Shown here: positions 1 to 64,000 of the stretch, in pieces | Position numbering within the stretch: the first letter of the stretch is position 1 | Layout: each line of letters starts with the position of its first letter | Assembly (NCBI GenBank): GCA_001768515.1 | Contig: MEOA01000018.1 | Location: 1 to 64,000 of the forward strand | DNA: 64,000 nt | Direction: 5' to 3' | From: Bacteroidetes bacterium GWE2_42_24 | Lineage (GTDB): Bacteria; Bacteroidota; Bacteroidia; Bacteroidales; TTA-H9 | Position numbers and translations under genes: made by a program | Notes under the pieces: model-generated | The model's database searches: none | Told to the model about the DNA's origin: nothing | What the model saw: the letters and a program-made list of their open reading frames with translations, nothing else

Positions 1-27
1 CATGGAAACCATAAAAATGTACCGAAC

Positions 28-291
28 TCAGGACCCGATAGTCCAAGAAATTAGATTACTACAATATTCTAAAACATAACCAATAACATTCACCAGTAAA
101 GCCGGGATCAACTTTCCGTTTCTTTGAACATAAAGAGTGTCACCTGCCGATAGCTGGCCGGTATTGGGGAACCTTACGTAAATGCTTTGTCCGGTAACAT
201 ACGATACAGCTCCCTCAAGCGGAACCTCCCCTGTCTGTGCCTTTACAGATAACAATACAAGGCTAAACAATGCGATCAGCAGATAGCGCAT
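28..291 (-). CDS. small exported protein, last gene of the multihaem cytochrome operon
   Basis: An 87-residue protein. It opens with a clear signal peptide (MRYLLIALFSLVLLSVKAQ) and continues with a short hydrophilic stretch (AVSYVTGQSIYVRF, then SAGDTLYVQRNGKLIPALLVN). An upstream start at 399 would place 36 charged residues before the signal peptide, so the ATG at 291 is preferred. It begins 10 bases after the 28-haem cytochrome gene and is presumably co-transcribed with it. From memory, similar Bacteroidota proteins run much longer after the PALLVN segment, so this copy may be truncated; all three frames close within about 40 bases of that point. No enzymatic motif is visible. An envelope role linked to the cytochromes is inferred only from position. 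Confidence 0.55.
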   Translation of the reverse strand: MRYLLIALFSLVLLSVKAQTGEVPLEGAVSYVTGQSIYVRFPNTGQLSAGDTLYVQRNGKLIPALLVNVIGYVLEYCSNLISWTIGS

Positions 292-301
292 AATATTTGC
301 T

Positions 302-2518
302 TTAATTCGTTTTATCAAGGCGGCCCGGTAAAATAATTTTTGCACTGTTACCACGCGGATGACAGTTAAGGCAGGCGAGGCTGTTATATGAATATCCACT
401 TACACCCTGATGCTCCTGATTCATACTTGTCTGATTGTGCTCATGGCAGTCAATACAGGAGAATACGGCATAGTTGGAAGGATTGGTATGGCAATCAGAA
501 CAGGTATTCCATTCCCCGTGGTGCTTACCTGAGTATATGGGAAAATACTGCCCGTCATGGTTAAAAGTCGAGGGGCTCCAGCTATTCTGGTTATGGCAAT
601 CTTCACAGGTTACAGGAAACTGCGCTGAACTGTGGGGTGGGTCAACAGTTTGGTTGTAGTCGCTCTGATGACATCCAATACAGGTATTAGGCGTAGTAAT
701 GTAATTCCCGGCATGGCATGAACTGCATTCATTGGCAATGCTTGCATGAGCTCCCGACAACAGATAATAGTTATTATGGACAGGGAAAGTTGCCGGCACC
801 CATCCCGGATTTGTAGTATGGCATGTGGCACACTCGGTTGAAAGGTTTAATGCAACATGACCAGGATTCAGACTTTGATTGTAATTGGCTGCATGACAAT
901 CGACACAAAGAATTGGGGTGTTTGTATATCCATTGGTATGGCATTCTGAACAAGCCGCTGTGACATGAGCACCGGTTAGTGGAAATCCTGAGATGCTATG
1001 ATTAAAGGCACCCTCGGCAGACCCCGTAGGATGGCAGGCAAAACAAGCCTGACTGTTATACTGATAACCAGTAACCCCACTATGCTTGTCATTCATGTCG
1101 GGTTGGTTATGATCATGACAGTCGATACATGTAAACTGACCATAATTGGCAGGATTGGTGTGGCAATCGGTGCAAATGCTCCACTCACCATTGTGCTTTC
1201 CCGAATAAATCGGAAACGATTTGCTATCATGCTCTGTATATTGGGCGGGTTTCCAATCCGGGTTTGTCGTATGGCAATCAGCACACTCCCGAGAGAAATT
1301 AAGCGACAGATGATTGGGGTTTATTGTCTGGTTATAGTTGGCCTCATGGCAATCGATGCATAGGGTCGGGGTATTCTGAAAGCCATTGGTATGACAGTCA
1401 AGACAGTTAGTGGTAATATGAGCGCCAGTCAGAGGGAACCCGGAGGTGGCATGGTTAAAGGTACCTTCACCGGAACCTGTAGGATGGCAGGCAAAACAGG
1501 CCACACTGTTATATTGGTATCCATTGACATCTCTGTGCTTATTGTTCATATCGGATTGATTGTGCTCGTGACAATCAATGCAAGAAAACTGGGCATAAGA
1601 TGACGGATTGGTATGGCAATCGGTACAATTATTCCATTCCCCATTGTGCTTACCTGAATAGATAGGAAATGAACGACTGTCATGTTCACGATACGCGGCA
1701 GGCCTCCATCCGGGATTTGTGGTATGGCATTCGGTACACGAAGTCGGGAAACCCAGCGTACGGTGTGAGGGATTATTCGTACCGTTGTAATCATCCAGGT
1801 GACATGAAAGGCACTCGGCAGAAGTGCTATTATAATCGTTTGTCTGATGGCACTGTCGACAATCCTTAATATCGTGTCCTCCTGTCAGGGGGAAGAAATT
1901 ATGATTGATACCCGCTCCCGACCAAGAATATGAATTGATGTTATGGCAATCTGTACATTGGGTTGAGTAGTTACTGACCAGATGGTTGGGATTCTGAGCC
2001 GAAAGATAATTATCGCTATGGCAATCATAACAATTCACTCCAAGTGGTTCAAACAGAATAGGCGTGGTACCGGATAAGGATACCGGTTGCCCTGCCAGTG
2101 TTCCATGACAATCGCGACAATCGGCTGTAATATGTGGCCCGATCAAAGGAAACCGGCTTTGCTGGTGAAGGGCTGTTATATCAGGCACAATCCATGAGTT
2201 AGGGGTATGGCACCTGCCACAGTCGGAACCCACAGTCTGTTGGTGAACATCCACATGGCAAGAGGTACATTCTTTGCCGGCACTGGCGAACTCAAGTGTT
2301 GCGTGACAGTCCTTACAGGTAATCACCCGATGCTGTCCCTCTAAAGCAAATCCTGTTTTACTATGATCAAACGACAATTTCTGAAGTTCAATCTTCCACC
2401 CATCAGTATTGTGGCAATCCTTACAGCTTAACGAGAATCCTTTCCCATGTGGTGATTTCTGTCCTTGAGACACCATTATCATGATGGTCAGCAAGAAAGT
2501 TAATGACAGTCTTCGCAT
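302..2518 (-). CDS. exported 28-haem c-type cytochrome
   Basis: A 738-residue protein with an N-terminal signal peptide (MRRLSLTFLLTIMIMVSQGQ) and 28 CxxCH haem-attachment motifs, from CKDCH at residue 32 to CLNCH near 720. Many extra histidines (GxH, xFDH) could serve as distal ligands, as in cytochrome c3/c7-type multihaem proteins. Residues 266-416 and 417-567 form an exact-length tandem duplication of a 151-residue, six-haem module, and 568-738 is a partial third copy. It has no membrane anchor or T9SS tail, so it is probably periplasmic or held on the cell surface by partners. Its ATG lies inside the last codons of the preceding 20-haem gene (19-base overlap), indicating coupled translation. 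Likely role: long-range electron transfer across the envelope; the terminal acceptor is unknown. Confidence 0.93.
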   Translation of the reverse strand: MRRLSLTFLLTIMIMVSQGQKSPHGKGFSLSCKDCHNTDGWKIELQKLSFDHSKTGFALEGQHRVITCKDCHATLEFASAGKECTSCHVDVHQQTVGSDCGRCHTPNSWIVPDITALHQQSRFPLIGPHITADCRDCHGTLAGQPVSLSGTTPILFEPLGVNCYDCHSDNYLSAQNPNHLVSNYSTQCTDCHNINSYSWSGAGINHNFFPLTGGHDIKDCRQCHQTNDYNSTSAECLSCHLDDYNGTNNPSHRTLGFPTSCTECHTTNPGWRPAAYREHDSRSFPIYSGKHNGEWNNCTDCHTNPSSYAQFSCIDCHEHNQSDMNNKHRDVNGYQYNSVACFACHPTGSGEGTFNHATSGFPLTGAHITTNCLDCHTNGFQNTPTLCIDCHEANYNQTINPNHLSLNFSRECADCHTTNPDWKPAQYTEHDSKSFPIYSGKHNGEWSICTDCHTNPANYGQFTCIDCHDHNQPDMNDKHSGVTGYQYNSQACFACHPTGSAEGAFNHSISGFPLTGAHVTAACSECHTNGYTNTPILCVDCHAANYNQSLNPGHVALNLSTECATCHTTNPGWVPATFPVHNNYYLLSGAHASIANECSSCHAGNYITTPNTCIGCHQSDYNQTVDPPHSSAQFPVTCEDCHNQNSWSPSTFNHDGQYFPIYSGKHHGEWNTCSDCHTNPSNYAVFSCIDCHEHNQTSMNQEHQGVSGYSYNSLACLNCHPRGNSAKIILPGRLDKTN

Positions 2519-4107
2519 TTGAATTTTTCAATTTTATACCAGGTGAAGATGCGTTGATTATCCTGTCGGGACTTATGACAGCCGCTACAGGCAACAGTAT
2601 TATGTTTTCCGTCAAGAGGAAAACGCGTAGCCCCGTGATCAAACCGGGAGGCAGGAAGGAAGCTTTTGGTATCATGACATCGGGCACAATCTGTATATGA
2701 AGATATAGCAAACTGCTCCCCATGAATATCCGCGTGGCAGTCGTTGCATTTATCTGACAAACCAGCAAAACGAAAATCAGCTATGCTCTTTCCGTTCAAC
2801 GGGAGGTGACATTTACGGCAATCAGGTATAGCGTGGGCATCGGTTAAGGGAAATTTCGTTAACGAATGATCAAAAACAACTGTATTCCATCGCGTTTCTT
2901 TGTGACATGTCTTGCATGACTTATCGGGGTAATAACTGGCTGTAATCTGCTTATCATGCACATCGATATGGCAATCGACACATTTATTCCCCATATCAGA
3001 GAACTTCCATGCATCAGCTTTTTTATGGCAGGCAATACATGGCGTTGCCAAATGTGCATCAAAAAGCTGAAAAGAAGTTTCATTATGTCTGGAAACTGTA
3101 AATGTCGAAGGTGTATATCCCATCTCGGTATGACAGTCTGCACAGTCGGAACCAGCATCCCGCCTTGAAAAGTCACCTTTGTGATAATCGACATGACAAT
3201 CGGTACATCTGGAAAATGAGAGAGGTGCTGTAAAACCATTTTTGTGGCATTTCTCACATGCAACTTGTTTATGAAGCCCTTTCAACTTGAAATTTGTCTT
3301 GCTGTGATCAAAGGAGTTGTCAGTTTTCAGCAATTTGAACGACGTCTCCGAATGACATTGCGCACAGTTTTGTCCAAATTTGTTTTCGTGCGGGTCTTTA
3401 TGACAATCTGTGCATTTGCCATGGCCTATGTCAGTAAACTGCTGAAATTTCACTCCATTCTTCATGGAAGTTTTATGGCAATCAACGCAAAGAACCTGCT
3501 GGTGCTTTCCTTTCAGTTGAAAATTTGTCTTGGTGTGGTCGAATTTAGTGGCTGGTTTAAAACTTTTGGCATCATGACAGTCTATACAACTGGCTGAAAG
3601 GGTTCCCTGATGATAATCCTGATGACAGCCCAGACATTCTGTTTTAAGACCCAGAAAGGTCCCTGAGTTTTTCTTTAATTTGGCATCGTTGATAAAATCA
3701 GGCTTGTGGCAGTCTTTACATGCTTTCCCTGAATGAGCACCATCAAGCGGATAACCAGTCAGGTTATGGTTAAACTTTTCGGTATTAAAACGAATAATCT
3801 GGAAATTACGGCCATGATGGTCGTTATGACACGAAGCACAGGTTTTTCCCCTTACTTCTGTTGAGGCATGGTATCCTTTCTTCTGATCAATTCTTGCTTT
3901 GATTTCCTGATGGCAGGCCAGACACTTTTCATTCGACACCTTTTTTCCGAGAGTATGGCACTTTGTACAATTAGACATACCTTCAAGATGTGCATGAGCC
4001 TTTACCAAGTCGCCGGGTGAAATCTGACCGATAGCAAATTGAAATGAAAACAGCCAGAGAATGGTGAAAAGTGTGTATTTAAATTTGATTAGCAATAGAT
4101 AATTCAT
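2500..4107 (-). CDS. exported 20-haem c-type cytochrome
   Basis: A 535-residue protein with a hydrophobic N-terminal signal (TLFTILWLFSFQFAIGQ) and 20 CxxCH motifs, starting with CTKCH near residue 48. The last motif, CEDCH, is immediately followed by the stop codon, so the protein ends on its final haem-binding histidine. Repeats of the form FDHxxTxFxLxGxH followed 5-7 residues later by CxxCH mark a c3/c7-like fold. It lies 14 bases after the FeS/FAD oxidoreductase gene and overlaps the 28-haem gene by 19 bases. The operon order suggests it receives electrons from the membrane pair upstream and passes them to the larger cytochrome; that direction is inferred. Confidence 0.93.
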   Translation of the reverse strand: MNYLLLIKFKYTLFTILWLFSFQFAIGQISPGDLVKAHAHLEGMSNCTKCHTLGKKVSNEKCLACHQEIKARIDQKKGYHASTEVRGKTCASCHNDHHGRNFQIIRFNTEKFNHNLTGYPLDGAHSGKACKDCHKPDFINDAKLKKNSGTFLGLKTECLGCHQDYHQGTLSASCIDCHDAKSFKPATKFDHTKTNFQLKGKHQQVLCVDCHKTSMKNGVKFQQFTDIGHGKCTDCHKDPHENKFGQNCAQCHSETSFKLLKTDNSFDHSKTNFKLKGLHKQVACEKCHKNGFTAPLSFSRCTDCHVDYHKGDFSRRDAGSDCADCHTEMGYTPSTFTVSRHNETSFQLFDAHLATPCIACHKKADAWKFSDMGNKCVDCHIDVHDKQITASYYPDKSCKTCHKETRWNTVVFDHSLTKFPLTDAHAIPDCRKCHLPLNGKSIADFRFAGLSDKCNDCHADIHGEQFAISSYTDCARCHDTKSFLPASRFDHGATRFPLDGKHNTVACSGCHKSRQDNQRIFTWYKIEKFKCEDCH

Positions 4108-4121
4108 AAGTGGTAATCTAT

Positions 4122-5462
4122 TTAATCATCAATATGTGTTAAAATGGCCTCACCAAACTTCTTAGTAATAACAATCCCAGCCTTTTCCAGAAATTGAATA
4201 GGCAATTCACCCCCCGCGAAGACATAGACAAGGTCGTTTTCTAATATAGCCTCAGTTCCCGACAAAGAATCAACAATATGCACACAGTCTTTCTCAATGG
4301 AGGTCAGTTGCGTATTAAACCTGACATTCACCATTGAAGAAGCCATGGCCTCATTGATCTTTTTACTGTTTTTTGGCTTAATCCTGTTGAATTTTTCACT
4401 TCGGTAAGATAGCACAACCTTATTGTGTTCTGCCAACAAAAGGGCAGATTCAATGGCCGAATCACCTCCCCCCACAACAACAATGTTTTTTCCCCTGATT
4501 TCATCGGCTTCAATCAACCGATAAGCTACTTTTTCGGTGTTTTCACCCGGAATGCCAAGTTTTCGTGGTGTTCCGCGCCGTCCTACCGCCAGCAAAACGG
4601 CCTTTGCCGACAGTTGCTCGCCGCCTTCAGTATCAACCAGAAAATGATCTCCGGCATTGATTACCGTTTCCACCTTGGTATTTTCTTGAATTGAAATGGC
4701 ATGCTTACCCAAAACTTCATTCCAAAGGTTCAGCAATTCCTGCTTACCTGTTTCATACAACTTCACTTTACCATGCAATGGAAGCATCATTGGCGATGTC
4801 ATAACGATTTTTGAACGGGGGAAGGAGAACACTGTGCCTCCAAGGGTATCCTGCTCAAGAGCCAGAAACCTCAAACCATGCTTTTTAGCATTCAGGGCGG
4901 CTGAAATACCAGCAGGTCCTGCCCCGACAATTATCAGGTCATAATCGCCCTTGCGATTCTTTATTGAACTTTTCACAAGATTATCAACTGCCTGCCGTCC
5001 CTGCTCTACAGCATTCCTAATGAGCCCCATTCCACCAAGCTCTCCGGCGATAAAAATACCCGGCACATTAGTTTCAAAGGTCTGACCAACATGCGGCAGT
5101 TCCACTCCTCGTTGTTCGGTGCCAATACATAATGTTATTGCTTCGGTGGGGCATGCATGGAAGCATGCACCATGCCCGATACATCGCGATGCATTGATAA
5201 CCGTCGCCTTTCCGTTCAGAATGCCCAGAATATCCTTTTCGGGACAGGCTGCCACACAGGCCCCTGTCTTGATACACTTTTTGGGGTCTACAACCGGGTG
5301 AAGCGAAACCGGCTCATAAAGCCCTTCTGCCTTGGCAAGGGCAATTTTTCGACCTACTTCATGCGATTCACGATGCAATTTTCTAAGATAGAAGACTACC
5401 ACAGCGATAGCAAAAAGGCCAAGCAAGCCATACGTGATGAGTTGTTCAACAAATACTTCCAT
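4122..5462 (-). CDS. membrane-anchored ferredoxin-FAD/NAD(P) oxidoreductase (thioredoxin reductase-like)
   Basis: 446 residues from the ATG at 5462; a TTG start at 5489 would overlap the upstream gene. Domains in order: one transmembrane helix (about residues 8-26); a ferredoxin-like segment with C63-x5-C69-x3-C73-P and C94-x5-C100-x3-C104-P; a short ETNVPGIFIAGELGGMG segment; and a two-dinucleotide-binding flavoprotein domain with GAGPAG (180-185) for FAD and GGGDSA (331-336) for NAD(P)H. In both cluster motifs the usual second cysteine is replaced, by Thr66 and His97. The CxxC redox disulfide of true thioredoxin reductase is absent. It sits 4 bases after the cytochrome b-like gene and 14 before the 20-haem gene. 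It probably moves electrons between a cytoplasmic pyridine nucleotide and the cytochromes. Confidence 0.85.
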   Translation of the reverse strand: MEVFVEQLITYGLLGLFAIAVVVFYLRKLHRESHEVGRKIALAKAEGLYEPVSLHPVVDPKKCIKTGACVAACPEKDILGILNGKATVINASRCIGHGACFHACPTEAITLCIGTEQRGVELPHVGQTFETNVPGIFIAGELGGMGLIRNAVEQGRQAVDNLVKSSIKNRKGDYDLIIVGAGPAGISAALNAKKHGLRFLALEQDTLGGTVFSFPRSKIVMTSPMMLPLHGKVKLYETGKQELLNLWNEVLGKHAISIQENTKVETVINAGDHFLVDTEGGEQLSAKAVLLAVGRRGTPRKLGIPGENTEKVAYRLIEADEIRGKNIVVVGGGDSAIESALLLAEHNKVVLSYRSEKFNRIKPKNSKKINEAMASSMVNVRFNTQLTSIEKDCVHIVDSLSGTEAILENDLVYVFAGGELPIQFLEKAGIVITKKFGEAILTHIDD

Positions 5463-5466
5463 AGAT

Positions 5467-6336
5467 TTAAAATATCCAGCGATAACCAAATGCGATCGTG
5501 ACCCCTACATGAATCAACATTACCAAAATCATTATGAGGGCAAAAGGCATGTGTATCACATGCCAGAACCGAAAAAGATTCTGCATGGTTTCAAGCCTCT
5601 CTATCCTTCTTTTCAGCGAATTATCAGCTTTTACAAGCCTGACAATTGTATGCCTCTGACTGGCCGAAACATTTTTTTGCTTCATCAAATGTTTAATATC
5701 GCCAACCAGTTTTCTGTCTGTACTCAGTTTCTTAAAATAACCGGTAAAAGGACTTTTCCCGGCCATTAATTGCGTACGTTCGTATTCTTTCACCAATTGT
5801 TCATAGTATTCGTTGTTGTCCCCCAACAATTCCCCGATTTGTTGCTCGAGGGGTTCTTTTCCGGCGCGCACCTCCTGAAGAGTCAACTCCCTCCCCTCAA
5901 TGGTTCGTGGTATCTGAAGGTAGATGAAACGCCCCAGTATCCCGCTGGCAAATACGGCTACCATACTCCAGAAACTCACGGCAACCAGACCGCCGAACTT
6001 CATGGCGGTATGAAACAGGATGAGTGTGGGCCCTAGTGAACAAAGAAAGATATGAAATTCTAACCAGTGCTTCAACAGCCCCAACCGTTGCATCCACCGC
6101 CATCTCTTACGGGCCATATACAACCCCATACCAAAGATCATCATCAGGGTACCGGCAATTCCCAATCCATGCCCCACAAGCCCGCTTGGACGAAACGCAT
6201 CATGCCCGGGATGAAAGAACCGCTCTTCCAAACTCGTCGTATAATAGTCATAGCCCTTATATACAATTATTAATAGTACAATGAAATATATTGTACTCAA
6301 TGCTCCGATATACAAAAGATGTATTTTCCTGGACAT
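5467..6336 (-). CDS. cytochrome b561-like integral membrane protein
   Basis: 289 residues from the ATG at 6336; an in-frame TTG at 6366 is less likely. There are about five hydrophobic helices: residues 6-27, 53-74, 92-112, 115-138 and 258-283. Histidines inside or at the edge of helices (H56, H95, H109, H259, H262, H276) are well placed to bind haem b. A charged cytoplasmic-looking segment at about 145-250 separates helix 4 from the last helix. It is the first gene of the five-gene minus-strand operon, 4 bases upstream of the FeS/FAD oxidoreductase. Inferred role: quinone- or haem-linked passage of electrons through the inner membrane to the periplasmic cytochromes. The family assignment rests on helix and histidine pattern only. 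Confidence 0.7.
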   Translation of the reverse strand: MSRKIHLLYIGALSTIYFIVLLIIVYKGYDYYTTSLEERFFHPGHDAFRPSGLVGHGLGIAGTLMMIFGMGLYMARKRWRWMQRLGLLKHWLEFHIFLCSLGPTLILFHTAMKFGGLVAVSFWSMVAVFASGILGRFIYLQIPRTIEGRELTLQEVRAGKEPLEQQIGELLGDNNEYYEQLVKEYERTQLMAGKSPFTGYFKKLSTDRKLVGDIKHLMKQKNVSASQRHTIVRLVKADNSLKRRIERLETMQNLFRFWHVIHMPFALIMILVMLIHVGVTIAFGYRWIF

Positions 6337-6700
6337 AGTTCGCGTTGTAATTGTATACCTAAACAAAAAAGGTTCAGAAATGTCTTCCCAAAACGACCAG
6401 AATACTCTATTTGAACTAATTCCAAATTACTATCCTGTCTGCCAGTAAATAATTATATAAAGTAACTGGCGCCTATTAATCTTTCCAACAAGACTTTATT
6501 CCACAAAAAAAGAAAGATTACAATTCGTCAAAAACAAAGCCCGTTATCGTGTTGCCAGCCTTATTAACCAGTAAAAGTATGCTTTTATTATGAAGGAAAA
6601 GAATCAAGATGCAACGAACAATAAACTCATGTTATAACTAAGTTCGTATTTACCATTGCTTTTCCTACATTTGTGGTTATAATAACCAACCTGTCATATC
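6337..6700. other. intergenic region between two divergent transcription units
   Basis: This 364-base AT-rich gap holds the control sequences of the cytochrome operon (leftward) and the M16 peptidase gene (rightward). The rightward promoter is annotated separately. I did not find a good TAnnTTTG match for the leftward operon. No small gene or strong hairpin was seen. Confidence 0.6.
6643..6673 (+). promoter_or_regulatory. Bacteroidota-type promoter of the M16 peptidase gene
   Basis: The -7 box TACATTTG lies at 6666-6673, with TTCG (near the TTTG consensus) at 6643-6646, 19 bases upstream. The ATG follows about 28 bases later. The spacing and -7 match the Bacteroidota primary sigma factor consensus. 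Confidence 0.6.
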
Positions 6701-9544
6701 ATGAAGAAATTACTGCAACTGATTGCCTTCCTGATGCTTTGCCCCTTTGTGCAGGCACAGGACACGAAAGCAAAATTGCCTGTTGATCCTAACGTCACCA
6801 TTGGCAAGCTTGAAAACGGACTTACCTATTACATCCGCCACAATGCGGAACCCAAAGGACGTGCTGAATTCTATCTGGTGGTTGACGCCGGTGCAATCCT
6901 GGAAAACCCAGATCAGAATGGTCTGGCTCATTTTTGTGAACACATGGCGTTTAACGGCACCAAGCACTTTCACAAAAAACAAATCATTAACTACCTTCAA
7001 TCAATCGGCATGAAATTCGGCCCTGAGATCAACGCCTTTACCAGCCACGATGTCACCGCCTACATGTTGCAGAAGGTTCCCGTCAATGTTCCCCAGAACA
7101 TCGATACCTCTTTATTAATCCTTCATGACTGGGCTTCGGCCATCTCGTTTGAGGACGATGAAATCGACAACGAGCGTGGTGTCATTCACGAAGAATGGCG
7201 CACCGGACGTAATGCCATGGAACGTATGAACAAGCGTGCCGGTAAGATCCTCTACAAAGATTCAAAATATGCCATACATGATGTGATTGGTGAAATTGAC
7301 ATCATTGACAACTTCAAACACGAAACACTCAAGGCATTCTATGCCGACTGGTATCGTCCAAATCTACAGGCCATCATCGTAGTCGGCGACGTTGAAGTTG
7401 CAATGATTGAACAGAAGATTAAAGAACTCTTCGGTCAGCTTGCCAATAAAGAAAACTCGCCGAAACGTGTAATTGTTGCCGTACCAGACCATAAAGAAAC
7501 ACTGGTAGCCATTGAAACCGATAAGGAAGCTCCTTACACGGTGGTTCAGGTTTATTACAAACACCCCCGCACTGAAAACGATGGTACCGTTGCCTCATAC
7601 CGTGATATGCTAAAACGCAATCTCTATAACCAGATGATGAACATGCGTTTGCAGGAGATCATTCAGGGTGAAAACCCTCCCTTTGCCTATGCTTATTCAG
7701 CCTACTCCAGCCTGACCCATTCAAAGGACGCCTACCAGAGTTTCGCTGTGACTCAAGCCGATGGGATTGACCGTGCCCTTGACGTAATCCTGACCGAGAA
7801 CCAACGTGTAAAACAACACGGCTTTGTAGCATCTGAACTTAAACGCGCCAACGAAGAGATGCTCAAACAACTCGAAAATCAATTCAATGAACGTAATAAA
7901 CGCCGTTCAGATCAATATGTATGGGAATATTTCGGAAATTTCCTCGAAAATGAACCCATTCCTGGCATCGAGAATGAGTTTGAACTCACAAAAAAACTCT
8001 TACCTACAATTACGCTTGCTGAATTAAACCAACTTGCCCAGAAATGGCTTACCATCGAAAACAGGGTAGTTACCGTGATGATGCCCGAAAAAGATGATGT
8101 TACCCCTCCTACCCAACAACAAATTCTTGATATCGTCGACAAGACATCAAAGGCTCCCGTAACGGCTTATGTCGACAAGATGTCTGATAAACCTCTCATT
8201 GCTAAAGAACCCAAAGCCGGCAAGGTAACCGCTGAAACGAAAAACGCTCAGCTTGGCACCACCGAATGGACTCTGAGCAACGGGATTAAAGTCGTGCTGA
8301 AGCCAACCGACTTCAAAGACGATGAAATTCTTTTCTCAGCTTTTTCTAATGGAGGCACATCGCTCTATCCTGCTGAAAAGATTCTATCGGCCAACTTCAG
8401 TGCGCAGGTTGCCGGCATGAGCGGGCTCGGTGAATTTGAAAACATGGACCTCGAAAAAGCCCTCGCCGGAAAGATGGTGAACATTAATCCCTTCGTAAAC
8501 GAGCTTCAGGAAGGATTCAATGGCAATTGTTCGAAGAATGACTTCGAAACGTTACTTCAACTTGCTTATCTCAGCTTCACTGCCCCGCGCGTAGATGAAA
8601 AGGCCTTTGGCTCATTCACCAACCGTATGAAGAGTATGCTCGAGAATGCAGCACTTGATCCTTCCCAGGCCCTCAGCGATACCGTACAGGTAACCCTTGC
8701 CAGCTATAGTCCCTATCGCCGCCCCGTAACGGTTGCCCGCCTTGCTGAGGCCAATGTCCCCGATATCACCAACATCATTCGTGAACGTTTTGCCAACCCT
8801 GAAGACTTCACCTTCCTGTTCGTAGGATCCTTTGATCTGGCAACGGTCAAGCCTTTAATTGAAAAATACATCGGCGGACTGCCTACCACTAATAAAAAAG
8901 AGCAATGGCGTGACCTTGGTATCCGTCCTCCTAAAGGTGTGGTAAAGAAAGTTGTTAAACGCGATATGCAGGATCCCCGTGCCACTGTCTACGTTGTAAT
9001 GCCGGGCTACTATGGTTATGAAACCATGGACAAACTCGCCCTTGAAGCCATCAACGACATCCTGAGTACCCGTCTGGTGGAAACCATCCGCGAAGAAGAA
9101 GGTGGAACCTATGGTGCCGGCGTTTGGACTAATCAGAAAAATGTGCCAGAGGCAATGTACCAACTCAACGTCCGGTTTGACTGTGACCCAGATAATGCCG
9201 AAAAACTTACCGGCATCGTGCTGCGCGAAATTGAAAAACTCCGCGTCGATGGCCCTGACGACAAACAAGTGGGAAATGTACGCGAAAACAAGCTGAAAAC
9301 CTACGGCGAAAAATTACGCGAAAACCGCTTCTGGCAGTCAACCATAACCAATATCTACAACGGAAATGCAACCGTTGAAGAATTTACCAACTACGAGGCC
9401 AACATTAAAAGCCTGAACCCTGAGTTGGTCAAAAAAGCTGCCGCTAAATTCTACGATGGAAAGAACCTGATTGACATCCGTCTGCTTCCTTCCAGCACCG
9501 AAAACTCGGTTAAAAACCCAAATATGCTGAGAGATCAGAAGTAA
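6701..9544 (+). CDS. M16 family zinc metallopeptidase (pitrilysin/insulinase-like)
   Basis: A 947-residue protein with a signal peptide (MKKLLQLIAFLMLCPFVQAQ), so exported. The inverted zinc motif HxxEH is H77-F-C-E80-H81 within GLAHFCEHMAFNGT, and the distal glutamate is E157 in DNERGVIHEEW, about 76 residues later as in pitrilysins. The N-terminal half is the catalytic M16 domain. The C-terminal half is a second M16-like domain without the zinc motif but with the conserved TIREEEGGTYGAGV segment that completes the active site. The length is typical of the two-domain Bacteroidota form. It is monocistronic, with its own promoter and a hairpin terminator just downstream. Probably degrades peptides in the periplasm. 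Confidence 0.93.
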   Translation: MKKLLQLIAFLMLCPFVQAQDTKAKLPVDPNVTIGKLENGLTYYIRHNAEPKGRAEFYLVVDAGAILENPDQNGLAHFCEHMAFNGTKHFHKKQIINYLQSIGMKFGPEINAFTSHDVTAYMLQKVPVNVPQNIDTSLLILHDWASAISFEDDEIDNERGVIHEEWRTGRNAMERMNKRAGKILYKDSKYAIHDVIGEIDIIDNFKHETLKAFYADWYRPNLQAIIVVGDVEVAMIEQKIKELFGQLANKENSPKRVIVAVPDHKETLVAIETDKEAPYTVVQVYYKHPRTENDGTVASYRDMLKRNLYNQMMNMRLQEIIQGENPPFAYAYSAYSSLTHSKDAYQSFAVTQADGIDRALDVILTENQRVKQHGFVASELKRANEEMLKQLENQFNERNKRRSDQYVWEYFGNFLENEPIPGIENEFELTKKLLPTITLAELNQLAQKWLTIENRVVTVMMPEKDDVTPPTQQQILDIVDKTSKAPVTAYVDKMSDKPLIAKEPKAGKVTAETKNAQLGTTEWTLSNGIKVVLKPTDFKDDEILFSAFSNGGTSLYPAEKILSANFSAQVAGMSGLGEFENMDLEKALAGKMVNINPFVNELQEGFNGNCSKNDFETLLQLAYLSFTAPRVDEKAFGSFTNRMKSMLENAALDPSQALSDTVQVTLASYSPYRRPVTVARLAEANVPDITNIIRERFANPEDFTFLFVGSFDLATVKPLIEKYIGGLPTTNKKEQWRDLGIRPPKGVVKKVVKRDMQDPRATVYVVMPGYYGYETMDKLALEAINDILSTRLVETIREEEGGTYGAGVWTNQKNVPEAMYQLNVRFDCDPDNAEKLTGIVLREIEKLRVDGPDDKQVGNVRENKLKTYGEKLRENRFWQSTITNIYNGNATVEEFTNYEANIKSLNPELVKKAAAKFYDGKNLIDIRLLPSSTENSVKNPNMLRDQK

Positions 9545-9560
9545 CAACTGACCCCTCGAT

Positions 9561-9593
9561 AAAAAGGCTCCTGTAACAGGGAGCCTTTTTTGT
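9561..9593 (+). terminator. Rho-independent terminator of the M16 gene
   Basis: GGCTCCTG and CAGGGAGCC form a stem (one bulged G) around a TAA loop, flanked by an A-run on the left and followed by a T-run. It lies 17 bases past the stop codon. Confidence 0.85.
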
Positions 9594-10011
9594 TTGCACT
9601 CATAGAAAATCCAGGGTTCATGATTAAAAACCGAATATTGCGCCAACCAGCGAGCGCTAACCAAACCGGCGTAGTATTTTAATGATTAGCCAAAGCGGCC
9701 TCATCGCAGCCAGTCTCTGAATCTCTCTGTCGTTTCTGATAATGCAACCCCTGACAGAAACCTCTGCTTTTAAATAAAGAGAGAGATACTACCCACAACC
9801 CTGATAAAACCCTTCAGGGTAATTAACAAGACCAATTAACATCTGTTTAAATATCTTTCCTGCGTGCACATTATGAACGCCGGGTCAATAACCAACAGCC
9901 TTTATTACGTCTCTGGCGATACTTTTTATTGTGAAGACAAACCCAGTGGTAACGCTACCCGTGTATGAATCCGGAATACAATTGATCCTTGGGACTGCAT
10001 TCAAGCAGTAA
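9594..10011. other. gene-free spacer between convergent genes
   Basis: About 420 bases without a credible gene. There are weak inverted repeats: TTTCTG/CAGAAA nested in ATCTCTCT/AGAGAGAT around 9727-9789, and ACCCTGA/TCAGGGT near 9798-9821. No function is assigned. Confidence 0.5.
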
Positions 10012-10046
10012 ATAAAAGAGGCTCCCTGACAGGGAGCCTCTTTTAT
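10012..10046. terminator. perfect 16-bp hairpin, bidirectional terminator
   Basis: ATAAAAGAGGCTCCCT pairs perfectly with its complement around a GAC loop. A/T-rich stem ends give a T-run on either strand, so it can terminate both the rightward M16 unit and the leftward coiled-coil gene. Its core GGCTCCCT repeats the stem of the hairpin at 9561. Confidence 0.8.
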
Positions 10047-10136
10047 GATTAATCTGACAAAAGGGTAAAGTATTGTTCGCAGTTATTCAATAAGCAGGCA
10101 AAATTCAGGGTCTGCCTGCCAGGTTACATCATGAAC

Positions 10137-11045
10137 TTATCTTACCTTGAAACTGGTTTGCCCAATCAGCATATCATCGAGGTAAAGACTAACATTATAT
10201 GTCCCGTCGGCGAACTCTTCCTGTAAGGGTAATTTGTTCCAATAAGTAACGACCGTAGCTACCTGATTGGCATAATTTACATCTTCTACGATGCTATATT
10301 GCAATCTTTCTTCCTTGTATTGGAAAGAATAATCGTCGCCGCGTCCTTTCATCAGTACCTTACCGTTAGGGTCGGAGATACGTATGTAGACAGTTTTCTT
10401 GCCGGCTACTGCCAGCACATTCTCGGCCAGGCTGAAGGAGACCTTAATCTTATCAATCCGCCTGCCCTTATCGGTAACTTCTTCGCGTTTGCCTCCTCTG
10501 ATTCTGATCCCGGTTGCCCCAACGTTAAAAGCAGTAATGGCTGATCCGGCTACAATTTTCTCATTCAACTGATCTTTCTCTTTTGTCAGTTGCCGTGCTT
10601 TGCGCTGTTCAACCTGGATTTCTTCACGCATTTGTTCATTCTCAACCATCAACTGCCGGTTAAGGGTATAGAGTGAATCCATCTGGTGCAAATATCCCTG
10701 GGTGATTAAACGCAAACGATCGAGCTTCTTCTTGGTCTTTCCATATTCCCATTTTGTATCGAGAAGCTTCTTGATTTCAAGCGCATTGGCCTGAATGATG
10801 CTGTCTTTGGCTTTTAAAGAATCGGCCAGTTGACCATACGATTCCTTAATACGATTGTGTTCAACGATCAGTGAATCGACCTGATGCTGCATAGAGATTT
10901 TCTCAGCCTCTTTAATCTCGGCCAGTTCAGCCAGTTCACCTTTCATTCCCATCCACTTCCACACCATAACCACAATGATTAAGGCTGCAATGATAAGTAT
11001 GACCAGCATCACAATTCTACTCTTGTTGTTGTTTGTTTCGCTCAT
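10137..11045 (-). CDS. coiled-coil inner-membrane protein of unknown function
   Basis: 302 residues. A short charged N-terminus is followed by one transmembrane helix (about residues 11-30, VMLVILIIAALIIVVMVW). Next comes a long predicted coiled coil (about 34-165, rich in heptads and Glu/Lys/Gln), then a C-terminal beta-rich domain (about 175-302) containing KTVYIRISDPNGKVLMKG and ADGTYNVSLYLDD. The topology suggests an inner-membrane anchor with the coiled coil projecting into the periplasm. Such proteins are common in Bacteroidota but I know of no defined function. It is monocistronic, with its own promoter at about 11096-11129 and a shared terminator downstream. Confidence 0.75.
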   Translation of the reverse strand: MSETNNNKSRIVMLVILIIAALIIVVMVWKWMGMKGELAELAEIKEAEKISMQHQVDSLIVEHNRIKESYGQLADSLKAKDSIIQANALEIKKLLDTKWEYGKTKKKLDRLRLITQGYLHQMDSLYTLNRQLMVENEQMREEIQVEQRKARQLTKEKDQLNEKIVAGSAITAFNVGATGIRIRGGKREEVTDKGRRIDKIKVSFSLAENVLAVAGKKTVYIRISDPNGKVLMKGRGDDYSFQYKEERLQYSIVEDVNYANQVATVVTYWNKLPLQEEFADGTYNVSLYLDDMLIGQTSFKVR

Positions 11046-11095
11046 GAGGTTTTATAATTATCGGGTTGAAAAACGTTTTGAATTCAATGTTGTTG

Positions 11096-11129
11096 CAAAG
11101 ATATGAAAATTGAAAGGAAGAATCTGCAA
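11096..11129 (-). promoter_or_regulatory. promoter of the coiled-coil protein gene
   Basis: On the minus strand a TATCTTTG -7 box (11096-11103) is preceded 23 bases upstream by TTG (11127-11129). The ATG lies about 50 bases downstream. Confidence 0.5.
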
Positions 11130-11146
11130 TAAAACCGCTTTACAAA

Positions 11147-11310
11147 TCAGAACGGTTGGTATTCCAACTTTTGATTCTGTGAGTCTTCCGGAATAATATA
11201 CCCCGGTACTTTATCTGCCTCCTGCACCATTTTGTACCAGCCTGGCGGATAAGGAACCGTTTGGGGACTTCCCGCTGCATCTTTGATATAATCGTCGTTA
11301 TATTTTACCA
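11147..11310 (-). pseudogene. possible C-terminal gene fragment
   Basis: On the minus strand an open frame reads VVKYNDDYIKDAAGSP, continues through PYPPGWYKMVQEADKVPGY and ends in LEYQPF before a TGA. The Pro/Gly/Trp-rich composition looks like real protein. However, it is preceded within four codons by an in-frame stop and has no good start, so it is more likely the tail of a decayed gene than an intact one. I do not recognise the family. It lies just upstream of the coiled-coil gene on the same strand but is not obviously part of it. Confidence 0.3.
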
Positions 11311-12547
11311 CGAGAAGGTTTCACAGTTTTTGCGATGCATCGACCACAGAATTTCCAGCGTTGCTGGAGTAACGTGTCAGACATTCAGATCATTCAGCAG
11401 GAGGAAGTTTGACCACGGCTTGTTCAGGTGAGTCGGATGCTGTCAGAAATTTATCTTTCCAATAACGCTGAACCTTCTGAATGTCAGGTATCATGTTACT
11501 AACAATCCGATTTTTCGCATTTGCCTGATGAAACCCGAATGCATCTAAGTAAGAGGCAAGCTGTGTGATAGCTGATTTTGCTTTTCAGGCAGCAAATCTT
11601 TTTCTCTCTTTTTATTATATGAGTTTTACCAAAGTTAGACTTCATTTGAAACTGGTTCGTTTTCGCTTCGTTAAAAAACGAAGCCGCTTCGAAGCTACTT
11701 CGAAGCCACTTCGAAGCGACGATATGTTTGACCTCTGTTTATCAGGGATTTGATAATTTCTGTTTTGTTGTAGAATAATGTGGGTTTTTGGGGGCATTTA
11801 ACCTCATACCAACTACTAAATTTGTGCCCTTGAGATCGTCACAGGCAGCATTCGGCATAATTTACATAACTCCGGCATCCGGCAGCATTCCATTAGTGAT
11901 TATTCGGCTAAATCACGGGTTATTCGTTTGAAGAGTTTTATTACGGGTATTCAGGTTTGAAAAAACTTCACGGGCATCTGCCGCTGAAGTCAGCCGGCTA
12001 TATAAAACACCAGAGAAGAGGCTGTTTCTCACTTCTTCCCGGGTTCATCAGGAACTTGCATGGTAAGTATTGTTTGCCAGCGATTTATATGATGATTTGA
12101 GGATGATTAATTGATCTTCGGCGGACGAATAACCTTCATTAATCTCAAGCCATGTCAGAATTTTTCCACCATAAGCTAAAGTTAAAATCCGGCAGACATT
12201 TGTTTAAATTACAGTTACTATTATACAATTCCAGACAGCGACAAAAAAGCAGACCATACTTTCATGCCATCGCTATCACGGCTGACATGACGGAAGAAGA
12301 GACCTGTAAGCCTTTTAATGACTGTTTCAACGATCACCCCGCCAAATCCCGAGGAAAACAACATCTCAGGAAAGACTGGTTTTGCATGAAATACTTGTAC
12401 CCTAACGACAGGATCAATGATTACAATTGAAGTCACGGCTTCAGCTTCAGAAATGAAATAGATGACGAATATGTTGCAAATGAAGAAAGCCTTCAACACC
12501 CATCTTCAGCTTTAACAACAAGTTGGTTAACTCTTTTCTGACAGGCA
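11311..12547. other. gene-free region, possibly decayed
   Basis: About 1.2 kb with no convincing gene on either strand; short open frames such as 12152-12430 lack recognisable composition or motifs. It contains the TTCGAAG repeat cluster annotated separately. Confidence 0.5.
11664..11722. repeat. TTCGAAG palindrome cluster with 11-base period
   Basis: CGCTTCGTT is followed after a short A-run by ACGAAGC, forming a small hairpin. Then come three copies of the palindrome CTTCGAAG spaced exactly 11 bases apart, with CT, CC and CG following. The cluster is intergenic. Confidence 0.6.
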
Positions 12548-13663
12548 TCATTTCCAGCGCATCGTGACTGTTAACCCGGCCAATCCTGTCCCAATGGCAT
12601 AGAAGGGATATAACAGCTGTAACAACAGGAATCTGGTGAACACCAACCTCAGGTTGCCAGTATGGTCTGACCAGACAAAGAGCAACGGCGCATCGGCAAT
12701 CGTTTTAATTCCATATAACAATACGGGCAGCCACCATGATGTTTGAGCCAAAAGGGCACCAAACAGGGAGACCACAATCGAAAGATTTGTCAATACAACA
12801 AGCAGCGAAATCGATACAATCGTCGGATCAGTATATCCACCGGCCTTTGAAGCCCACCTTAAACGCTGATGAAAAAATGCAGCAACTGTTGGCTCAGGTC
12901 TGATTACCACCCTTCCCTCTTCCCACACCTGACAGGCAATGGATCCGGAACCATAATGGCGCTGCACATACTCCAACAAAAACATATCATCGCCCGAAGC
13001 ATATCCCTTCTGAAATGTATCGGTTACCGCCTTTCGGTATACATCTGCCCGCACCAACATTGAGGCACCATTCGCCATTACAGGAACCGATGCAAAAGCA
13101 GTCGCAGCAGTAAGCGCAGCAATACTTTGATATTCGGCAGCCTGCATCTTCCCAAACCACGTACCGTCCGACACCATATCGATACTCCCCAATACAAGTA
13201 CCACCGACTCGTTGGTAACGGCTGTCATCATCCTGCTTATCCATTCAACCCCCGGAAGTGTATCTGCATCGGTAAAGGCAAACCAATCCGAGTGGGCACA
13301 TCCCACGGCAGCATCCAAGGCAGCTCTCTTCCCCCGAAGTTCGCCAGGGGAGCATACTTTCAAACTGAATCCTGTTATGGCAGAGGCTTTTAAGGCCTCT
13401 GCCACAGATTGATCTGTTGAATGGTCATCGGCAAGCACCACCTCATACAAATGCCGGGGATAATCCTGCCGGGCAAGTTGCCCTATCAAGTCTCCAATCC
13501 GAGCGGCTTCATTACGGGCAGCAACCAACACACTGACTGTTGGCTCCCCCCTCCGATCTGGTGGCATCCCTGAAAGGCCTCTCTTCAGGACAACTGTCAG
13601 CCACCCGAGTAACGTCAGGTAAGCCAATGCCGGGAGAACCAATAAGATAATACCAATAATCAT
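12548..13663 (-). CDS. membrane-bound family 2 glycosyltransferase
   Basis: 371 residues. An N-terminal helix (about 2-25) is followed by a GT2 domain: SVLVAARNEAARIG (44-57), VVLADDHSTDQS (75-86), the metal-binding DAD (132-134, in FAFTDADTLPG) and QRLRWASKAGG (about 268-278), which matches the Q/RxxRW motif of processive and related GT2 enzymes. Two or three C-terminal helices follow (about 285-365). The nucleotide-sugar donor and the acceptor cannot be read from sequence. It shares a TAATG one-base overlap with the upstream flippase-like gene, so the two are translationally coupled and may act together on a lipid-linked glycan. Confidence 0.88.
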   Translation of the reverse strand: MIIGIILLVLPALAYLTLLGWLTVVLKRGLSGMPPDRRGEPTVSVLVAARNEAARIGDLIGQLARQDYPRHLYEVVLADDHSTDQSVAEALKASAITGFSLKVCSPGELRGKRAALDAAVGCAHSDWFAFTDADTLPGVEWISRMMTAVTNESVVLVLGSIDMVSDGTWFGKMQAAEYQSIAALTAATAFASVPVMANGASMLVRADVYRKAVTDTFQKGYASGDDMFLLEYVQRHYGSGSIACQVWEEGRVVIRPEPTVAAFFHQRLRWASKAGGYTDPTIVSISLLVVLTNLSIVVSLFGALLAQTSWWLPVLLYGIKTIADAPLLFVWSDHTGNLRLVFTRFLLLQLLYPFYAIGTGLAGLTVTMRWK

Positions 13664-14685
13664 TATTTAAAGATTGAGCGGAAAGGCGAAGGAATCCTGA
13701 GTCGGTTGATAAAGAGCGAACCCAAAAGTGCCGGCAAGGCGATGTTGATAATCCATAGTAACGATGAACCAGCAACAATGGCCAGTGTTTGCCGGGCATC
13801 GATAACAGTCGGGTCATAATAAACCGAGAACACGGAAACAGCTACCGAACTACGAATACCAAGCTCAGCAAGTGCAAAAGATGGTATGGCAGCCATCACG
13901 AACCAGATCACAACGATCAGCATAAGCACATCAAACCAGGGTGCTGTCAATCCAAAGAGGCTAAGTAACAGCATATATTGGCCGGTAAAGACCACATAGC
14001 GGGCAAAGCTCATCGAGAGGATTTTCAACAACGTACGATGATGAAACCTTGAAAATACCCGCACATAACTCTTGATTCTGCGCCACCGCCTTGGAATAAG
14101 GCTCCGGATTACATTGGTCAGAAATGAAACATTAAGAAAGAGCATAATAATACCTGCATCAACACAGATTGTAAGCACCACCACCGAAGAATAAAGAACC
14201 TCCGGCATATTATAGACCAGATTGGAATAACGCTCTATAAAAACCAGCGACATCAGAGAACCCACGACGATGGTAACTGTAAGCTGAGAAAAACTTCCTA
14301 CAAGGGTAGCTAAAATTGCACGAAGAGGGCTGATTAAGCGCAAGCTGAAAACACGGCCAACAAACTCTCCTACCCTGTTGGGAGTAAATACGCTTACAGT
14401 TACGCCTGTCAGTATTGCTTTAACGGCGTCGGGCAGACTCACTTTCTGAACTGATTCCATCAGTTTCTGCCATTTCAGAGCCTCAATCAACCAATTGACA
14501 ATCATTAGCATGAGCACTATGATAAGGAATACCCAAAAACGGCTTGTACCAAGCTCATCTAAAAAAAGGTTCCACGCCTCCAGCAGGTTATCACGACCAG
14601 CCACCTGTTTGATAATGAAACCCCAAGAGGCCAGTACGATAATCAGTCGTACCGCGATGTTTCTTATTTTGCTTACATTTGCCAT
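13663..14685 (-). CDS. flippase-like / lysylphosphatidylglycerol synthase TM-region family protein
   Basis: 340 residues with about eight hydrophobic helices. It carries the family signature around TPNRVGEFVGRVFSL (about 100-114) and a second conserved region near FALAELGIRSSVAVSVF (about 269-285). It matches the integral membrane domain of MprF-like proteins (also called UPF0104 or YbhN-like) without the soluble aminoacyl-transferase domain. A lipid-flipping role is an inference from the family. It is divergent from ruvC (20 bases between start codons) and coupled to the downstream GT2 gene, suggesting a shared lipid-glycan task. Confidence 0.82.
   Translation of the reverse strand: MANVSKIRNIAVRLIIVLASWGFIIKQVAGRDNLLEAWNLFLDELGTSRFWVFLIIVLMLMIVNWLIEALKWQKLMESVQKVSLPDAVKAILTGVTVSVFTPNRVGEFVGRVFSLRLISPLRAILATLVGSFSQLTVTIVVGSLMSLVFIERYSNLVYNMPEVLYSSVVVLTICVDAGIIMLFLNVSFLTNVIRSLIPRRWRRIKSYVRVFSRFHHRTLLKILSMSFARYVVFTGQYMLLLSLFGLTAPWFDVLMLIVVIWFVMAAIPSFALAELGIRSSVAVSVFSVYYDPTVIDARQTLAIVAGSSLLWIINIALPALLGSLFINRLRIPSPFRSIFK
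14674..14681 (+). promoter_or_regulatory. candidate ruvC -7 box inside the neighbouring gene
   Basis: TACATTTG lies 24 bases before the TTG start of ruvC, within the first codons of the divergent membrane-protein gene. No clear -33 element accompanies it. Confidence 0.4.
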
Positions 14686-14705
14686 CTGGTTAATTCATCT
14701 AAATA

Positions 14706-15269
14706 TTGCAAAAAGAGCGCGTTATACTAGGCATCGATCCCGGTACCAACATCATGGGTTATGGGCTGATCAAGGTGGAAAACACCCGTATGGAATTGAT
14801 AACCTTAGGTGTAGTCAAACTTGGTGCCTTCGAAGGCCAAGCCTTAAAATTACGGAGAATTTTTGAGCGTGTACTTGCACTTGTTGACCAATACCATCCC
14901 GATGAAGTAGCACTCGAGGCTCCATTCTTCGGAAAGAACGTCCAGAGCATGTTAAAACTAGGTCGTGCTCAGGGAGTTGCGATGGCGGCAGCACTATATC
15001 GCGATGTCCCGATCGTGGAATATTCACCCCGAAAAATAAAACAGGCGATCACGGGCAATGGCAATGCCACCAAAGAACAGGTGGCTCTTATGCTGGCACG
15101 CGTCCTGCCTGTCGATTCCGACCCCCAATACTACGATGCCACTGACGGATTGGCTGCTGCTGTTTGCCACTACTATCAGCGCAATACAACTTCTGCAGAT
15201 TCCGGAAAAGGCAAAAAAGTAGCCGGTTGGGCGAAATTTCTCTCCGAGAATCCTGACCGCAAAATCTAG
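14706..15269 (+). CDS. ruvC: Holliday junction resolvase RuvC
   Basis: 187 residues with the full RuvC catalytic set: D11 in LGIDPGTNIMGYG, E71 in ALEAPFFGKN, and D144 and D147 in YYDATDGLAAAVCH. It cuts Holliday junctions in RuvAB-bound recombination intermediates in the cytoplasm. An in-frame TAA lies two codons upstream of the TTG at 14706 and no ATG fits, so translation must begin at TTG. The C-terminal Lys-rich extension (about 165-187) is not conserved in the family. It stands alone here, without ruvA or ruvB. Confidence 0.95.
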   Translation: MQKERVILGIDPGTNIMGYGLIKVENTRMELITLGVVKLGAFEGQALKLRRIFERVLALVDQYHPDEVALEAPFFGKNVQSMLKLGRAQGVAMAAALYRDVPIVEYSPRKIKQAITGNGNATKEQVALMLARVLPVDSDPQYYDATDGLAAAVCHYYQRNTTSADSGKGKKVAGWAKFLSENPDRKI

Positions 15270-15517
15270 AGTTATAACCCTTCCCCAAAACCATATCATT
15301 TACCATTATCCGGCACCATTAACCCAACTTAACCCTGACACATCCATTCACGCAGTGCCATTCGGCCACAAGAGCATTGAATCCAAAATTTACAAGCCGG
15401 CTCAATAACCCAATTCCCGAATCATCACTGGCCGGCGAAAGGAGAATACTGCTATAATCGGTAATATGCCAGGCCTCCAACATCCCCCCTCGAAGCATTA
15501 CATTCCTGAAAATACGC

Positions 15518-15525
15518 TACCTTTG
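15518..15525 (+). promoter_or_regulatory. -7 box of the Nudix-type regulator gene
   Basis: TACCTTTG followed by C, a strong Bacteroidota -7 match, lies 25 bases before the ATG at 15551. The -33 region is not recognisable. Confidence 0.55.
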
Positions 15526-15550
15526 CGCCGTATTCCTGAAATAATAATTC

Positions 15551-16273
15551 ATGAACCAAGCGCTTACCAGGCCAGACCTTTCCGACTACTACACCGGACA
15601 GGCCCGACATCTGATTGCCATCGACTGTATAATTTTCGGTTTCGACGAAGGAGAACTTAAACTGTTGGCCATACGCCGGCAAATTGAACCTAACAGGGGC
15701 AACTGGTCACTGATAGGCGGATTCATCAACGAAAACGAAAGTCTGAGTGATGCTACCGGACGGATTATCAGAAATCTGACAGGTCTGGAGCACATATATG
15801 TCAGCCAGCTTTATGCCCATGGCGAGGTGAACCGTGACCCTGTTGCCCGTGTTCTTTCGGTTTCCTATTATGCCCTGATAAAATGTCAGGCCTACAACCA
15901 ACAATTAATTGACGCTGCAGGTGCCCGCTGGTTTTCGATCTCAGATCTTCCTCAACTCATCTTCGACCATCCTGAAATGGTTGCCATGGCACTTGCTGAA
16001 CTCAGAAAAGAGGTAAGGGTTAAACCGATTGGCTTTGAACTCCTTCCGCCAAAATTCACTCTCCCACAGCTTCAATGCGTCTACGAAGCGATCTACCAAA
16101 AGACTCTGGATAAAAGAAATTTTAGAAAGAATATCTTACAAATGGATCTTCTTGAACGGCTTGACGAAAAAGACAAAACCAATTCCCGTAAAGGAGCCTG
16201 GTTTTATCGCTTCAACACAGACCGCTACAAACAACTCAGTTCCAATGGATTTTATTTCTACGTAAGCGTTTGA
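15551..16273 (+). CDS. Nudix-domain transcriptional regulator (NrtR/AraR-like)
   Basis: 240 residues. An N-terminal Nudix fold (about 18-145) is followed by a winged-helix domain (about 160-240, including FTLPQLQCVYEAIYQK). In the Nudix box (about 56-78) only the GGFINENE part is kept; the REUxEE residues that bind the catalytic metal are replaced by GRIIRNL. This is typical of regulators that use the domain only to sense ligands. In Bacteroidota such proteins are known to control sugar use (AraR type); in other phyla, NAD metabolism (NrtR type). No sugar operon is adjacent, so the target is unknown. Confidence 0.85.
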   Translation: MNQALTRPDLSDYYTGQARHLIAIDCIIFGFDEGELKLLAIRRQIEPNRGNWSLIGGFINENESLSDATGRIIRNLTGLEHIYVSQLYAHGEVNRDPVARVLSVSYYALIKCQAYNQQLIDAAGARWFSISDLPQLIFDHPEMVAMALAELRKEVRVKPIGFELLPPKFTLPQLQCVYEAIYQKTLDKRNFRKNILQMDLLERLDEKDKTNSRKGAWFYRFNTDRYKQLSSNGFYFYVSV

Positions 16274-16309
16274 ACCAAATGTTTGAATCTTTGAATTATC
16301 ATTACCAAC

Positions 16310-16543
16310 ATGGAATCCGCCCAAACCCCCGATCCTGAGATTTTGCTTCAGATTGTCCGGATGCCCATGCCATTCGGAAAATATAAAGGGACCCTGCTCA
16401 GCGACCTGCCGGTATCGTACCTCGAATGGTTTCAGCGTACAGGTTTTCCCGACGGAAAACTGGGTGTCCTGCTTCAGACAGTCTATGAAATCAGGCTTAA
16501 TGGTCTTGAATTTATACTGGCTCAACTGAAACGGATGAAATAG
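16310..16543 (+). CDS. DUF3820 family small protein
   Basis: 77 residues containing the family core MPFGKYKGTLLSDLP, YLEWF, GFPDGKLG and NGLEF. The family is widespread, around 70-80 residues long, and has no established biochemical role. It lies 36 bases after the Nudix regulator and 8 before the next gene, probably in one transcript. Confidence 0.85.
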   Translation: MESAQTPDPEILLQIVRMPMPFGKYKGTLLSDLPVSYLEWFQRTGFPDGKLGVLLQTVYEIRLNGLEFILAQLKRMK

Positions 16544-16551
16544 CCACCCAA

Positions 16552-17040
16552 ATGAAAGCCGCGACTATCAGCCAGTTAAGATCAGAATTACAAGGACTCG
16601 GGCAACCCGAACTAATCACCCTGTGCCTGAGACTCGCCCGTTTCAAAGCCGAGAACAAAGAATTACTCACTTACCTTCTTTATGAGCAGCACGATGAATT
16701 GTCGTTCGCGAACAACGTCAAACAGGAAATGGACGAGCTATTCACCGCTATCAACTTCGATTCACTTCATTACGCGAAAAAAAGCATCCGCAAAATCGGA
16801 CGGGTAATCAGTAAATACAACAGATTTTCAGGATCAAAACGGGTGGAAGCTGAACTGTTGATCCATTTCTGCCGTAACATAAAAGATTCAGGATTTCCAC
16901 TGCATGAAAAATCACCGCTGTACAAATTCTACACGAACCTGTTACAAAAAATCAGCAGGGCGATCAACACACTCCACCCCGACCTGCAATTCGATTACAG
17001 GAGGGAACTTGATTCTTTATCAAAGACCCGGAAACAATGA
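16552..17040 (+). CDS. conserved hypothetical alpha-helical protein
   Basis: 162 residues, almost entirely helical by composition, with no signal peptide and no membrane segment. Recognisable blocks are ELITLCLRLARFKAENKELLTYLLYE and a basic central region (AKKSIRKIGRVISKYNRF). I do not recognise a named domain with confidence; it may belong to one of the small Bacteroidota DUF families. It begins 8 bases after the DUF3820 gene, and the promoter of the next gene starts about 50 bases beyond its stop. Confidence 0.7.
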   Translation: MKAATISQLRSELQGLGQPELITLCLRLARFKAENKELLTYLLYEQHDELSFANNVKQEMDELFTAINFDSLHYAKKSIRKIGRVISKYNRFSGSKRVEAELLIHFCRNIKDSGFPLHEKSPLYKFYTNLLQKISRAINTLHPDLQFDYRRELDSLSKTRKQ

Positions 17041-17087
17041 TCCGGCCAACCCTACACCTGCTTCTTTTCTTCTCACTCCAACTTTTC

Positions 17088-17095
17088 TACCTTTG
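17088..17095 (+). promoter_or_regulatory. -7 box of the cysteate synthase-like gene
   Basis: TACCTTTG followed by CG lies 20 bases before the ATG. TTT sits 19 bases upstream, where TTG is expected. Confidence 0.55.
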
Positions 17096-17115
17096 CGTGC
17101 GATAACCTATACAAT

Positions 17116-18417
17116 ATGAACGATCACGACCTCCACACGACTTACAGGCTTCAATCGGTCATCTCAGGAGCCATCTTCGATGATCAGGGCTGGACGCTCG
17201 ATGCCCCCGGGGAACAACAACCCTCGCTCATCAGGGCCATATACAATACAAAACAAATCAAGGTAAAAGAACCTGAACACGGAATCTACCGGTTTGCCGA
17301 CTGGCTGCCTGTCCATCGGAAATTACAGGGCTCCTCGGCTCCTGTCACTTATCAGAGTAAAGGGTTGGCAGCTTCATTAGGACTTAAGAACCTGTGGATT
17401 ACCTTTAACGGCTACTGGCCCGAAAAAGAAGCTTTGATGAACACCTGTTCGTTCAAGGAAACCGAAGCCTACACCGTTTGCGCACGTCTTCCGCGCAACA
17501 ATAATCAGGTGCTGGTGGTCGCTTCGGCAGGCAACACAGCCAGGGCCTTCGCTCATGTGTGCTCAGTCAACCGCATTCCGCTGTTACTCTGCGTTCCCGA
17601 AGACAACCTCAACGCCTTGTGGAGCGACGCACCACTTGACGAATGCGTCAGGCTGATATGCACAAAAACAGGTAGCGACTATTTCGACGCCATTCAGCTT
17701 TCTAACACCGCCGTCATGGTTGGCGGTTTTATTGCTGAAGGAGGTGCCAAAAACGTAGCCCGGCGTGACGGGATGTCAACCACCGTTCTTTCGGCAGTTA
17801 CCACCATTGGGCAAATACCCGAATACTACTTTCAGGCCGTTGGTAGCGGAACCGGTGCCATCGCAGCATGGGAAGCCAACCTTCGGCTGCTGGCCGATGG
17901 ACGCTTTGGTCAGCAGACCATGAAGCTCATGGTTTCACAAAATGAGCCATTCCTGCCCATCTATGATGCATGGCATGCTGCATCACGCCAGATGCTTTGC
18001 TTCAACGACGACGACGCACGCCGTCAGGTAGAGATGATCGATGCCAAGGTACTTTCAAACCGTAAGCCCCCGTATGGCATTACCGGTGGGCTCTTCGATG
18101 CCCTGACCCAAACAAAGGGAACCGTCCTTAGGGCATCAAACCAACAGGGACGTGCAGCGCAACAACGATTCCTCGAAACCGAAGGAATCGACATTCATCC
18201 CGCTGCCGGTATCGCCCTGGCTTCACTTGTTAATGAACTGGATGCCGGACATATTCGATCCGATGCCCTCATCATGCTCAACATCACCGGAGGTGGAGAA
18301 CAACGGCTTAAGCGCGAAAATCACCTGCATCCAATTAAGCCATCGCACATTTTCAACATCAATCCATCGAAGGAGGAAGTGGAAACCATCCTCACCCGGC
18401 TTTTCAAACAAAACTGA
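17116..18417 (+). CDS. cysteate synthase-like PLP enzyme (threonine synthase family)
   Basis: 433 residues with a fold-type II PLP layout: probable Schiff-base lysine K114 in CSFKETEAYT, phosphate-binding loop SAGNTARAF (about 139-147), and glycine-rich QAVGSGTGAIAAW (about 238-250). The N-terminal half differs from true threonine synthase and resembles cysteate synthase, which makes L-cysteate from O-phosphoserine and sulfite. In methanogens that product feeds coenzyme M; in some Bacteroidota it starts sulfonolipid (capnine) synthesis. It has its own promoter. No acyltransferase or other sulfonolipid gene lies beside it, so the pathway link is inferred from the family alone. Confidence 0.8.
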   Translation: MNDHDLHTTYRLQSVISGAIFDDQGWTLDAPGEQQPSLIRAIYNTKQIKVKEPEHGIYRFADWLPVHRKLQGSSAPVTYQSKGLAASLGLKNLWITFNGYWPEKEALMNTCSFKETEAYTVCARLPRNNNQVLVVASAGNTARAFAHVCSVNRIPLLLCVPEDNLNALWSDAPLDECVRLICTKTGSDYFDAIQLSNTAVMVGGFIAEGGAKNVARRDGMSTTVLSAVTTIGQIPEYYFQAVGSGTGAIAAWEANLRLLADGRFGQQTMKLMVSQNEPFLPIYDAWHAASRQMLCFNDDDARRQVEMIDAKVLSNRKPPYGITGGLFDALTQTKGTVLRASNQQGRAAQQRFLETEGIDIHPAAGIALASLVNELDAGHIRSDALIMLNITGGGEQRLKRENHLHPIKPSHIFNINPSKEEVETILTRLFKQN

Positions 18418-18459
18418 CCCATTGCTGGAACCGTTCCTGAATTTCCTGATATGATTATA

Positions 18460-18503
18460 TAAAAAAACCGTCTCCAGTCTTTCTATCTAAACAGGAGACG
18501 GTA
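18460..18503 (-). terminator. terminator of the C10 peptidase gene
   Basis: On the minus strand ACCGTCTCC and GGAGACGGT form a 9-bp stem around an 18-base loop, followed by a run of seven T. It lies about 45 bases beyond the peptidase stop and also separates that gene from the convergent cysteate synthase gene. Confidence 0.8.
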
Positions 18504-18546
18504 ATATGATCGCGTTCCGTTGGTCGGTGGCAGAGAATGGCAGAGA

Positions 18547-19962
18547 TTACAGCATGACCACTTTCCCGTTGTATTGCTGTCCACGGGCAGTCAGTCTGCA
18601 CACATACAACCCAGGTGCCAGCGGTCCTGTAGCGATAATCTGATCTACGGCAGTTGCTTCAAATCGGAGTTCACAGGCCAGACTTCCCGCAGCATTGTAG
18701 AGTTGTAGTGTGTACGCGTTTCCTGATTCCAGTCCTGTGATGGCGACCTTAGTCCGTTCAGGTGATGAGAAGGTAACCGTTGAGGACTTCGCTGAGGCTT
18801 GTCCGATACCGGCATAGGTACTTCTGATCCGCACTACAACCCCTTCAATTACTGTAAGATTATAAGGCATGGAGGCCGGAGGCAGTGTATACCAGCCATT
18901 AGCCGAGCCGCCCCATCCGAAATTAAAATGGTAAAACTCATCAGTATTGTAGCCATCAATCACAACGTTATGCCCAGTTGTGTTAGTCTCATCGACGACA
19001 GCAAGGTGAGCAGGCATTGCATTTTTCATATCTTCAGCTACCCGGGCATTGATGGACGTATCGGGAGGCATAAGCAATTCAGCCTGATCGAAACCAAACC
19101 TGAGTATGGCCATGTAAGCCTGATCGACACCAAATGTTCCTGACCCTGATGCAGTATAAACCTGATGAGCAGCTACCCCCGTCGCGAAGCTGAGTGCAGC
19201 ATGCATACTGTCAGTCGTGGGGTAACCATTGGTATAACATTTCTCCAACGTATCAAGCCAGACATTAAGCTCCGGAAAGGAGGGGAACTTACGGACGGCA
19301 TAGTCGTTATCAATCCAGTATTGATTTCCGGCGCCATAGCTGTGGTAATAGTCATCAGTATCATCAAACCGGGTAAAGTTAAGCGAGCGGTTGTAGTTAA
19401 AAATCTGTGCCATCACAGTAGCCGGACAACCGACATACGACCTGCTTCCAGCATTGAGATCCATTGGACAGAACTTGTTGTAGGGTGAAGACTGCGTCCA
19501 GTTGGTAAAGAGCCAGCCACCTGTAACCGTTGAGCCTTCAGGAGGCCATTGTTGAAATGGAGTACGTGGAGATTCTTTCCAGTACATCTTTTCAGAAGGA
19601 ATGGACCCTTCGGAAATAGCATCAAGGCGACCATTGTAATCGCTGGCCAGCAAGATCTTCCATGCACTAAATTGTTTTGGTGACTGATTGGGCACAACAT
19701 CACCATAAGCCAGTACCGGACGAAGGATCGAGTCAGCACTGATTACTACAAAACCCCTCTCGGGATGAACCACCAGCCATGCCACCGTGGTATCATGCTG
19801 GGCGAGGGGTTCTATGCTAAGGTTGCCCCCATCGACCGACCGCATGTTCCAAAATTTCATGGCCCGAAAACCAGCAGTAATGGGGTTGATGGACTGACAG
19901 TTGCCTGCAACGACACCCTGTAGCAGCAAAAAGAATAAAACAAATCGGGAATAAGACTTCAT
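18547..19962 (-). CDS. secreted C10 family cysteine peptidase with T9SS sorting tail
   Basis: 471 residues. A signal peptide (1-22) is followed by an N-terminal prodomain of the SpeB/interpain type (about 25-125; AWLVVHPERGFVVISAD). The catalytic domain has Cys179 in SYVGCPATVMAQI, His331 in GHNVVIDGYN and the FNFGWGG segment (347-352); Q157 in WTQSSPYN is the likely oxyanion-hole residue. A C-terminal beta domain (about 388-471, ending LYVCRLTARGQQYNGKVVML) is a type A sorting tail. The enzyme is therefore probably made as a zymogen and exported to the surface by the type IX secretion system. It is monocistronic. Confidence 0.92.
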   Translation of the reverse strand: MKSYSRFVLFFLLLQGVVAGNCQSINPITAGFRAMKFWNMRSVDGGNLSIEPLAQHDTTVAWLVVHPERGFVVISADSILRPVLAYGDVVPNQSPKQFSAWKILLASDYNGRLDAISEGSIPSEKMYWKESPRTPFQQWPPEGSTVTGGWLFTNWTQSSPYNKFCPMDLNAGSRSYVGCPATVMAQIFNYNRSLNFTRFDDTDDYYHSYGAGNQYWIDNDYAVRKFPSFPELNVWLDTLEKCYTNGYPTTDSMHAALSFATGVAAHQVYTASGSGTFGVDQAYMAILRFGFDQAELLMPPDTSINARVAEDMKNAMPAHLAVVDETNTTGHNVVIDGYNTDEFYHFNFGWGGSANGWYTLPPASMPYNLTVIEGVVVRIRSTYAGIGQASAKSSTVTFSSPERTKVAITGLESGNAYTLQLYNAAGSLACELRFEATAVDQIIATGPLAPGLYVCRLTARGQQYNGKVVML

Positions 19963-20012
19963 GACAAAAGATTTTTATGCAAAGTAACGACAAGCGGCTG
20001 AGGGCGTGTTTG

Positions 20013-20918
20013 TCAAATCTTGCTAATTCGATACTGGTGGGGGGTAACTCCTGTCATTTGACGGAAAGCACGGCAGAAGGAAGTATGGTCGGGAAAGCCA
20101 CATCGTAATGCTACTTCTCCGATAGGAAGCAATGTTGAGATCAGACGCTGACATGACTCTTCAATTCTTACTTTCAACAGGTAATGACATGGAGAACAGT
20201 CATACAATTGCCTGAAAAGCCTGCTGAAATGAAAAACCGAAAGTGAAGCTTCAGCTGATAGTTGTGCAAGGGTAAGAGGCAATGCATAGTCACGGTGAAT
20301 CAATGCTACTGCAAATTGAAGCCGATGATGGATCTCCTGTCTGACAGCCGGCTTTAGTTGGGGCAACCTGTTAATCCGCTGCCTGATCACCTGATTCTCC
20401 CGAAGCAGATCCTCCACTACCTGCAACATGATACAATCCGGGATCGAAGTCCTTGAAACACGAATAGCCTCATCGGTCATAAAGACGAGGGTATCCAGAC
20501 TTCTTTGAAGCCGCCCCGGATTGAGTACTGCCGCCGATTCATCCCACGGAAAACCAGTGGAAGTTATGCCATCCTGCTGCTCAGTCAATTCGGACGAAGA
20601 GTGGGTCAGTGCAATTGCCGTCTGTTCAACTGTGTGCGATGAAAAATAGAGGCAAAGTCCTTCAGCAGGACTGGCTTCTTTCACAACAGCCGAAAATGGC
20701 GTTCCGGGCTTCAGCAATAAAAACTCTCCTTCTCTCAGTCGTTGTCTCCGCTGCCTGAAATGGTAGATCTCCGAACCTTTTGTCACCAACTTCACCGAAT
20801 AGTACTCCGATACAGCTTCCTTTTCGGCCTTGCCAACGCTCGATCGCACGACAAAATCGCCTGTTTCGGGATAGGGACATCCCAGGGTATCACGATTTAA
20901 GCCAATGATTTCCGACAT
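20013..20918 (-). CDS. AraC family transcriptional regulator
   Basis: 301 residues. The N-terminal half is a cupin-like sensing domain (SEIYHFRQRRQRLREGEFLLLKPG, about 50-75). The C-terminal 100 residues carry the two helix-turn-helix motifs of the family: LTLAQLSAEASLSVFHFSRLFRQ and IGEVALRCGFPDHTSFCRAFRQMTGVTPHQYR. The ligand and target are unknown. It is divergent from the pirin gene 387 bases away, which it could control. Located between the C10 protease and pirin genes. Confidence 0.9.
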   Translation of the reverse strand: MSEIIGLNRDTLGCPYPETGDFVVRSSVGKAEKEAVSEYYSVKLVTKGSEIYHFRQRRQRLREGEFLLLKPGTPFSAVVKEASPAEGLCLYFSSHTVEQTAIALTHSSSELTEQQDGITSTGFPWDESAAVLNPGRLQRSLDTLVFMTDEAIRVSRTSIPDCIMLQVVEDLLRENQVIRQRINRLPQLKPAVRQEIHHRLQFAVALIHRDYALPLTLAQLSAEASLSVFHFSRLFRQLYDCSPCHYLLKVRIEESCQRLISTLLPIGEVALRCGFPDHTSFCRAFRQMTGVTPHQYRISKI

Positions 20919-21305
20919 CTGGTGATTTATTTTTCTGGCACAAAGCTATCGCTTTTTTTCATTACGGAAATCTATTCTCCCCTTATTTACATAGATGTGA
21001 AACGCCGTGTAAACAGAAACGCTATTTATATGTTATACCATATTATATTTTAAAACTTGTTATGGCTTGACTTTTAGATGACCAATTAGGTAAACTGACT
21101 ATAAAAAAAAGAGACTCTAAACAAATGGCCATATAAACCAGCAGATACTGATCTTCTAATATTCTCAGGATTAATTGATACCAGGCTGATTAAAAACCTG
21201 ATCACTCCATTAATTATCGTTCTATCATTACTGATGCCGGTGTTGCCACCATTTGGCATGAAGGACGCTATTCAAGCTGTTTGACAAGAAAAAAAGAAAC
21301 AAGAT
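20919..21305. other. intergenic region between divergent araC-type and pirin genes
   Basis: 387 AT-rich bases. An imperfect inverted repeat, TTTAC and GTAAA about 20 bases apart (20987-21015), lies about 70 bases upstream of the AraC gene and could be an operator. A plus-strand frame of about 60 codons ending at 21284 has a hydrophobic stretch but no start codon, so it is not called as a gene. Confidence 0.45.
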
Positions 21306-22325
21306 ATGACTAACAAGAAAGAACCTGAAGTGCAAAAACTTAATGCTCAGTGGAGTATCGAGAATCCTTTTCTATTCTGTGCGCATCATCAGGATGCCTA
21401 TCCGAAGGGGAATAGTGAAATGGGGCCTGCTGTACCGCTTTCGGGTCGCAATCCCGGGAGTGATTTCTCAGGAAAGGATGGATTTAGCATGTATCATGGG
21501 GATAAAGTACCAGGATTTCCGGCTCACCCCCATCGCGGATTCGAGACAGTGACCATCGTTCTTAACGGGCTGATCGATCATTTTGACTCAAAAGGCAACG
21601 AGGGCAGGTACGGAAACGGAGATGTGCAATGGCTGACTGCCGGAGCCGGATGTCAGCACAATGAGATGTTTCCGCTCGTTAACGATGATAAGGAAAACCC
21701 ATTGGAACTCTTCCAGATTTGGCTCAACCTTCCGGCAAAAGATAAATTTGTAAAACCAGACTACAAGATGCTTTGGGCTGAAGATATTCCGGTAATTCAG
21801 CTAACCGATGCAAATAAAAAGAGATCAACTGTACGATTAATTGCCGGCACATTTCGACAGCATGAGAGCCTGAAGCCATGCCCCGATTCTTATGCCAACA
21901 ATGAGAACAATCATGTCGGTATCTTCCTGATCCAAATGGAACCCCTGGCAACAATAACCCTGCCCGCGGTTTCTGAGACGCTAACCAGAAATTTATACTA
22001 CTATCGTGGTGAGGACCAGATTCAAATTGACGACCTGAAGATCGGCTCCTCAAACCGCATTAAACTGGGTGGAAATACTGACACGATTATAACCAATGGG
22101 AAGAAAGAAAGCTTCATAATCGTTCTTGAAGGAGAACCCATTCAGGAACCGATAGTGCAATACGGACCCTTCGTAATGAATACTGAAAATGAAATCAGGC
22201 AGGCAATGAATGACTATCAGAATACAGCTTTCGGAGGCTGGCCATGGAGCAGACCCGATCAGGTTCATGAAAGAAAAGTGGGAAGATTTGCACGTTATGC
22301 CGACGGAAGAACAGAAAAAAGGTAA
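21306..22325 (+). CDS. pirin family protein (bicupin)
   Basis: 339 residues. The N-terminal cupin holds the pirin metal ligands H74 and H76 in PAHPHRGFETVT, and H118 and E120 in GCQHNEMFP. The C-terminal cupin (about 190-300) lacks an obvious metal site, as in other pirins. Family members are iron-binding and some have quercetin dioxygenase activity or regulate other proteins; which applies here is unknown. It is followed after 109 bases by a TIGR01777 gene and then osmC on the same strand, a loose stress-type cluster. Confidence 0.9.
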   Translation: MTNKKEPEVQKLNAQWSIENPFLFCAHHQDAYPKGNSEMGPAVPLSGRNPGSDFSGKDGFSMYHGDKVPGFPAHPHRGFETVTIVLNGLIDHFDSKGNEGRYGNGDVQWLTAGAGCQHNEMFPLVNDDKENPLELFQIWLNLPAKDKFVKPDYKMLWAEDIPVIQLTDANKKRSTVRLIAGTFRQHESLKPCPDSYANNENNHVGIFLIQMEPLATITLPAVSETLTRNLYYYRGEDQIQIDDLKIGSSNRIKLGGNTDTIITNGKKESFIIVLEGEPIQEPIVQYGPFVMNTENEIRQAMNDYQNTAFGGWPWSRPDQVHERKVGRFARYADGRTEKR

Positions 22326-22434
22326 ACCGCCTCAAATAATCCGCTGGCAAAGGCAAAAAGCAGGATAATTGCATCATACATTTACCCGCTCTTCAATAAA
22401 ATGACCATCTGGTTTAAAAAAAATTTATCCAACC

Positions 22435-23358
22435 ATGACCAAGAAAACAATACTTATCAGTGGCGGCACCGGACTTGTTGGCAGACACCTATGCGAAAAA
22501 CTGAAGGAGAAAGATTATCAAGTAACTCTCCTGAGCCGTGAAAACCACCATGATCCTGACTTTCCTGCATACTTCTGGTCGCCGGAGAAAAACGAAATCG
22601 ACAGAAAGGCTCTTGATACAGCCGATTACATCATTCACCTTGCAGGCGCAAATATTGGCGAACAACGATGGACGAAAGAAAGAAGGCATGTGATTCGGGA
22701 TAGTCGCATTAAATCAGCCGGAATGCTCCTTGAGAAAATCAAAGAAAGCCGGTACCGGCCTCAGGCTTTCATTTCCGCCTCGGCGGTTGGCTATTATGGT
22801 GCGATAACTTCCAACAAAATACTCACTGAAACTGATGCTCCAGCGAATGATTTTCTTGGTGAGACCTGTCGGCTGTGGGAACAGGCAGCCGACAGATTTG
22901 AACAATTGGGGATAAGAACAGTAAAAATAAGAACCGGAGTCGTTCTGACAAAGAATGGGGGGGCACTTGAAAAAATAGTTACACCAGTAAAACTTGGAAT
23001 CGGTTCACCCATTGGCACCGGACGGCAATATCTGCCCTGGATCCACGTCGATGACCTGAGCAGCATCTATATCAAAGCCATCGAAGACACTCAGATGAAC
23101 GGAGCCTACAATGCAGTAAGCCCTGATTATAAAACAAACAGTGAATTTACCCGAACCGTAGCCCGGATTCTTAAAAAACCCTTCTGGTTTCCCAACATCC
23201 CGACATTTGTACTAAAAACCATGTTTGGCAAAATGTCGGAGATGCTCCTGAATGGGAGTCGCATCTCTTCTGATAAAATCAGGGAAGCCGGATTTGAGTT
23301 TAAATATCCCTATATAGATAGCGCTCTGACTAATTTATTTGAAAACAATAAACCTTAA
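22435..23358 (+). CDS. TIGR01777 family NAD(P)-binding epimerase-like protein (YfcH-like)
   Basis: 307 residues. The N-terminal Rossmann motif ILISGGTGLVGRHLCEKL (5-22) is followed by family-typical LAGANIGEQRWT, the SASAVGYYG active-site region (about 117-125), VKIRTGVVLTKNGGAL, and a C-terminal DUF1731-like segment (NGSRISSDKIREAGFEFKYP). Extended SDR superfamily; the substrate is unknown for the family. It ends 11 bases before osmC and is probably co-transcribed with it. Confidence 0.9.
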   Translation: MTKKTILISGGTGLVGRHLCEKLKEKDYQVTLLSRENHHDPDFPAYFWSPEKNEIDRKALDTADYIIHLAGANIGEQRWTKERRHVIRDSRIKSAGMLLEKIKESRYRPQAFISASAVGYYGAITSNKILTETDAPANDFLGETCRLWEQAADRFEQLGIRTVKIRTGVVLTKNGGALEKIVTPVKLGIGSPIGTGRQYLPWIHVDDLSSIYIKAIEDTQMNGAYNAVSPDYKTNSEFTRTVARILKKPFWFPNIPTFVLKTMFGKMSEMLLNGSRISSDKIREAGFEFKYPYIDSALTNLFENNKP

Positions 23359-23369
23359 TTAACGATACT

Positions 23370-23804
23370 ATGAAACGTAAATCTACTGCCATCTGGAAAG
23401 GAACCGGAATCGAAGGGAAAGGAACCCTTACCTCTGCAAGTGGCGTGCTTAAAAACACACCTTACTCATTTTCAACAAGATTCAAGAACGAAGAAGACAT
23501 TGAAGGCACAAATCCTGAAGAATTAATTGCCGCCGCCCATAGCGGTTGTTATGCCATGGCGCTCACCTTCATGTTAAACAAGGAAGGATTTGTTGCCAAT
23601 GAGCTACAGGTAGATGCAGCGGTAAACATTGAAAAGAATACCGATCACTTTGAGATCACAGGTATCCATCTCGATCTGACAGGAAAAGTCGAAGGAATAT
23701 CAACTGAGAAGTTCCTCGAACTGGCTAATGTGGCAAAAGTCAATTGCCCCGTTTCACAAGCCCTTAAAGCAATTCCCATTACACTATCAGCCAAATTGGA
23801 ATAA
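23370..23804 (+). CDS. osmC: OsmC family peroxiredoxin
   Basis: 144 residues. It has the two peroxidatic-site cysteines of OsmC: one in HSGCYAMALTFML (about residue 56) and one in VNCPVSQALKAIPI (about 127), with the upstream TNPEELIAAAHSGC motif. It reduces organic hydroperoxides in the cytoplasm. Length and motif spacing are normal for the family. It is the last gene of the pirin-TIGR01777-osmC series. Confidence 0.92.
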   Translation: MKRKSTAIWKGTGIEGKGTLTSASGVLKNTPYSFSTRFKNEEDIEGTNPEELIAAAHSGCYAMALTFMLNKEGFVANELQVDAAVNIEKNTDHFEITGIHLDLTGKVEGISTEKFLELANVAKVNCPVSQALKAIPITLSAKLE

Positions 23805-23955
23805 AACCCGACAAGAAATATCAGCAGAAAACCGAAGACGAACATCCCGGTTATTCCCGAAAAGGATGAAATATTCTGCGCCATTCTGCATTGAATCCGC
23901 CATTCTGAACGGATATATCCGGATTGTGCTGAAGCAATTGGTTCATCATCTTCAT

Positions 23956-23963
23956 TACCTTTG
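23956..23963 (+). promoter_or_regulatory. -7 box of the asparagine-synthetase-like gene
   Basis: TACCTTTG followed by C lies 20 bases before the ATG at 23984, with TTG 15 bases upstream (shorter than the usual 19). Confidence 0.5.
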
Positions 23964-23983
23964 CCTTCAAATTCATCCGAACC

Positions 23984-25678
23984 ATGGCCCTGATAAGCAT
24001 CCTCAGTTCAACCGATCCCATACTCCGCAGCCGGTTTACCAATGCTAAACTGGCGATGGCATCAGCCACACAGGTTATGGAAGGTGAACTGGGAGGAATC
24101 GTATACCGTCAGGCAGGCCCCACACACATTCCCCGGATGGGCAGTACTACCGGTCAGATTATCTGGATACTGGAAGGGGGTTCAGTCGCTCAGCCTGAAA
24201 AACTAACGGCCCTGCTCCATTCACTCAACAACGAATGGCCATCCGACAGCACCCATTACAAGCGGCTCTATCACGAAGCAGAGGCCCTCATTCATGGTGA
24301 ATTTGTACTGGCCATTATCGCTAAGAATCCTGAACGAATCCTCGTATTGAACGACCGCTTCGGCCGTCTGCCCCTTTATATCGGGAAAGAGAAAGAGAGT
24401 CTGATGGTGACGCGTCAGCTCTTTCATCTCCATCAAACCCTCCCTGTATTTCCCCCCGACAATGCTGCCAGGGCCTTTTACCTCATGATGGGTTTTCCCC
24501 CTGGTGAGGCTACCCTCTGGCATAACGTTAGAAGAGTAATGCCGGGCAGCGTTATTTCCATCAGCCAAAATATCCTGGCCATCGAATCTGTGGCTGATGC
24601 CCTTCATGTCAATCCCAATCCACATCTAAACCCAAAGGATGTAGTTGAAATGATCACAACACAGCTTGACCGTGTTATCAATAACGGGAACACAGGTGAG
24701 ATCATCCTCTCGATGAGCGGTGGTCTTGATTCAAGGCTGTTAGCCGCCGCCCTTCACAAAAACCGCCTTCCCTTCCGAATGATCAGCTATGCGGATGCTG
24801 ATTTATCAGCGGCGAACGATGTAAAGACTGCTTACCAGGTCGCCACTGCCCTTGATCTCCCGCTGGAAGTAATCACACTAAATCAGCCCTCTGAGGCAGA
24901 TTATAAAGAGCTCCATTTCTTAAAACGGGGAATGAATTACAGCGGTATGGCTTTCATCCTCCCATACCTGAGGCAGCTTCCCCGGGAGGCTCGCATCCTT
25001 ACAGGTGATGGCGGCGATAAACTACTGGCTCCCCTGAATACTTTGCCGCCCATTCACAGCATCAGGCAACTTGCACGTTATATCATCAGACGACATTCCC
25101 TCATGTCGCTCAGGCTGGCGGCTTCGCTTACTTACGTCAGTCAGGAGTTAATCACAACACAACTCGAGGCCTTGCTGCTCTCCACATACAAAACAGGGTT
25201 TCAACAGACCTATGCCGATTTTCTCCTGCGTCAAAGGGCCTTTAAATGGCTGTTTGAAGGCGAGGATCGTAACCGTTGGTTTGTCAACCATCAGGCTCCC
25301 TTGTGGTCGCCCGAACTGGCCATGTTATTGCTTCAGGTACCTGAAGGCCTTAAAGCCGACTACAAACTCTTCAGTGAGGTACTATTGTGTTATAACCACA
25401 CACTGGCTCACATTCCCAATGCAAATTGGAACCTACCGGTCACCAATACCAAAGCCATCAACCGGCTGTTACAACGTCAGCAATTTAAATATTCCCGGCT
25501 GCTGAATCCATTTGTACAACTGATACAGAAATCATCCGCACAAAAAACATCAAACATCCCTCCATGTTTACTCAACTGGCATAACGCTTCGAAAGGTGAA
25601 TTTCAGTCCATGTATAAAATTGAAAAGCTCTCTATCGAGAATCTATATTATATTCGTAGTTTAATGGATAATGAATAA
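23984..25678 (+). CDS. asparagine synthetase B-like protein lacking the catalytic Cys2
   Basis: 564 residues. An N-terminal Ntn-like domain (about 1-200) keeps asparagine synthetase features (VLNDRFGRLPLYI, WHNVRRVMPGSVISI). It begins MALISI and so lacks the Cys2 nucleophile that releases ammonia from glutamine. The C-terminal synthetase domain has the PP-loop SGGLDS (245-250) and a TGDGGDKLLAPLN segment near 340. It can probably adenylate a carboxylate but not use glutamine. Such proteins make amides in natural-product, glycan or peptide-modification routes. No biosynthetic partner lies nearby; it is flanked by osmC and the hemerythrin gene. Confidence 0.8.
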   Translation: MALISILSSTDPILRSRFTNAKLAMASATQVMEGELGGIVYRQAGPTHIPRMGSTTGQIIWILEGGSVAQPEKLTALLHSLNNEWPSDSTHYKRLYHEAEALIHGEFVLAIIAKNPERILVLNDRFGRLPLYIGKEKESLMVTRQLFHLHQTLPVFPPDNAARAFYLMMGFPPGEATLWHNVRRVMPGSVISISQNILAIESVADALHVNPNPHLNPKDVVEMITTQLDRVINNGNTGEIILSMSGGLDSRLLAAALHKNRLPFRMISYADADLSAANDVKTAYQVATALDLPLEVITLNQPSEADYKELHFLKRGMNYSGMAFILPYLRQLPREARILTGDGGDKLLAPLNTLPPIHSIRQLARYIIRRHSLMSLRLAASLTYVSQELITTQLEALLLSTYKTGFQQTYADFLLRQRAFKWLFEGEDRNRWFVNHQAPLWSPELAMLLLQVPEGLKADYKLFSEVLLCYNHTLAHIPNANWNLPVTNTKAINRLLQRQQFKYSRLLNPFVQLIQKSSAQKTSNIPPCLLNWHNASKGEFQSMYKIEKLSIENLYYIRSLMDNE

Positions 25679-25817
25679 TAGTGGCTTTCAGAATTCAGCT
25701 ATCAGCCAAAAGATAAAGCGTACAGCCAACGGGAATCCCCTTTCGCTCAACGAAGATATAATTTGCAATTTCTAAAACGATTAATCCCAATAAGGCGCTT
25801 TATTTTAATTGAATGTG

Positions 25818-25825
25818 TATATTTG
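25818..25825 (+). promoter_or_regulatory. -7 box that decides the hemerythrin start
   Basis: TATATTTG followed by TGC, a good Bacteroidota -7 box, lies after the first possible ATG (25813) but 50 bases before the GTG at 25876. Transcription would begin downstream of that ATG. Confidence 0.5.
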
Positions 25826-25875
25826 TGCAGAAAAATCCGTCTATCATTTGTCCAATACTTAATCTAACCATTTAC

Positions 25876-26316
25876 GTGAATCAAAGTGAGCAATTTAATC
25901 TTCCGGAAAAACTCCCGCCCGACGAAAAGTTCGGCGATAATGACCACAAACCGCTAAAAGACATTTACAACAGACTGGATAAACTAACAGACTCAGCTAT
26001 TGAGCGACAGGAATTGGCACGGATTCTTTCCGAGATGTATGATTACTCACGCGCGCAATTTCTAAGGGAAGAATTATCGATGAAGAAGATGAACTATCCT
26101 GAATTCGCATCTCACAAAAAGCTCCACATGGTTTTCATCTACACTGTCGCTATGTATAATGTTAATTTCTCAAATGGCAAGCCACCGGAAATTCGTGAAA
26201 TTCTTAATTTTATCGCACAATGGTGGAACAACCACATTCTGATTGCCGACATCGCGGTCGAGCATTTTAATATCACATCAAAACAGCTGGTGGAGTCACA
26301 TACCCCCCGTTACTGA
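25876..26316 (+). CDS. bacteriohemerythrin-like protein with one ligand replaced
   Basis: 146 residues from a GTG start. The ATG at 25813 would add 21 hydrophobic residues, but the promoter -7 box overlaps that stretch. The four-helix hemerythrin pattern is present: H24 (NDHKPL), E65 in QFLREE, H80 and H84 (SHKKLH), H120 and D125 (WWNNHILIAD). The usual histidine of the HFxxEE motif is Gln61, so six of the seven normal di-iron ligands remain. Hemerythrins bind O2 or sense oxygen and iron. Whether this one still holds two irons is uncertain. Confidence 0.72.
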   Translation: MNQSEQFNLPEKLPPDEKFGDNDHKPLKDIYNRLDKLTDSAIERQELARILSEMYDYSRAQFLREELSMKKMNYPEFASHKKLHMVFIYTVAMYNVNFSNGKPPEIREILNFIAQWWNNHILIADIAVEHFNITSKQLVESHTPRY

Positions 26317-26723
26317 AACAGTAAGCTCATAAACTCCTCAATTAGAAAGCAAACCGGAGACGGCCGATCTTTCTGTTTCCGAGTCCTGATAATGACCTTA
26401 CAGCTAATCTGAAAAAGAAGCTGATTCTTCTCTTCTTCTGAAATAACTTTACACATGTTTGAAAGTTTGCTCACAATCGATAAACGATCTTGTCAGGATT
26501 GGTTTCATGGAAAAGGTGGTTTAAAATTTCCCTTCAAAACAGAGGTTGGATTATGCTGCTTTTTAAGTTGAAATTAATCCAATACAAATACTTCTCCCGC
26601 TCAGGAAATTTAAAATACAACTAATACCGTAAGTATTGAGGATTGACTCTATAATTTTCATTAACCCCCACCTCCGCAAACTACCTCAAAAGACATATCG
26701 TAAAATATCTGCAATAAGCAAGT
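26317..26723. other. gene-free spacer
   Basis: 407 AT-rich bases between the convergent hemerythrin and ketopantoate reductase genes. No gene, promoter or strong hairpin was identified. Confidence 0.5.
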
Positions 26724-27653
26724 CTATTTCACATTTCTTACAAAATTCTCAACCACCTCCTTAATATTTGGTATCGGCATATTATATTTCTCGGCGAACC
26801 TGATCAGTGTTCCGCCAAACAAATCAATTTCATTTATTCTGCCTTTTTGCTCAACATCCCTTTGTAACGATGTCTTCGTTGCATACGGGAACAATTTTCC
26901 TTTCAGGAACGAGGTCTCCACAATATCTGCACTTAAATGTATATTGATTTCCGTGGCTATTTGTTTTATTTCAGACATTATAGCTTTTGTAATCTGTGAT
27001 AATTCCGGATCATCCAAAACTTCACCAATTGTTTTCTTATAGGTGGCAGTAACTAATCCGTAAGCGGCAATAAACATATACTTCGTCCAGATTGCGGTTT
27101 CCACATTGTCATCCCATGTAAAATTGATACCGGCATCTGTTAATAACATCAACAATGATTCAGGATAAAAACCGGAAAACTTTGGATCCTTACCAAATAT
27201 TAAGTTACAACTTCCTCCATTTTTGCATATTACTCCGGGAAGCTCAATATAGCTGCCAATATAAATACATGATGGAAAAACTTTCCCTGTAGATAAATGT
27301 GCGACTATCCTTTCATAAATATCAACACCATTTAACAACGGAAGTATAATAGTATTTTCATTTGAAATAGCATTTAACGATTTCGCTGCTTTTGCCAGAT
27401 CATAACCTTTAACTGATAAAAAAACAAAATCACAAACAGGCAATTCATCAATGTTATCAGTACAAAGCGTTGGTTTCACATTAATAATTGGCACATCCAC
27501 TTCCTGTTTCAATGTTAAACCGTGGGTGCAGATTACCTCCTTATGCTCCCCTCGCGCCACAAAATAAATTTCATGTTGTTGTATAAATTTATCGGCAAGG
27601 ATTGCTCCAATGTATCCACCAACACCTCCCACACCAAAAAAACATATCTTCAT
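26724..27653 (-). CDS. panE: ketopantoate reductase family protein (2-dehydropantoate 2-reductase)
   Basis: 309 residues. N-terminal Rossmann GVGGVGGYIGAILA (about 7-20) for NADPH, then FVFLSVKGYDLAKA (about 76-89), and the central WTKYMFIAAYGLVTATYKKTIGEV with the likely catalytic lysine in TKY. The C-terminal helical domain includes LQRDVEQKGRINEIDLFGG, typical of the family. PanE reduces ketopantoate to pantoate in CoA synthesis, but many family members have other 2-keto acid substrates, so the symbol is tentative. No other pantothenate gene is nearby. Confidence 0.82.
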   Translation of the reverse strand: MKICFFGVGGVGGYIGAILADKFIQQHEIYFVARGEHKEVICTHGLTLKQEVDVPIINVKPTLCTDNIDELPVCDFVFLSVKGYDLAKAAKSLNAISNENTIILPLLNGVDIYERIVAHLSTGKVFPSCIYIGSYIELPGVICKNGGSCNLIFGKDPKFSGFYPESLLMLLTDAGINFTWDDNVETAIWTKYMFIAAYGLVTATYKKTIGEVLDDPELSQITKAIMSEIKQIATEINIHLSADIVETSFLKGKLFPYATKTSLQRDVEQKGRINEIDLFGGTLIRFAEKYNMPIPNIKEVVENFVRNVK

Positions 27654-27860
27654 CTTTTTTTTGGGCTCTATCCCATGTTTTTAATGTGTTAAATTGATCC
27701 TCATTCCGTTTCAGTTATAACCAATTTCAATATAATGACCATAACGGGAACTCTTGATTTAATCATAGTTTCAAAAATCATTGCAGACTATAGTTTCTCT
27801 GTTAATTTACATCATTTTAGTTACTGGTTCAAAATCAAATAATCTTCGACAAAATGCCAA

Positions 27861-28526
27861 TTAACTAACCTCATTTCCAGACACCAGACTTTCAAATACC
27901 ATAAGATTTTCATGGTCAAAACTATCAATTCTATGATCTGCTATATGAACGAATTCATTTTTATTATTGTTTGTAAAAACGATCACCTTCATACCAGCCC
28001 TTTTGGCAGCTGTCATACCCGAATAAGAGTCTTCAATCACTACACAAGAACATGGCTCAACACCCAACTTTTTTGAGGCGGTAAGGTATATATCAGGGGC
28101 TGGTTTTCCTCTCTCCTCCATCTCGGCTGACGAAACAGAGTCAAACAAAGTGGCGGTCTGAGTTTTCATTAATACAGTATCAATAATTTGATATGGTGAA
28201 TTTGTTGCCAACCCTACCTTTAAACCCGTTGTTTTAAGTTTCTCTATAAATGTTTTGATTCCACGAATTTCACAGTCCTCACTTGCAATTAAATCAATGA
28301 CACGCGAAATGACCATTTGCTCGACCTCCTTGAAGGTTTTACCCTGCCATGGATTTCTATTATACCAAAACTTTGTTACTTCGTCTGTCGTCATCGTTTT
28401 GGTAAGCCCGCACAATTCGCTGTTCATCACAACACCCAGCGATGAGAAAATCTCTTCTTCGGCTTTCTTCCACAAATATTCGGAGTCAATGAGCACTCCA
28501 TCCATATCAAATATTACTGCTTTCAT
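27861..28526 (-). CDS. HAD-superfamily phosphatase (HxpB/beta-phosphoglucomutase-like)
   Basis: 221 residues with all four HAD motifs: DMDGVLID with D7 and D9; ATNSPYQIID (about 114-123, motif II); K in GKPAPDIY (motif III, about 146); and VVIEDSYSGMTAAKRAGM (motif IV). The alpha-helical cap after motif I (C1 type) fits small sugar-phosphate phosphatases such as 2-deoxyglucose-6-phosphatase. The substrate cannot be read. Genes on either side are separated by 170-210 bases, so it is probably transcribed alone. Confidence 0.88.
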   Translation of the reverse strand: MKAVIFDMDGVLIDSEYLWKKAEEEIFSSLGVVMNSELCGLTKTMTTDEVTKFWYNRNPWQGKTFKEVEQMVISRVIDLIASEDCEIRGIKTFIEKLKTTGLKVGLATNSPYQIIDTVLMKTQTATLFDSVSSAEMEERGKPAPDIYLTASKKLGVEPCSCVVIEDSYSGMTAAKRAGMKVIVFTNNNKNEFVHIADHRIDSFDHENLMVFESLVSGNEVS

Positions 28527-28697
28527 GATTTAACTTATATATCAATGCAATGATCCGATTAAAAGCTTACCTGATCCTCTACTATTTTTAACGACTGATA
28601 TTTACTTAATTGATAGACATATAATCCATATTCCACTTGAGGATAGTATCCCCACTATCAAGGAGAATAATAAGAATCAATTTCAAATTTCTATTAT

Positions 28698-29057
28698 TTA
28701 TACTTTGCGATGCTCTACATATTCAACAATAACACCATCATTATGCATTACCGTCATATTGAATCCAGTGGGAACTGGCTGTATATCGCGCAAAATTGTA
28801 GCACCATTTTCGTTTAAAAAAGTTTTGTAATCATTAACAGAATCAACCAGAAATGTTACTGTAGTGCTTCTAAACGGTATTAACGCCTCCTCCGAGCCTG
28901 CGATGACGAGAAAGTTACCAACCACCGCCAGTTCTAATCCAACTTTTTTATACTCAAATCTATTACTGCATTTTTCATTGGTCAGCCTTTCATAAAAATC
29001 AATAGTCTGATTAATCTCGTTAACGCATATTCTTGTTAGTATTTGCTTAATAATCAT
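28698..29057 (-). CDS. VOC (glyoxalase/bleomycin-resistance fold) family protein
   Basis: 119 residues with paired beta-alpha-beta-beta-beta modules: an N-terminal segment with TRICVNEINQTIDFYERLT and a C-terminal segment ending MTVMHNDGVIVEYVEHRKV. The final Glu in VEYVEH is a common metal ligand in this superfamily. The specific substrate is unknown. The length is normal for single-domain VOC proteins. Confidence 0.75.
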   Translation of the reverse strand: MIIKQILTRICVNEINQTIDFYERLTNEKCSNRFEYKKVGLELAVVGNFLVIAGSEEALIPFRSTTVTFLVDSVNDYKTFLNENGATILRDIQPVPTGFNMTVMHNDGVIVEYVEHRKV

Positions 29058-29815
29058 TTCTTAATTAGTTCAAATATTAGTACACTGAATTATGTTTCCC
29101 CATCGCGGTTAAAAGCCCTTGTCGGGCATCTCAAAACCTTTATGACCGAGCCCGCGATATGCCTCCCTTTCTATCACTAAACAGAACCTCTGGGAAGGCT
29201 CAGGCCTTGAAATGACAAAAAGCCAATCAAGTTCCACTTTAGCCGAAACCAAGATGTTCAACATAAGTTGCAACCACCAGAAAGCCCAGGTAGAGCCAGA
29301 CAAAGACCTGTGGTAATTGTACTGCAAATGTAATCGTTTTCCACAAAGCCAGGTATCAATCCAATGTAATGTAAATAGCACAAAAGCAATAATTAATACA
29401 GCAATCTATTCTGAACCAGCGCTTCTGAATACACCAAACAGCATTCAAAAGCCATTTTAAGCCGCTGCTAACAGCAACCGGTTAAAGTCACATGGAACAA
29501 AGGGCGAACGTTCAACATCCACCTTAACAGTATCCACCTGATAACCATCAGGTCTTAAAAACGTGTCTGGCTAATCGGGCGATAAGGGTACAACCGGTTG
29601 AATGTTGTGTTTATTCTGACTCGCTTTTTCGCCACAAATTACCGTACCGACACCTACCGGGTCTCTCACTGTTTGCTTTAAAGAAAATGTAATAGCTGGT
29701 TGCAGGGCACAATCCGTTCAACCGCTGATAATGGTTGAACGGGTTATGCGCCTCTATGCTCACACCTCCCCTGCCATTACATCTGCAACATACATGCGGC
29801 CGCATCTGTTATGAA
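29058..29815. other. gene-free region with one inverted repeat
   Basis: About 760 bases without a supportable gene; the open frame at 29109-29381 has no start context or protein-like conservation signal. It contains a TACATTTG -7 match on the minus strand at 29327-29334 and the hairpin annotated at 29711-29745. Confidence 0.5.
29711..29745. repeat. 13-bp inverted repeat
   Basis: CCGTTCAACC and GGTTGAACGG pair perfectly around a 9-base loop, extending three more pairs with one wobble. There is no T-run, so termination is doubtful; it could be a protein-binding site or the end of a lost mobile element. Confidence 0.45.
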
Positions 29816-30349
29816 TCAGAACTGAATCGAATTAAGAGGAATAATCTTCATAAGGCAAATATCAGCACCCATTTTAACACTCTTCAGCAACTCAACATCA
29901 ACTTCGCATCCAAATGCTTTCTCAAAAAGAACTTTGCTATAACCAGTTGTGCATTGGCACCATGTAGCTGTTTCCAATCTATCTAATTCGGCAAGCATCG
30001 GACAAGGGCAATAAGGAAACTGCAAAAAAAGATGCCCATTTTGAAATGACAACCCGGCAGCTTTTGCCATGTCATGGCTAGCAAATTCCTCCAAACTGGC
30101 GGACGCCTCAAGCAGTTTATTTAACAAGTCAAGTTTTTCATCCATTCCATAACTACATTGGCAACTCATCCTTATCCTTTTTGTTATGGACTCATCGAAA
30201 TTATTTTCCAGCCTTTTCATGGTGTTCTTCACCCATGTACAATTATCCTCTTCCTTCCTGATGACAATTGCCTGTGCTGTATCGTCATTACTCTCTGCTT
30301 TTACAGCATTATAGATAACTTGTTCCTGAATTTTTCTTATATCAAACAT
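29816..30349 (-). CDS. cysteine-rich protein with a C-terminal CxC-G pattern (DUF6144-like)
   Basis: 177 residues from the ATG at 30349; a TTG at 30370 is the alternative. There is no signal peptide. Cysteines are arranged as CQC in MSCQCSYGMDEKLDLLNKL (about 63-65), CPCP near 116, WCQCTTGYSKVLFEKAFG near 131-148, then CEVDVELLKSVKMGADICLMKI. The last segment resembles the C-terminal motif of small-molecule-binding 4VR/DUF6144-type proteins, but that is recalled, not tested. The paired cysteines suggest metal binding. It lies downstream of a membrane-protein gene with a strong hairpin in between. Confidence 0.6.
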   Translation of the reverse strand: MFDIRKIQEQVIYNAVKAESNDDTAQAIVIRKEEDNCTWVKNTMKRLENNFDESITKRIRMSCQCSYGMDEKLDLLNKLLEASASLEEFASHDMAKAAGLSFQNGHLFLQFPYCPCPMLAELDRLETATWCQCTTGYSKVLFEKAFGCEVDVELLKSVKMGADICLMKIIPLNSIQF

Positions 30350-30382
30350 TGATTCATTTTTTCGGTTCAACAGAACTAATTT

Positions 30383-30423
30383 GAAAACAATTCTCTCCTC
30401 AGTTTGAGGAGAGAATTGTTTTC
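30383..30423 (-). terminator. 19-bp perfect hairpin
   Basis: GAAAACAATTCTCTCCTCA pairs perfectly with its complement around a 3-base loop. The A/T outer stem supplies a T-run on the minus strand. It lies 6 bases past the stop of the membrane-protein gene at 30429-30911. Confidence 0.75.
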
Positions 30424-30428
30424 ACCGA

Positions 30429-30911
30429 TTATCGGACTCTTTGAAGCATTTGCATAAACTCAGCCAGATGTAATTGCGAATAGTTTTGTACCACAGCAAA
30501 AACAGGCACAAATACAAGTACGCCTACCAGCAATCCTTTGCCGGTTGATTCATAACTGGAATCTTTCAACAGGACGTACAATATCCATATCACATTCAGG
30601 GTGATGACAATATGGGTAATCTGTGGAAACAGATTTGCTGCGTTCCAGGGAATAACAAATAAACCCATTGTGCCATAATAGTATAACGGCACCAACGCGA
30701 TTGCTAAGAAAAAATGCTTTTGGGTAATCTGAAAGCAGGTAAAGCAAACCAGATACGCGATTATGGCAAGCGAACAAGCATTGAATGCCAGCCATTCACT
30801 TATCGTGAGCTTTACAACAGACAGGAAGAAATAAGCGCTGTTCAACAATGCCAATAGCATGAATACAGCCAACACATAACCAATAAATTGATTTTTGATT
30901 TTTAGACTCAT
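30429..30911 (-). CDS. hypothetical integral membrane protein
   Basis: 160 residues with about five hydrophobic helices: 10-30, 40-60, 66-86, 93-112 and 125-143. There is no signal peptide cleavage site or known motif. A conserved-looking proline/aromatic stretch (LVPLYYYGTMGLFVIPW) lies between helices 3 and 4. I do not recognise the family. It ends directly at a strong terminator hairpin, so it is probably monocistronic. Confidence 0.65.
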   Translation of the reverse strand: MSLKIKNQFIGYVLAVFMLLALLNSAYFFLSVVKLTISEWLAFNACSLAIIAYLVCFTCFQITQKHFFLAIALVPLYYYGTMGLFVIPWNAANLFPQITHIVITLNVIWILYVLLKDSSYESTGKGLLVGVLVFVPVFAVVQNYSQLHLAEFMQMLQRVR

Positions 30912-31217
30912 AATAAAAATATTTGTAATTATTTACATAAAATTCAGTACCATTCTTATTTCATTAGAATGCTGAATTATTCATATATAAGGCAACAACA
31001 AAATGATCCGGAATGATTTCCGGAACAACCCAACCATTAACCAGTGGTCTACCACGGTTAATTATGCCTCAATTACAAATTTCAATACGGTCTTCATCTT
31101 TCGAATCAAATTTCAGAATTGCAAAATTAGATATTTTTCAAATATTCTGTTCTCTCTTTCAAAGAAAATATATATCTATCCCCGATATTCTGAAATTGAG
31201 CATAAACAAATCTTCCT
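30912..31217. other. intergenic spacer
   Basis: 306 AT-rich bases. A short inverted repeat, TCCGGA-N6-TCCGGA, lies near 31007-31024. No gene is supported. Confidence 0.4.
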
Positions 31218-31844
31218 TCAAAAAACTAATCTCCCGATGTTTCCATTAATAATATGGGGCAAATTCTTTTTAACGGTATTATCATCCCAATTCCACCATT
31301 GTATCTCTACCAACTTCCTTATAACCTCTGCGGGAAAACGCTTTTTAATCTCTTTTGCAGGAACCCCTCCAACAATTGTATATGGAGGAACATCCCTGGT
31401 TACAACGGCTCTTGCAGCAATTATGGCGCCATCACCTATATGCACTCCCTGCATGATTACCGCTTCAAACCCAATCCACACATCATTGCCTATTATTATA
31501 TCACCTTCATTATCCCAGGCATCAGTTACATTACAGCGATCCAGTTCCCACTCCTCAAAAAAGAGAGGAAATGGATACGTTGAAAGCGAAGACTTTCTGT
31601 GATTTCCGGATGTAAACATAAATTTTGCACCACAGGCAATTGAACAGTATTTTCCAATGATTAACTTATCGTGGTTAATAGGATAATGATACAAAACATT
31701 GTTGTCTTCAAACTTTGTCGGATCATTGACAAAATCATTATACATAGTGTATTCACCTACGATAATATTGGGGTTTTTAATTGTGGGTTTCAGATATACT
31801 GTTTCTTTATCGCCCGTTCTTGGAAAGATTTTCAAATCATTCAT
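31218..31844 (-). CDS. Vat/CatB-type xenobiotic acetyltransferase (left-handed beta-helix)
   Basis: 208 residues from the ATG at 31844. Hexapeptide repeats run through the protein ([36 protein letters not shown]). The catalytic histidine motif is [16 protein letters not shown] (about 86-101), and the C-terminal [21 protein letters not shown] helix is typical of the family. Members transfer acetyl groups from acetyl-CoA to hydroxyls of streptogramin A or chloramphenicol, but many chromosomal homologues have unknown substrates, so resistance cannot be assumed. Its length is normal. It stands alone between gene-free spacers. Confidence 0.88.
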
Positions 31845-32040
31845 CTTATTGATAATCAATTTATTTACAACCTAAATTTTATCAAAGGCTCCCTCTTCAT
31901 CTGCCATAACAGTATATGTACGGAACATCACGTTGATCGGCACCCTCCCCCGTCACGACTCATTTGAACCCGCAACGGTATGTCGCACTGAAATAGGTGA
32001 CTAACCGCCAGTACTTGAGCCTCGATGTCAGTAAACGCAA

Positions 32041-32838
32041 TTATTTATTTCTCAGAAATTCCATATACGCTGTTTCCATATCTTTAAATCTGACGCCTGT
32101 GACCCGTTGAAATGCCTTTTCAATTTTATCTCTTTTCAAATCATAAAGGAGGTTTATTTTATCTACGCCGTATTTTTCAAACATCCAGTTGATTAAACAA
32201 CCAATCTGAGGATAATATTCAGACTCGGGAATTGAGTCATTATATAGTAAAACAGATGGTTTTAGTAGTTTTCCATTCGCTTTAATTTTAATCAGCGTCG
32301 AATCATTCCGTTTGCGAGTCAGGATTCCATTTACATTTTCAACGCCATAATTGCCATCAAGAGCATTAGCATAACCTTCACCGAAAAATCTTGTTCTCAG
32401 ATTTCCAATTTGATTAATTGTAATAATGTGAACCATCTCATGAACTCCCAAATAATCGTATTGATTAAGCCCAGTATTCAAAAATGGCTTTTCATGAAAA
32501 GTAAAATAAATATGCCTTTTAGATTTGTTAAGACTTGCGAAGCCACCGCCATTTGTACCAATTTTTTCCTTTGCTTCGTCCCTATTAAAAAGAAATACCT
32601 TAACTTTTGTATCAAAGGAGGTATTCAATCTTTGATTGATGTGATCAATTACATGCTCCTGCTCCCGGATAATAGACTGAATGGCAATTGAATCAGGAGA
32701 GTCAGCTTTACTATATCCAACTGGTCTCGAATACAGCGTGACTCTTTTCCCTTCAGTAATAACCCAGGGGCCTGCCGTATCGGCCTTCCATGAGGTTAAT
32801 GTAAAAAACAAGAACAATAATACTAATATCTGTTTCAC
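32041..32838 (-). CDS. exported HExxH peptidase (peptidase MA-like)
   Basis: 265 residues from a GTG start at 32838, chosen because it begins exactly at a signal peptide (MKQILVLLFLFFTLTSW). Zinc motif H133-E-M-V-H137 in GVHEMVHIITI; the likely third ligand is E154 in FFGEGYANAL, as in gluzincins of the MA-like group. The C-terminal half is helical (LINWMFEKYGVDKINLLYDL). Probably a periplasmic or surface protease of unknown substrate. Confidence 0.78.
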   Translation of the reverse strand: MKQILVLLFLFFTLTSWKADTAGPWVITEGKRVTLYSRPVGYSKADSPDSIAIQSIIREQEHVIDHINQRLNTSFDTKVKVFLFNRDEAKEKIGTNGGGFASLNKSKRHIYFTFHEKPFLNTGLNQYDYLGVHEMVHIITINQIGNLRTRFFGEGYANALDGNYGVENVNGILTRKRNDSTLIKIKANGKLLKPSVLLYNDSIPESEYYPQIGCLINWMFEKYGVDKINLLYDLKRDKIEKAFQRVTGVRFKDMETAYMEFLRNK

Positions 32839-33998
32839 TGTGTATCTGGTTTTAAGAGGCCGCTAATGGTTAACAGTAAGAAAGCGCTGCCAATTTCAGA
32901 GCATCTGCTACTTAAGCGATCAAGTCGGTGATTAAATGTTATTCCTTTTAATTCACACTACCGGCGCACGGTTGTTTAACGAGAATTGTTATGCATTCTA
33001 CTCTATTCATAATAATTCCTTGTTTTTCATTTTCAGTTTTGCGTTGATCATGATTCGAGACACCTTGCAAATGTAATCGGAGAATTTACTTAATCCTGAA
33101 CACTGTTTTTGGCAAACTTACTGATAAAAATTTCATAATTTCAAGTAACTGCAACGAAAGAGAACAGATATGATCTATTTTTTTGCAAAAAAAAGCATAA
33201 TAGCTTCTCAAATTGAGTGGTAATGCCCCACTTAATTCATGGATTCCTCACTTTACACGGAATGACGGCTTGTCCTCTGTCCCGGGGGAGGGAGTGCAGT
33301 CGGGGCAGCTTTATCAGGCTAATGAAAATGTGTCATTTTTTGAGATGAACCGTAGATCAACCGTAGATCAACCGTAGATCAACCGTAGATTAAGCGTACG
33401 GCTAAGGTTGATCTTCGCTTGATTTTCGGCTGGTATAAGCTGTATATTCTTTTAAAAGCATATCGATATTAGACAAAAATAGTGCCAGGGCTGGTTACTT
33501 TTTTTATGGAAAGAAGAGAAATGTATTTCTCAAAGCTTTGCCTTCAGGAAATGTAAATGCTGACAGCCGAAGCCTCCCGAAGGCTATATGGATCAGTACC
33601 ACCACCAGTGCAACGTCAATCCTTAAAAGTCGCAGGGAGCAGCGGAGCAAAGAGGGCACTTTCTTTGGTACTTTTTTTTCGCCCACAGGGAAAAGAAAGT
33701 ACAGCAAAATGATCGACTGCAATAGAACAGGTGCCGGCTACAAAAGCTTTGGTCGTTTCGATGGCGATCTTGATGTCTATCTGGAGCCAAAGCCAAAGCA
33801 AACGCCAACGCCCCAGACCAATGATTGTCAGTTTGTCAGCAGAACAACTTCAGGAACTGACCAGGAAGCCTAACAGCAAAGCATGAGGTATAGTCCTTCC
33901 GGTTAAGGGGAATTGGGAGGTCAATAGAAGGACATTCCCGGGCATTGGAATTTGTGGCCTCCTTTTTGTACGTATCAGGGTAACTAATCTCCCGAGTC
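32839..33998. other. 1.16-kb gene-free region with repeats
   Basis: No supportable gene. It contains the 11-bp-repeat element at 33306-33430 and, at about 33540-33830, a stretch whose plus-strand frame reads EQRSKEGTFFGTFFSPTGKRKY. This resembles a spurious peptide often seen in Bacteroidota intergenic repeats rather than a gene. A TACATTTG match on the minus strand at 33068-33075 may serve the upstream peptidase gene. Confidence 0.5.
33306..33430 (+). repeat. intergenic element with 11-bp tandem repeat, copy 1
   Basis: Four copies of an 11-base unit (CAACCGTAGAT, first unit GAACCGTAGAT) lie at 33347-33390. They are flanked on the left by AAAATGTGTCATTTTTT and on the right by TAAGGTTGATCTT and GCTTGATTTT. 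The same flanks and a six-copy array of a related unit occur in inverted orientation at 48549-48688. Confidence 0.85.
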
Positions 33999-34781
33999 AT
34001 GAAAAAGATCTTATTCGTTGTTGTTTCGTTGTTTGCCTCTTCGCTGATGTCTCAGCCCGTGAATCACACCTTTGTTGCCGGAGAAGAACTCACCTTCAGG
34101 CTTTATTATGATGCATGGCTGGCCGATGTAACGGCGGGCTATGGAACCGTTACGGTGCAGAAGAAACCGGAAATACAGGGAGGACGTCCCGTATACCACA
34201 TTGTTGGTGAAGGAAAATCGAAGGGGATGTTCAACCTGTTCTTCAAGGTAAAGGATCGTTTCGAAACATGGGTCGATACAGCCTCGCTGCTCCCCTGTAA
34301 ATTTACCCGCTCAACACGCGAGGGGGGCTACAGGAAGGACGATGTGGTGATCTTCGACCAGCGGGCCGGAACGGCGACCAGCAGTACGAAAAAGAAGAAA
34401 ATCAGGCCTGGCACCCACGATATCATCTCGGCTGTCTTTTTTGCCAGGAATTTAGACATCAGCCATGTCAGGGAGGGTGATATTCTCCCGGTTCCCTTCT
34501 TTCTGGATGATTCGGTGTACACTTCGGCGGTGAAATACCTCGGGCGTGATACAATAACCATAGAATCGGGAAGATTCAGTTGTTTAAAGTTTAAGCCCAT
34601 GGTAGCTACCGGCGCCGTCTTCAGCGATCCATACCCCATGGTTCTGTATGTGAGCGACGACCGCAATCATGTCCCCCTGCTGGCTGAATCGGCTATCGTG
34701 GTTGGAAAGGTGAAGATGGAACTCACTAATTTTAAAGGGTTAAGATACCCGATGACTTCGGAGATACGTAAGAAGAGATGA
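33999..34781 (+). CDS. DUF3108 domain exported protein
   Basis: 260 residues with a signal peptide (MKKILFVVVSLFASSLMSQ). The rest is a beta-rich DUF3108-type domain: GEELTFRLYYDAWLADVTAGYG (about 27-48), DRFETWVDT, CKFTRSTREGGY, and VLYVSDDRNHVPLLAES near the C-terminus. The family is periplasmic or outer-membrane-associated and has no proven function. It is convergent with the transglutaminase-like gene 55 bases away; no clear terminator lies between them. Confidence 0.85.
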   Translation: MKKILFVVVSLFASSLMSQPVNHTFVAGEELTFRLYYDAWLADVTAGYGTVTVQKKPEIQGGRPVYHIVGEGKSKGMFNLFFKVKDRFETWVDTASLLPCKFTRSTREGGYRKDDVVIFDQRAGTATSSTKKKKIRPGTHDIISAVFFARNLDISHVREGDILPVPFFLDDSVYTSAVKYLGRDTITIESGRFSCLKFKPMVATGAVFSDPYPMVLYVSDDRNHVPLLAESAIVVGKVKMELTNFKGLRYPMTSEIRKKR

Positions 34782-34836
34782 ATCCTGCATTAACTTTGAC
34801 TTTGACCTTGGCATCGGGTGTCGTTTAAACCTTCAA

Positions 34837-36801
34837 CTATTTCGATTTCGAAAGCACAATCTGACCCTGGGTCATCTCCTTCTGGTTCATCACCACCTGA
34901 CGGTAAACAGACCATTCTTCGGGTTTGTAGATACGTTTGCCCAGGGATATCTTTTCGCTGATACTGACGACGTTGCTCTGCTGAACGACTGAACGTTCAT
35001 AAGAGGCGGTTTCATCGCCGGCACGGCTGATGGATTTGGGTGTTACCAGCTTATATCCGGCCGGTACTTCAAAGCTCTCGGTAATCTCAACCAAACGGCT
35101 ACACCGATCGCGGAAATTATACTTACGTATTTCGATGCCGGTATTGGTGTAGAGATGGGGTTGAGCCCTGCTGAAGAAGCCTCCTGCAGCGAAGGGCTTA
35201 AATATGATGGCATCATCGGCGATTAAGGCATAGCCGGGGGCTGAAAACTTCAGCGTGATGCTGACTGGCTGCTTCTGGTATTCATCGGGATCGGTGTACT
35301 GCATATCTGATATCTTAGCAGTAGGAGCCAACCGGAGGATCTCTTTTTCGAGGTTGTTGCGCCAGGTGCCCGGACTTGAACGGGTGAAAATACTTCTGAC
35401 AGCGTTATCGGTCTGCCCTTCGGCTGTGAGCGTGATCTCCCCGTTAAGTGTACCATCGTTGGTGATCTTCCACACAGCTACCATGCGAAGGTAGTGGTTC
35501 TCGGGTGGTGAGACGGGGGTTTCCATCAGGTCGGCTCCCTTCGGAAGACCCATCAGGTAGTTTTGTTGCTGTTCGGCACTCGACCAGAGTTCACGCAGGA
35601 AGGGTACCCAGGTGGGATCGAGCATCATGTATTCGCCATTACGGCGCTGTACAACGGTAACCGAATGGTTGAACTGATCAGCAGGAATCCTGTCAATTCT
35701 TTCACCGGCCATAGTCATGGCGGCATACGATTTGAAACCGGCTGCACGCAACATGGTGATAAGCATTCCTGCCTTATCTTTACACACACCGCACCTATCG
35801 GCAAAATTCATGGCCCCGTTGTGAAGGGTATATCCTTCACCTTTACCCATCGAGATTCCTGAATAACGAATCTCATCTGCGGCCCAATGGGTCAGCAGGC
35901 TGATGGAATCCATTTCGTTGCGGGCGCCTTGCAGTAATTCCTTTACTTTGGCTTTGATCTCGGGTGTGCTCTTAAAACTGCCGTAATCTTCGTTTACACC
36001 ATAGAACCACATTGATTTGGCTTCCCAGTCGGGGCTGGTGCTAAGCAGGAGTTTAGGGGCAATATCGGACTGTGAAACCATGGAAGGTTCACTTGCAATA
36101 GGTCGGATATCCTTCAGGTTGAAAGTATAGATTATCTGGTCGTCTTTAAATAGCATCGACGACTGTAGTGTGCCGTTGTAGATAGCATACTGGATCGGCT
36201 TGTCCTTCGGCAGACAAACGCGATACACCTTCTCGATGATGGGATCAGAGCTCCAGAAAGGAACGATGTCGTAGTAATGACCACGCATTGGCGGGATGTA
36301 CTGTTCATCGGGATCAGAGCCCGATTGCAGCAAAGCATAGGTAAAGCCTTTGCGGTAGAACCAGACCTCAACGGCATCACCTGTTTCAAGACGACCAAGA
36401 TCGGCCATCTTCTCGCGGGCACCCCAATAAATGGCACGTGCTGGGGCTGCGTAATCCTTCACATTTGCGAGGTCAAAGTCCATGGTAAGGCCATTGGCTT
36501 TATGGATGCGGACACCCTGTATCTCTGCCCAGGCAGACAGGGGATCATAACCAAAAATGAGGGTGCGGTTGTCGAGAGCGCCCCGTTCATTTAGTATCTT
36601 AACCAGTTTGTGCTGGTACATGTGGCTGAGTCCGGTGGGCATTACCTTTACCGTGGTGCTGTCGAATACTACCACCACGCCGGCGCTCTTATAATCGGCA
36701 GCAGAACCGGCAGCAGCAAGCAATTGCCTGATCCCATCGGCAGATGCTCCCAAAGGAATCAGCAAAGCAACAAAGAACCAAAAGATATTTTTAAAGACCA
36801 T
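34837..36801 (-). CDS. DUF3857/transglutaminase-like exported protein
   Basis: 654 residues with a signal peptide (1-21). The N-terminal DUF3857 beta domain (about 40-250) is followed by a transglutaminase-like domain with triad C340 in CGVCKDKAGML, H379 in FNHSVTVV and D395 in MLDPTWVP. The C-terminal beta region (about 430-640) resembles DUF2569/DUF3858-type tails. The family is frequent in Bacteroidota envelopes, and its substrates are unknown. The intact triad suggests an active peptidase or amidase rather than a scaffold. Confidence 0.88.
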   Translation of the reverse strand: MVFKNIFWFFVALLIPLGASADGIRQLLAAAGSAADYKSAGVVVVFDSTTVKVMPTGLSHMYQHKLVKILNERGALDNRTLIFGYDPLSAWAEIQGVRIHKANGLTMDFDLANVKDYAAPARAIYWGAREKMADLGRLETGDAVEVWFYRKGFTYALLQSGSDPDEQYIPPMRGHYYDIVPFWSSDPIIEKVYRVCLPKDKPIQYAIYNGTLQSSMLFKDDQIIYTFNLKDIRPIASEPSMVSQSDIAPKLLLSTSPDWEAKSMWFYGVNEDYGSFKSTPEIKAKVKELLQGARNEMDSISLLTHWAADEIRYSGISMGKGEGYTLHNGAMNFADRCGVCKDKAGMLITMLRAAGFKSYAAMTMAGERIDRIPADQFNHSVTVVQRRNGEYMMLDPTWVPFLRELWSSAEQQQNYLMGLPKGADLMETPVSPPENHYLRMVAVWKITNDGTLNGEITLTAEGQTDNAVRSIFTRSSPGTWRNNLEKEILRLAPTAKISDMQYTDPDEYQKQPVSITLKFSAPGYALIADDAIIFKPFAAGGFFSRAQPHLYTNTGIEIRKYNFRDRCSRLVEITESFEVPAGYKLVTPKSISRAGDETASYERSVVQQSNVVSISEKISLGKRIYKPEEWSVYRQVVMNQKEMTQGQIVLSKSK

Positions 36802-36910
36802 AATTTAAATTGTTGGTGATTAAGCGATATTGTTTCAATAAATTATTTGTCAGAATTAAGTAAACCGGATATCCGTCTACATGCGTGCTGATGTCTGTCC
36901 GGCTAATATT

Positions 36911-37663
36911 TCATAAGATGGTTTGGGTTTGCAGGCTGAAAGGAAGCGCCAGACGGGCGGCTTTACTGGCAGCCTCCAACATTGTGATGGCCGAGGAGAT
37001 TCGTTTAGCGGCCACATAAGCCCCGTGTTTTTCCCAGATAACAAGGCCAGGCAGATGCCCTGCCACCCTGTAGCCGTTAGTGTCAGTATCGAAAATCTGA
37101 CAGAGTTGTTTGACATCCGGGGGATCGAGCAAGTTTTTAACAGGGGGCCAGGCGCTGCACAACACCTTATCGGGACTGAATGCATTTTCGTAAGGCATGA
37201 TTGCCGACAGGCGGATCAGGTCGTCGGGTTCGGCCAGCATCACGATGGCATTTTTTATGGTTCCTGCCAGCTTCTCGTGAAAGCGGAGGTGATTGATCAG
37301 CGCACTGCAGGGCTCAATCCTGATATCGTGTTGCGATCCCATCAAATGCAAGACTGTTCCATTTTCAGCACATTTGAAGAGAAGTATAGTCTCCTCCGGT
37401 TTTTTTATCACATCGACCACGGGAAGCCCCGGCCGGGTAATCAGGAGGTAGTCGCCGGCCAGTTTTGGAAACGGCTCTGGTAGTTGAATGGTGAGTAAAG
37501 GCAGATCTGTAATCAGGTCGGTGAGTTCGGGCAGGCCGGTTACTCTGGCGGTAAGATGAACCTGTGGAATGAGTGCCCATCCCCGATGATGAAGCAGGGT
37601 GAGTGTCGTTACCATTTGTTTACGGAGAGCCTTCAGCTTGTTTTTTTCAGTTTTCAATGCCAT
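36911..37663 (-). CDS. degenerate class II aldolase-like protein (RhaD-like)
   Basis: 250 residues, no signal peptide. By eye it aligns along its length with rhamnulose-1-phosphate aldolase: GDYLLITRPG matches the NTPFIVTGSG region, RIEPCSALINHLRFH the SELPAHFLSH region, and PGLVIWEKHGAYV the LVLWPFHGVFG region. The HCH zinc pair of RhaD (in VIMHCHATNL) is replaced in the matching VMLAEPDDL, so only the last histidine ligand remains. It is therefore probably not an aldolase, or uses another site. It overlaps the PfkB kinase gene by 17 bases and is clearly co-transcribed. Confidence 0.6.
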   Translation of the reverse strand: MALKTEKNKLKALRKQMVTTLTLLHHRGWALIPQVHLTARVTGLPELTDLITDLPLLTIQLPEPFPKLAGDYLLITRPGLPVVDVIKKPEETILLFKCAENGTVLHLMGSQHDIRIEPCSALINHLRFHEKLAGTIKNAIVMLAEPDDLIRLSAIMPYENAFSPDKVLCSAWPPVKNLLDPPDVKQLCQIFDTDTNGYRVAGHLPGLVIWEKHGAYVAAKRISSAITMLEAASKAARLALPFSLQTQTIL

Positions 37664-38576
37664 CGGTCAGAAAATTGGACAGTGAGTGTGAAATGTAATT
37701 ATCGAAACTCATACATACAGCCGAGGCCATGTGTAGCGCTGTTCCGGTCACCCGATCCCACTCTGTTGGTGTAAGGTGAAGGAGCGTGTCAAAAGTAAGG
37801 TTTTCGCGCGATATACCGTATGCCAGTCCGGCATTAAATGTATCACCGGCTCCGATAGTACTCACCGGGTCAATGGGGATGGATTCCCAGTGGCGCTGGT
37901 CACCTTGCGGGGTAATCATGGTACAACCTCCGCTGCCCATGGTGTAGAAGAGGATCGCCTGAGGGCAGTAATGGTGGGCATCCTCGGCCGATTGACATCC
38001 AAACAATATGTTAAAATCCTCATCCGATCCCCTAATAATATTCGCCATGGAGAGGTTTTCAACGACACCCTCCCGCAGTTGTTCCAGTTCATCCAAATGG
38101 GCTTTTCTGAAGTTGGGGTCATAGAAGAGAAGGCAACCGGAATCCTGTGCGCACCCGAGTATTCTTTTCACCGGAGCTTTCAGTTCGGGACTGATGCTGA
38201 AGTACGAACCAAACATCACCAAATCGCCCTGCCGGAAGGGGGGCCTATCGATCAGTAATCGTCCGGTCGGGAAATTCCGGTAGAATGTATAGCTGGCCTT
38301 CCGCTCATAATCGAGCAAGGCGATGGCTACAGGTGTCTGACCAGAACTATACTGGTAGCAATGGTTGGTGGAGACCCCGTTTTCTGTCAGAAACTCTTTG
38401 ATGAGTCTGCCGATGTCGTCATGGCCGAACTCGCTGATCAATTGCGGATGCATGCCAAGCCGGCCTAGACTGACTGCTGTGTTCAGCATGGCGCCGCCTG
38501 GTTTTGCCGCTTCAGGTTGTCCGTTCACGAAGATAATATCATAAACTGTTTCACCGATGGTATAGATGGTATTCAT
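37647..38576 (-). CDS. PfkB family carbohydrate kinase
   Basis: 309 residues from the ATG at 38576; an upstream start at 38687 would add 37 unrelated residues and lies beyond the promoter. It has the PfkB signature near the C-terminus (STIGAGDTFNAGLAYGI) with the catalytic Asp, and the N-terminal AKPGGAMLNTAVSLGRLG substrate region. It probably phosphorylates a sugar such as fructose or a keto-sugar. It is translationally coupled to the aldolase-like gene, so the two may act on one sugar or one may regulate the other. Confidence 0.87.
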   Translation of the reverse strand: MNTIYTIGETVYDIIFVNGQPEAAKPGGAMLNTAVSLGRLGMHPQLISEFGHDDIGRLIKEFLTENGVSTNHCYQYSSGQTPVAIALLDYERKASYTFYRNFPTGRLLIDRPPFRQGDLVMFGSYFSISPELKAPVKRILGCAQDSGCLLFYDPNFRKAHLDELEQLREGVVENLSMANIIRGSDEDFNILFGCQSAEDAHHYCPQAILFYTMGSGGCTMITPQGDQRHWESIPIDPVSTIGAGDTFNAGLAYGISRENLTFDTLLHLTPTEWDRVTGTALHMASAVCMSFDNYISHSLSNFLTDGIEN

Positions 38577-38605
38577 GAGAAAATGTTTCTGGTAATAGCC
38601 ACCGC

Positions 38606-38635
38606 CAAAGTTAATGGTTAATGACGAATGGCCAA
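38606..38635 (-). promoter_or_regulatory. promoter of the PfkB/aldolase-like operon
   Basis: On the minus strand TTGG at 38632-38635 is followed after exactly 19 bases by TAACTTTG (38606-38613). The ATG lies about 30 bases downstream, supporting the start at 38576. Confidence 0.7.
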
Positions 38636-38931
38636 TGATAAGTGTAACGAGAAACCAGCCACAACGCTTAGTCCACAGCCCTGACATAGTTGCCTTGATT
38701 TTACAGATTAAGTAATCAGAACTCTGATCATCAATTTATAAACCGTTCCACTCTTTTCCAGTAGCAGGCCCGGTAATCTGTTACGCCTATCCGGAGGATC
38801 GACTTCGATAACCACAGCCAAAGCATTCAGGAACTTCATGTTGATTGCGCCAGATTTCGTAACAGTTTCTTAATCTGCATCCCGTTGAATTGTTCTATTT
38901 TTGCATACATGATACATAACCATAACCCGAA
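38636..38931. other. intergenic region between the kinase operon and alkaline phosphatase
   Basis: Contains promoters for both divergent units. For alkaline phosphatase a TATTTTTG -7 match lies at 38896-38903 with TTTC 25 bases upstream. No other feature was identified. Confidence 0.45.
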
Positions 38932-40386
38932 ATGAATAGATTGCGATATCTCATCCTCCTGCTGGCATTTGTCGCCGGCAGTCAGATCGCCTCACTGGCA
39001 GGCGATGCACCTGCACCCGTCCCACACCCCAGGTATGTGTTCTTCTTCATCGGCGATGGCATGGGGCTTGCTCATGTAAGTATGGCAGAAGCACTGCTGG
39101 CCGAAAGGCATGGCAAAACAGGCATACAGAAACTGAACATGAGCACCTTTCCTGTAATGACCTTTGCCGCTACCTTTGCCAAAAATCGTTATATAACCTG
39201 TTCCGCGGCTGCAGGAACGGCTCTGGCAACTGGAGAGAAAACCTCAATCAACACGATTGGGATGGATTCAGCCCGTACACATCCCCTTCGTACTATCGCT
39301 GAAAGAGCCAGGGCCAAAGGGATGAAGGTTGGGATTATGACTACGGTAAGCATTGACCATGCTACCCCTGCCTGTTTTTATGCTCATCAGCCCGACAGGA
39401 ATATGTATTATGAGATAGGGACCCAGCTTCTCAGTTCCGGATTCGATTTCTTCGGTGGAGGTGGTTTTAAATATCCGACAGGCAAAAATAAAGATCAGCC
39501 TGATCTTTACCAGGCCGTTGCGGCAAAAGGGTATACAATCGTTAAAGAACAAAAGGTGTTTGATACCGTTTCTGTGAGGAGCCTCCCCATGATGGTCGTC
39601 AATCCTGTTTTGAGTGCCAGCAGCGACATGCCCTACGCGATGGACAGCGTATCCGGAAGTTTTTCCCTGAGTGGCATCGTGAAGAAGGCCATAGAAGTGC
39701 TCGATAACCCCAAAGGTTTCTTCATGATGGTTGAAGGCGGAAAGATTGACTGGGCTGCCCATGCCAATGATGCAGCAGCTATTATCGGCGAGGTGCTGGA
39801 GCTTGATAAAGCTATCGGATATGCCCTCGAGTTCTATCGTCAGCATCCCGATGAGACCCTTATCATTGTGACCGCCGATCATGAAACCGGAGGCCTTGCT
39901 CTGGGTTGGGCCGGGACCCAATATGAATCGGATTTTACACTGCTCGATCGGCAGAAGGTATCAAGCGACCTGTTTGATGCAAAGATGAAAGCTTACAAAA
40001 AAAGAACACCCGCTTCGATGGTACGGTTTGACTCTGTAATGAGGATGGTGGCTACAGATTTCGGACTTGGTGCCGACATCAGACTCAGCAAATGCGAAGA
40101 GGAGCAACTGCGGCGTGCCTTCCGGATCAGCATGTCGGGCGAGAAGGAGAGCCTCTGCAAAGACGAGAACACCGTGCTTTTCGACATCTATGAACCAATC
40201 GGGGTTACTGCCCGAAGGATATTGGCCAACAAAGCCGGTATTGGTTTTACAACCTGGATGCACACAGGGTCTCCCGTTCCTGTCAGAGTAATTGGTGCAG
40301 GACAAGAACTTTTCAACGGATTCCCCGACAATACCGATATTCCCAAAAATATTGCACGGCTGCTAAGGTTGCCCGAAATAAAATAA
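38932..40386 (+). CDS. phoA: exported alkaline phosphatase
   Basis: 484 residues with a signal peptide (1-24). Metal and catalytic motifs: D42 in FFIGDGMGLAHV; nucleophile S91 in ITCSAAAGTALATGEKT; DHATPACFYAH (about 143-153); KIDWAAHANDAA (about 273-284); and TADHETGGLALG (about 315-326). It hydrolyses phosphomonoesters in the periplasm. The residue before Ser91 is Cys rather than the Asp of E. coli PhoA, which I believe is usual in this Bacteroidota group. It is monocistronic with a good terminator. Confidence 0.93.
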   Translation: MNRLRYLILLLAFVAGSQIASLAGDAPAPVPHPRYVFFFIGDGMGLAHVSMAEALLAERHGKTGIQKLNMSTFPVMTFAATFAKNRYITCSAAAGTALATGEKTSINTIGMDSARTHPLRTIAERARAKGMKVGIMTTVSIDHATPACFYAHQPDRNMYYEIGTQLLSSGFDFFGGGGFKYPTGKNKDQPDLYQAVAAKGYTIVKEQKVFDTVSVRSLPMMVVNPVLSASSDMPYAMDSVSGSFSLSGIVKKAIEVLDNPKGFFMMVEGGKIDWAAHANDAAAIIGEVLELDKAIGYALEFYRQHPDETLIIVTADHETGGLALGWAGTQYESDFTLLDRQKVSSDLFDAKMKAYKKRTPASMVRFDSVMRMVATDFGLGADIRLSKCEEEQLRRAFRISMSGEKESLCKDENTVLFDIYEPIGVTARRILANKAGIGFTTWMHTGSPVPVRVIGAGQELFNGFPDNTDIPKNIARLLRLPEIK

Positions 40387-40406
40387 TAACGCGTCTTCCG
40401 GCGTTT

Positions 40407-40442
40407 TAAAAGGAGTCTGTTTTATACAGGCTCCTTTTTTTC
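40407..40442 (+). terminator. terminator of the alkaline phosphatase gene
   Basis: AAAAGGAG-CTG and CAG-CTCCTTTT pair across a short T/A loop with one mismatch, followed by a T-run. Confidence 0.85.
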
Positions 40443-40475
40443 TTCAAACAATTCAATACCCGTTGCCGGATTTAC

Positions 40476-40483
40476 TACCTTTG
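40476..40483 (+). promoter_or_regulatory. -7 box of a small gene
   Basis: TACCTTTG lies 21 bases before the ATG of the 73-residue protein at 40505. It follows the terminator directly, so this gene has its own promoter. Confidence 0.5.
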
Positions 40484-40504
40484 ACCTATTGAATAATTAA
40501 ACTG

Positions 40505-40726
40505 ATGGATACCAAATCAATTAAGGCCATAAACCTGACGCTGGCAGAATCAAGAATCATTTACCTCTCGACTCAGAAGATGGCCGACCAACTCGAGAAG
40601 GAAATGCTGAAAAGGCAGAACCATGAGAATTTCCAACGTGACGAGGAGATTGATAAATTAAGGACCATGCATGAACTCTCCAACAAACTGAAAAAATTTC
40701 TGAATGAATTTTTGCTGGATGATTAA
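40505..40726 (+). CDS. small alpha-helical hypothetical protein
   Basis: 73 residues, charged, helical by composition, with no signal peptide or membrane segment. The middle (KMADQLEKEMLKRQNHENFQRDEEIDKLRTM) has a coiled-coil-like heptad pattern. A preceding promoter box and codon use like its neighbours support a real gene. I do not recognise the family. Confidence 0.6.
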   Translation: MDTKSIKAINLTLAESRIIYLSTQKMADQLEKEMLKRQNHENFQRDEEIDKLRTMHELSNKLKKFLNEFLLDD

Positions 40727-41064
40727 GCCGTTTTCTTAAGCAACAGCAGCTATTTCACTTCCTTTTCCTTCAGACCAGCATTGGCTTTGGCTGGTGTATC
40801 AACTTTTTATTTACAGATATTGAAAATCATTACTTTAGAACCTGTTATCAGAATCCATTTCTTCACATGAAACTATTTAGAGACAAATAGTTCAGGTTTG
40901 GTTTCTGTAGACAATGCGCCCCATCAACTCGGGCAGTAATGATGAATTGCTTTCTATAAGGCGGTGGTACCTCTCGTGGTCGTTCCCTTAACTCCACTAA
41001 CACAAAAAAGCCCGACCATCATAACAATGGCCGGGCGTAGGAAATAAATAATAACCTAAAAAAA
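40727..41064. other. intergenic spacer with one terminator
   Basis: 338 bases. Only the minus-strand terminator at 41004-41037 is recognised. Confidence 0.5.
41004..41037 (-). terminator. terminator of the small CTERM-like protein gene
   Basis: GCCCG-CCAT and ATGG-CGGGC pair with one mismatch around a short loop, followed by T6 on the minus strand. It lies about 30 bases past the stop of the gene at 41065. Confidence 0.85.
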
Positions 41065-41295
41065 TTATTCTGCGAGTTTCTTTCGGGCTTTGTACACCCG
41101 CTTGGCACCATAGCCGGCACCCATAGCCAGCAGGATGGCGATACCTCCACCAAGGGGAGCAGAACCGCCTCCAATGGGGGCTCCTCCTACAGGAGTGCCA
41201 CCTGAATTTTCTCCCGGATTAGGTTGGGCAAATATCAAAGCAGGTGCTGCAACCAGTGCTCCAATAACAATAAGCTTTAGAATATTCTTTTTCAT
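41065..41295 (-). CDS. small exported protein with a C-terminal anchor (PID-CTERM-like)
   Basis: 76 residues: a signal peptide (1-23), a Gly/Pro-rich linker (PGENSGGTPVGGAPIGGG), one transmembrane helix (APLGGGIAILLAMGAGYGAKR) and a basic tail (VYKARKK). This tripartite tail resembles the CTERM-type sorting signals recognised in Bacteroidota. The linker is so short that the protein is little more than two sorting signals. It lies 67 bases downstream of the large T9SS cargo gene on the same strand. Confidence 0.7.
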   Translation of the reverse strand: MKKNILKLIVIGALVAAPALIFAQPNPGENSGGTPVGGAPIGGGSAPLGGGIAILLAMGAGYGAKRVYKARKKLAE

Positions 41296-41362
41296 ATAAT
41301 TGATATTTTATATTCGGATGAAGTGGCCCGGCAAACCTGCGCCTGCCGGATCACAAAGTTAA

Positions 41363-44212
41363 TTATTTTACAAACACTTTACGGGTGATGGTTCCTTGTC
41401 CGGTTGTCATGGTAACCATGTACATGCCCGTGGTGGCAGGTGCCGGGATGACCAATTCACCAGAGATATATGCTGAACGCTGTTCAACAATCTGACCAGC
41501 CAGGTTTGTCATGGTAACGCGAGCTTGTGTTGATTCAGCCGTCTGAATGTACACCATGCCATTGGCTGCATATATGCCAACATTCTGCAGGGGATTCTCA
41601 TCTACTCCAACAGCAGCAAAACTTACCTTGAAGCGGTTAGAAGCATCACCAGTATTGGCAGTGAAGGTGTAAACCGGATTCTGGGAAAGGTTCTGGCGGT
41701 AATTGGTCTGGAGGTCGGTGAGGTATACGTCAGCACCATTCATGAAGGTAGCAAGATGTTCAGCCGCAATGGTATATTGTCCGTTTACGCCAACTTTTAG
41801 CATGAGGGCGAATTCGGTATTGACGTCGATCGCGTTAACTGAATTTACGCTGATGTTCTGGTCACCAACTACCGTATAGAGTTGTGGGGCATCAGTATTG
41901 CCAAATAATTTGAAGGCATCGTAGCGGCTGTCATAACCAGCCGTGGCATCAGCATTCAAAGCGATGAGCATACGGTCTTCAGCATTGTTACCTGTAACGG
42001 TTAAGCCGATTACATCTTCATAGGTTTTAGCCTCTTTGTAATAGGCCTGACTACTCTGAACGCGTGCTGCCTGAGGAATAGTCAGTGTAGCCCCGGCATC
42101 CGAGGTACGGACAAAGAATCCCTGGTGAGCAGGAATGATGTTGTCGGTCAATGTTCCTGCACCACCAGCTAGTGGGCCGGATACATAATTGGCTCCATTC
42201 CATACATAAACAAAGCCGTTAAGGTTGGCATTTGTAAAACCACCCAGGTCAAGATCGATGGCTGAACAGAAAGGGTTCCCGATAAGGTTCCAGCCATAAA
42301 GGTAACCGGTGGCAGCGGCCGTGTATGAAAGAGCATTGAAGTTCTGATCACCGGTAAACAGTGTCCCTGTAAATGAAAGAGCACCTGCACCATTATCATA
42401 CTTCAGCGAATAACCTTTAAAAGGAGATACGCTACTTGCATCAACGAGCGGCGTCCAGGCACCATTACTCTCGGCATACTCGTCGAGGTAAAAGCCGTCA
42501 AAAGTGGGTGAAGCAGTAAAAGTGTTGTTAACCGGCAGGAAGAGGAGATGGTAATTGCTGTTATTGATGGTTTTATTGACAACCGTATTAGTTCCGTCCA
42601 TTCCATCAATGACACCATTATCGAGTAAAGAAGCTCCGTTTTGCAGGGTGAATGTACAACCTGTTAAATCGATTTTGGCGTTAGGTACAGATAGCTTTTT
42701 GCCTGCTCCGAGAATAATGTTGAAGGTAGTCGTTGAAGAATTGAAATTATACAATGCTGCATTTGTGGCATGAGAATATCTTAACGCAAAATCCATGTTT
42801 ATATACATGTTCAGCGTGGTGTTCGTTTCAGTATATTTTGAAAGTCTGCCGGCATCAAAAATTCCGTTTCCACTGATCGTACAACTTGAGCCTTCTATAT
42901 CGAAACTGATGCCATCGGGTGTGATACCATTATCTTCACTACCGATTACACCATCGCAGGTAATATTACCATAAATATAAAGGAAGCTGTTTGATGTGCT
43001 GCCTTTCCACAATTTTCCGGTGGTTTGAACAGTTAAGTCAGCGCATTTGCCTGTATTGTCAGTGAGCGCAACAATGTGTGATGGTAAAATTGTTACATCG
43101 TTTAAACCTGACGTAGGTATGAATGAAGCATCAAACCATGAGCCTGAAATTTGAATCTCCCAGGTTGAAGCGGCATTCCAGTTACCGGAGGCTTTTGACC
43201 TGAAGGCTGCATTTTCAACAACAACATTGAATGCTGTACTTGTTCCGCTTGTAAGTGTTGTGGCATTATCTGATGCAGTAATTGTCAGAGCAGCCCCTTC
43301 AGTAAGAGTTACTCCTGAGATGGTAACATTGTTCGACCCACTTAAGATCGTGCCTGTTGTAGTCCCTCCAATGGTACCCGTAGAGGTTAAGGTAATGTTT
43401 ACATCAGAAGAAACATTGGCTACATTGTTCGAAGCATCAACAGATTGAACGATGACACTGAAAGGAACTCCGGCAACAGGTGATTGTCCGTTATTAACCT
43501 GTGTCACGTTAAGGGCAACTGCTGGATTTGATCCTGTTGGAAATGTTCCGATATCAGTTGTTGTTGTCCATGATCCGGTTTTTGATGTAACGATTGTATT
43601 ATCAACTGTACGAATCTCAATTTTATCAATAGTCGTTCCGTCAGGGCAAACGACCGCAAAAGTGCCTGTAGAAATATTTGTAGAAGCTGCAGATACTAAT
43701 GTTGAGCCACTAAATGCCAAGGCAACATATCTTACAGTAGTAGTGTAGCTTCCTGTTCCGGCAAATGTACCTGAAACTGTAAAAGGGGTAGTTATAGAAG
43801 TTGCTGCCGGTAATGCAACAGTTTGATAATTGGTACTATAGGCTGATCCAAGCCTGTCTCTGTAGGATGCAGCAGTACTGATATTAGCTCCCCGTTGAAA
43901 CAATATCCAGAACGTTGTGGTTGTAGTTGGTGTTCCAATTACCTGGGGCCCGGATCCATAGCTGGATGAAGTAATGTATGCTCCGGTTACAGCATCCCAG
44001 CAATTGTACTGAACACTTGAGTTATATAGTCTATAACGGGCATCATCGCTGGTGTATGCCGAAAGAGTCATAAGAACAGCGCTCTCGGATGTAGTTGCAG
44101 AAATGTCGATGTGCGTAGGTCGAAGTGCGACCACTGCACTGGCGCCCCGTACTCCCGTCCCGAAGGCTAAAATAACCACCACCATGGCGGTAAATCGTGT
44201 AAAAAATTTCAT
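41363..44212 (-). CDS. large secreted adhesin-like protein with T9SS sorting tail
   Basis: 949 residues from the ATG at 44212. Signal peptide (about 1-24), then Thr/Ser-rich beta domains, an Ig/invasin-like segment (about 260-335; DVNITLTSTGTIGG) and a region seen in Bacteroidota surface proteins (about 350-560; SGNWNAASTWEIQ). Further beta domains follow, then a C-terminal type A sorting tail (about 875-949; VTMTNLAGQIVEQ, ending TITRKVFVK). The tail directs export through the type IX system and attachment at the surface. Function is probably adhesive or structural. It has its own upstream region with a TACATTTG match at 44294-44301 on the minus strand. Confidence 0.87.
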   Translation of the reverse strand: MKFFTRFTAMVVVILAFGTGVRGASAVVALRPTHIDISATTSESAVLMTLSAYTSDDARYRLYNSSVQYNCWDAVTGAYITSSSYGSGPQVIGTPTTTTTFWILFQRGANISTAASYRDRLGSAYSTNYQTVALPAATSITTPFTVSGTFAGTGSYTTTVRYVALAFSGSTLVSAASTNISTGTFAVVCPDGTTIDKIEIRTVDNTIVTSKTGSWTTTTDIGTFPTGSNPAVALNVTQVNNGQSPVAGVPFSVIVQSVDASNNVANVSSDVNITLTSTGTIGGTTTGTILSGSNNVTISGVTLTEGAALTITASDNATTLTSGTSTAFNVVVENAAFRSKASGNWNAASTWEIQISGSWFDASFIPTSGLNDVTILPSHIVALTDNTGKCADLTVQTTGKLWKGSTSNSFLYIYGNITCDGVIGSEDNGITPDGISFDIEGSSCTISGNGIFDAGRLSKYTETNTTLNMYINMDFALRYSHATNAALYNFNSSTTTFNIILGAGKKLSVPNAKIDLTGCTFTLQNGASLLDNGVIDGMDGTNTVVNKTINNSNYHLLFLPVNNTFTASPTFDGFYLDEYAESNGAWTPLVDASSVSPFKGYSLKYDNGAGALSFTGTLFTGDQNFNALSYTAAATGYLYGWNLIGNPFCSAIDLDLGGFTNANLNGFVYVWNGANYVSGPLAGGAGTLTDNIIPAHQGFFVRTSDAGATLTIPQAARVQSSQAYYKEAKTYEDVIGLTVTGNNAEDRMLIALNADATAGYDSRYDAFKLFGNTDAPQLYTVVGDQNISVNSVNAIDVNTEFALMLKVGVNGQYTIAAEHLATFMNGADVYLTDLQTNYRQNLSQNPVYTFTANTGDASNRFKVSFAAVGVDENPLQNVGIYAANGMVYIQTAESTQARVTMTNLAGQIVEQRSAYISGELVIPAPATTGMYMVTMTTGQGTITRKVFVK

Positions 44213-44642
44213 AATGTATTGAATTTGTGAATAGTTAATTTTTCTATTACTATATGGAATCATAAGTTAAACAGTTTATCCTCTGTCGGAAAACAAATGT
44301 AGAGACAATCAGCTAAATGTAAATGAAATAAATGTGATTTGTGCGTTATTTTTCCCCCACTGACCATAACTTACTGTCTATTAGCAATGTTAAGATGCTT
44401 ATTGAGGAAGCACCCGGGAAGAAAGGCCATGTTTTGTTAAAGAAGTTATGAGAAACGAACTTTTCAGTATTGTTATTGTTTGTTAAAGGCCATCGCCATA
44501 ACATGTCATCCCCCAAGCGGTTAACCTTTCTGGAAACCGCTGGTCTTAGGGATTATCTGTGTGCCTGATCCTTTAGGGTGGCCTGTCTCCCCTGGTTTCT
44601 CTTTCAATTACCGCCCTGATAGTTATAACAGCTCATAACTTT
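44213..44642. other. intergenic region between divergent units
   Basis: 430 bases. A minus-strand -7 match TACATTTG at 44294-44301 may serve the T9SS cargo gene. No clear promoter was found for the rightward cytochrome operon. Confidence 0.45.
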
Positions 44643-45350
44643 ATGGAAAAGAAAAATGTGATTCTGATGCTCCCGGAACTTCTCCTCATCCTGCTGCTGG
44701 CCTCGTGTAAGCATGATCCTGATTTGTCGGCTCTTCCTGTAAATCCCGATCCTCCGGTTCCTACCGTCGGGTGTGATCCTGATTCGGTCTATTTCGCCAA
44801 CACTGTTTTCCCGCTGATCCAGTCATCGTGTGCCATGTCAGGCTGTCATGATGCTGCCACAGCACGGGAAGGAGTCGTGCTCACTGATTACTACCGCATC
44901 ATGATTACCGGTGAAGTAAATCCCGGCAATGCCGGTGATTCTAAAATCTATGAGGTATTGAGTGGTGGCGGCGAGGAACGGATGCCTCCTTCACCAGCGC
45001 AACCGCTGACCACAGATCAAAAGGCCCTTATTGCCAAATGGATAAATCAGGGGGCTCAAAACAATGCCTGCACCGAAACCAATTGCGACACCCTTAACGT
45101 CACCTTCGCGGGAACAATCATGCCCATCATACAGACAAACTGCACCGGGTGTCACAGCGGGGCATCCCCGGGTGGAGGGATCTTCCTCACCAACTATGCC
45201 CAGGTAGAAACCATCGCTACTACAGGACAACTTATGGGGGTGGTGAAACACCTTACCGGTTATCAACCCATGCCTCCGTCAGGTCAGCTTTCAGATTGCC
45301 AGATCGCCCAACTCAACAAATGGATCGCCAATGGAAAACCGAATAATTAA
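44643..45350 (+). CDS. di-haem cytochrome lipoprotein
   Basis: 235 residues with a lipoprotein signal (LLLILLLASC, lipid-bearing Cys at 22). Two haem-type sites: CAMSGCH (CX4CH, about residue 64) and CTGCH (about 172), each followed by the same module (GGIFLTNYAQVE; MPPSGQLSDCQIAQLNKWI). The domains are paralogous halves of the type seen in surface cytochromes with CxxCHSG..GG motifs. It is the first gene of a five-gene operon and overlaps the next gene by 20 bases. Probably an electron carrier tethered to the outer or inner membrane. Confidence 0.82.
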   Translation: MEKKNVILMLPELLLILLLASCKHDPDLSALPVNPDPPVPTVGCDPDSVYFANTVFPLIQSSCAMSGCHDAATAREGVVLTDYYRIMITGEVNPGNAGDSKIYEVLSGGGEERMPPSPAQPLTTDQKALIAKWINQGAQNNACTETNCDTLNVTFAGTIMPIIQTNCTGCHSGASPGGGIFLTNYAQVETIATTGQLMGVVKHLTGYQPMPPSGQLSDCQIAQLNKWIANGKPNN

Positions 45351-45729
45351 GCATGCTGCTCTTCAGCTCACGCTGCTCGTCGTATTATCACTGCTTACAG
45401 CAGCATGTTACCGCGACAACGCGGAAGAACTCTATCCGCAGGTACCAGGTAGTGGCAACTGCGATCTCTCGAACGTGACCTATCAGGCTACCATCGCGCC
45501 TGTCATGGCATCATCGTGTAACTCTTGCCATAGCGGGGCAACCGCTTCAGGCGGTGTGGTTACCAATACCTATGAAGGGCTGAAAATCATCGCCCTGAAC
45601 GGGAAACTCTATGGATCCGTATCACATGCCTCAGGCTTTTCTTCTATGCCTCAAAATGGCAATAAACTGAGTGCTTGTAATATTGATAAAATCAAAACAT
45701 GGATCGACGCCGGTGCACTGCAAAACTGA
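45331..45729 (+). CDS. mono-haem cytochrome lipoprotein
   Basis: 132 residues with a lipoprotein signal (LLTAAC, Cys about 26). One CxxCH site, CNSCHSGATASGG (about 69-81), and the same C-terminal module as its neighbour (SMPQNGNKLSACNIDKIKTWIDAGA). It overlaps the preceding di-haem gene by 20 bases, a sign of coupled expression, and looks like a one-domain derivative of it. Likely passes electrons within the envelope. Confidence 0.8.
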   Translation: MENRIIKHAALQLTLLVVLSLLTAACYRDNAEELYPQVPGSGNCDLSNVTYQATIAPVMASSCNSCHSGATASGGVVTNTYEGLKIIALNGKLYGSVSHASGFSSMPQNGNKLSACNIDKIKTWIDAGALQN

Positions 45730-45772
45730 TCTCGCCCGCGATCCTTTCCCGATCTATCAAACTACCTACAAA

Positions 45773-46210
45773 ATGAAGAAAAACCCGCTCCGCGTCATTG
45801 TTGCAATTGTCATCATTGCCCTGGCTTCCGGCATCTATGTCTGGAAGTACCTATACAACAAACCTCATCCGGATTATCTGACCATACCTGCTGACGTCTC
45901 TGTTGATGCAAACACACTTTTCAATGCCTTTGTTGCCGATCAGGCGTTAGCAGAAAGTACATATAACGGAAAAGTGGTAGAAATTACCGGAGTACCTTCC
46001 GGAATTGAACAGTCCGACAGCCTGCAATTTGTGGTATTCGTCTTCAGGCAGGGTGATTTCGGCGATGAAGGCATCCGGTGCGCACTTCACCCACGGGCCG
46101 TTAAACATGATTTCCATCTGACTCCTGATAAACCTGTCACCCTGAAAGGATACCTCACGGGTTTCAACGGATCTGACGTCATTTTTGAGAAATGTTCTTT
46201 TGTTGAATAA
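45773..46210 (+). CDS. membrane-anchored OB-fold (tRNA_anti-like) protein
   Basis: 145 residues from the ATG at 45773; an in-frame start at 45671 would overlap the cytochrome gene and add 34 residues unlike the family. One N-terminal helix (7-27) is followed by an OB-fold-like domain (about 48-145) with YNGKVVEITGVPSGIEQ and VTLKGYLTGFNGSDVIFEKCSF. Similar tRNA_anti-like domains occur in exported Bacteroidota proteins beside YceI and DUF5777 genes. Its role in the operon is unknown. Confidence 0.72.
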   Translation: MKKNPLRVIVAIVIIALASGIYVWKYLYNKPHPDYLTIPADVSVDANTLFNAFVADQALAESTYNGKVVEITGVPSGIEQSDSLQFVVFVFRQGDFGDEGIRCALHPRAVKHDFHLTPDKPVTLKGYLTGFNGSDVIFEKCSFVE

Positions 46211-46225
46211 GTAATAAAATAATCC

Positions 46226-46777
46226 ATGAAGATCAGAATTATTGCGTTGATAGTTATGTCAATGGCCATTCAGAGTCTTATGGCTCAGAAATATGTGACC
46301 AAAACGGGTAGAATCCGCTTCTATAGCGATACCCCGATGGAGAAAATTGAAGGGGTGAACCAACAAGTGAACTCGGCATTCGATCTGGCAACCGGTCAGA
46401 TGGTTTTCAAGGTGCTGATGAAATCATTCGGGTTTGAAAAAGCACTGATGCAGGAACACTTCAATGAAAACTATGCCGAGTCGGACAAATTCCCCAATGC
46501 CATCTTCAAAGGGACTGTTGCCGGGCTGCAATCTATCGACTTCTTGAAAGACGGAAAACACAACGTGGAAGTCGGGGGTGACCTCACCATCCATGGCGTG
46601 ACTCAAAAAGTGAAGACCACCGCCACCCTCGAAAGCAGGGGGGGCAAGATCATCGGCCATGCTGTATTTAACGTAAATCCGAAAGATTATGGAATTAACA
46701 TCCCTACCGCGGTGGTGAAGCAAATAGCCGAAACCATTGAGGTGACAGTTGATGCTACTTACGATAAAATGAACTAA
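46226..46777 (+). CDS. YceI family periplasmic protein
   Basis: 183 residues with a signal peptide (1-20). YceI fold features: FYSDTPMEKIEGVNQQVNSAFD, NAIFKGTVAGLQSIDFLKDG, VGGDLTIHGVTQKVKTTATL and a C-terminal DYGINIPTAVV. YceI proteins bind polyisoprenoid chains, including quinone-like molecules, in a long hydrophobic tunnel. That suits a place in an electron-transfer operon. It lies 15 bases after the OB-fold gene and 2 before the DUF5777 gene. Confidence 0.92.
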   Translation: MKIRIIALIVMSMAIQSLMAQKYVTKTGRIRFYSDTPMEKIEGVNQQVNSAFDLATGQMVFKVLMKSFGFEKALMQEHFNENYAESDKFPNAIFKGTVAGLQSIDFLKDGKHNVEVGGDLTIHGVTQKVKTTATLESRGGKIIGHAVFNVNPKDYGINIPTAVVKQIAETIEVTVDATYDKMN

Positions 46778-46779
46778 TT

Positions 46780-47664
46780 ATGAACCTGTTGAAACGAATG
46801 TGGGTGATCGTCCTGTTAACAGGGCTGGTGCAGGGGGCAAGCGCTCAGGATGACCTGATGAATATGCTTGGCGACAATAAGCCTGCCACCGAATATGCTT
46901 ATGCAACCTTCAAAACTACCCGGGTGGTTTTGAACCACAGCATCCAGTCGCCGGCTAAGGGAGACTTGCTCTTTATCATTTCGCACCACTTTGGAAGGCT
47001 GAATCAGGGTGCTTACGACTTGTTTGGACTCGATCAGGCAACTATCCGTTTTGGTTTTGAATATGGCATCTCCGACAGGCTTGCCATTGGCGTTGGACGA
47101 AGTACTTATAAAAAGATGTTCGACGGCTTTGTTAAGTATAAACTTCTACAACAAAGCCGTGGAGAAAAGAATATGCCAGTGAGCGTTAGCTATTTCGGAT
47201 CAATGGGAATCAACTCTCTGAAGTGGGAGAATACCGACAGGGTTAACTATTTCTCAAGTCGCTTGTCGTTCGTCCACCAGTTGCTCATCGCCCGGAAGTT
47301 TAGTTCGTCCTTTTCGCTACAACTCACACCGACGGTAGTTCATCGCAATTTTGTACCTCTGAAGGAAGACCAGAATACCGTATTTGCCATGGGAGCAGGC
47401 GGGCGATTAAAGCTTACACAACGAATGAGCGTCAATGCCGAATATTTTTATTTGCTTCCGGGTAAAACTGCCGATGCTTACGACAACAGCCTCTCAATAG
47501 GATTTGATATTGAGACAGGTGGCCATGTTTTTCAGCTTTTCTTCACCAACAGTGTTCCTATCAATGAAAACGCGTTTATTACCGAAACGCAGGGCGACTG
47601 GCTGAAAGGAGATATTTACTTCGGATTTAATATTACCCGCACCTTTACACTGGGACGAAAGTAA
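46780..47664 (+). CDS. DUF5777 family outer-membrane beta-barrel protein
   Basis: 294 residues with a signal peptide (1-22). Alternating hydrophobic strands and a C-terminal strand ending in aromatic residues (IYFGFNITRTFTLGRK) indicate an outer-membrane barrel. Family-typical blocks are KTTRVVLNHSIQSPAKGDLLF and ISHHFGRLNQGAYDLFGLDQATIRFG. As the last gene of the cytochrome operon it could form a channel that brings the lipoprotein cytochromes through the outer membrane, but this is inferred from position. Confidence 0.85.
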   Translation: MNLLKRMWVIVLLTGLVQGASAQDDLMNMLGDNKPATEYAYATFKTTRVVLNHSIQSPAKGDLLFIISHHFGRLNQGAYDLFGLDQATIRFGFEYGISDRLAIGVGRSTYKKMFDGFVKYKLLQQSRGEKNMPVSVSYFGSMGINSLKWENTDRVNYFSSRLSFVHQLLIARKFSSSFSLQLTPTVVHRNFVPLKEDQNTVFAMGAGGRLKLTQRMSVNAEYFYLLPGKTADAYDNSLSIGFDIETGGHVFQLFFTNSVPINENAFITETQGDWLKGDIYFGFNITRTFTLGRK

Positions 47665-49046
47665 GGCGGGCGCCAATTTCTGGGGCAATTCATGTAATGA
47701 GCATCCTTTGATCATTTTGGCCAAGGTATTACACAGCCTGCCAGCCAGAGAGACGGAATTTTTTACATTTTTTACATTTGCTTTCACTTTGACATCTACC
47801 GATAGCTGTCGACGATTTTCTATGCCCGGTGAAGTTTGTAACGCTGCATCCAGCAATTGTATTTATTTTATGTGAGGATGACTTAAAACGCCAAAACAAT
47901 TATTTATGTATGCTGCGTATCCTTGCTATTGCCTGTTTCATCCCGTTTGCAAAATACCATGCTGACGGCCTCCATCCTCCTGAATTAACCCCTGTGGTTC
48001 ATATAATCTGATTGGTAAAGCGATTTGTCGCCTTATTTTGTTGATTTTGCTTGTTTTAGTGTTGTTTATATGTATTTCTTGAGCCAGGAATATTTTTAGT
48101 ATCAGCAAACCAAATAACCAGAAAGACAGAACAATCAATTCAAAGTTTAAAGGGCAAGGATTTAATTATTGACTCTAACAGCACTTCAGGAGACCTGCCT
48201 ACCATTGATCCCCAAAGCCTTAAATCTTTAGCACAACGGATGATGCCAAAAAAAACTCTGCTGCTGCGGAGACCTGAATGCCACGGACTTTCTTCGCGTG
48301 GTGTCCTCAATCCAGCCGGTCAACCACCCGTGGATCAGGCTCCGCGGGTGAAAACACTTCCAAAGAGACAACAGCCCTGCTTAATATACCCGCCCAGATG
48401 AGCATACAGGGGTCTATATTGGCAGATAAGTAACACTTTAACGATTCGAATTTTTTTCATCCATCCACGAATTTTATACGGGTTAGGTATGATATTGGCA
48501 TAGCATTATGTAGTATGAAACGAACTTAAGCCATATTTCAACCAAAAATCAAGCAAAGATCAACCTTAACCATATGCTTAAGCTACGCTTCGTCTACGCT
48601 TCGTCTACGGTTCATCTACGGTTCATCTACGGTTCATCTACGGTTCATCTTAAAAAATGACACATTTTACCAGCCTTACAAAAAGCTGAAATGCACTGCA
48701 TCCGGCTTTTCCGGTATTCTCTGAAATTGATTGGGATTTAAGAGTTGGGGACGATACAACTATTGCAGAGGCAAGGCATGCTTAGTCTCTACAAACTAAA
48801 TGATTACCTGTTAAAAAGCATTAATAGCTATTTGATGCCAAAGCCAAGGCCCATTAGCTATCGGGAGGCAGACGCGTGATAGGGTAGCGGATTAGTTTCA
48901 AACCAGATTACACGTTAAAACCAGCGTAGGGCAGATGGCTGTACCCTAAGGATTGACGGCATATCAGATTAATTCATCGTAAAATAACAGTTTATGTTTG
49001 GTAAAGCTACCTAATCTTTCTTTCTTTGCAACATAAACGCTGTTTT
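47665..49046. other. 1.38-kb gene-free region with a repeat element
   Basis: No supportable gene. It contains the inverted copy of the 11-bp-repeat element (48549-48688) and a T-rich tract with TACATTTG near 47773 that does not lead into a convincing gene. A -7-like TTCTTTG near 49020 may drive the following membrane-protein gene. Confidence 0.5.
48549..48688 (-). repeat. intergenic element with 11-bp tandem repeat, copy 2 (inverted)
   Basis: Six 11-base units lie at 48584-48649: two TACGCTTCGTC, then four TACGGTTCATC. Read on the minus strand, this matches copy 1 at 33306-33430, including AAAATGTGTCATTTTTT on one side and TAAGGTTGATCTT and GCTTGATTTT on the other. Confidence 0.85.
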
Positions 49047-50567
49047 ATGCCCGGTCACCGTAAGCACAATCATTCTTCATCCAACAAGATCGACAGGTGG
49101 ATCGCCGGTCTGCTGGGTTCACAGCCGCCTGAAAAGCAACAAAGCCACCGCGATACTGAGGAGAAGGAAGGGGAATGGATCGCCGGAACTGCAGAAGTGA
49201 ATCCTCCGGTCGTTAAGCATCGGCAGCGGAAGATGAAGCATAAACATCATAAACAACCGGAACGGCAAGAGCAAAATATGCTGACGGAGGCCCTCAGGAA
49301 CATTAAATCATGGCTTAAAAGGCATAGCGAGGCCTCCTTCTTGAAGAAGGTTATCGGGCATCCACGGCTGCGTCAGCACCGACATGCCAGACCCTACATT
49401 GCAGGGAGCCAGGCCAATGATCCTGCACTGACCGCAACCAATGAAGCTGAACTGCAGATACCCGAAGGTACTTCTGAAGGCATTCTCCCTGCACCTGCTA
49501 CTGTGCAGCGTCCTGCACGACGGAAAAAAGCTCGTTCAAGTCGCGGAAAACACTTTGAGACCAAACACTTCCTCATCTGGAAATATTTACCACGAAAATG
49601 GCAAGGCATGTGGGAAAATCTTCTCTACAGCCTCTTCCTGCGCGATGCACCCCACGACCCTTTCCTCAAGGAAGAGCCGACCACAAAACATGAACCCGTC
49701 AGTGTAAAAATTGCCAACGAACTCACTTATTTTATAAGTTCACTCACCGTCTTCCTTGCTGCGGGATTGTCGGCCTGGTTGTTCTATCAGCTCTCGGTGA
49801 TGCTGGTAGCATCATTCTTTAACATCGACTCGGTGTTGTATTATTACGAGGTGATGTTTCCAATTGGCAATGCTTCAACGCAGTGGACGCCCCTCAACAT
49901 AATCGCCATTACGCTGGCAGGTCCGCTGGCATCGCTCTTCGGCGGCCTCTTCACATACTTCTATCTTATCAGGCGAAAGGTTGTCAGGGGCTTCAACCGG
50001 CTTTTTTTCCTGTGGCTTGCCTTCCATCTGTTCAACCAGTTCTTCGGCGGATTTGTGGCCGGCATCATTACCGACCAGGGCTTTGGTTATGTCGCCAATT
50101 GGATGTTTCTTGGCATAGTGCTGAAGATACTCTTCTCATTGATTGCTCTTTCAATTCTGGCTTATGCCGGATATTATGTAGTGCCGTGGTTACTGGCCAC
50201 AGCCGGAAACCCGATACGAATCAGACGTGAAAATCGTTTCCTGTTTGTCACCAGTCAGGCCGTGCTGCCCTGGCTCTTCGGGTCGCTGATCCTGCTTGCC
50301 TTGCGCGACCCCGACCGTACACCCCAGCACCCTAACATCATGGTCTACGACGCCATTATCGCCGGAGCTCTCGGTGTAATGACACTGGCGATGTACTTCA
50401 ACCGGCATGCCAAACCGGCATCAGTGTCGCACCGCAAAACCAACTATCGGGCAGGTTTCATCTGGGCTGTCGCCACCATCACGGCCCTCGTGCTGGTCAG
50501 GGCAATACTGGCCTACGGACTCCATGTGGTGCTCACCTTCTCTTTCCACATCGGACTCTTCAATTGA
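49047..50567 (+). CDS. hypothetical membrane protein with a basic N-terminal region
   Basis: 506 residues from the ATG at 49047; a TTG at 49026 overlaps the likely promoter. The first 220 residues are hydrophilic and rich in His, Lys, Arg and Glu, without a signal peptide. The C-terminal part has about seven to eight hydrophobic helices (about 235-500), including LFFLWLAFHLFNQFFGGFVAG. The charged domain would lie in the cytoplasm. There is no HExxH or transporter signature. I do not recognise the family. It is upstream of glycyl-tRNA synthetase but separated from it by that gene's promoter. Confidence 0.7.
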   Translation: MPGHRKHNHSSSNKIDRWIAGLLGSQPPEKQQSHRDTEEKEGEWIAGTAEVNPPVVKHRQRKMKHKHHKQPERQEQNMLTEALRNIKSWLKRHSEASFLKKVIGHPRLRQHRHARPYIAGSQANDPALTATNEAELQIPEGTSEGILPAPATVQRPARRKKARSSRGKHFETKHFLIWKYLPRKWQGMWENLLYSLFLRDAPHDPFLKEEPTTKHEPVSVKIANELTYFISSLTVFLAAGLSAWLFYQLSVMLVASFFNIDSVLYYYEVMFPIGNASTQWTPLNIIAITLAGPLASLFGGLFTYFYLIRRKVVRGFNRLFFLWLAFHLFNQFFGGFVAGIITDQGFGYVANWMFLGIVLKILFSLIALSILAYAGYYVVPWLLATAGNPIRIRRENRFLFVTSQAVLPWLFGSLILLALRDPDRTPQHPNIMVYDAIIAGALGVMTLAMYFNRHAKPASVSHRKTNYRAGFIWAVATITALVLVRAILAYGLHVVLTFSFHIGLFN

Positions 50568-50597
50568 TGCAACCGGTGGGATTCAACCTATTTTCCC

Positions 50598-50605
50598 TAT
50601 TTTTG
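50598..50605 (+). promoter_or_regulatory. -7 box of the glycyl-tRNA synthetase gene
   Basis: TATTTTTG followed by C lies 18 bases before the ATG. No clear -33 element is seen. Confidence 0.5.
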
Positions 50606-50623
50606 CACACTTAAAAGATCATT

Positions 50624-52150
50624 ATGGCCAATCAGGACGATATTTTTAAAAATCTTGTATCCCATGCCAAAGAGTATGGGTTTGTGTTCCCTTCAAGCGA
50701 GATCTACGACGGCTTGAGTGCTGTGTACGACTACGCCCAGTATGGTGTCGAACTGAAAAAAAACATCCGCGACTACTGGTGGAAATCGATGGTACAGTTT
50801 CACGAAAATATCGTGGGAATCGATGCAGCCATCTTCATGCACCCGACGACCTGGAAAGCCTCGGGACATATCGATGCCTTCAATGATCCGCTGATCGACA
50901 ACAAAGACTCTAAGAAACGCTACCGCGCCGACGTACTTGTTGAAGATTATCTGGCAAAAATAGAAGGCAAGATAAACAAAGAAGTCGAAAAGGCTTCCAA
51001 ACGTTTTGGCGATGCCTTCGACGAGACCCAGTTCCGCGCTACTAATCCCCGCGTAATAGAGAACCAGCAGAAAATGGATGAGGTACGCAAACGTTTCTTC
51101 AGCGCCCTGGACAAGGGTGATCTGGAGGAGGTTCGTCAGGTGATCATCGACTGCGAGATCGCTTGTCCGATTAGCGGCACCCGCAACTGGACTGAAGTTC
51201 GTCAGTTCAACCTGATGTTTTCCACCGCCATGGGTTCGGTGAGTGAAGAAGCCAACACCATTTACCTTCGTCCCGAGACGGCACAGGGTATTTTTGTCAA
51301 CTACCTCAACGTGCAGAAGACAGGCCGTATGAAAATTCCTTTCGGAATTGCCCAAACCGGCAAAGCCTTCCGCAACGAGATCGTCGCCCGTCAATTCATC
51401 TTCCGGATGCGCGAGTTTGAGCAGATGGAGATGCAGTATTTTGTGCGCCCGGGCACCGAGATGGAGTGGTACAAATACTGGAAGGAAGCCCGTATGAAAT
51501 GGCACCTCTCGCTGGGGATGCCCGCCTCAAAATACCGCTTCCATGACCACGATAAACTGGCTCATTATGCCAATGCCGCTGCCGACATCGAATTCGATTT
51601 CCCGTTTGGCTTCAAGGAACTTGAAGGGATTCATTCACGTACCGACTTCGACCTGACCGCTCACCAGAACCATTCGGGCAAGAAATTGCAATACTTCGAC
51701 CCGGAACTCAACGAGAGCTATGTCCCCTACGTGGTAGAGACCTCTATCGGTCTTGACAGGATGTTCCTCGCCATACTGAGTCATGCCTATCACGAAGAGA
51801 AGCTTGAAGATGGCTCCGAAAGGGTTGTCCTCAGTATCCCCCCGATGCTGGCGCCAATCAAGGCTGCTATCCTGCCGCTGGTAGCTAAAGACGGGCTGCC
51901 CGAGAAAGGCCGCGAGATCATGGAGATGCTTAAATACGACTATATGTGCCAGTACGAGGAGAAAGATTCTATTGGCCGTCGTTACCGCCGGCAGGATGCT
52001 ATTGGCACTCCCTATTGCATTACCATCGACCACCAAACCACGCAAGACAATACCGTCACCATCCGCGAACGTGACACAATGGAACAGCACCGCGTAGCCA
52101 TTGCTGAATTGCACGCGATTATCGGGAGTCGATTGAAACCAACATTATAA
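50624..52150 (+). CDS. glyQS: glycine-tRNA ligase (alpha2 type)
   Basis: 508 residues, the usual length of the homodimeric class II enzyme. The N-terminus has GFVFPSSEIYDGLSAVYDYAQYGVELKKNI, which matches the family opening. Class II motif 2 is in AQTGKAFRNEIVARQFIFRMREFEQMEMQYF, and motif 3 in PYVVETSIGLDRMFLAIL. The C-terminal anticodon-binding domain is in the last ~110 residues (PPMLAPIKAAILPLV to the end). It charges tRNA-Gly in the cytoplasm. It is monocistronic. Confidence 0.97.
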   Translation: MANQDDIFKNLVSHAKEYGFVFPSSEIYDGLSAVYDYAQYGVELKKNIRDYWWKSMVQFHENIVGIDAAIFMHPTTWKASGHIDAFNDPLIDNKDSKKRYRADVLVEDYLAKIEGKINKEVEKASKRFGDAFDETQFRATNPRVIENQQKMDEVRKRFFSALDKGDLEEVRQVIIDCEIACPISGTRNWTEVRQFNLMFSTAMGSVSEEANTIYLRPETAQGIFVNYLNVQKTGRMKIPFGIAQTGKAFRNEIVARQFIFRMREFEQMEMQYFVRPGTEMEWYKYWKEARMKWHLSLGMPASKYRFHDHDKLAHYANAAADIEFDFPFGFKELEGIHSRTDFDLTAHQNHSGKKLQYFDPELNESYVPYVVETSIGLDRMFLAILSHAYHEEKLEDGSERVVLSIPPMLAPIKAAILPLVAKDGLPEKGREIMEMLKYDYMCQYEEKDSIGRRYRRQDAIGTPYCITIDHQTTQDNTVTIRERDTMEQHRVAIAELHAIIGSRLKPTL

Positions 52151-52659
52151 GACTAATATCCACTGCGTGTCCCTGCTGTTTAGAACCAACGTTTAGCATC
52201 CAAACAGCAGGGGCTCACAAGAAAACTCATGATACCTCTTTTTGATGAGGTCATTGGTGTATTGAGCCTTTTCCAATTTAGTAAGCTTTTGTAAAATTCA
52301 TTTGTTCAATTACATTCACTGACTCCGATTTTTATAGAATCCTAATAAATACTGGTAAGAAGACTCGGATGACCCACCCGAGCTAACGCTCTTTTCGCAA
52401 GAGGGGGCTTACTCTATAAGGCAACCAAAATAGAGACTTTATATGATTATTATACTGATAATTATATAATCAAACCTCTATTACCCGTTTCATCGGATAG
52501 TAATGATTGCTAATATACAATCCTTTAATAATATGGAAAAATTGAAGGAGTGCTACAAATTATTGCCATTTACTTAGAAAAAACAGTTTAATGATTACCA
52601 GCAAAATAATATTGCTGTATCATAATCAAAAAGCCCAGACTTGTGCCGGGCTTCTTTGC
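52151..52659. other. AT-rich spacer with two hairpins
   Basis: 509 bases without a gene. CCCTGCTGTTT and AAACAGCAGGG (52171-52212) form an 11-bp perfect stem just past the glyQS stop but without a T-run. A second hairpin at 52627-52657 is annotated as a terminator. The AT content is higher than in the flanking core genes. Confidence 0.5.
52627..52657 (-). terminator. terminator of the RHS-tip unit
   Basis: AAGCCC and GGGCTT pair around an 11-base loop, with five T following on the minus strand. It lies just past the stop of the 135-residue membrane protein. Confidence 0.65.
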
Positions 52660-53067
52660 TTATAATCTTCCTTGATTCTGTAACATTTTCAATATCCATC
52701 CTAAATTAAAAAGCAAAAAACCAATTAATGGAAAGAGTATTGCAACAAAACTACGTTTCCCTTTCCCTCCGTATTCCTTTTCCTTAGACTTTATTATCTG
52801 CTTGTATTTCCCCTTGTGTATCAATAAAAAATAAAATACAGCTATCAAAGAAAAAAACAATACTACTGAAAAAAATTTAATAAATGATGTATTTAAAACC
52901 ATGTACTCCTTAGGAATAAACGTAATAGTTAAGAAAAAGAAACTGAAATAGTAAAGCATAATTGTAAATACTATTATTAACATTGCACTAAAAGGAGCAA
53001 CATCCCTATTACCCAGTCTTACCTGAGAATTGTAATATCTGTAATATAAAAATTCTAAATACTTCAT
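52660..53067 (-). CDS. small membrane protein, candidate immunity protein
   Basis: 135 residues with three hydrophobic helices (about 27-47, 62-83, 107-128) separated by basic loops (KGKYKQIIKSKEKEYGGKGKR). No known family is recognised. It lies 6 bases downstream of the RHS tip gene on the same strand, the position usually held by an immunity gene in RHS toxin cassettes; the role is inferred from that alone. AT-rich codon use differs from the nearby core genes and fits acquired DNA. Confidence 0.55.
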   Translation of the reverse strand: MKYLEFLYYRYYNSQVRLGNRDVAPFSAMLIIVFTIMLYYFSFFFLTITFIPKEYMVLNTSFIKFFSVVLFFSLIAVFYFLLIHKGKYKQIIKSKEKEYGGKGKRSFVAILFPLIGFLLFNLGWILKMLQNQGRL

Positions 53068-53073
53068 ATTTAA

Positions 53074-53886
53074 TTAAGGTTTTATTTCTCCAAATCCACC
53101 AAATCCGCCTGTAGTACCGTCAAGTATAAAATAGGCTGCACTAATTCCAAAACCAATTGGACCTAAAAAGCCTACTCCTGTCATTATCACATCCAAAGCG
53201 GCTTTAGTTCCAACTTCCCAACTAGTGCCACCATTGTAATAATACATTCCGGCATTAGCAGCAGAATATGTAGTGGTCAGACCTGTTCCGACATAGCCTA
53301 ACCCTTTGACATATTTTAAATAACTTGCTCCAGTTTTCCCAAGAGTATTAGTGATTCTCCATGCTTGCTGCGAAGACCTCAGATTATTGAATTCACTCCA
53401 TGTTCTCGCAGACTTATAATTGCTTCGTACAGCATATTCAATAAATTCAGATTTAAGACCATTAGCTGCATTAAAAGCACCAATACCTGAATTAACATCA
53501 GTAGCCCACCCAGGCATACCCCATTGTTCCGAGGCATAATCTTCCAAATAATCGCTTTGGTCTCCCATTTCAAAGGACTGTCTGTCATCGTATTCATCAA
53601 AGTAAATTCGATCAGCTACTATTTCAAATTCTCGACCTGTACATGTACATGTGAAAGCTATATACTCTCGGGGGCCAATCAAATATGGGTCATACTCTGG
53701 ATTATCCCTATCTCCGTAGTCAAAATCGTAATCCTCCCACCAATAGCCGTTTAAGTCAACGAAATTCAGCGGGTTGTTAAGGCAATAGCTATAGCGGTTA
53801 TAGCTTTGCGAGTTTTCAGGCTGTTGAATAAAAATGTCGGGGCTGAGGAATCGCCTGATTTCCGGATCATAATAACTACTATTCAT
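53074..53886 (-). CDS. orphan RHS core C-terminal tip with variable domain
   Basis: 270 residues from the ATG at 53886. It begins MNSSYYDPEIRRFLSPD and reads through SYNRYSYCLNNPLNFVDLNGY, the end of the RHS-repeat core that precedes the toxin part of polymorphic toxins. The thousand-residue repeat region is missing, so this is a displaced tip. The C-terminal domain (about 55-270) is acidic at first, then Gly-rich and hydrophobic (VIMTGVGFLGPIGFGISAAYFILDGTTGGFGGFG). No nuclease motif is visible. The frame stays open about 70 bases upstream before a stop. It could be an inactive remnant or a cassette that recombines into a full RHS gene elsewhere. Confidence 0.75.
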   Translation of the reverse strand: MNSSYYDPEIRRFLSPDIFIQQPENSQSYNRYSYCLNNPLNFVDLNGYWWEDYDFDYGDRDNPEYDPYLIGPREYIAFTCTCTGREFEIVADRIYFDEYDDRQSFEMGDQSDYLEDYASEQWGMPGWATDVNSGIGAFNAANGLKSEFIEYAVRSNYKSARTWSEFNNLRSSQQAWRITNTLGKTGASYLKYVKGLGYVGTGLTTTYSAANAGMYYYNGGTSWEVGTKAALDVIMTGVGFLGPIGFGISAAYFILDGTTGGFGGFGEIKP

Positions 53887-54540
53887 GTTTAATGACAAAA
53901 GACAAAGGCTCCGCAGGAGTGTAACCGATGAAAATTTATAAAATAATGTTATTACAAGGTAACATGTTTACAAGGCTGAAAGCAGAATGGTTCATTCTGC
54001 AATATAATCCGAATCATTCATACTTTATTGCAATGCAAAGATACAAAAGTTGAGCAATTAACTTCGGTGATGACTAATAGACTCTTAACGCCATCACTCA
54101 TGGCTGATAGGTTCAAGGCTATGGGGCTGAACTCAGCTCTGAAAAGTCAGCATGTTATCAGAAGAAGTACTGAAAGTACTATTTTTCAATTTTTCATACA
54201 AGCTAGCACTTATTAAAAATGGGGGTGAGAATTTGGTGCAATACATATTTACATTTGGGTTTACCGGAGAAGTCTTTAACAGCATTTCAAAATACAATTA
54301 CCCGAAACACCAATCAGGCAGGATGCGGCCCTACATACTGAAGGAAATATTGTACCAACAAAAGGGATAGTATATCCCTTCATTTGAAAAACAATCATTC
54401 AGCAGATTATTACCAAATTTGCGAAAGTGGTTAATCCGTGAACCCAGAATATTTAACAGGTATATGACCTGATTGTACCGTCAGGCAGGATGAGGGAGTT
54501 TCAGTTTAGAAGATATTCAGCGCTTTTGTATGAAGGTTGA
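53887..54540. other. gene-free DNA between the RHS tip and the transposase remnant
   Basis: No intact gene. A minus-strand TATCTTTG -7 match at 54036-54043 could drive the RHS tip. Short plus-strand frames (54028-54370) have no recognised motif and may be decayed transposon sequence. Confidence 0.45.
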
Positions 54541-55412
54541 GGGCAAATAGACAGGGAAGGAGATGAGGTGGTCCAAGAACCAGGTAGAAAGTCACACCAT
54601 CCGATAATAGCTTTTGTAGATGATTGCCGCATGATTGCTAATTTCTGGCTTCGTCCGGGAGATAGTTATACAACCAATAATTTCTTGAGTTTTCTGAAGG
54701 ATACATTGGACAAATTATCCGGCATAGAAGTAGGTCTTCTTAGAGCGGATAGCGGTTATAGCAAAGAGATATTTGACTATCTGGAGACTGGAAAGGAGCA
54801 GCCAATTAGTTACATCATAGCTGCCAGATTCATTCATCCAACCAAGATGAAAATGGCTCTACAAAACACATGGCTAAAGTTGGGAGAAGGGATAGAAATA
54901 GCGGAATCAGAATGCCAGGCAGCAGATTGGAAGAGGGTCAGAAGATTGGTAATGGTTCGTCAGGAAATAGAGAAACGTCCTAATGCAGCAGGAAAAAAGC
55001 TTTGCTTATTTGAACAGGATGGCGTTTTTACATATAAAAATTACCATTACTTATGCTTTATTACCAGCCTGAGTCTACCTCCCAAGGTAGTTTATAATCT
55101 TTACCGTGGCAAGGCAGATGCTGAAAACAGAATAAAAGAGGTCAAGTTTGACTTTGGGGGTGAAAGCTTTAATGTCATGACTTTTGGGCAACGGAGGCTA
55201 TATTAAACTTCGTAATGATAGCCTATAACCTGATGAGCTTATTCAGGCAGGCAGTAATGGGTACCAAAGTTCAACATCTCATGAAAACGCTACGATATAA
55301 AGTTTTTGCGATAGGCGGATACATGACTAAAGATGGTAATTCAAGAATTTTAAAACTCTCATTGGCCATGAAACGGAGGGAATGGTTTACCGGTTTGAGG
55401 CGCGCTTCATAA
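54541..55412 (+). pseudogene. IS1380 family transposase remnant, frameshifted
   Basis: The frame from 54541 reads EPGRKSHHPIIAFVDD, FWLRPGDSYTTNNFLSFLKDTL, LLRADSGYSKEIFDYLE and NLYRGKADAENRIKEVKFDFGG, all typical of IS1380 transposases (DDE type). It stops at 55206. The rest continues in another frame (WATEAILNFVMIAYNLMSLFRQA) to 55412. The shift fits loss of one A at about 55176: GTCATGAC where GTCAATGAC would give VND. An in-frame TGA at 54538 and no recognisable N-terminal domain show the 5' part is lost. Terminal inverted repeats were not identified. Confidence 0.82.
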
Positions 55413-55706
55413 GAAATGCAATGGTCTATTGTTGTTCATTCGTGATTTCCTATTGACGAATCTGGGATAATCTCAACTCCCCATTATGCAATTACTATTG
55501 AGCAATGAAAGTCTTGATATGCATTGCTTACAGCTATGATGACAAAAAAGCCTCTTTTATTTTTTTTGATTTCCGGGTCTTTGCTTCCCGAATAAGGGAA
55601 GATTTTAATAGGTGATTTCCCGAAGCGTAAAACATGAATACAGGGAATCAGGATTGAAAGAGATGGAGTAAGGGTTAAGGGCTTTCTCTCTGCGCCCGTC
55701 CGATTG

Positions 55707-56360
55707 CTATATCAGCCCTTCTTTCATCGCGAATTTAATGAGGCCAACAACAGATTTTGTTTGCGTTTTCGTAAAAATGTTTCTCCGGTGGGTTTCAACA
55801 GTCCGCTCGCTGATGAATAGTTTTCCGGCAATCTCTTCATTGCTCATCTCCTGAGCCAGCAGGTTGAGTATCTCTAATTCACGGCCCGAGAGTTTAGCTT
55901 TTGGACTAACCACAGATTCGGGTTTTTCGTTCCTGAGTTTGATGCTATCCATCAACACGGCCTGAACGGCATTGCTGAGGTATTTTTCACCACGGGCTGC
56001 TGTTCTGATGGCTTCGATCACTTCTTTCATGCTCGTTCGTTTGAAAATGTACCCCGAAGCACCGGCCTCAATCATCTGGGTAATCATCTGTACATCTTCA
56101 TACATCGTAAGGGCAATAATGCTAACAGACGGGCTGGTCTCTTTAATCCTTCTCGTGATTTCAATTCCGGATATTTCAGGCATACTGATGTCAACCAATG
56201 CAACATCAACCACGTTCTTTTCAATAATATCAAGCGCCTGATGCAGGTTATTGGCTCCTCCTGCAAATATAAGGTCGGGCTCATCCTGAAGTAACGATCT
56301 GATTCCATCAATAATCAATTGATGATCATCTATAATCATAACACTAATCTTGTTTTCCAT
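55707..56360 (-). CDS. NarL/LuxR-type response regulator
   Basis: 217 residues from the ATG at 56360, which overlaps the kinase stop by one base (TGATG). The receiver domain has D57 in VALVDISMPEISG, acidic D11/D12 and Thr/Lys at their usual places (ALTMYED; IFKRTS). The C-terminal LuxR helix-turn-helix is in LSGREIEILNLLAQEMSNEEIAGKLFISERTVETHRRNIF (read near 155-195). It is the cognate partner of the upstream TPR kinase by coupling. Its targets are unknown. Confidence 0.93.
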   Translation of the reverse strand: MENKISVMIIDDHQLIIDGIRSLLQDEPDLIFAGGANNLHQALDIIEKNVVDVALVDISMPEISGIEITRRIKETSPSVSIIALTMYEDVQMITQMIEAGASGYIFKRTSMKEVIEAIRTAARGEKYLSNAVQAVLMDSIKLRNEKPESVVSPKAKLSGRELEILNLLAQEMSNEEIAGKLFISERTVETHRRNIFTKTQTKSVVGLIKFAMKEGLI

Positions 56361-58339
56361 CACGTGTTGGTTAAAGGTATAGTAACGGTAACAATGGTAC
56401 CCCTGTTTGGGGTGCTGTCAATAAAAATGGTGCCATGGAAGTTTTCAACCCGTGACTTAAGGTTGTTGATTCCGCCACTGGTTAATTCAGAATGGGTACG
56501 ATTGAAATCGAACCCTGTTCCGTCGTCTTCGACCATCAGGTTTATATCATGGCTGCTCTGTACCATCTGGATGGTAACGTGTTCAGCGCCGGCATGTTTA
56601 ATCACGTTGTTCACCAGTTCCTGAACGGCTCTGTAGAGGGTGTTCTGGATTAACTGGTCGAGGCTGTCCCGGATTCCATAAGATTCAAAATCAGCCTTAA
56701 TTTTCAGACTTTTATTTATACGCGCTACCAGTTCATTGATAGCCCCTTCGAGACCCATTTGTGCAAGAACAGAAGGAGCCAGATTGTGAGAAATCTGGCG
56801 TAGTTCCTCGAAAGCATTATCGATGCTGCTGATGGCGGCTTCAATCAGTTCTGTCTGGCGTTCTTTCGTGAGGTCGTTACGTTGGTTGATAGCACTGATG
56901 TTTAGCCTTGTAACCGAGAGTATTTGTCCCAGTCCATCATGCAAATCGCGGCCTATTCGTTTTCGCTCAAGTAGCTCAGCCTCACTTGAAGCCCTTGATT
57001 TTTTCTCGTTCAGGCTGACGACTAAATTGTGCAGTTTTCCGGCTTGCCGGTATTTGTAATTGCGGAACAGAAAATAAATACCCAGAAGGCTCAGGACAAA
57101 GATAATTGTAATGGTAAAACTGAGCAGGTTTTTCCGGCTGATGACCAGGCTCTTTCTGTCGATTTCGAGTTGTTTGATCCGGTTATCCTCATTCAACATG
57201 GTAATCTCCTGATTGTACACCTGACGCAGCGAACTCTGGTTAACATGCTGGTCTCTTAACGAGATATACTCCTTGAAGTGAGCCAGGCTGAGGGCAAAAT
57301 TGCCCGTTTGCTCATATATTTCCGAAAACAACCGGTTACACTCATAGAGCAGTACCTCATTTTTCAACCGGTTGGCCACAGCCTGCGCGGCAAAAGCATA
57401 CAACAGGGCTTCATCGGCCTCCTCCTTTCGGAGCATAATCCGGGCGAGACCCATAACAGCATAAGCCTCACGGTATGGGTCGTTAATTTCTATGGCAATC
57501 TTCTTCGCCTGCTCATAATTGATTATGGCCTTGTCAGGATTATCTATTGAAAAAAACAAATCACCATAGGCATTATACACCAGACAACAAGCAAGCAGGT
57601 TTCTGGTTTTCAGTGCAATGGCGTTCGAAAGGCTCAGGTATTTCATTGCCGAATCGGATTCCCTTCGGGTTATAAAAACCGTGCTCAGGTTGTTGAGAAT
57701 CGTTGACAGCGATACACTATCGTTCTGCGCCCGACAAATGGTATAAGCCTTTCGCAGATATTCCTCTCCCTTTTCGTATTCTTCGAGGCTTAGGTAAACT
57801 GTTCCTATATTGTTAAGAATGCTCACCGAAAGGCCTTTTGCATTATCCATGTGAAGTGCTTTAAGCAAAAAGCCGATGGCTGCTTTATAATTGCCTGTAC
57901 GTTGGTTCAGATCGCCTATATTATTATAGATGGTAACCATCAGGCCGCTGTCGGCCAGAGCAGGCGACAATTGTAAAGCCTTGTAAAAATAGTTTAGTGC
58001 CTGCTCGTAATTATCCTGAACCTGATAGGTTGCACCGATAAAGTTATAGAGCTTCATTCTTATCCGGGGAGATCCTTCGGGTAAAGTCGCCATGCCTTTC
58101 AAAACAAATTCCCGGGAACTGTCGGTATTGATATAAAATAACCTGCGGCCAACACTTAGAATCGAATCATACTGATTATCCAGCGCTGTTGTATTTGGAT
58201 TCTCTGAGGGCTTAACAGCAGCAGGGGCTTCCATGTGAGTAAAAATAATCCACATCACCAGGGCGAGACATATAACAATCGTGAGAATCAAAATGTACTC
58301 GCGGTATTTCACAAGGGGCTTATATGGAATTCTATTCAT
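56360..58339 (-). CDS. TPR-containing NarL-type sensor histidine kinase
   Basis: 659 residues. The N-terminal helix (13-32) and the helix near 410-430 (LLSFTITIIFVLSLLGIYFLF) would place the intervening TPR array (about 60-390; repeats such as IYNNIGDLNQRTGNYKAAIGFLLKAL) in the periplasm. The cytoplasmic part has a HisKA_3 box with H467 in RDLHDGLGQILSV, an N-box in AVQELVNNVIKHAGA and a DDGTGFD G-box. It phosphorylates the coupled LuxR-type regulator. What the TPR domain senses is unknown. Confidence 0.93.
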   Translation of the reverse strand: MNRIPYKPLVKYREYILILTIVICLALVMWIIFTHMEAPAAVKPSENPNTTALDNQYDSILSVGRRLFYINTDSSREFVLKGMATLPEGSPRIRMKLYNFIGATYQVQDNYEQALNYFYKALQLSPALADSGLMVTIYNNIGDLNQRTGNYKAAIGFLLKALHMDNAKGLSVSILNNIGTVYLSLEEYEKGEEYLRKAYTICRAQNDSVSLSTILNNLSTVFITRRESDSAMKYLSLSNAIALKTRNLLACCLVYNAYGDLFFSIDNPDKAIINYEQAKKIAIEINDPYREAYAVMGLARIMLRKEEADEALLYAFAAQAVANRLKNEVLLYECNRLFSEIYEQTGNFALSLAHFKEYISLRDQHVNQSSLRQVYNQEITMLNEDNRIKQLEIDRKSLVISRKNLLSFTITIIFVLSLLGIYFLFRNYKYRQAGKLHNLVVSLNEKKSRASSEAELLERKRIGRDLHDGLGQILSVTRLNISAINQRNDLTKERQTELIEAAISSIDNAFEELRQISHNLAPSVLAQMGLEGAINELVARINKSLKIKADFESYGIRDSLDQLIQNTLYRAVQELVNNVIKHAGAEHVTIQMVQSSHDINLMVEDDGTGFDFNRTHSELTSGGINNLKSRVENFHGTIFIDSTPNRGTIVTVTIPLTNT

Positions 58340-58876
58340 TGAAATTGAAGTTCATAATACGCAGGAATCCGCCGGATACAAGCGGTTGATGTATTGGCAG
58401 GAAAGAATGCAGGAAGACACTGCATTGGGATGAAAAGGCATCCTTCTCATGACCGCCGGTGGTCGCCCTGTACAAGTGCCATTTATTGCATCTTCCCGGG
58501 GAATAACCCGGTCGGTTGTTGAATGGCAGCTTAATAACCAGCGTGAGCATAAGTCTCCGGAGCTCTTCTTCATAAAAAGATTATATAGCGATAATTGATA
58601 CGACAAAGGTAAAGGATTTAAATATCCCCGGTTTTCATCCAGACTGTAAGGCAATGAACCTGACCTTCTCCTTTAATACACGGGAACGACATCAACATGA
58701 TCAGAACACACGGTAATACATCAGTTGCTTTATGTAAACAGCAGTATGTAAGTACATTGTCAGCAGCTTTCCCTCACTCCCTGATGTTAGCTATTGTATG
58801 CCAAATGGCCGGTTTTTTGCAGTAATCAGTGCTGGCACGGACTGATAATTAAAGTTAAAATGCGCACCGGCACGGA
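58340..58876. other. intergenic region upstream of the two-component operon
   Basis: 537 bases with no supportable gene. A minus-strand TACCTTTG match at 58604-58611 may be the two-component promoter, giving a leader of about 260 bases. Confidence 0.4.
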
Positions 58877-58906
58877 TTGTTACCTTGCAGTGTGTCTATA
58901 ATTTTG
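58877..58906 (+). promoter_or_regulatory. Bacteroidota-type promoter of the ELWxxDGT protein gene
   Basis: TTG at 58877-58879 and TAATTTTG at 58899-58906 are separated by exactly 19 bases, a near-consensus match. The ATG follows 46 bases later. Confidence 0.75.
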
Positions 58907-58951
58907 CAATCATTAATTATTAAACTATTTTGACAAATAAACTTACATGAA

Positions 58952-61729
58952 ATGATTACTATTTACAAAAAGATCGGGCATCTACTTCTGCCCATGATGT
59001 TAATGCTCGTGTTCGGGCTGTCGGCTTCTGCCGTTCAGGGGCAGGTTGTGGAAGTACTAAAGGATGTATGGCCGGGTAACGGGAGCAGTTCGGTTTACAA
59101 TTGGATGGCTGTAGCCAATGGAAAGCTGTTTTTTTGTGCAGAAGATGACATCTACGGGTGGGAATTAAGAGTATCAGACGGTACAGATGCAGGAACCATT
59201 TTATTGAAAGACATTAACCCCGGGTTATCTGGAAGTGAAGCAGGGTGGTCGGGAAACTTTACTGAATGCAATAACAAACTCTTCTTTATTGCAAAAGATG
59301 GCATACATGGAGCTGAATTGTGGGCTACCGATGGCACGGAAACAGGAACCTATCTTGTAAAAGACATCGGGATAGATATTGACCCCAGTTGGTCCGGGTT
59401 AGGTAATTATGGTGCCCCGGAGCAGTTATTTACATACAACAACAAGGTTTACTTCGCGGCATGTGACGGACGTACAACGGCCGGATATCATGATACTGAG
59501 TTATGGTGTTCTGATGGTACCGAAGCGGGTACATATATGTTAAAAGATATTCGTCCGGATGAGGGCAGCCAACCTTCGGAATATTGTATATTTAACGGTT
59601 TACTGTATTTCAGTGCTTATGACGGTGGACAGCAGTATGGTGCACATGGCCGGGAATTGTGGGTTACCGATGGAACAGAGGCAGGGACTCATCTTTTTAA
59701 AGACATTGCACCCGTAGCTTCGAGTGAAGGGCCGCAATACCTGACTGTATGCGGAGAAAAGATGTTTTTTACTACAGACGATGGTGTTCATGGCAAGGAA
59801 CTTTGGGTTACAGATGGAACAGATACAGGGACGCATTTGGTTAAAGATATTCGAACCGATGGAAATGGCAGTTATCCCACATACCTTACTGTTGTAGATG
59901 GCATTTTATATTTCAATGCCAGAGTGGACAATGCCAACTTGTATTTATGGCGCAGCGATGGAACTGAATCAGGAACCTTTATGATTTCTCCTGCTATACA
60001 AGATCCAGTAAACCTTAAGGCATTTGACGGTAAATTATACTTTATAGCTGCCAACACCTTTGCCGGGGGCGGAATTGGTAACTATGAGCTGTATTCCTTT
60101 GCCGAAGCAACTGGCGTTCAGCTCGTAAAAGAGATCAATCCCAGTCCTACAGGAGGTATTGACTTTAATCCTGGGTCAAACTTCCCGGAAGGGTTCGCAG
60201 AGTACAACAACATGCTCTATTTCAGGGCTGCCGACGATATGTTTGGAACCAAACTTTGGCAAACCGACGGAACAGAAGCCGGAACCATTGTAACTCCCAA
60301 TCAGGATCCTACTTACCCTGACCCGCTGACAGCTATGATTATTATGCAATTCACTTTCATGCCCTACAACGGTTCTCTCTATTTCCCGGGAGCCTATCAG
60401 GATGATCCTGCAGTTGAAGTGTATAAGTGTACAGCAACACCTGGTTTGTATCAGGTTACAGGCAGCGGAAGTTACTGCCAGAGTGGGGCAGGTTTACCGG
60501 TCGGTTTGGCTGATTCGGATATAGGGGTTTACTACACCCTCTACAGAGCGGGTGTAATCATTGCCAATAATGTACCCGGAACAGGTGAAGCCCTTTCATT
60601 CGGCAACTGGCTCGAAGGGACTTATACCATCGAAGGGACAAATGCCCTTGGAACAGTTTCAATGATTGGTTCAGCAGTGATTGTTGCTGAAGATCAACTA
60701 CCTGTAAGTGTCACACTTCAAGCCAGTCAAACAAGCGTTTGTACAGGCCAGAGTGTAACTATCACGGCAACTCCTGTCAACGGCGGTTCACCAACTTATG
60801 AATGGTATTTAAACGGTGTAGCCACCGGAGCCAGCCTGCCTGTCTATACCTTCATACCTGCTAATGGAGATCAGGTATATTGCGTGGTGACTTCCGATAT
60901 AGAATGCGTGAGTGGTAACCCGGCAACTTCAAATACCGTTGTCATGACGGTTAGTTCTTCATTGGTTGCCTCAATCACCATAGGACAACAACCAGAGGGT
61001 TGTGCCGGGCAACAATTCACGGTTACTTCCATTCCCGTAAATGGCGGCGATGCTTTGTATGAGTGGAAAGTTAACGGCTCGGTAGCCACAACGTCAACAC
61101 TTCCCAGTTACACTTATGCTGCTGCCAACGGCGACCAGGTTTCTGTAGTAATGACCTCCGGTTTAGCCTGCGCCACGGGCAGTCCTGCTACGTCCAATAC
61201 TGTTGCGCTTGTCATCAACCAACCTGTAACCCCCGAAGTAAGTATCACTGCAAGTCAGAATCCCGTACCGGCAGGTACTACGGTGGAATATACTCCAACC
61301 TCCATCAATGGAGGAACTCCTTCCTACGAATGGTTTGTTAACGGAACATCAGCCGGAACCGGTAACACTTATTCCTACATTCCATTAAATGATGATAAAG
61401 TGAAGACGGTAATGACTTCCTCACTCGAATGTGTTACTTCTTCCGCTGTCACTTCAAACACCATATTCATGGATGTGATCACCGGTATAGACTATCAGTC
61501 TGATAATAAGCTAACAGCATATTCAGAAGGAAATTCAATATTCATCGATAGCCCTGCTTCACTTACCGGTACTGCCACATTGATAGGACTAAGCGGAGAG
61601 ATTATCAGTAAGTTTAACCTCAATGGCTCAAAGCATAATGAGTTACATACTCAGGTTGCAAGTGGATTATACCTGCTGAAGATTGAATCAGACGACTTTC
61701 GGTCAGTAGTAAAAGTATTAATTAAATAG
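58952..61729 (+). CDS. secreted ELWxxDGTxxGT-repeat protein with PKD-like domains and T9SS tail
   Basis: 925 residues with a signal peptide (about 1-31). Residues about 60-450 hold at least seven copies of ELWxTDGTxxGTxLxKDI, a beta-propeller-like repeat. Residues about 590-840 hold three PKD/Ig-like repeats of about 85 residues, each with GGxPxYEWxxNG, GD/DDxVxxVMTS and a Cys-bearing turn (ECVSGNPATSNTV). The last 80 residues are a type A sorting tail (TATLIGLSGEIISKFNL, ending SVVKVLIK). It is exported by the T9SS and probably surface-attached; a ligand-binding or adhesive role is inferred. Confidence 0.9.
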   Translation: MITIYKKIGHLLLPMMLMLVFGLSASAVQGQVVEVLKDVWPGNGSSSVYNWMAVANGKLFFCAEDDIYGWELRVSDGTDAGTILLKDINPGLSGSEAGWSGNFTECNNKLFFIAKDGIHGAELWATDGTETGTYLVKDIGIDIDPSWSGLGNYGAPEQLFTYNNKVYFAACDGRTTAGYHDTELWCSDGTEAGTYMLKDIRPDEGSQPSEYCIFNGLLYFSAYDGGQQYGAHGRELWVTDGTEAGTHLFKDIAPVASSEGPQYLTVCGEKMFFTTDDGVHGKELWVTDGTDTGTHLVKDIRTDGNGSYPTYLTVVDGILYFNARVDNANLYLWRSDGTESGTFMISPAIQDPVNLKAFDGKLYFIAANTFAGGGIGNYELYSFAEATGVQLVKEINPSPTGGIDFNPGSNFPEGFAEYNNMLYFRAADDMFGTKLWQTDGTEAGTIVTPNQDPTYPDPLTAMIIMQFTFMPYNGSLYFPGAYQDDPAVEVYKCTATPGLYQVTGSGSYCQSGAGLPVGLADSDIGVYYTLYRAGVIIANNVPGTGEALSFGNWLEGTYTIEGTNALGTVSMIGSAVIVAEDQLPVSVTLQASQTSVCTGQSVTITATPVNGGSPTYEWYLNGVATGASLPVYTFIPANGDQVYCVVTSDIECVSGNPATSNTVVMTVSSSLVASITIGQQPEGCAGQQFTVTSIPVNGGDALYEWKVNGSVATTSTLPSYTYAAANGDQVSVVMTSGLACATGSPATSNTVALVINQPVTPEVSITASQNPVPAGTTVEYTPTSINGGTPSYEWFVNGTSAGTGNTYSYIPLNDDKVKTVMTSSLECVTSSAVTSNTIFMDVITGIDYQSDNKLTAYSEGNSIFIDSPASLTGTATLIGLSGEIISKFNLNGSKHNELHTQVASGLYLLKIESDDFRSVVKVLIK

Positions 61730-62230
61730 TTTTTTATTGAATAAAGCGATGATCAGCCCTGTTTAATACAAACATCGGGAATCCTCTTTCCTTCGTCAGA
61801 ACCGATTATCGCTACATGAAGATTTCACTTATACGACGCTTTCATTAGCTTGTTCAATATCCATAAGGCAGCCATTCTGAGTTTCAGAATCGGCTGCCTT
61901 TCAATTATATGTGTTTTCGGATATATTGGAGTCAAGTCATCAGAAGTATTAAAGTAATTCGCAATCACGTGTATCAGTTTCAATATCTCAGGGAAAAGAA
62001 ATGAGGTCAGATTCAATTTAATCCTCTGGCTTAATGTTTTGGTAAAGTCCTGTTATTTTTTACAAACAACAGCCACTTAAATAGGGCAGGTAGCTATCGT
62101 TTCTCTTAACACGAAACTTCATTTTGGTTTTCATTCCCGAACGATAGTACCGGTCATCTAAGAGTAGTATTCAGGTCAGAATATATACGACGACATTTTT
62201 TTTATGTTTTTTTTTGTTCTGGAGGACAAT
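61730..62230. other. intergenic spacer upstream of the TrmB-type gene
   Basis: About 500 bases between the ELWxxDGT gene and the TrmB-type regulator, without a supportable gene. It contains the terminator at 61865-61901. Confidence 0.45.
61865..61901 (+). terminator. strong hairpin downstream of the ELWxxDGT gene
   Basis: AAGGCAGCC-ATTCTGA and TCAGAAT-GGCTGCCTT form a 16-bp stem with one bulged C, flanked by A- and T-rich ends. It lies 135 bases past the stop codon, farther than usual. Confidence 0.75.
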
Positions 62231-62263
62231 TTGTCAATTTATATTATGATTTATATAAATTTG
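62231..62263 (+). promoter_or_regulatory. promoter of the TrmB-type regulator gene
   Basis: TTG at 62231-62233 and TAAATTTG at 62256-62263 are 22 bases apart, with the ATG 27 bases downstream. Confidence 0.55.
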
Positions 62264-62289
62264 TAACCACTTTAAGTTGTAGCAAATTT

Positions 62290-63105
62290 ATGATAGAAAA
62301 AAAGCTTCAGGATAACGGGTTTTCAAAATACGAGTCACAGGCCTATGCCATTCTGTTACAGAATGGACAGCTTGCTGCCGGTGAAATAAGCCGGATGGCA
62401 GGTATACCACAGGGGAAAATATACAGTGTCCTCGATTCATTGGAAAAACGCGGCTATTGCAGCGTAATCCTCGGATCGGTTAAGAACTACCGGTTGGTAA
62501 ATCCACAGGTGGCTTTCAACGAGTTGGTAAACAAACAAAAAGCTTCTCTTAAGGAACTGGAGGAATTGCAGAAAGAACTTGAGACTACATTTATGACGCA
62601 GGAAAATGCGTCAACCGAATTCTTCCAGGTACTCACCTCAAAGGTTGGACAGGTTGAGAAGTTTGATGACCTGATCCGCCGTACTGAGCGAAATCTTTTC
62701 TCCTTTAACAAGAAACCTTATGCAACCGGGTTCACCCGCACATTAGACGAAATCAAAGAGGCCGGGCGGCCGCTTGAAGACATCATACAATCGGGTGCCA
62801 GGGCACAGGCCATCTTTGAGGCTGAAACAGGATCCAACCGAAAGCCCTTCATCGACATGGTATCATATTATCAGGAGATCGGAGAAGAGATTCGTATCTG
62901 TGAGAGTCTTCCCCTGAAGATGTTGCTCATCGACGGTATCGTTGCCATGGTCTCGCTTAGGAGCAACGATGCTTCGAAATTTAAACTCACCTCGATGGTG
63001 GTTGAACATACCGATCTGACCAATGCGCTGGAAGAGATTTTCATGCTCTACTGGGCTAAATCAAAAACGCTTGCTGAATATATTGCAGAAGAGAAGTTGC
63101 CGTAA
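62290..63105 (+). CDS. TrmB family transcriptional regulator
   Basis: 271 residues. The N-terminal winged helix is typical of TrmB: GFSKYESQAYAILLQNGQLAAGEISRMAGIPQGKIYSVLDSLEKRGY (about 9-57). A coiled-coil linker (about 72-100; KQKASLKELEELQKELETTF) is followed by a C-terminal effector domain (about 105-260). The family is best known from archaea, where it controls sugar and energy metabolism, and is present but less common in bacteria. The ligand is unknown. It has its own promoter. The secreted-protein gene 93 bases downstream is on the same strand and could be a target. Confidence 0.85.
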   Translation: MIEKKLQDNGFSKYESQAYAILLQNGQLAAGEISRMAGIPQGKIYSVLDSLEKRGYCSVILGSVKNYRLVNPQVAFNELVNKQKASLKELEELQKELETTFMTQENASTEFFQVLTSKVGQVEKFDDLIRRTERNLFSFNKKPYATGFTRTLDEIKEAGRPLEDIIQSGARAQAIFEAETGSNRKPFIDMVSYYQEIGEEIRICESLPLKMLLIDGIVAMVSLRSNDASKFKLTSMVVEHTDLTNALEEIFMLYWAKSKTLAEYIAEEKLP

Positions 63106-63198
63106 GATACAACCTGAAATGATTGGTTGATACCGCTACCTTTTTCATTGAAATTTGTTTTACAATAATTCTAACATCCTTTAACCTTTCTACTCATT

Positions 63199-64000
63199 AT
63201 GACTAAAAAACTGACTTTTCTCTGGATAGTGCTTTTGGGTGCTTTATCGCTGCATGGACAGTGGAGCACTAATCCTGCCGTTAATAATGTGATTTGCAAC
63301 CTCGCAGGCGAACAGGCCATCCCTAAAGTGGCTGTTTGCCCTAATGGTGATATCTATGTTGGCTATTTCTCAAGCGAATCGGGTAACTACAACGTAAGGC
63401 TCCAGCGGCTCGATGGTCTGGGCAACATACTCTGGACCTCGGGTGGTATTCTTATCAGCAACAATCCACAAGAGACATGGCTAACCGACTGGGATATGAC
63501 AGCCGATCCGGCTAACCATGCCATTCTTGTATTCAATGACATCAGGAATGGCAATACCAACGTTTACGCATACCGCATCGCCCCCGATGGTTCCTTTGTA
63601 TGGGGAGCCAACGGAGTGGCACTGTCAAACAATTCATCCTTCAATGCGGCACCTAAGGTCATAGCTACTAACGCGGGGAACATCGTAGCTGCCTGGATGT
63701 CGGATGAGGTAATTATCATGCAGAAGATCAATCCCGCGGGTGTGGTGCAATGGGGACCTGCCGGAATCACTATCAGCGCAACCAATAGCCTCACATGGCC
63801 ACAAATGATGCCTGTGGGAACTGACGAATTCTTCATGAAATACTACGACGACAGTGGTGCCGGGTGGTCGCCTACACGTCATGTATATGCCCAGAAATAC
63901 AATAGCTCGGGTACTGGCATCTGGTCTACTCCTGCCGTAATCTCAAACGCCGGCGGAATCTCCGCCCAAACTCAAATCCTACCGTTTATCAGCGATAACA
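63199..64000 (+). CDS. secreted protein, truncated by the window end
   Basis: The open frame starts at ATG 63199 and runs to the end of the window (about 267 residues seen). It has a signal peptide (MTKKLTFLWIVLLGALSLHG) and repeated beta motifs such as VRLQRLDGLGNILWTSGG and IVAAWMSDEVIIMQKINPAGVVQWGPAG. This LQKxxxxGxxxWG-type pattern is common in Bacteroidota surface proteins that carry T9SS tails; whether this one has such a tail cannot be seen. It lies 93 bases downstream of the TrmB-type gene. Confidence 0.8.
   Translation, partial: MTKKLTFLWIVLLGALSLHGQWSTNPAVNNVICNLAGEQAIPKVAVCPNGDIYVGYFSSESGNYNVRLQRLDGLGNILWTSGGILISNNPQETWLTDWDMTADPANHAILVFNDIRNGNTNVYAYRIAPDGSFVWGANGVALSNNSSFNAAPKVIATNAGNIVAAWMSDEVIIMQKINPAGVVQWGPAGITISATNSLTWPQMMPVGTDEFFMKYYDDSGAGWSPTRHVYAQKYNSSGTGIWSTPAVISNAGGISAQTQILPFISDN

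Follow-up and report, generated by a model that had tools for sequence, protein, structure and literature searches.

A PCC3-like putative porin-cytochrome operon with a conserved NAD(P)H-type flavoprotein in Bacteroidota, interrupted by a mobile element in the source genome

The PCC3 clusters of Proteobacteria are putative porin-cytochrome clusters (PMC5566968, PMC10734462, PMC12442390) and, judged by the motifs and parts given in their published description, they are the systems closest to the operon analysed here. Common to both are a barrel, a large variable cytochrome, a cytochrome with about 20 to 27 haems, and an inner-membrane protein, which in PCC3 is described as having about 300 amino acids with two WX3HX13H motifs and one SGXXG motif and which has 289 residues in our operon. 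According to the same description, the PCC3 haem numbers are 21, 24, or 27, against 20 or 23 in the operon, and up to 42 transmembrane regions are reported for the PCC3 barrel, against 22 modelled strands in the operon barrel. The operon further differs in its Bacteroidota hosts and in a fifth conserved member, an FeS flavoprotein of the NAD(P)H type. Within the article texts that we searched, we found no description of the five-gene set that includes this oxidoreductase.

The window, that is, the whole stretch of 64,000 nucleotides that was analysed, covers positions 1 to 64,000 of the forward strand of contig MEOA01000018.1 from Bacteroidetes bacterium GWE2_42_24. ORF calling gave four intact minus-strand genes between 302 and 6336, each with an ATG start (Table 1), and ORF coordinates and motif counts bear out the original prediction in the spacings of 4, 14, and 10 bases, the single 19-base overlap, and the 48 CXXCH motifs (20 + 28) of the two cytochromes. 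The same prediction described the fifth gene as encoding a small exported protein and the operon as devoid of an outer-membrane porin, two statements that did not hold.

Table 1. Features of the operon and of the adjoining element, in window coordinates
Feature	Position	Strand	Basis or remark
Inner-membrane protein, predicted two-haem b cytochrome, 289 aa	5467..6336	-	ORF, conserved His motifs
FeS/FAD/NAD(P) oxidoreductase, 446 aa	4122..5462	-	Pfam, NCBIfam, hydropathy
20-haem c-type cytochrome, 535 aa, Sec-type leader	2500..4107	-	20 CXXCH
28-haem c-type cytochrome, 738 aa	302..2518	-	28 CXXCH
Outer-membrane beta-barrel gene, 5' fragment, 70 codons	82..291	-	Rest on G000:C39:89-1495
8-bp target-site duplication, ATGTTATT on gene strand	82..89		Second copy on contig C39
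Multicopy mobile element end (IS-like), also contig end	1..81		Repeat boundary in own genome

The first 81 bases of the window are the end of a repeat that occurs at 10 places in its own genome with one sharp boundary, and none of the 10 copies of this end is more than 11 bases away from the end of a contig. The opposite end of the element is found at 11 places in the genome at 100% identity, in addition to one weak match. At the start of the window, the host coding sequence amounts to only 70 codons, the 5' portion of a barrel gene whose full-length versions encode 532 to 550 residues in relatives. The remainder of the split gene lies outside the window, on contig C39 of the same genome, and the window end and the break on C39 share an 8-bp target duplication. 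As read from these sequences, the barrel gene is present in the source genome but interrupted by a multicopy mobile element. The supposed small exported protein is the beginning of this gene, cut by the repeat, and the operon seemed channel-less because of the insertion, of which the missing porin is an artefact; the C39 piece and the duplication indicate that the gene was intact beforehand. Since the barrel gene is split, the operon copy of the source genome probably cannot reach the cell exterior.

A scan of species genomes identified 502 stretches encoding a relative of the oxidoreductase, the best 80 of which were examined in their genomic context. With the oxidoreductase as the query, the membrane protein is encoded directly upstream of it in all 80 loci, and, among the 55 of these loci that extend far enough downstream, 54 continue with cytochromes and a barrel, a contig end truncating at least three of the 54. 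This type of operon thus does include a porin, and its five-gene order recurs, intact, in other Bacteroidota. Distant lineages arrange the genes differently, and 8 of the 9 loci with this second order contain all five parts. In one genome (G353), the surroundings of the oxidoreductase contain nothing recognisable as the membrane protein, one locus (L098) is without cytochromes or barrel, and in another (L148) no barrel was recognised; neither a genome of the same genus (G001) nor six further genomes of the family encode the membrane protein of the operon. The cultured Emticicia oligotrophica carries a complete operon on plasmid pEMTOL02. It was the only match of the 20-haem protein in a plasmid search (E 1e-10), and the oxidoreductase (E 1e-40) retrieved Emticicia and, in addition, a portion of a single Pseudoalteromonas protein. 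The divergence of four parts is linked (r of 0.72 to 0.81 over 44 of the 80 loci, with 0 of 999 permutations in every one of the six pairs), a correlation that lends weak support because shared species phylogeny alone can give the same signal.

The predicted structure of the barrel has 22 strands (pLDDT 81), and in each of the fold searches conducted with this model the 50 matches listed were outer-membrane barrels, with no MtrB-type entry among the 50 listed in the second search. A profile search of the PDB with the barrel returned nothing (best E, 0.28).

The inner-membrane protein bears the hallmarks described for PCC3 and PCC4 membrane proteins (PMC5566968), namely, W91-x3-H95-x13-H109, S131-G-x-x-G135, and W258-x3-H262-x13-H276 in the window protein. 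H95, H109, H262, and H276 are invariant in 27 aligned relatives from both gene orders; both WX3HX13H motifs are present in 25 of the 27 aligned sequences and SGxxG in all of them, the alignment having drawn 19 sequences from the 73 of the first order and 7 from the 9 of the second. Five transmembrane helices are expected of a PCC3 membrane protein; hydropathy analysis gives four clear peaks, and the His-bearing segment 91-110 would be the fifth. The protein had been called cytochrome b561-like, and a weak similarity does exist; membership was rejected, as the score for prokaryotic cytochrome b561 (PF01292) is 14.8 bits against a gathering cut-off of 30.1. The protein also scores below the Pfam cut-off for DUF4405, and its best hit in a PDB profile search was not significant (E, 0.24).

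Pfam and NCBIfam back the original identification of the neighbouring protein as an FeS/FAD/NAD(P) oxidoreductase. It combines one N-terminal membrane helix, as judged from hydropathy, with two ferredoxin-type motifs (CxxTxxCxxxCP and CxxHxxCxxxCP) and a YpdA/FNR-like flavoprotein domain. Its nearest solved sequences are of the YpdA/Bdr bacillithiol disulphide reductase kind, a family to which we do not assign it given a score of 154.5 bits against the curated cut-off of 339.9 (TIGR04018).

Both cytochromes are of the c7/class-III multihaem type according to Pfam and NCBIfam. In the smaller one, 20 motifs and exactly 20 other histidines are invariant in 42 sequences, and the same 20 motifs and 20 further histidines are kept in 9 of 9 proteins from the second gene order, for a total of 51 sequences, all of them picked for having 20 motifs. 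Each haem could therefore have two histidine ligands. The first cytochrome has 20 haems in 48 of 54 loci, and its partner ranges from 10 to 73 haems (13 to 73 in the 50 loci with two cytochromes). The 28-haem partner in the window contains an internal repeat of 151 amino acids with six haems, residues 261-411 and 412-562 being 73% identical. Since a hydropathy scan of its leader found no peak, its export is assumed. A PDB profile search with the 20-haem protein aligned it with nothing but segments of other multihaem cytochromes (best E, 1e-8). Its structure was modelled with low global confidence (pTM 0.41), and Foldseek gave no fold match for the model, with two rows at E above 5, so that we make no claim on its shape or length.

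Taking together the gene set, its order, the motifs, their conservation, the insertion, and the predicted barrel fold, we consider it rather probable that the operon is a PCC3-like porin-cytochrome conduit that spans both membranes and has its own cytosolic NAD(P)H input, a conduit that is broken in the source genome. We infer the direction of flow, the acceptor, the place of the two cytochromes, and NAD(P)H as the source. NAD(P)H would reduce the FAD of the membrane-tethered oxidoreductase, whose FeS clusters would in turn reduce the inner-membrane protein at its two b haems, and from these the electrons would move on to the 20-haem wire. The wire would feed the large variable cytochrome, placed in or at the 22-strand outer-membrane barrel, from which the electrons would reach an acceptor outside the cell, for instance Fe(III), Mn(IV), or humics. 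For a fermenting cell, the conduit would serve as an outlet for surplus reducing power, and the five-gene set probably lets many Bacteroidota export electrons through both membranes. The path originally predicted, from NAD(P)H via b haem to multihaem cytochromes and possibly outside, agrees with this anatomy and with the occurrence of the gene set in two orders; its porin-free form does not. A more tentative and less probable view is that the operon would act as an extracellular NAD(P)H oxidase that spans the envelope and is independent of quinones, in which a cytosolic FeS flavoprotein, a two-haem b protein, a 20-haem ruler of fixed length bridging the periplasm, and a barrel-held cytochrome freely expandable from 10 to 73 haems would explain fermentative metal and humic reduction in Bacteroidota.

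The source of the electrons could be different, with the menaquinol pool feeding the conduit via the b-haem protein and the oxidoreductase relegated to a side branch, as a second entry or in maturation or repair. PCC3 and PCC4 membrane proteins have indeed been proposed to be quinone active in the manner of cytochrome b (PMC5566968), and PCC3 clusters are described as four genes without such an oxidoreductase (PMC5566968, PMC12442390). We nonetheless regard a menaquinol feed as unlikely: the oxidoreductase, albeit as the query, adjoins the membrane protein in 80 of 80 best loci, it stays in the set when the gene order changes, and distant homologues of the membrane protein pair, in the three plasmid contexts read, with an NAD(P)H flavoprotein of a different class, unrelated to this oxidoreductase. 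The chain might also run inward, from Fe(II), reduced humics, or a partner cell through the barrel to NAD(P)+, given that PCC3 has been described in iron(II) oxidisers (PMC5566968) and that such wires could conduct both ways. This direction appears quite unlikely, as the transfer of electrons from Fe(II) to NAD(P)+ is uphill and no energy source is seen in the operon. Moreover, the host groups named in the titles of the loci (Bacteroidetes, Bacteroidales, Prolixibacteraceae, Marinilabiliales, and Saprospiraceae) are not known as autotrophic iron oxidisers.

It is more improbable still that there is no conduit at all, the barrel being a substrate porin and the cytochromes serving a soluble periplasmic substrate or storing electrons. 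The leader of the 28-haem protein, whose location in the envelope we infer, has no lipoprotein cysteine, so that surface anchoring is not obvious; yet in the first cytochrome a conserved histidine is available as a candidate second ligand for each haem, leaving no obvious open catalytic haem there, and Pfam finds no catalytic module in the five proteins. As for a porin-free system with a small exported fifth protein, the window alone looks like one, but the repeat end at 1-81, the target duplication, and the second gene piece on C39 rule it out, and full-length barrels in relatives add to its refutation; barring misassembly at both contig ends, its probability is close to nil.

The outward, NAD(P)H-fed conduit that we favour bears on an observation made with fermenting Bacteroidota, isolates of which from the Baltic Sea, including Labilibaculum, reduce metals (PMC5760507). 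The possible candidates to which the authors pointed were limited to a ferric reductase and a cytochrome of the NrfHA type, and they asked for studies of "fermentative type" metal reduction (PMC5760507). The operon is a concrete, conserved five-gene candidate for this activity. The value of Labilibaculum as functional proof is weakened, as no more than 4 of the 9 genomes in the genus of Labilibaculum euxinus have the barrel. If NAD(P)H does feed it directly, the operon would differ as an outlet from the Mtr and Pcc routes, which draw on quinol, and would plausibly contribute to the cycling of iron and humics in anoxic sediments and waters.

Compared with other known systems, the operon shares with MtrCAB, MtoAB, and PioAB a barrel and a periplasmic multihaem wire. 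It differs in that its cytochromes score 45.8 and 51.3 bits for the MtrA/DmsE decahaem family (TIGR03508), to which we do not assign them in view of a cut-off of 192.2, and in that its barrel, examined in six family members, has no significant Pfam match. The OmbB-OmaB-OmcB Pcc of Geobacter likewise gathers a barrel and two multihaem cytochromes in one cluster, with 8 and 12 haems by its description (PMC4245776), against 20 and 28 here. Putative porin-cytochrome clusters have been noted in Bacteroidetes genomes (PMC6344600, PMC8258643), as we find here; the main text of the former gives no gene detail, its 51-haem example lying on an unbinned contig of unstated taxon, and the cluster in the latter has seven genes, six of them for multihaem cytochromes, unlike our five-gene operon. 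Finally, the proposed route from NAD(P)H to FAD and to two transmembrane b haems held by HX13H pairs resembles that of the NADPH oxidase/ferric reductase domain (PMC5566968), except that the operon would split this path over two proteins and add FeS clusters and a YpdA/FNR-like flavin domain.

Four of the five genes in the original prediction are intact, and their ATG starts, orientation and spacing, as well as the CXXCH counts of 20 and 28 in the two cytochromes, were all confirmed. The fifth, described there as a small exported protein in an operon lacking an outer-membrane porin, is a different object: its 87-residue open reading frame is a fragment of a barrel gene (70 host-gene codons, 82-291) joined to the end of a mobile element (17 codons). 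Base 1 of the window is the end of its contig, C18, in an assembly of 67 contigs, and a search of the same genome with bases 1-120 returned 10 places, every one at most 11 bases from a contig end. Over the columns common to all ten, these places are identical through base 81 and unrelated past it, and this single sharp boundary identifies bases 1-81 as the end of a multicopy mobile element. The other element end was found at 11 places with 100% identity and at one with a weak match. The two ends are imperfectly inverted, starting GGTT(A/G)TGTTTTA, and the element terminates many contigs of this assembly.

In G002, a genome of the same genus, the gene at this position codes for 545 residues, and that protein matched our genome twice, in the window fragment and at the start of another contig, C39, which covers residues 77-545 at 80% identity with no stop. 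The same 8 bases, ATGTTATT on the gene strand, lie in the host sequence adjoining the element on both C18 and C39 and constitute a target duplication. A search with the G002 barrel protein found no second copy of the gene in the window's genome. With its barrel gene disrupted and, by this search, no further copy to replace it, the genome probably has an interrupted conduit, at least in the assembled population.

Intact operon genes and mobile element ends
Feature	Position	Strand	Remarks
Membrane protein	5467-6336	minus	ATG start
FeS/FAD/NAD(P) oxidoreductase	4122-5462	minus	ATG start
20-haem cytochrome	2500-4107	minus	ATG start
28-haem cytochrome	302-2518	minus	ATG start
Mobile element ends	window 1-81; G000:C39:1-88		about ten copies; 8-bp target duplication

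The membrane protein is present in 8 of 60 genomes, our own included (in G050 only at E 2.8e-4); in the rest of the genus it occurs in G002 and is absent from G001, and it was found in none of the six other genomes of the family. The full gene set is found in five relatives (G002, G046, G010, G047 and G013), where the fifth protein is 532-550 residues long and, in G010, is preceded by an additional cytochrome; in G021 the membrane-protein gene runs into a contig end. When species genomes were scanned with the oxidoreductase alignment, the pattern was hit 530 times, and a relative is encoded at 502 of these hits; the best 80 of the 502 were analyzed, a choice that favors close kin. Record titles place 79 of them in Bacteroidota groups or genera, the exception being L113 (uncultured bacterium). 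In every one of the 80, the gene just upstream of the oxidoreductase is that of the membrane protein, and in 54 the cytochromes (two in 50 loci, three in 4) are followed by a barrel, which a contig end truncates in at least three cases (L040, L074 and L095). The contig is too short in 25 of the remaining 26, and L098 extends over 10 kb without cytochromes or barrel; with its membrane-protein gene in two frames and a lone oxidoreductase, L098:632-2812 is a decayed or misassembled remnant.

In a phylum-wide draw, 45 of 392 genomes, our own counted, matched the oxidoreductase at E 1e-60, and contexts were examined in 25 of the other 44; in five of the remaining 19, the sole match was a protein of 828-889 residues. 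Proteins of this size, with a related flavoprotein domain, occur in G078, G121, G199, G283 and G382. The order membrane protein, oxidoreductase, two cytochromes, barrel was found in 15 of the 25 contexts: 12 are complete (including L121, with its 20-haem gene spread over two frames), two are cut by contig ends, and one, in G353, has no recognizable membrane protein. L129 and L149 (G353) have the oxidoreductase, 20-haem and 34-haem cytochromes and barrel, with no recognizable membrane protein upstream. Nine contexts show a second order, running membrane protein, 20-haem cytochrome, variable second cytochrome, barrel and finally oxidoreductase; eight are complete, and L148 has an unrecognized 611-residue open reading frame in place of the barrel. 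In the last context, L144, the contig start is too near for the order to be assigned. Scored with the first-order barrel model, the second-order barrels reach 26 to 170 bits, and the second cytochromes of this order go as low as 10 motifs.

The first cytochrome of the 54 loci contains 20 motifs in 48 cases, 23 in 4, 19 in one and 11 in one. In 42 sequences, namely the window and 41 of 60 loci with a 20-motif protein, every motif is invariant and so are 20 further histidines, no more and no fewer, a pattern kept in full in the nine second-order proteins; because the numbers match, every haem can, as judged from the alignment, have two histidine ligands. The second cytochrome, with 13 to 73 motifs in the 50 loci with two cytochromes, varies widely in haem number and has internal repeats, the first having mostly 20 (or 23); the 28-haem protein of the window is partly built of a 151-residue six-haem repeat. 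The barrel was modelled with AlphaFold2 from 50 of 51 sequences (pLDDT 81, pTM 0.64) as a small beta domain (25-93), a disordered link and 22 strands, counted from the listed elements. The 50 matches listed in each fold search are outer-membrane barrels (e.g., PirA, Fiu, OccK and FimD), the top one among them with Z 18.8 and 332 residues aligned at 4.6 A; Pfam gave no significant match for six barrel members.

Six histidines of the membrane protein, including the pairs H95/H109 and H262/H276, are invariant in 27 aligned sequences, with two WX3HX13H motifs in 25 and SGxxG in all 27. Outside this alignment, and by eye, L140 is without H56 but retains both pairs, and the first Trp is Tyr in L145. 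The oxidoreductase consists of one N-terminal membrane helix, two ferredoxin motifs and a flavoprotein domain whose closest similarity is to YpdA/Bdr, thioredoxin reductase and ferredoxin-NADP reductase. In its second motif, CxxHxxCxxxCP, a His stands at the position of the second Cys, both in each of the 80 loci, where the scan pattern selected for it, and in ten proteins found without that pattern (second order and L144). The second-Cys position of the first motif is Thr or Ser in all 80 loci versus Cys in seven of these ten; both features bear on the cluster type.

Forty-six plasmid records match the membrane protein, and four contexts were examined. On pEMTOL02 of Emticicia oligotrophica DSM 17448, the full set (membrane protein of 281 residues, oxidoreductase of 440, cytochromes with 23 and 40 haems, barrel of 538 residues) stands immediately after the cytochrome-c assembly gene ccsA. 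The b-haem-like homologues on Methylophaga, Sphingobium and Spirosoma plasmids (24-28% identity) carry a single WX3HX13H motif instead of two and are flanked by a 2Fe-2S/FAD/NAD reductase (FAD_binding_6, NAD_binding_1 and Fer2 by Pfam in the latter two) and a 7-haem cytochrome, with no barrel; these modules are set among copper and heavy-metal genes, and a DUF1622 gene follows two of the three. Membrane proteins of this kind thus have partners from two different classes of NAD(P)H flavoprotein.

In the simplest route that the parts allow, electrons would pass from NAD(P)H via FAD, FeS and two b haems into the 20-haem wire, then to the large cytochrome at the barrel and so out of the cell. Outward flow is favored by the strongly reducing character of NAD(P)H and by the fermentative metabolism of many host groups. 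The operon is present in Labilibaculum euxinus and Labilibaculum sp. K2S, and the barrel in only 4 of 9 genomes of the L. euxinus genus. According to excerpts of PMC5760507, Fe(III) is reduced during fermentation by isolates from the Baltic, Labilibaculum among them, and one of these isolates reduces Mn(IV) as well; the possible candidates offered in these excerpts are a ferric reductase and an NrfHA-type cytochrome, and no conduit of this type is named there.

Among known systems, the excerpts of He et al. 2017 (PMC5566968) describe PCC3, putative porin-cytochrome clusters of Proteobacteria, as comprising a barrel, an extracellular cytochrome (median 34 haems), a periplasmic cytochrome (median 21) and a membrane protein of ∼300 residues with the same motifs as ours. 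The available passages of PMC12442390 call PCC3 functionally unverified, those of PMC6344600 mention novel unspecified clusters in Bacteroidetes, and those of PMC8258643 a seven-gene cluster; in these sources, as in the corresponding parts of PMC5566968 and PMC10734462, the oxidoreductase is not described as a cluster member. PCC3 periplasmic proteins are reported with 21, 24 and 27 haems, in steps of three as here (20 and 23), and the 21-27-haem protein may span the periplasm (PMC10734462). On these published descriptions, the operon is provisionally classed as a variant of PCC3-like type.
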